A stretch of 11,087 nt of DNA from Gemella haemolysans (lineage in GTDB: Bacteria; Bacillota; Bacilli; Staphylococcales; Gemellaceae), in NCBI RefSeq assembly GCF_901873445.1, contig NZ_CABFLN010000044.1, positions 1 through 11,087 on the forward strand, read 5' to 3'. Shown here one piece after another: positions 1-11,087 of the stretch. The position numbers were made by a program, and so were the translations under genes. Under the pieces are notes generated by a model. That model saw nothing but the letters and a program-made list of their open reading frames with translations. It ran no database searches and was not told the DNA's origin. Every line of letters begins with the position of its first letter. Position 1 is the stretch's first letter.

Positions 1-2591
1 GGGATCATTTCCACTATATTCCAAAAAACAAAGTGGGAAAACAAACAGAAGTTGTTAAACCAACTCCAGTTATTCCTACTCCTACTCCTTCTTTACCTGA
101 AGAAAGTAAAATAGAAAAACCTGTAGAGACTACTAACCCCAAATCAGTCATCCCTTCACCAACGCTACCAAAAAAAGATAAGATAAAGCAACCTAAAGTT
201 GACACTACAGTCATAAAACCTAGTGTTCTATCATTTGCTGGTGTACAATTTAAAACAAGCGATGGTTTTGCATTAGATGAAAATACAGTAGGTACTCCTA
301 CTTCATTAGGTTTAGTAATTGATCACAATGGGCACCAACACTTTGTTTATTATAAACAATTAGTAAATTCTAAATTTGAAAAACTAATTCCTCAAAAATA
401 TTTAGAACAAGCTAAAAAAGAATATAAAGAATTAGAAGATAAAGTAACTGTAAAAATAAACTACTTAGCAAGTAAAAATAATATTGATAAAAATACTATT
501 AAATATGTCTCTACAGCAAAAGGAGATGCTCTTTCTTACAATGGAACAACTACACTATTAGAAGATATAAATTCTGAAAATAATAATGTTGCAACTCAAC
601 CTAAAGAGACTCCAAAAGTGGACGATAAAGTAGAAAATAAACAACCTGAAAGTAATAACGAAACTTATTCTGAGGAAGTTACTAAAAAAATCAACCATTT
701 AGCAAAAATATTAGGTATCGATTCTAAATTGATTAAATTAGTAGAAACTGAAAATGGACAAGCATTAACTTATCCTCATGGTGATCACAGCCATACAGTG
801 TTACTTAATGCAATTCATGTTGATGAGACTGAAGTAACTATTACGGATGAAATTCAAAAACAAATTAATTATATCGCTGAGGTTTATGGAGTACCAAAAG
901 AAGCTGTAAAAGTAACAAAAGACTTCTTTGTATTTAATGAACCTGCTCATGCATATGACCCAACTCATATTCATCCTTACTTAATACCTCGTGATAAATT
1001 CCATATTCCTGAAGTTACAGGTGACGATGAAGTTGATTTCGAAAATGAATTACTTGCTTTATCAAAACGTACAGGAATTCCTGCTGATAAGATTAAACGA
1101 GATGGTGATAAATTTGTAATACCTCATGGTGATCACGATCATTTCGTTAAAATTCTATCTAAAGGTGCTGATATTTACTATAAAAATAGAATTCCTAATA
1201 TAACTGGAACTTACGTTGCTGGTGATTTTGATAAAGAAGCTGTATTTAAACACATTGATGAACTAAAAGCAAATAATATTGCTAAACATAGCAATGATAA
1301 AAAACAAGCAAATCGTGTTAATCGTGCATTAGATCAGTTACGTGCGACAATTGAAGAATTACCAACTAACTCTACCAAAGGTTACCTAGAAATGTTAGAT
1401 AACTTTGATAAAAAATACATTCAAGAAGAAACAAATGCTGATACTTCTAAAAATGATGAATTTGTTAAAAAATATAATACTTTATTAAATCGTATTAAAG
1501 ATAACGATATTGAAAAGTACAATCTTTCAAAAGTAGAGTTAACTAATGAATTAAACATAGCTAGTGAAAACAAAGATGTTAATACTTTAAACAAAATCAA
1601 TCACTTATTAGATGAATTACAAAAATTTGAAGACCGTGAAAGTATTACTACAGTAAGTTATATAAAATATTTCTTAGAAAACATTGATAGTGACAAGATT
1701 GATAATAAACTACGTGAGGAACTTTCTTCACTTGTAAAAGATTCTTACGAATCTCAAGCATTTATAACAAGAACACCAATGAGAACACTTGTTACAAGAC
1801 TTATCAATGCGAAAAATGCTCTTCATTATGCACTTGAGCATAACACAAGTACTCAGCCTGAATTTGGTGAAAACTATAATAAACTAAATGTAAAAGATGA
1901 GGATGGTATGACACTTCGTTCATCTGCAGATCAGTTCACTAAAGAAGCAAATGATCCATCATTCCCTCTTGAATTTTCTAATGCTGACTATAATAACGCA
2001 GATTTCGAAAAATATGCAGGTAAAAAAGATGAAACTAATAATTCATCATCAGATAATGAGAGTAATAAAAAAGAAAATAACTCTACAACTAGTGAAAATA
2101 ATAAGGTAGATAGTACACCAAGTGGTGAAACTAATACACCTAAAGATGAGAATACAACAAGTATTGAAAACAACGCACCTAAAGATGAAAATACAACAAG
2201 TACTGAAGACGAAAGTACAACAGAAACTAAACAAGTTGAACTAACTCCTGAAGAAACTGCAAAATTAAACTTACTTGCTGGTATCTTTAGACTTTCTCCA
2301 AATAGCATGAATGTTATAGATACTCCATATGGAAAAGCTGTTAACTTCAATCTTGGTGGAAAAAATGAAACTATTTTAATAAAAGATATAGATAGATTAT
2401 TAGCAGCCCTAGTTTCAAGTGCTAAACCAAAAGAAACTTCAGAAACAAATAATGAAAACGGTACGACTCTTAACACAGAAAAAGAAGTTTCAAATTTTGA
2501 AAACAACACAACTTCAAATAACAATAAACACAATGCTGATGAAGAAAAAGCAACAATAGCGGTATCTGAAATAACAACCGAAGAAAAATAA
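1..2591 (+). CDS. Histidine-triad (Pht-like) surface protein, 5' partial
   Basis: The reading frame is open from the first base, before the GTG at 33, and the first codons read GDHFHYIPK, the tail of a classic Pht triad. The true start therefore lies upstream of the window. Pht proteins are streptococcal surface proteins that bind zinc through HxxHxH motifs and are linked to zinc acquisition and complement evasion. Further triads are HNGHQH (324-341), HGDHSH (777-794), THIH (966-974, variant) and HGDHDH (1125-1142). A proline-rich linker lies at about 57-225, and an alpha-helical, charged, triad-free region at about 1200-1850. A Ser/Thr/Asn-rich linker with a 13-residue repeat follows at about 2010-2235. 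The final domain (2235-2400) keeps the triad-domain fold pattern but has lost its histidines. There is no LPXTG motif or C-terminal membrane anchor. I see no terminator between the stop and the serS promoter. Family assignment is firm; the exact role here is inferred. Confidence 0.92.
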   Translation, partial: DHFHYIPKNKVGKQTEVVKPTPVIPTPTPSLPEESKIEKPVETTNPKSVIPSPTLPKKDKIKQPKVDTTVIKPSVLSFAGVQFKTSDGFALDENTVGTPTSLGLVIDHNGHQHFVYYKQLVNSKFEKLIPQKYLEQAKKEYKELEDKVTVKINYLASKNNIDKNTIKYVSTAKGDALSYNGTTTLLEDINSENNNVATQPKETPKVDDKVENKQPESNNETYSEEVTKKINHLAKILGIDSKLIKLVETENGQALTYPHGDHSHTVLLNAIHVDETEVTITDEIQKQINYIAEVYGVPKEAVKVTKDFFVFNEPAHAYDPTHIHPYLIPRDKFHIPEVTGDDEVDFENELLALSKRTGIPADKIKRDGDKFVIPHGDHDHFVKILSKGADIYYKNRIPNITGTYVAGDFDKEAVFKHIDELKANNIAKHSNDKKQANRVNRALDQLRATIEELPTNSTKGYLEMLDNFDKKYIQEETNADTSKNDEFVKKYNTLLNRIKDNDIEKYNLSKVELTNELNIASENKDVNTLNKINHLLDELQKFEDRESITTVSYIKYFLENIDSDKIDNKLREELSSLVKDSYESQAFITRTPMRTLVTRLINAKNALHYALEHNTSTQPEFGENYNKLNVKDEDGMTLRSSADQFTKEANDPSFPLEFSNADYNNADFEKYAGKKDETNNSSSDNESNKKENNSTTSENNKVDSTPSGETNTPKDENTTSIENNAPKDENTTSTEDESTTETKQVELTPEETAKLNLLAGIFRLSPNSMNVIDTPYGKAVNFNLGGKNETILIKDIDRLLAALVSSAKPKETSETNNENGTTLNTEKEVSNFENNTTSNNNKHNADEEKATIAVSEITTEEK
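2136..2213 (+). repeat. Two tandem 39-bp units in the Pht linker
   Basis: Units 2136-2174 and 2175-2213 encode TPKDENTTSIENN and APKDENTTSTEDE, differing at a few positions. They extend a disordered Thr/Asn-rich spacer before the last domain. Copy number could vary between strains by slippage or recombination. Confidence 0.85.
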
Positions 2592-2609
2592 ATTAATTTC
2601 TAAAAACAC

Positions 2610-2639
2610 TTGACAATAAAGCTTATAATGGAGTAAAAT
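2610..2639 (+). promoter_or_regulatory. serS promoter
   Basis: A consensus -35 TTGACA (2610-2615) is followed after 18 bp by TAAAAT (2634-2639). Transcription would start near 2646, just before the T-box stem I. A perfect TATAAT at 2624-2629 is only 8 bp from the -35 and lacks its own good -35. Confidence 0.7.
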
Positions 2640-2645
2640 TAGTTT

Positions 2646-4189
<1,544 letters not shown>

Positions 4190-4224
4190 TTAAATTATAA
4201 AAAAGAATCAAACAGAATTAATTT

Positions 4225-4267
4225 GGTACTGCCCCAAAAAGTTAGATAAAATATTAAGTTATTTTTG
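4225..4267 (+). mobile_element. IS3/IS150-like left end (remnant)
   Basis: The sequence beginning GGTACTGCCCCAAAAAGTTA matches, in inverted orientation, the sequence at 7556-7598, with three mismatches and a one-base gap over about 42 bp. The TACTGC..CCCAAAAAGTT pattern is reminiscent of IS3/IS150-type ends in streptococci. The family name is recalled from general knowledge and is less certain than the repeat itself. No IS3 orfA or orfB is present beside it. Confidence 0.7.
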
Positions 4268-4329
4268 TTTAGTATTTTTAACTTTGAAATCAGTAAAATT
4301 AAACCTGTGAAAAAAAGTCTGTAAAAATA

Positions 4330-4368
4330 ACCCTTCCTACTGTTAAACTAAAATTAACTAGGGAGGGT
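4330..4368 (+). promoter_or_regulatory. Hairpin sequestering the transposase ribosome binding site
   Basis: ACCCTTCCTACTGTTAA (4330-4346) pairs with TTAACTAGGGAGGGT (4354-4368) with one G-U pair and a 2-nt bulge, around a 7-nt loop. The right arm is the AGGGAGGG ribosome binding site of the ORF at 4375. In a read-through transcript the site would be buried. IS10 and IS50 are known to use this logic to block transposase made from outside promoters. Confidence 0.6.
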
Positions 4369-4374
4369 AAAAAA

Positions 4375-4851
4375 ATGACAAGAAGAATAAAAAGAGATCC
4401 AAAAAAACAAGAATTAATAAGGCAATTAGTATCAGAATATGGAGTAGAAAGTATAGCCGATATACAAAACGCCTTAAAAAATTTACTAGGTGGTACGATA
4501 GAAGAACAAGCCAAAAACAACCTAGATATAGTAGCGGATAAGTGGGAAAGTAAATATCCAAAACTAATGAGTAGCTGGTATTCGGAATATGATGCAATAA
4601 CACCAATATTTAAATTTAGTGTAAAAGTAAGAACAGTAATATATACAACAAATGCAGTAGAAAGTGTAAATTCAAGATTAAGAAGCATGAATAAGAAAAG
4701 ATCAGTCTTTCCAAATAAAGTATCATTAGAAAAAGCGTTATATCTAGCTGTAGAAAGAATAGTAAAAAAATGGACAGGAGCGATAAAGCGATAAGAGATT
4801 GGGAGCAAATATATGGGAGAGTTAAGAATAATGCATGAGGATAGGATATAA
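4375..4851 (+). pseudogene. IS256-family transposase, internally deleted and frameshifted
   Basis: The ORF 4375-4794 gives 139 residues, against about 390-400 in the family. Residues 1-45 match the N-terminus (SIADIQNALKNLLGGTIEE). From about residue 46 the sequence jumps, in frame, to the C-terminal part (DKWESKYPKL, then IYTTNAVESVNSRLR and VFPNKVSLEKALYLAVERIVKKWTG). About 250 residues are missing, including the two catalytic Asp; the Glu of TTNAVE remains. The last residues are also damaged. An 8-bp tandem duplication (4779-4786, 4787-4794) creates the stop. Past it, the expected WEQIY lies in a shifted frame, and GELRIMHEDRI returns to the original frame and ends at 4851. It cannot be catalytic. 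It has a strong ribosome binding site, so a short DNA-binding protein could still be made. Confidence 0.9.
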
Positions 4852-4860
4852 ATAAAATAA

Positions 4861-4911
4861 AGTAGCTTTAATTCTCTTGACGAGTCTAGATTTTAGAGAA
4901 TAAAAGCCACT
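4861..4911 (-). terminator. Imperfect hairpin at the end of the IS256 relic
   Basis: Seventeen-base arms 4861-4877 and 4895-4911 pair around a 17-nt loop. On the minus strand the arms pair with one G-U and one U-U mismatch and are followed by TTTATTTTATTTA, so it fits a terminator for transcripts arriving from the right (from 5262). On the plus strand one more pair is lost and no U-tract follows. Confidence 0.5.
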
Positions 4912-5010
4912 TAAAGTAATTAAATCTATAAAATTAAATATTATAAACTAGTAAGTTCTGGTTAACATAAAGAATTTACAGGGTTTTATTCACACTCCCC
5001 ACTCCCTAGA

Positions 5011-5084
5011 AAATCCAAGCAACAAAATGTTGCCTAGATTTCTAATACGATTTTTTCCCCATGTCCCAAACTTGATAAAGAACC
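5011..5084 (-). mobile_element. ISL3-like end with internal hairpin, copy A
   Basis: The minus strand begins GGTTCTTTATCAAGTTTGGG at 5084, resembling ISL3-family ends (GGxTCTTTxTCAA). Further in is a 14-bp hairpin (5011-5024 with 5028-5041) that needs G-U pairs and so fits RNA made from the minus strand. It is a direct copy, about 84 percent identical by eye, of 7409-7481. No ISL3 transposase is attached. The family is inferred from the end motif. Confidence 0.6.
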
Positions 5085-5145
5085 AAATTTTGGAGACTAT
5101 CACCTTTTTTTCCTGAATTGATTTTTTATTTACATGATTAATATT

Positions 5146-5261
5146 TCAACATTTTCTCCGTGACTCTAATTTAGTATACAACCATTTAAGATAATCAGAA
5201 TCACTCTCATAATTTCGGATTTTCGCAAGTTCTACATTTAATTTAGAATACTCTCTAATCT
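5146..5261 (-). pseudogene. Short open fragment, possible C-terminal relic
   Basis: The minus strand reads KLNVELAKIRNYESDSDYLKWLYTKLESRRKC before a TGA at 5146-5148. The residue mix looks protein-like, with charged and aromatic residues in helical spacing. There is no ATG and no ribosome binding site, and the frame runs back into the end of the next gene before meeting a stop. I do not recognise the family. It may be the tail of a gene lost by rearrangement, or chance. Confidence 0.25.
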
Positions 5262-6638
5262 TTATTGTTTTTGTTTTCTTCTAATTATTACCGCAACCCC
5301 TAAAATTAATAAAGAAACTTCTAGTAGGTCAGTTGTTTCTAATCCTGTTTTTGACAATTCTTCTATTTTTTCTTTATTATATACTTCTTTTTTATCATTA
5401 CTATCTTTATTATTATAATTCTCTTCTTTACTCTCTATTCTATATTCAGCTTTTACAGGTGTAACTATTTGAACACGACTTTCTAAATCTCTCGCTCCAA
5501 TTCTAATTCTTTCTAAAATAGTAAACTTACTAAAATGATTTATTTTAAATTGTATATAACCACTATTAAAACTGCTTTTAATTTTTTCTAATTCATTATT
5601 CTCAGCAATATGGTATACTTCTAACTCTGCGTTATCATTTTTCACAACTGACATCTTAACTGTTCGTTCAACATCACTATCTAATTTCTTGCCATCTTTT
5701 TCAAAATGAATTTCAAAAACTTCAACGACTTTATATTCACTACCTAATTTTTCGATAATAGTTTTATTTAAACTTTCGTCATTTATTGATCCTACAAAAA
5801 CATTATCGGCTTTTATTTTATCTTTATCAAATAATACAGCTACATCACGCCCCGAAAGTTTCGCTAATAAAACACGGTTTTCTACCTTAGCAGTATTTGT
5901 TGGAGTTTCTTGTTTTTTATCATTAGTTGCTTCTTCTTTACTTGAAGCCGCTTTTGAAGTTTCTTTTTCACCTTCTTTTTCAACTGAAGGCTCATTCTTT
6001 AAAGTATTTTCTATGATAGACTTCACTTTTTTAAGATTTTCATTATTAGGATTAACTGCTAACAATTCTTTAACTTTAACTAGCCAGATAGTTTTTATTT
6101 CCTGTTCTTTATTTTTATCTACTTTAATACTAGCTAATAGATAATTTACAAATTCTTTTTCATCAATTGAATTCCAATCAACCTTATCTTCTAAAATAGA
6201 TTCAACTAATTTCTCTTTTTTGTGAACTTTTACCACTGGAGCCGGTGTAGTTACCACAGGTTCTGTAGTTTTTGAAGTTTTTTCAAGAGAAATTTCTTCT
6301 GTTTTAGATTTAACTGAAACAGTTTTATCTGTTACACCTACACTATGATGTTCTATAATTTTTCCTTCCTGTTTACAATCTTCGCACACAGTAAGTGCAT
6401 TAGGTTCTGTAGACCTTGGAGCCGAGTCAGCTTTAGTTTTTATTTTTTCTGTTTTTTCTAAAACAGGTTTGTTTACATGTTCTAAATTAACATCGTGAAT
6501 AACTTCAGTATTTACAACAATATTATTTACATCTTCATGTGCATAAACTGTACCTAAAGATCCTGCAGCAATACCTATAAGTACACTTACTATACCTACT
6601 GAAACCTTTCTTATAGAATATTTTTTCTTATTAAACAT
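5262..6638 (-). CDS. YSIRK-signal, sortase-anchored surface protein (LSKTG variant)
   Basis: A 458-residue secreted wall protein. The signal peptide has the YSIRK motif at residues 7-11, then GIVSVLIGIAAGSLGTVYA with likely cleavage near residue 33. YSIRK signals direct secretion at the division septum in Gram-positive cocci. A Thr/Lys-rich stretch with CEDC (Cys 85 and 88) follows. Residues 140-215 are a small helical region, 217-255 a Lys/Glu linker, and about 256-376 a beta-rich domain. That domain has the pattern FEIHFEKDGK.., EVYHIAENNELEKI, YIQFKINHFSKFTI, often seen near the wall end of such proteins. The C-terminus has LSKTG (428-432), a hydrophobic segment (about 438-452) and RRKQKQ. 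LSKTG departs from LPXTG at the proline. The start is set by ATG 6638 behind AAGGAG (6645-6650). The ligand is unknown. It lies between IS relics, suggesting transfer. Confidence 0.9.
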   Translation of the reverse strand: MFNKKKYSIRKVSVGIVSVLIGIAAGSLGTVYAHEDVNNIVVNTEVIHDVNLEHVNKPVLEKTEKIKTKADSAPRSTEPNALTVCEDCKQEGKIIEHHSVGVTDKTVSVKSKTEEISLEKTSKTTEPVVTTPAPVVKVHKKEKLVESILEDKVDWNSIDEKEFVNYLLASIKVDKNKEQEIKTIWLVKVKELLAVNPNNENLKKVKSIIENTLKNEPSVEKEGEKETSKAASSKEEATNDKKQETPTNTAKVENRVLLAKLSGRDVAVLFDKDKIKADNVFVGSINDESLNKTIIEKLGSEYKVVEVFEIHFEKDGKKLDSDVERTVKMSVVKNDNAELEVYHIAENNELEKIKSSFNSGYIQFKINHFSKFTILERIRIGARDLESRVQIVTPVKAEYRIESKEENYNNKDSNDKKEVYNKEKIEELSKTGLETTDLLEVSLLILGVAVIIRRKQKQ

Positions 6639-6686
6639 TATTTTCTCCTTATCAATTCACAACTTACTAATTATTCTGTCTTTTTA

Positions 6687-6715
6687 ATTATATTATATCT
6701 ATCAAAATTCGGCAA
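6687..6715 (-). promoter_or_regulatory. Promoter of the YSIRK protein gene
   Basis: On the minus strand, TTGCCG (6710-6715) is followed after 17 bp by TATAAT (6687-6692), with a second, overlapping TATAAT at 6692-6697. It lies about 50 bp upstream of the start codon and downstream of the neighbour's terminator, so the gene is probably its own transcription unit. Confidence 0.65.
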
Positions 6716-6738
6716 GTATGAATCGATTTTTATAACTT

Positions 6739-6802
6739 GCAAAATAAAAATGCCAGTATCAAAAAGCTAAATATTCTACTTAACTTTCTGATACCAACAT
6801 TT
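6739..6802 (-). terminator. Intrinsic terminator of the 103-residue gene
   Basis: On the minus strand the arms 6784-6802 and 6748-6766 form a continuous 19-bp hairpin if G-U pairs are allowed (17-nt loop), followed by TTATTTT. On the plus strand four positions are mismatched, so the hairpin acts on minus-strand RNA. It lies 30 bp after the stop of the 103-residue gene and separates it from the YSIRK gene. Confidence 0.8.
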
Positions 6803-6831
6803 AACAATATATCATTTTTAAAAATTTTATA

Positions 6832-7143
6832 TTATTTAATTTGATGTTTATTCATTTTCTCTTGGAAAATATCTGTAATAACTTTACGTAGCTCTTCTTT
6901 TTCTTTTTCTGGCCATTCACCTTCTTTTTGGGCAGCAGCATAAAGTTCTGGATATTCAATAGAAATTCTCTTAATTGTACGTGTGTTAGCATGTTTTCTT
7001 ACGAAAAATGGAATCTTCTTCATTAATTCTTGAGGAACTAACGAGAGTATTCTTTCTGCAGTCTCTTTATCACTAATTACTGAAAAAGTAAGACCTTTCT
7101 TAATCTGTTCTTGTTCCTGTTCTGTGAAATGTTCTAACTTCAT
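6832..7143 (-). CDS. Hypothetical protein, 103 residues
   Basis: I do not recognise this family. The protein is soluble by appearance, with no signal peptide, membrane segment or cysteine. It is highly charged, with predicted helices at about 6-17, 24-45 and 80-100. A short basic stretch, FFVRKHANTRTIKR, is at about residues 46-59, and AAAQKEGEWPEKEKEEL at about 69-85. ATG 7143 is supported by AGGAGAA a few bases upstream on the minus strand. A promoter and a Fur-like palindrome lie upstream and a strong terminator downstream, so it is a complete single-gene unit. Base composition matches its neighbours. A small regulatory or nucleic-acid-binding role is possible from the basic patch, but nothing in the sequence proves it. 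Confidence 0.75.
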   Translation of the reverse strand: MKLEHFTEQEQEQIKKGLTFSVISDKETAERILSLVPQELMKKIPFFVRKHANTRTIKRISIEYPELYAAAQKEGEWPEKEKEELRKVITDIFQEKMNKHQIK

Positions 7144-7180
7144 TCTTGTTCTCCTAAATATGTATATCTCTTAATTAAAG

Positions 7181-7209
7181 ATTATATACCAAGAGTCAGG
7201 AAACAACAA
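7181..7209 (-). promoter_or_regulatory. Promoter of the 103-residue gene
   Basis: On the minus strand, TTGTTG (7204-7209) is followed after 17 bp by a perfect TATAAT (7181-7186), about 38 bp before the start codon. Confidence 0.65.
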
Positions 7210-7220
7210 ATATATTCTAC

Positions 7221-7235
7221 TGATAGAGATTATCA
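7221..7235 (-). promoter_or_regulatory. Fur-like operator candidate
   Basis: On the minus strand the site reads TGATAATCTCTATCA. It matches the 7-1-7 Fur consensus TGATAATNATTATCA at all but two positions. It lies 11 bp upstream of the -35 of the 103-residue gene, which is not the usual place for simple repression. PerR and Zur boxes are similar, so the regulator is uncertain. Confidence 0.4.
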
Positions 7236-7408
7236 ATATTATAAGTTGCCAATTTACAAATTAATACTTAAAAACAATAACCACCATTTATAAATATTCT
7301 ATGACATAAGCAACTATCTTTGAACTTTGACCTACAACCATTTTAATTATGTCTAGATTATTTGTTTCTGAATATAAAAATAATGTTAAACTTAGTGAAA
7401 GTAAGAAG
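7236..7408. other. AT-rich spacer with no clear gene
   Basis: This stretch lies between the Fur-like site and the second ISL3-like end. It holds only a short minus-strand open stretch (reading LSLTLFLYSETNNL, then a further run to a stop) with no ribosome binding site. I see no RNA gene or repeat in it. Confidence 0.5.
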
Positions 7409-7481
7409 AAATCTAAGCAGCAAAATGCTGCCTAGATTTCTAGAGTGATTTTTTCCCATGCCCCGAACTTGACAAAGAGCC
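7409..7481 (-). mobile_element. ISL3-like end with internal hairpin, copy B
   Basis: The minus strand starts GGCTCTTTGTCAAGTTCGGG at 7481, close to ISL3-family ends. The internal hairpin (7409-7422 with 7426-7439) matches copy A, and one stem pair has changed on both sides (GCAGCA/TGCTGC here, GCAACA/TGTTGC in A), so the fold is conserved. No transposase remains. Similarity to copy A fades into the palindrome at 7482. Confidence 0.6.
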
Positions 7482-7555
7482 GATTTTTCGAACTATTTAG
7501 TCAAGGACAAGGGCTACGCCTTTTAAAAATCCTTGACTAAATAGTTCAAAAAATC
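7482..7555. repeat. Long palindrome, about 25-bp arms
   Basis: GAACTATTTAGTCAAGGA (7490-7507) is perfectly repeated in inverse at 7530-7547. GATTTTT outside it continues the pairing after one mismatch, to 7482 and 7555. The loop is 22 nt. It lies directly inside the right IS3-like end, so it may be that element's terminator, shielding it from outside transcription. No protein is encoded. Confidence 0.85.
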
Positions 7556-7598
7556 TAAAATAACTGAATACTTTATCCAACTTTTTGGGTGCAGTACC
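7556..7598 (-). mobile_element. IS3/IS150-like right end (remnant)
   Basis: Read on the minus strand from 7598, GGTACTGCACCCAAAAAGTT and the following bases mirror 4225-4267. Only about 43 bp of similarity remain. Immediate flanks outside the two ends do not show an obvious shared target duplication. Confidence 0.7.
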
Positions 7599-7654
7599 TA
7601 TCTCTGTTGTTTGGAAGATTATTTTGCTCAAAAAAGCAGACGAAGAACAAAGAA

Positions 7655-7787
7655 GACTTCCTATAGTAGTATGAGTAAGATAAGCCTATTTGGCTTATCT
7701 TACAGGAAACTTTGAGACTTTAGGCTCAAAGTTTAGACATGAGACCGCAGGGCTGCTGCCGTCCTAATACTACTATGACAGGAAGTC
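7655..7787. ncRNA. Candidate structured RNA with four-way junction
   Basis: The outer stem GACTTCCT (7655-7662) pairs perfectly with AGGAAGTC (7780-7787). After an asymmetric internal loop, AGTAGTAT (7665-7672) pairs with ATACTACT (7767-7774). Inside are three hairpins. H1 is a perfect 12 bp (7675-7686 with 7692-7703). H2 is a perfect 10 bp (7707-7716 with 7725-7734). H3 is GC-rich with one mismatch (7743-7750 with 7756-7763). The H2 loop TTAGG (7720-7724) can pair with CCTAA (7763-7767). There is no ORF in the region. The strand is undecided because nearly all pairs are Watson-Crick. On the minus strand it would lie about 90 nt after the stop of the large LPNTG gene, as a 3'-UTR element or separate RNA. 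I see no certain promoter or terminator for it. I do not recognise the class with confidence. Confidence 0.7.
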
Positions 7788-7878
7788 ATTAAAAAATATT
7801 TATTTAAGTAAATAGGTTTATCCTCAAAATCTGTAGAACAACTACAAAAATCGAAAAGCTCACAAAAGATTAGAAAAC

Positions 7879-10800
7879 CTAATTCTCATATTCTTCTTTC
7901 TTCCGTGTAACAAGCCCAATTCCACTCAAAGCTGCTAAAACTCCAAGTACTGTAACTCCATCATTAGTTTCTGTACCAGTATTTGGTAATTCTGGTTTAC
8001 GTAGATTTTCAGTTTTATTCGGTTTTTCTGGCTCGGGTTGTGGGTTAGGAATTTCAGGCGTAGATGGACCTGGAATAAACGGTCTTTGTATTTTTTCATA
8101 TAAATGAATTGTAATTCCATCATTTGTTGTTGTTTTAACAAATCTATAACTATTAAACTCCAATGCTTCTTTCTTACCAACTTCGTACTGCTTCAATTCA
8201 TTCCTTTCGGTATCAATCCAAACCGTTATTTCTATAATAGGTTTAACAATTTTTTCATCCGCCATGAAGACATGACTGATTTTATTTTTCGTTCGAATGG
8301 TTTCAAGAAAGACATGATTTGGAATTCGTCCTTTATCCTGTTCTCCTTTTTCCGATGGTTTTAGTTGATTTCCATTAACATCAATCCACTCGGTAATTAC
8401 TTTATATACAACTCTTTCTTCGACTGTTTCAGTATAAAAGTAATTTACAACTACCCCTTCTTTGGCAACTTTACCTTTTTTATTTTCTGGTTCAGCTTTC
8501 AAAGTATAAGTATATGTTCTTGTGATTGTTGCTAGTGGAGTTTCTTCGACTACTGTTTTTGGAGCAATCTCTTTTGCTTCAGTTTCATAATCTGTAAGCA
8601 CTCTTTTATTTTCTTGAGTATCACTCTCTGCTAATTTTTCTTCTGTTCCATCTTTGTAGTAATTCGCTACTACATTTGCATAAACTTTTGGTTTTTCAAC
8701 TGTAATCGTATAAGTTTGACTGATTTTTTCTTTTCTACCACTTTCCTCATCAGCCTCTACATCACTGTCAGAATCGGCTACTCTAGTTTTTCCATTGCCA
8801 AAATTACTTGAGACAATATACCCCATCTTTTCCAACTCTGCTATCTTTTCATTGACAGCTTCTTCAGGGAAATCTTTTCCAACAAGGGATTCCAAAATAA
8901 AGTCATTTTGATTTTCAACAGGAATTAGATGATTGTTGTCATCTCTTTCTAACACTTGAACTTTAGCTCGAGCAACTTCATCATAAAGATAAGTAACAGT
9001 TGTATTTACAGAAGATAATACTCCTGAAGGACGATAAGATGTTGCTGCAACACCTCTATGAGCTTTTCTCAAACGATAAGTAATTCCGTCTTTTTTTATG
9101 GTTCTTAGATAATCACTCGTCGAATCATAGTAGAAACCAATTTTATTACTAATTTCTAATAAGTCTTCTGGTTTATCTTTACCTTTGATTAAGTGTTTTT
9201 TATTGTATTTTCCAGCTACTTTTCCATCTTTATCTAGTCTTGCAAGGTATTCTTCATGAATTGTTTTTTCTTCTTCCTTGTTTGTTTCAGGGTTCAATAC
9301 TTTTTCAACTCTGTCTTCTTTTACAAGTTTATAAAGTTTTAATTCTTGGATTTTCTCACCTTTTTCATCACTAGCAAAAATATCACCATTTTCGTCAACC
9401 ACATACGTTTTGATTGTTTTTCCATTATGGTCCACTTTATAAGCCTTAACGATTTTATTCTCAACAATTTCAAGGACATTTCCATTTTCAAATACTTTAT
9501 GTGTTTTTACTAATTGATCATTTTTATCTGTTTCAGATAAATTTCCTTCCTCATCAACCCTAATAAAGTTTCCAGATTGAGCTAATGTTGCACTATCTTT
9601 TAACTCTTTTCCATTATTATCCTTATATTTAACTGTAATATTTCCTTTAAATAAAAGTTTTAATTGATGGGTTCTTGTAGTTGCGTCAATTTGATCATGG
9701 ATTTTTTTTAAGCCTTTTTCAACTTCTTTAAAAGATTCATTAATATCTTGAATTTTTTCCTTTTCATCTTTGATTTTAGATTTAGTAGATTCTAGTTCAT
9801 CTTTTAATGATTGTACTTCTTCTTTTAATTTTTCAGAGTCATCCTCTAATTTCTTAGCTTCATCTTTGAAAGGTTTGGCTTCATCTTCAAGTTTTTTAAT
9901 TTCATCTTTGAAAGGTTTGGCTTCATCTTCAAGTTTTTTAATGTCATCTTTAAAAGGTTTGGCTTCATCCTCTAATTTTTTTGCTTCATCTTCAAGTTTT
10001 TTAGCCTCATCTTCTAATTTTTTCAATTCATCTTGGCTTAGTTTCTCTTTATCTTTTAATTTATCTGCAACTGATTTTTGTTTTTCTTCAAGTTCTTTTT
10101 GCTTATCTTCAATAGGTTTTAGTTTTTCACCAATTTCTTTTTGTTTATCTTCAATAGGTTTTAGTTTTTCACCAATTTCTTTTTGTTTATCTTCGAAAGA
10201 TTTTATTTTATCTCCTAGCTCGTTTTGTTTATCCTCTAATTCTTTTTGTTTGCTTTCAAGAGGTTTCAATTTATCTTCGAGTGAAGGTATATTTTTTTCC
10301 AATTCCTTGATTAATGTTTCTTTTTCAGCTCGTTTTTCATCAACTTTTTCTTTTTCTTCTTTAATGGTTTGATCAAGAATACGATGAGATAGAGCTTGAG
10401 CTGCTTTTAAGGTGTCTTGGACAATCGAAAAGTTTGCTAAAACTGGTAGGTTATATTGTATACGTGGACTTTGCTTATTAATCCCAACTCGTTTATTATT
10501 ACCAGAATATATTTGGATTTTATAAGCAATGACATCTTTTTCTAAGTGAATATCTCCTGTTGAGAAGTATCCACCTTTACCTAGTTTATCCTGATCACCA
10601 CTAATCTCTGTATTAATTCTTTCTGATAATTTGTCATCAGGTAGCACTTTTGAACGTGTGACATTATCTCTTTCAACAAAAAGGTTCGTGAATTTTGAAA
10701 GACCATCTTCTTCTCCCGCAGCAAGTTCATTAGTACGATACTTTTTATATTCAGCTTCTGTCACTTCGCTACTATCAGGTTTTCTAGTTGCTTCCATGTG

Positions 10801-11087
10801 TGAGCCAAGGATTTTCGCTTCTTTACTACCGTTTCTTGCTTCCTTGTAAGTATAGTTATTTGTGGATCTAATAGCTGATTCTAAGGCAGAGATTTCTTTG
10901 TTTAGTTCATTTTTTTTCTCTTCATCAGCTGTTTCTAATGCTGCTTTTTTATCTGCTAGTCTATTCTTTAACTCTACACGATGTTTGGCTACTTTATCTG
11001 GATCCGTTTGGAGTTCTAATTGGTCTGTATCTGCATGATAGATAATTTTTTTCGCAGTTGGTAATATAAAATCTAATAATTTATAGA
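7879..11087 (-). CDS. Large LPNTG-anchored coiled-coil surface protein, 5' partial
   Basis: The frame is open from the stop (7879-7881) to the window edge, giving about 1068 visible codons. The ATG at 10797 is internal because 96 codons upstream of it, reading for example DTDQLELQTDPDKVAKHRVELKNR, continue the protein. The first visible part (about 10390-11087) is helical and then a probable binding domain with GKGGYFSTGDIHLEKDVIAYKI. A long Lys/Glu coiled coil follows (about 9690-10390), built from 14-residue repeats such as KPIEDKQKEIGEKL and KPFKDEIKKLEDEA. Next come beta-rich modules, including MucBP-like strands (ITVKYKDNNGKEL, VVANYYKDGTEEKL) and two repeats with EWIDVNGNQLKPSEKG and VWIDTERNELKQYEVG. 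A proline spacer, LPNTG (7975-7989), a hydrophobic segment and RKKEEYEN end the protein, so sortase A should fix it to the wall. Host adhesion is likely; the ligand is unknown. Confidence 0.93.
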   Translation of the reverse strand, partial: YKLLDFILPTAKKIIYHADTDQLELQTDPDKVAKHRVELKNRLADKKAALETADEEKKNELNKEISALESAIRSTNNYTYKEARNGSKEAKILGSHMEATRKPDSSEVTEAEYKKYRTNELAAGEEDGLSKFTNLFVERDNVTRSKVLPDDKLSERINTEISGDQDKLGKGGYFSTGDIHLEKDVIAYKIQIYSGNNKRVGINKQSPRIQYNLPVLANFSIVQDTLKAAQALSHRILDQTIKEEKEKVDEKRAEKETLIKELEKNIPSLEDKLKPLESKQKELEDKQNELGDKIKSFEDKQKEIGEKLKPIEDKQKEIGEKLKPIEDKQKELEEKQKSVADKLKDKEKLSQDELKKLEDEAKKLEDEAKKLEDEAKPFKDDIKKLEDEAKPFKDEIKKLEDEAKPFKDEAKKLEDDSEKLKEEVQSLKDELESTKSKIKDEKEKIQDINESFKEVEKGLKKIHDQIDATTRTHQLKLLFKGNITVKYKDNNGKELKDSATLAQSGNFIRVDEEGNLSETDKNDQLVKTHKVFENGNVLEIVENKIVKAYKVDHNGKTIKTYVVDENGDIFASDEKGEKIQELKLYKLVKEDRVEKVLNPETNKEEEKTIHEEYLARLDKDGKVAGKYNKKHLIKGKDKPEDLLEISNKIGFYYDSTSDYLRTIKKDGITYRLRKAHRGVAATSYRPSGVLSSVNTTVTYLYDEVARAKVQVLERDDNNHLIPVENQNDFILESLVGKDFPEEAVNEKIAELEKMGYIVSSNFGNGKTRVADSDSDVEADEESGRKEKISQTYTITVEKPKVYANVVANYYKDGTEEKLAESDTQENKRVLTDYETEAKEIAPKTVVEETPLATITRTYTYTLKAEPENKKGKVAKEGVVVNYFYTETVEERVVYKVITEWIDVNGNQLKPSEKGEQDKGRIPNHVFLETIRTKNKISHVFMADEKIVKPIIEITVWIDTERNELKQYEVGKKEALEFNSYRFVKTTTNDGITIHLYEKIQRPFIPGPSTPEIPNPQPEPEKPNKTENLRKPELPNTGTETNDGVTVLGVLAALSGIGLVTRKKEEYEN
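9861..9986 (-). repeat. Three 42-bp tandem units in the coiled coil
   Basis: Units start at 9861, 9903 and 9945 and are almost identical, with more drift in the third. Each encodes 14 residues of the KLEDEAKPFKDEIK type, so gain or loss of a unit keeps both the reading frame and the coil's repeat. Confidence 0.88.
10103..10228 (-). repeat. Second set of 42-bp tandem units in the coiled coil
   Basis: Units 10103-10144 and 10145-10186 are essentially identical, and 10187-10228 is a diverged third. They encode 14-residue units of the KPIEDKQKEIGEKL type. Period length matches the set at 9861-9986 while the sequence differs, so they probably share an origin and then expanded separately. Confidence 0.85.

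What the first reader, a model, noticed from the sequence alone, without database searches (positions are those of the whole stretch)
7655..7787. Compact four-way-junction RNA-like element in an intergenic region
Five helices nest without conflict in 133 nt: an 8-bp closing stem, an 8-bp second stem, and three hairpins of 12, 10 and 8 bp (the last with one mismatch). Four are perfect. The third hairpin is strikingly GC-rich in a very AT-rich region, and nothing here encodes protein. Chance is an unlikely explanation for so many ordered perfect stems. It lies just outside the IS mosaic and 3' of a large surface-protein gene on the minus strand, so it could be a 3'-UTR element, a free small RNA or part of a mobile unit. 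This is the strongest candidate for something undescribed in the window.
Basis: seen in the sequence. Interest (0 to 1): 0.85.

Follow-up and report, generated by a model that had tools for sequence, protein, structure and literature searches.

The report
Mobile structured RNA repeat between genes
The window carries one copy of a 130-base folded element that mobile DNA appears to have scattered between genes, mostly near gene ends, in streptococci and some of their relatives, and whose fold evolution has kept; what the fold does is not yet known.

Summary
The structure is real (-59.8 kcal/mol, z -8.9, 0 of 200 shuffles), but it is one copy of a dispersed family. In a class-wide sample all 25 positives of 398 fell in one genus.
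Covariation is overwhelming: 46 of 49 pairs show compensatory change.
Many streptococcal copies are cargo in non-autonomous IS1182-family elements at intrinsic terminators; in 32 of 98 places the hairpin is detectably duplicated. In place, stems vary about five times less than unpaired bases.
The nearest named relative is Rfam SSRC8_2, an S. pyogenes sRNA; the window matches only its core, below threshold.
Best reading: a mobile, selectively retained RNA module of transcript ends. Function is inferred; copies in the window's own family mostly lie in front of genes, which counts against it.

The parts
7655..7787 (+). core of the element: covarying stems P1a, P1b, P2, P3, P4, P5 (two stacked three-way junctions)
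   Evidence: fold; covariance-model match 7647-7794, 106.4 bits (the window is one of the 21 model sequences); covariation
7623..7802 (+). stretch homologous to one Granulicatella elegans copy (82.7% identity over 191 aligned columns): likely extent of the inserted unit
   Evidence: blastn
7655..7662 (+). P1a 5' arm; pairs with 7780-7787
   Evidence: 90.2% and 96.2% of cells paired in two alignments
7663..7672 (+). P1b 5' arm; pairs with 7767-7776
   Evidence: 82.5% and 66.9% over all ten pairs; the six pairs of the model 94.9% and 90.5%
7675..7703 (+). P2 hairpin, 12 bp, 5-nt loop
   Evidence: 84.2% and 84.8%
7704..7706 (+). P5 5' arm; pairs with 7763-7765 and encloses P3 and P4
   Evidence: comparative only: two core pairs 94.9% and 94.6% kept, with rare compensatory changes
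7707..7734 (+). P3 hairpin with the conserved bulged A and loop (GAGAC-YYUA-GGCUC)
   Evidence: 99.3% and 99.5% of cells paired; richest block of invariant columns
7736..7760 (+). P4 hairpin in the comparative register (7736-7739/7757-7760; inner 7742-7743/7753-7754 and 7745-7746/7750-7751); this copy has A at 7737 where the other 20 aligned sequences have G
7708..7761 (+). match to Rfam RF02616 SSRC8_2, model positions 152-209 of 281, 26 bits (gathering score 72)
7879..11085 (-). LPXTG surface-protein gene (open at the window's end) whose stop codon faces the element from 84 bp

Best explanation
The feature is one copy of a mobile, multicopy structured-RNA element (the SSRC8-like family). Shown: (1) the fold is conserved by compensatory change; (2) sampled copies in Streptococcus and Granulicatella are rarely between divergent genes and mostly face stop codons; (3) many streptococcal copies are cargo between the ends of IS1182-family elements, and in about a third of places examined a terminator hairpin is detectably duplicated on both sides; (4) after insertion the core evolves more slowly than the rest of the same mobile element, with stems far more constrained than loops. 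Inferred: the folded module acts at transcript ends. Where it is flanked by U-tracts on both sides (Granulicatella) it may itself be a bidirectional terminator or 3'-end block placed right after stop codons. Where it lies between twin terminator hairpins (Streptococcus), read-through past the first hairpin would yield a transcript ending at the second, the extent reported for SSRC8. The conserved unpaired bases of P3 and P4 probably bind a common partner, unknown. The window copy is closest to Granulicatella copies and probably reached this genome by horizontal transfer; it would act in the 3' region of the LPXTG gene.
For: Fold. Covariation: 19 of 33 pairs, 21 sequences; 46 of 49 pairs, 83 distinct sequences; 44 of 49, 65 distinct; slid controls fall to 34-50% paired. 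Copies. Mobile ends and hairpin duplication:: 32 of 98 distinct places exceed the 99th percentile of shuffled flanks (10 of 971 controls). IS1182 transposase. In-place constraint, 17 orthologous places: 21 of 1666 paired against 53 of 866 unpaired columns vary (p 5e-11); 58 of 2295 core against 120 of 1910 other mobile-element columns vary (p 2e-9); 0 against 19 gap columns. Context: divergent neighbours in 1 of 98 Streptococcus places and 5 of 64 Granulicatella copies (of all intergenic gaps over 60 bp in the sampled Granulicatella DNA, 33 of 187); in Granulicatella 30 of 47 facing stop codons lie within 15 bp (random placement mean 6.9, maximum 16). U-tracts. SSRC8. Closest copy.
Against: No transcript from the window was seen and nothing shows a biochemical function. 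In the window's own family 7 of 9 placed copies (14 strong matches exist, 9 were fetched) lie in tandem gene pairs, 6 of the 7 nearer the next gene's start (44-110 bp) than the previous stop, none within 15 bp of a facing stop. In Streptococcus stop codons are not unusually close (13 of 85 within 15 bp, random mean 7.5, maximum 18), and copies lack a U-tract of their own. G-U exceeds A-C overall (49 to 11, alignment-free), but in Granulicatella the alignment count is weak (34 to 30 distinct types), in the window's relatives it is 6 to 8, and within orthologous sets about even (5 to 4, read), so the RNA strand is not settled. In Granulicatella and the window the facing gene would transcribe the opposite strand. 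The window lacks the IS1182-type ends and those of its relatives. One of nine Streptococcus genomes tested has none of those ends although it has copies (G051). Gene conversion could mimic some paired changes (L237, dropped, looks converted). 66 of 98 places show no significant hairpin duplication by this test.
Confidence: 0.5

Rival explanations
1. A DNA-level parasite only: non-autonomous transposable elements whose palindromes matter as DNA (extruded hairpins for transposition or replication), with paired changes produced by template switching between arms rather than by selection on an RNA.
For: Low G-U content (88 G-U against 3159 Watson-Crick cells in Granulicatella) and near-balanced G-U and A-C types there; loop sequences in both orientations among P4 loops of close copies; insertion at DNA palindromes is reported for IS1182 relatives (PMC4923244, PMC5678879, passages read).
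Against: Many of the most conserved bases are unpaired or in the P3 apex; the apex pair is C-G or U-G in 59 of 60 paired sequences (5 more unpaired, types not shown) and 79 of 80; the core is more constrained than the rest of the same mobile element in place; the same core occurs in units with at least two kinds of end.
Confidence: 0.25
2. A trans-acting small RNA family: each copy makes an SSRC8-like sRNA that base-pairs with or titrates a partner.
For: SSRC8 was detected by Northern blot and its ends mapped by circular RACE (PMC3675131); an S. ratti copy aligns over the model's full length, from the first hairpin to the second U-tract.
Against: The promoters listed in that paper's section do not include SSRC8; in Granulicatella 29 of 64 copies have both neighbours on the opposite strand. 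No target search was run.
Confidence: 0.1
3. A cis-acting 5' leader element that controls the gene downstream, at least in the window's family.
For: In the window's family 7 of 9 placed copies lie in the sense of both neighbours, with the next start 44-294 bp away.
Against: Only 16 of 98 Streptococcus places and 11 of 64 Granulicatella copies have that arrangement; the window copy itself has minus-strand neighbours on both sides; the downstream genes were not compared.
Confidence: 0.08
4. A part of the transposition machinery: the RNA core is needed by a transposase or regulates it.
For: Core retained in units with IS1182-type ends across species.
Against: Three IS1182-type elements examined lack the core (L189-L191); the core also occurs with unrelated-looking ends; it is constrained after insertion.
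Confidence: 0.07

Closest known systems
Rfam RF02616 SSRC8_2 (Streptococcus sRNA 8, PMC3675131)
   Same: Shares P3 and P4 and the conserved core; an S. ratti copy aligns over all 281 positions at 69.8 bits and another copy from the Streptococcus set passes the gathering score (L134, 74.1 against 72).
   Different: The window matches only positions 152-209 at 26 bits. In the alignment to L024 the Rfam model's outer stems fall on the flanking hairpin copies and mobile-element ends, and P1/P2 are not drawn as found here. In the passages and section I read, SSRC8 is treated as an sRNA with partial BLAST homologues (142-250), not as a mobile repeat.
IS1182-family insertion sequences and IS1272 (PMC4923244, PMC5678879)
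   Same: Many streptococcal copies carry the same kind of ends as IS1182-family transposase genes found here and lie at terminator hairpins.
   Different: IS1272 is described as replacing or cutting into the hairpin without duplication. Here the whole hairpin is duplicated, as in one branch (6b) of the model in PMC5678879 Fig. 13 (legend read). The window copy has no such ends.
Pneumococcal BOX, RUP and SPRITE repeats (PMC3049150)
   Same: Small dispersed structured repeats, over-represented between convergent genes.
   Different: Stated there to be almost absent outside S. pneumoniae/S. mitis (a BOX-related set in S. suis), whereas this family is in 105 of 118 Streptococcus genomes. Locus L148 shows what I recognise from memory as a BOX element beside a copy of this one; no BOX model was run.

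Membership tests
Rfam SSRC8_2 (RF02616) | Score at or above the gathering cut-off (72 bits) | tested here: not met
   Window 26 bits, positions 152-209 only; of relatives, L134 74.1 bits meets it, L024 69.8 does not
Rfam SSRC8_2 (RF02616) | Core hairpins P3 and P4 with their conserved bases | tested here: met
   Alignments; six Granulicatella copies 26.6-43.7 bits
Rfam SSRC8_2 (RF02616) | Expressed as an sRNA | not testable with these tools
   Only the S. pyogenes member is reported, by Northern blot and RACE (PMC3675131)
SSRC8-like dispersed RNA element (defined here by model R2) | Match to the covariance model with the whole architecture | tested here: met
   106.4 bits, model positions 1-149; by construction, since the window is one of the 21 model sequences. 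Independently, the window's Rfam match led to the relatives and it matches a Granulicatella copy at 82.7%
IS1182-family non-autonomous element | Terminal repeats of the CAGANTGNAGACAAA kind | tested here: not met
   0 matches at up to 2 mismatches in the window; present in 8 of 9 Streptococcus genomes tested
IS1182-family non-autonomous element | Duplicated terminator hairpin at the insertion site | tested here: not met
   No direct repeat family in 7000-8000 has copies on both sides next to 7655-7787
Intrinsic terminator | GC-rich stem followed at once by a U-run | tested here: not met
   The scan of 7150-8000 reports only a minus-strand hairpin at 7441-7407, not the element
BOX/RUP/SPRITE | Sequence match to the published modules | not tested
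   No models available; distribution differs
raiA or other Rfam Firmicute motifs | Rfam match on either strand | tested here: not met
   Only SSRC8_2 and two weak unrelated matches at 7600-7860 up to E 5

The most novel reading that the evidence does not exclude
A portable RNA: one folded module of about 130 nt that has ridden at least two kinds of mobile-element ends across three genera, been planted beside terminators, stop codons and gene starts in up to more than a hundred places per genome, and been kept by selection in place as a genome-wide set of RNAs sharing one binding partner. That would be a regulatory RNA network built by transposition.
Probability: 0.3. Interest if true: 0.88.

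Novelty: new variant of a known kind. Interest (0 to 1): 0.7.

Why it matters
A strongly covarying fold present in about nine tenths of sampled Streptococcus genomes (105 of 118) has been on record, as far as my searches show, only as one sRNA entry in Rfam. If it works at transcript ends, it links transposition into terminators to the spread of a regulatory RNA, and some genomes offer dozens of natural replicates for testing what such conserved structures do. It also shows hairpin duplication at IS1182-type insertions, a branch of a published model for which I recall no natural examples.

Tried and rejected
Chance: rejected. Plain terminator: the window element is not reported by the terminator scan. 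Phage or plasmid element: no match at E 1e-5 in the plasmid and phage collections, no exact pattern match in viral contigs. DNA similarity or a single-sequence model as a way to find kin failed: 0 of 40 relatives at E 0.001, only chance-level matches in 9 genomes (best E 0.04), 1 of 15 at E 1.12. A search with Rfam RF02616 itself gave 4 of 15 family genomes at E up to 1, none over the cut-off, none of them among the four that model R2 finds, and it also rang in 2 of 14 control genomes. The weak Rfam match to the window gave the pattern used: 45 loci, of which I took 28 as relatives by eye (Streptococcus and Granulicatella); the other 17 lie in unrelated taxa and were set aside as chance without further test.

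Limits of the counts: one search scored at most 26 candidates per genome, at most 41, at most 7, at most 150, so copy numbers are lower bounds and absences are weak. The Streptococcus loci are 105, of which 7 are second fetches of the same place; repeat the counts on the 98 distinct places (17 orthologous sets). They are high-scoring copies, 80 of the 105 fetches from seven genomes. L237 was dropped from its set because its core looks converted from another copy. One search dropped 7 of 64 and 14 of 59 copies without the P3 anchor. The 64 Granulicatella copies come from 20 stretches chosen because they hold copies, and the weakest matches were left out. One search's context table was typed by hand for 54 of 64 copies, with one distance assumed; its distances are superseded, and only its U-tract averages are used. 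CM-fitted alignments (A3, A4, A5) lean to the model's structure. Of 30 loci fetched with the IS1182-type end, 19 hold the core by a text pattern and 3 more by the model (one weakly, 23.1 bits), 4 hold IS1182-type transposase sequence and 4 neither within reach. Model R1 led nowhere.

Full report
What is there. Positions 7655-7787 fold, on either strand, far better than shuffled sequence. The GC-rich hairpin is the minimum-energy fold of this copy, but relatives do not support its register; they support a P4 starting at 7736 and a short helix P5 (7704-7706/7763-7765) around P3 and P4. The window's A at 7737, G in the other 20 sequences, weakens P4 here.

How relatives were found. Simple DNA similarity failed. 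A weak Rfam match to SSRC8_2 gave a sequence pattern that found 45 loci in named genomes; 28 of them, all Streptococcus or Granulicatella, show the same layout. Twenty-one sequences including the window were aligned and made a covariance model. Ten of those genomes, searched whole, held 3 to 125 matches. Wider searches gave 105 of 118 genomes of the S. ratti genus; 3 of 76 genomes of the G. elegans family, two of them with 41 matches at the cap and one marginal at 9e-4; 4 of 15 genomes of the window's family, with 14 strong matches and one weak (E 0.4) in one of the four; and 25 of 398 genomes of the class, all in one genus. Candidate caps make these lower bounds.

Covariation. On 83 distinct sequences 94.3% of cells are paired, 46 of 49 pairs have a change on both sides, and 774 cells carry double changes against 191.5 +/- 11.7 in shuffles; sliding the partners by 1-3 columns leaves 36-50% paired. 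A mostly streptococcal set gives 95.7%, 44 of 49 and 626 against 166.5, slides 34-47%. These alignments are fitted to the model; the unfitted alignment already gave 19 of 33 pairs with compensatory change.

Which strand. Counting pairs without an alignment, G-U beats A-C 25 to 7 in Granulicatella and 24 to 4 in Streptococcus; the ten copies of the window's group show neither. With fitted alignments the figures are 88 to 54 (distinct types 34 to 30), 70 to 32 (32 to 15), and 6 to 8 in the window's relatives. Within orthologous sets single changes are about even. I call the window's + strand likely for Streptococcus and open elsewhere.

Mobility. In S. ratti and relatives the repeated unit runs well beyond the core and is bounded by ends of the CAGANTGNAGACAAA kind; the same intrinsic-terminator hairpin stands on both sides of many copies. 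In 98 distinct Streptococcus places, 32 have flank similarity above the 99th percentile of shuffled flanks, against 10 of 971 controls; the stronger matches listed are mostly hairpins starting at the element's right edge. The end pattern occurs in 8 of 9 Streptococcus genomes tested. The same ends bound transposase genes that NCBIfam names IS1182 family (two pieces of one gene, E 9e-66 and 9e-40, each below the whole-protein cut-off), and two of the three such elements examined also sit between duplicated hairpins, without the RNA core. In two genomes of the window's genus seven copies lie within other repeated ends. G. elegans has tandem arrays with a period near 180 bp. PMC5678879 proposes hairpin duplication as one branch of an IS1272 model (abstract and passages read); PMC4923244 reports terminator targeting without duplication (passages read).

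Place in the genome. Around 98 Streptococcus places the arrangement is convergent in 51, tandem in 45 and divergent in 1, with 1 lacking a right neighbour; around 64 Granulicatella copies, 18, 40, 5 and 1. In Granulicatella the stop codon of the facing gene is within 15 bp in 30 of 47 cases, against 6.9 expected from random placement, and both flanks of P1 are U-tract-like (6.3 A of 10 left, 5.3 T of 10 right, background 3.4). Streptococcal copies show neither: 13 of 85 (loci with 7 repeats) within 15 bp against 7.5 expected, T 1.5 of 10 right. In the window's family the picture differs: 7 of 9 placed copies have both neighbours in the copy's own sense, and 6 of the 7 are nearer the next start (44-110 bp) than the previous stop. 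In the window the LPXTG stop codon is 84 bp away and the scan reports no terminator between it and the element.

Selection in place. For 17 orthologous streptococcal places (L237 dropped), 21 of 1666 paired columns and 53 of 866 unpaired columns vary (p 5e-11); of the 18 varying pairs, 3 changed on both sides and stay paired, 5 stay paired by G-U, 10 are broken. The core varies in 58 of 2295 columns, the rest of the mobile element in 120 of 1910 (p 2e-9), with 0 against 19 gap columns. Columns are not independent and gene conversion is possible, so the p values are indicative.

The window copy. Its closest fetched relative is a G. elegans copy, 82.7% over 191 columns, window 7623-7802; the 25 best matches listed are all from G. 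elegans or its unnamed relative G205. The nine placed copies of the window's own family score 51.8-73.5 bits against 106.4 for the window, which is in the model. Horizontal transfer from a Granulicatella-like donor is the simplest reading (inference).

Relation to what is known. SSRC8 (PMC3675131; passages, section 17) was seen on Northern blots and mapped by circular RACE; its table of BLAST homologues in streptococci covers only the 142-250 part, which fits a shared core. An S. ratti copy aligns to the Rfam model from the first duplicated hairpin to the U-tract of the second, so the mapped SSRC8 RNA probably spans hairpin, element, hairpin. Searches for the element as a described repeat or for its sequence found nothing (open-licence papers only). 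BOX, RUP and SPRITE differ in distribution (PMC3049150, passages).

Verdict. Real, not chance, not unique, partly known by name, and unrecognised, as far as I could search, as a widespread mobile structured element under selection. Its function at transcript ends is inferred, and the placement of copies in the window's own family is the main result against it.

Noticed in passing
window 2654-2833 (+): T-box leader match (47.9 bits, gathering 93) upstream of the seryl-tRNA synthetase gene at 2909-4189.
   Followed up: no
window 4375-4794 (+): C-terminal fragment of a Mutator-family transposase (profile positions 257-377 of 379), IS256-type by recall.
   Followed up: no
window 7482-7555: 26-nt inverted repeat (96% complementary, 22 nt apart) of unknown origin; a promoter-like match lies at 7533-7561 reading towards the element (5 such matches found, 3.6 expected).
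   Followed up: no
window 7407-7441 (-): Terminator-like hairpin (16 pairs) on the minus strand, downstream of the element for the LPXTG transcript.
   Followed up: no
L189, L190: IS1182-type elements themselves flanked by duplicated terminator hairpins.
   Followed up: partly
P4 loops in the orthologous sets (e.g. L146, L207): Loop sequences occur in both orientations (CGTAG and CTACG) among orthologous copies, as if hairpin loops had inverted.
   Followed up: no
L131 9362-9876, L133 11470-11799, L132 17254-18001: Tandem arrays of the element in Granulicatella elegans, period about 180 bp.
   Followed up: partly
L194, L246: The two copies of a duplicated terminator have diverged but both still look like hairpins.
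   Followed up: no
L074, L078, L081, L083, L082, L076: Copies in the window's family lie 44-110 bp before a gene start, in its sense; the downstream genes were not compared.
   Followed up: no
window 3-2591 (+) and 5262-6638 (-): Histidine-triad protein (Strep_his_triad) open at the window's left end, and a YSIRK-signal surface protein.
   Followed up: no
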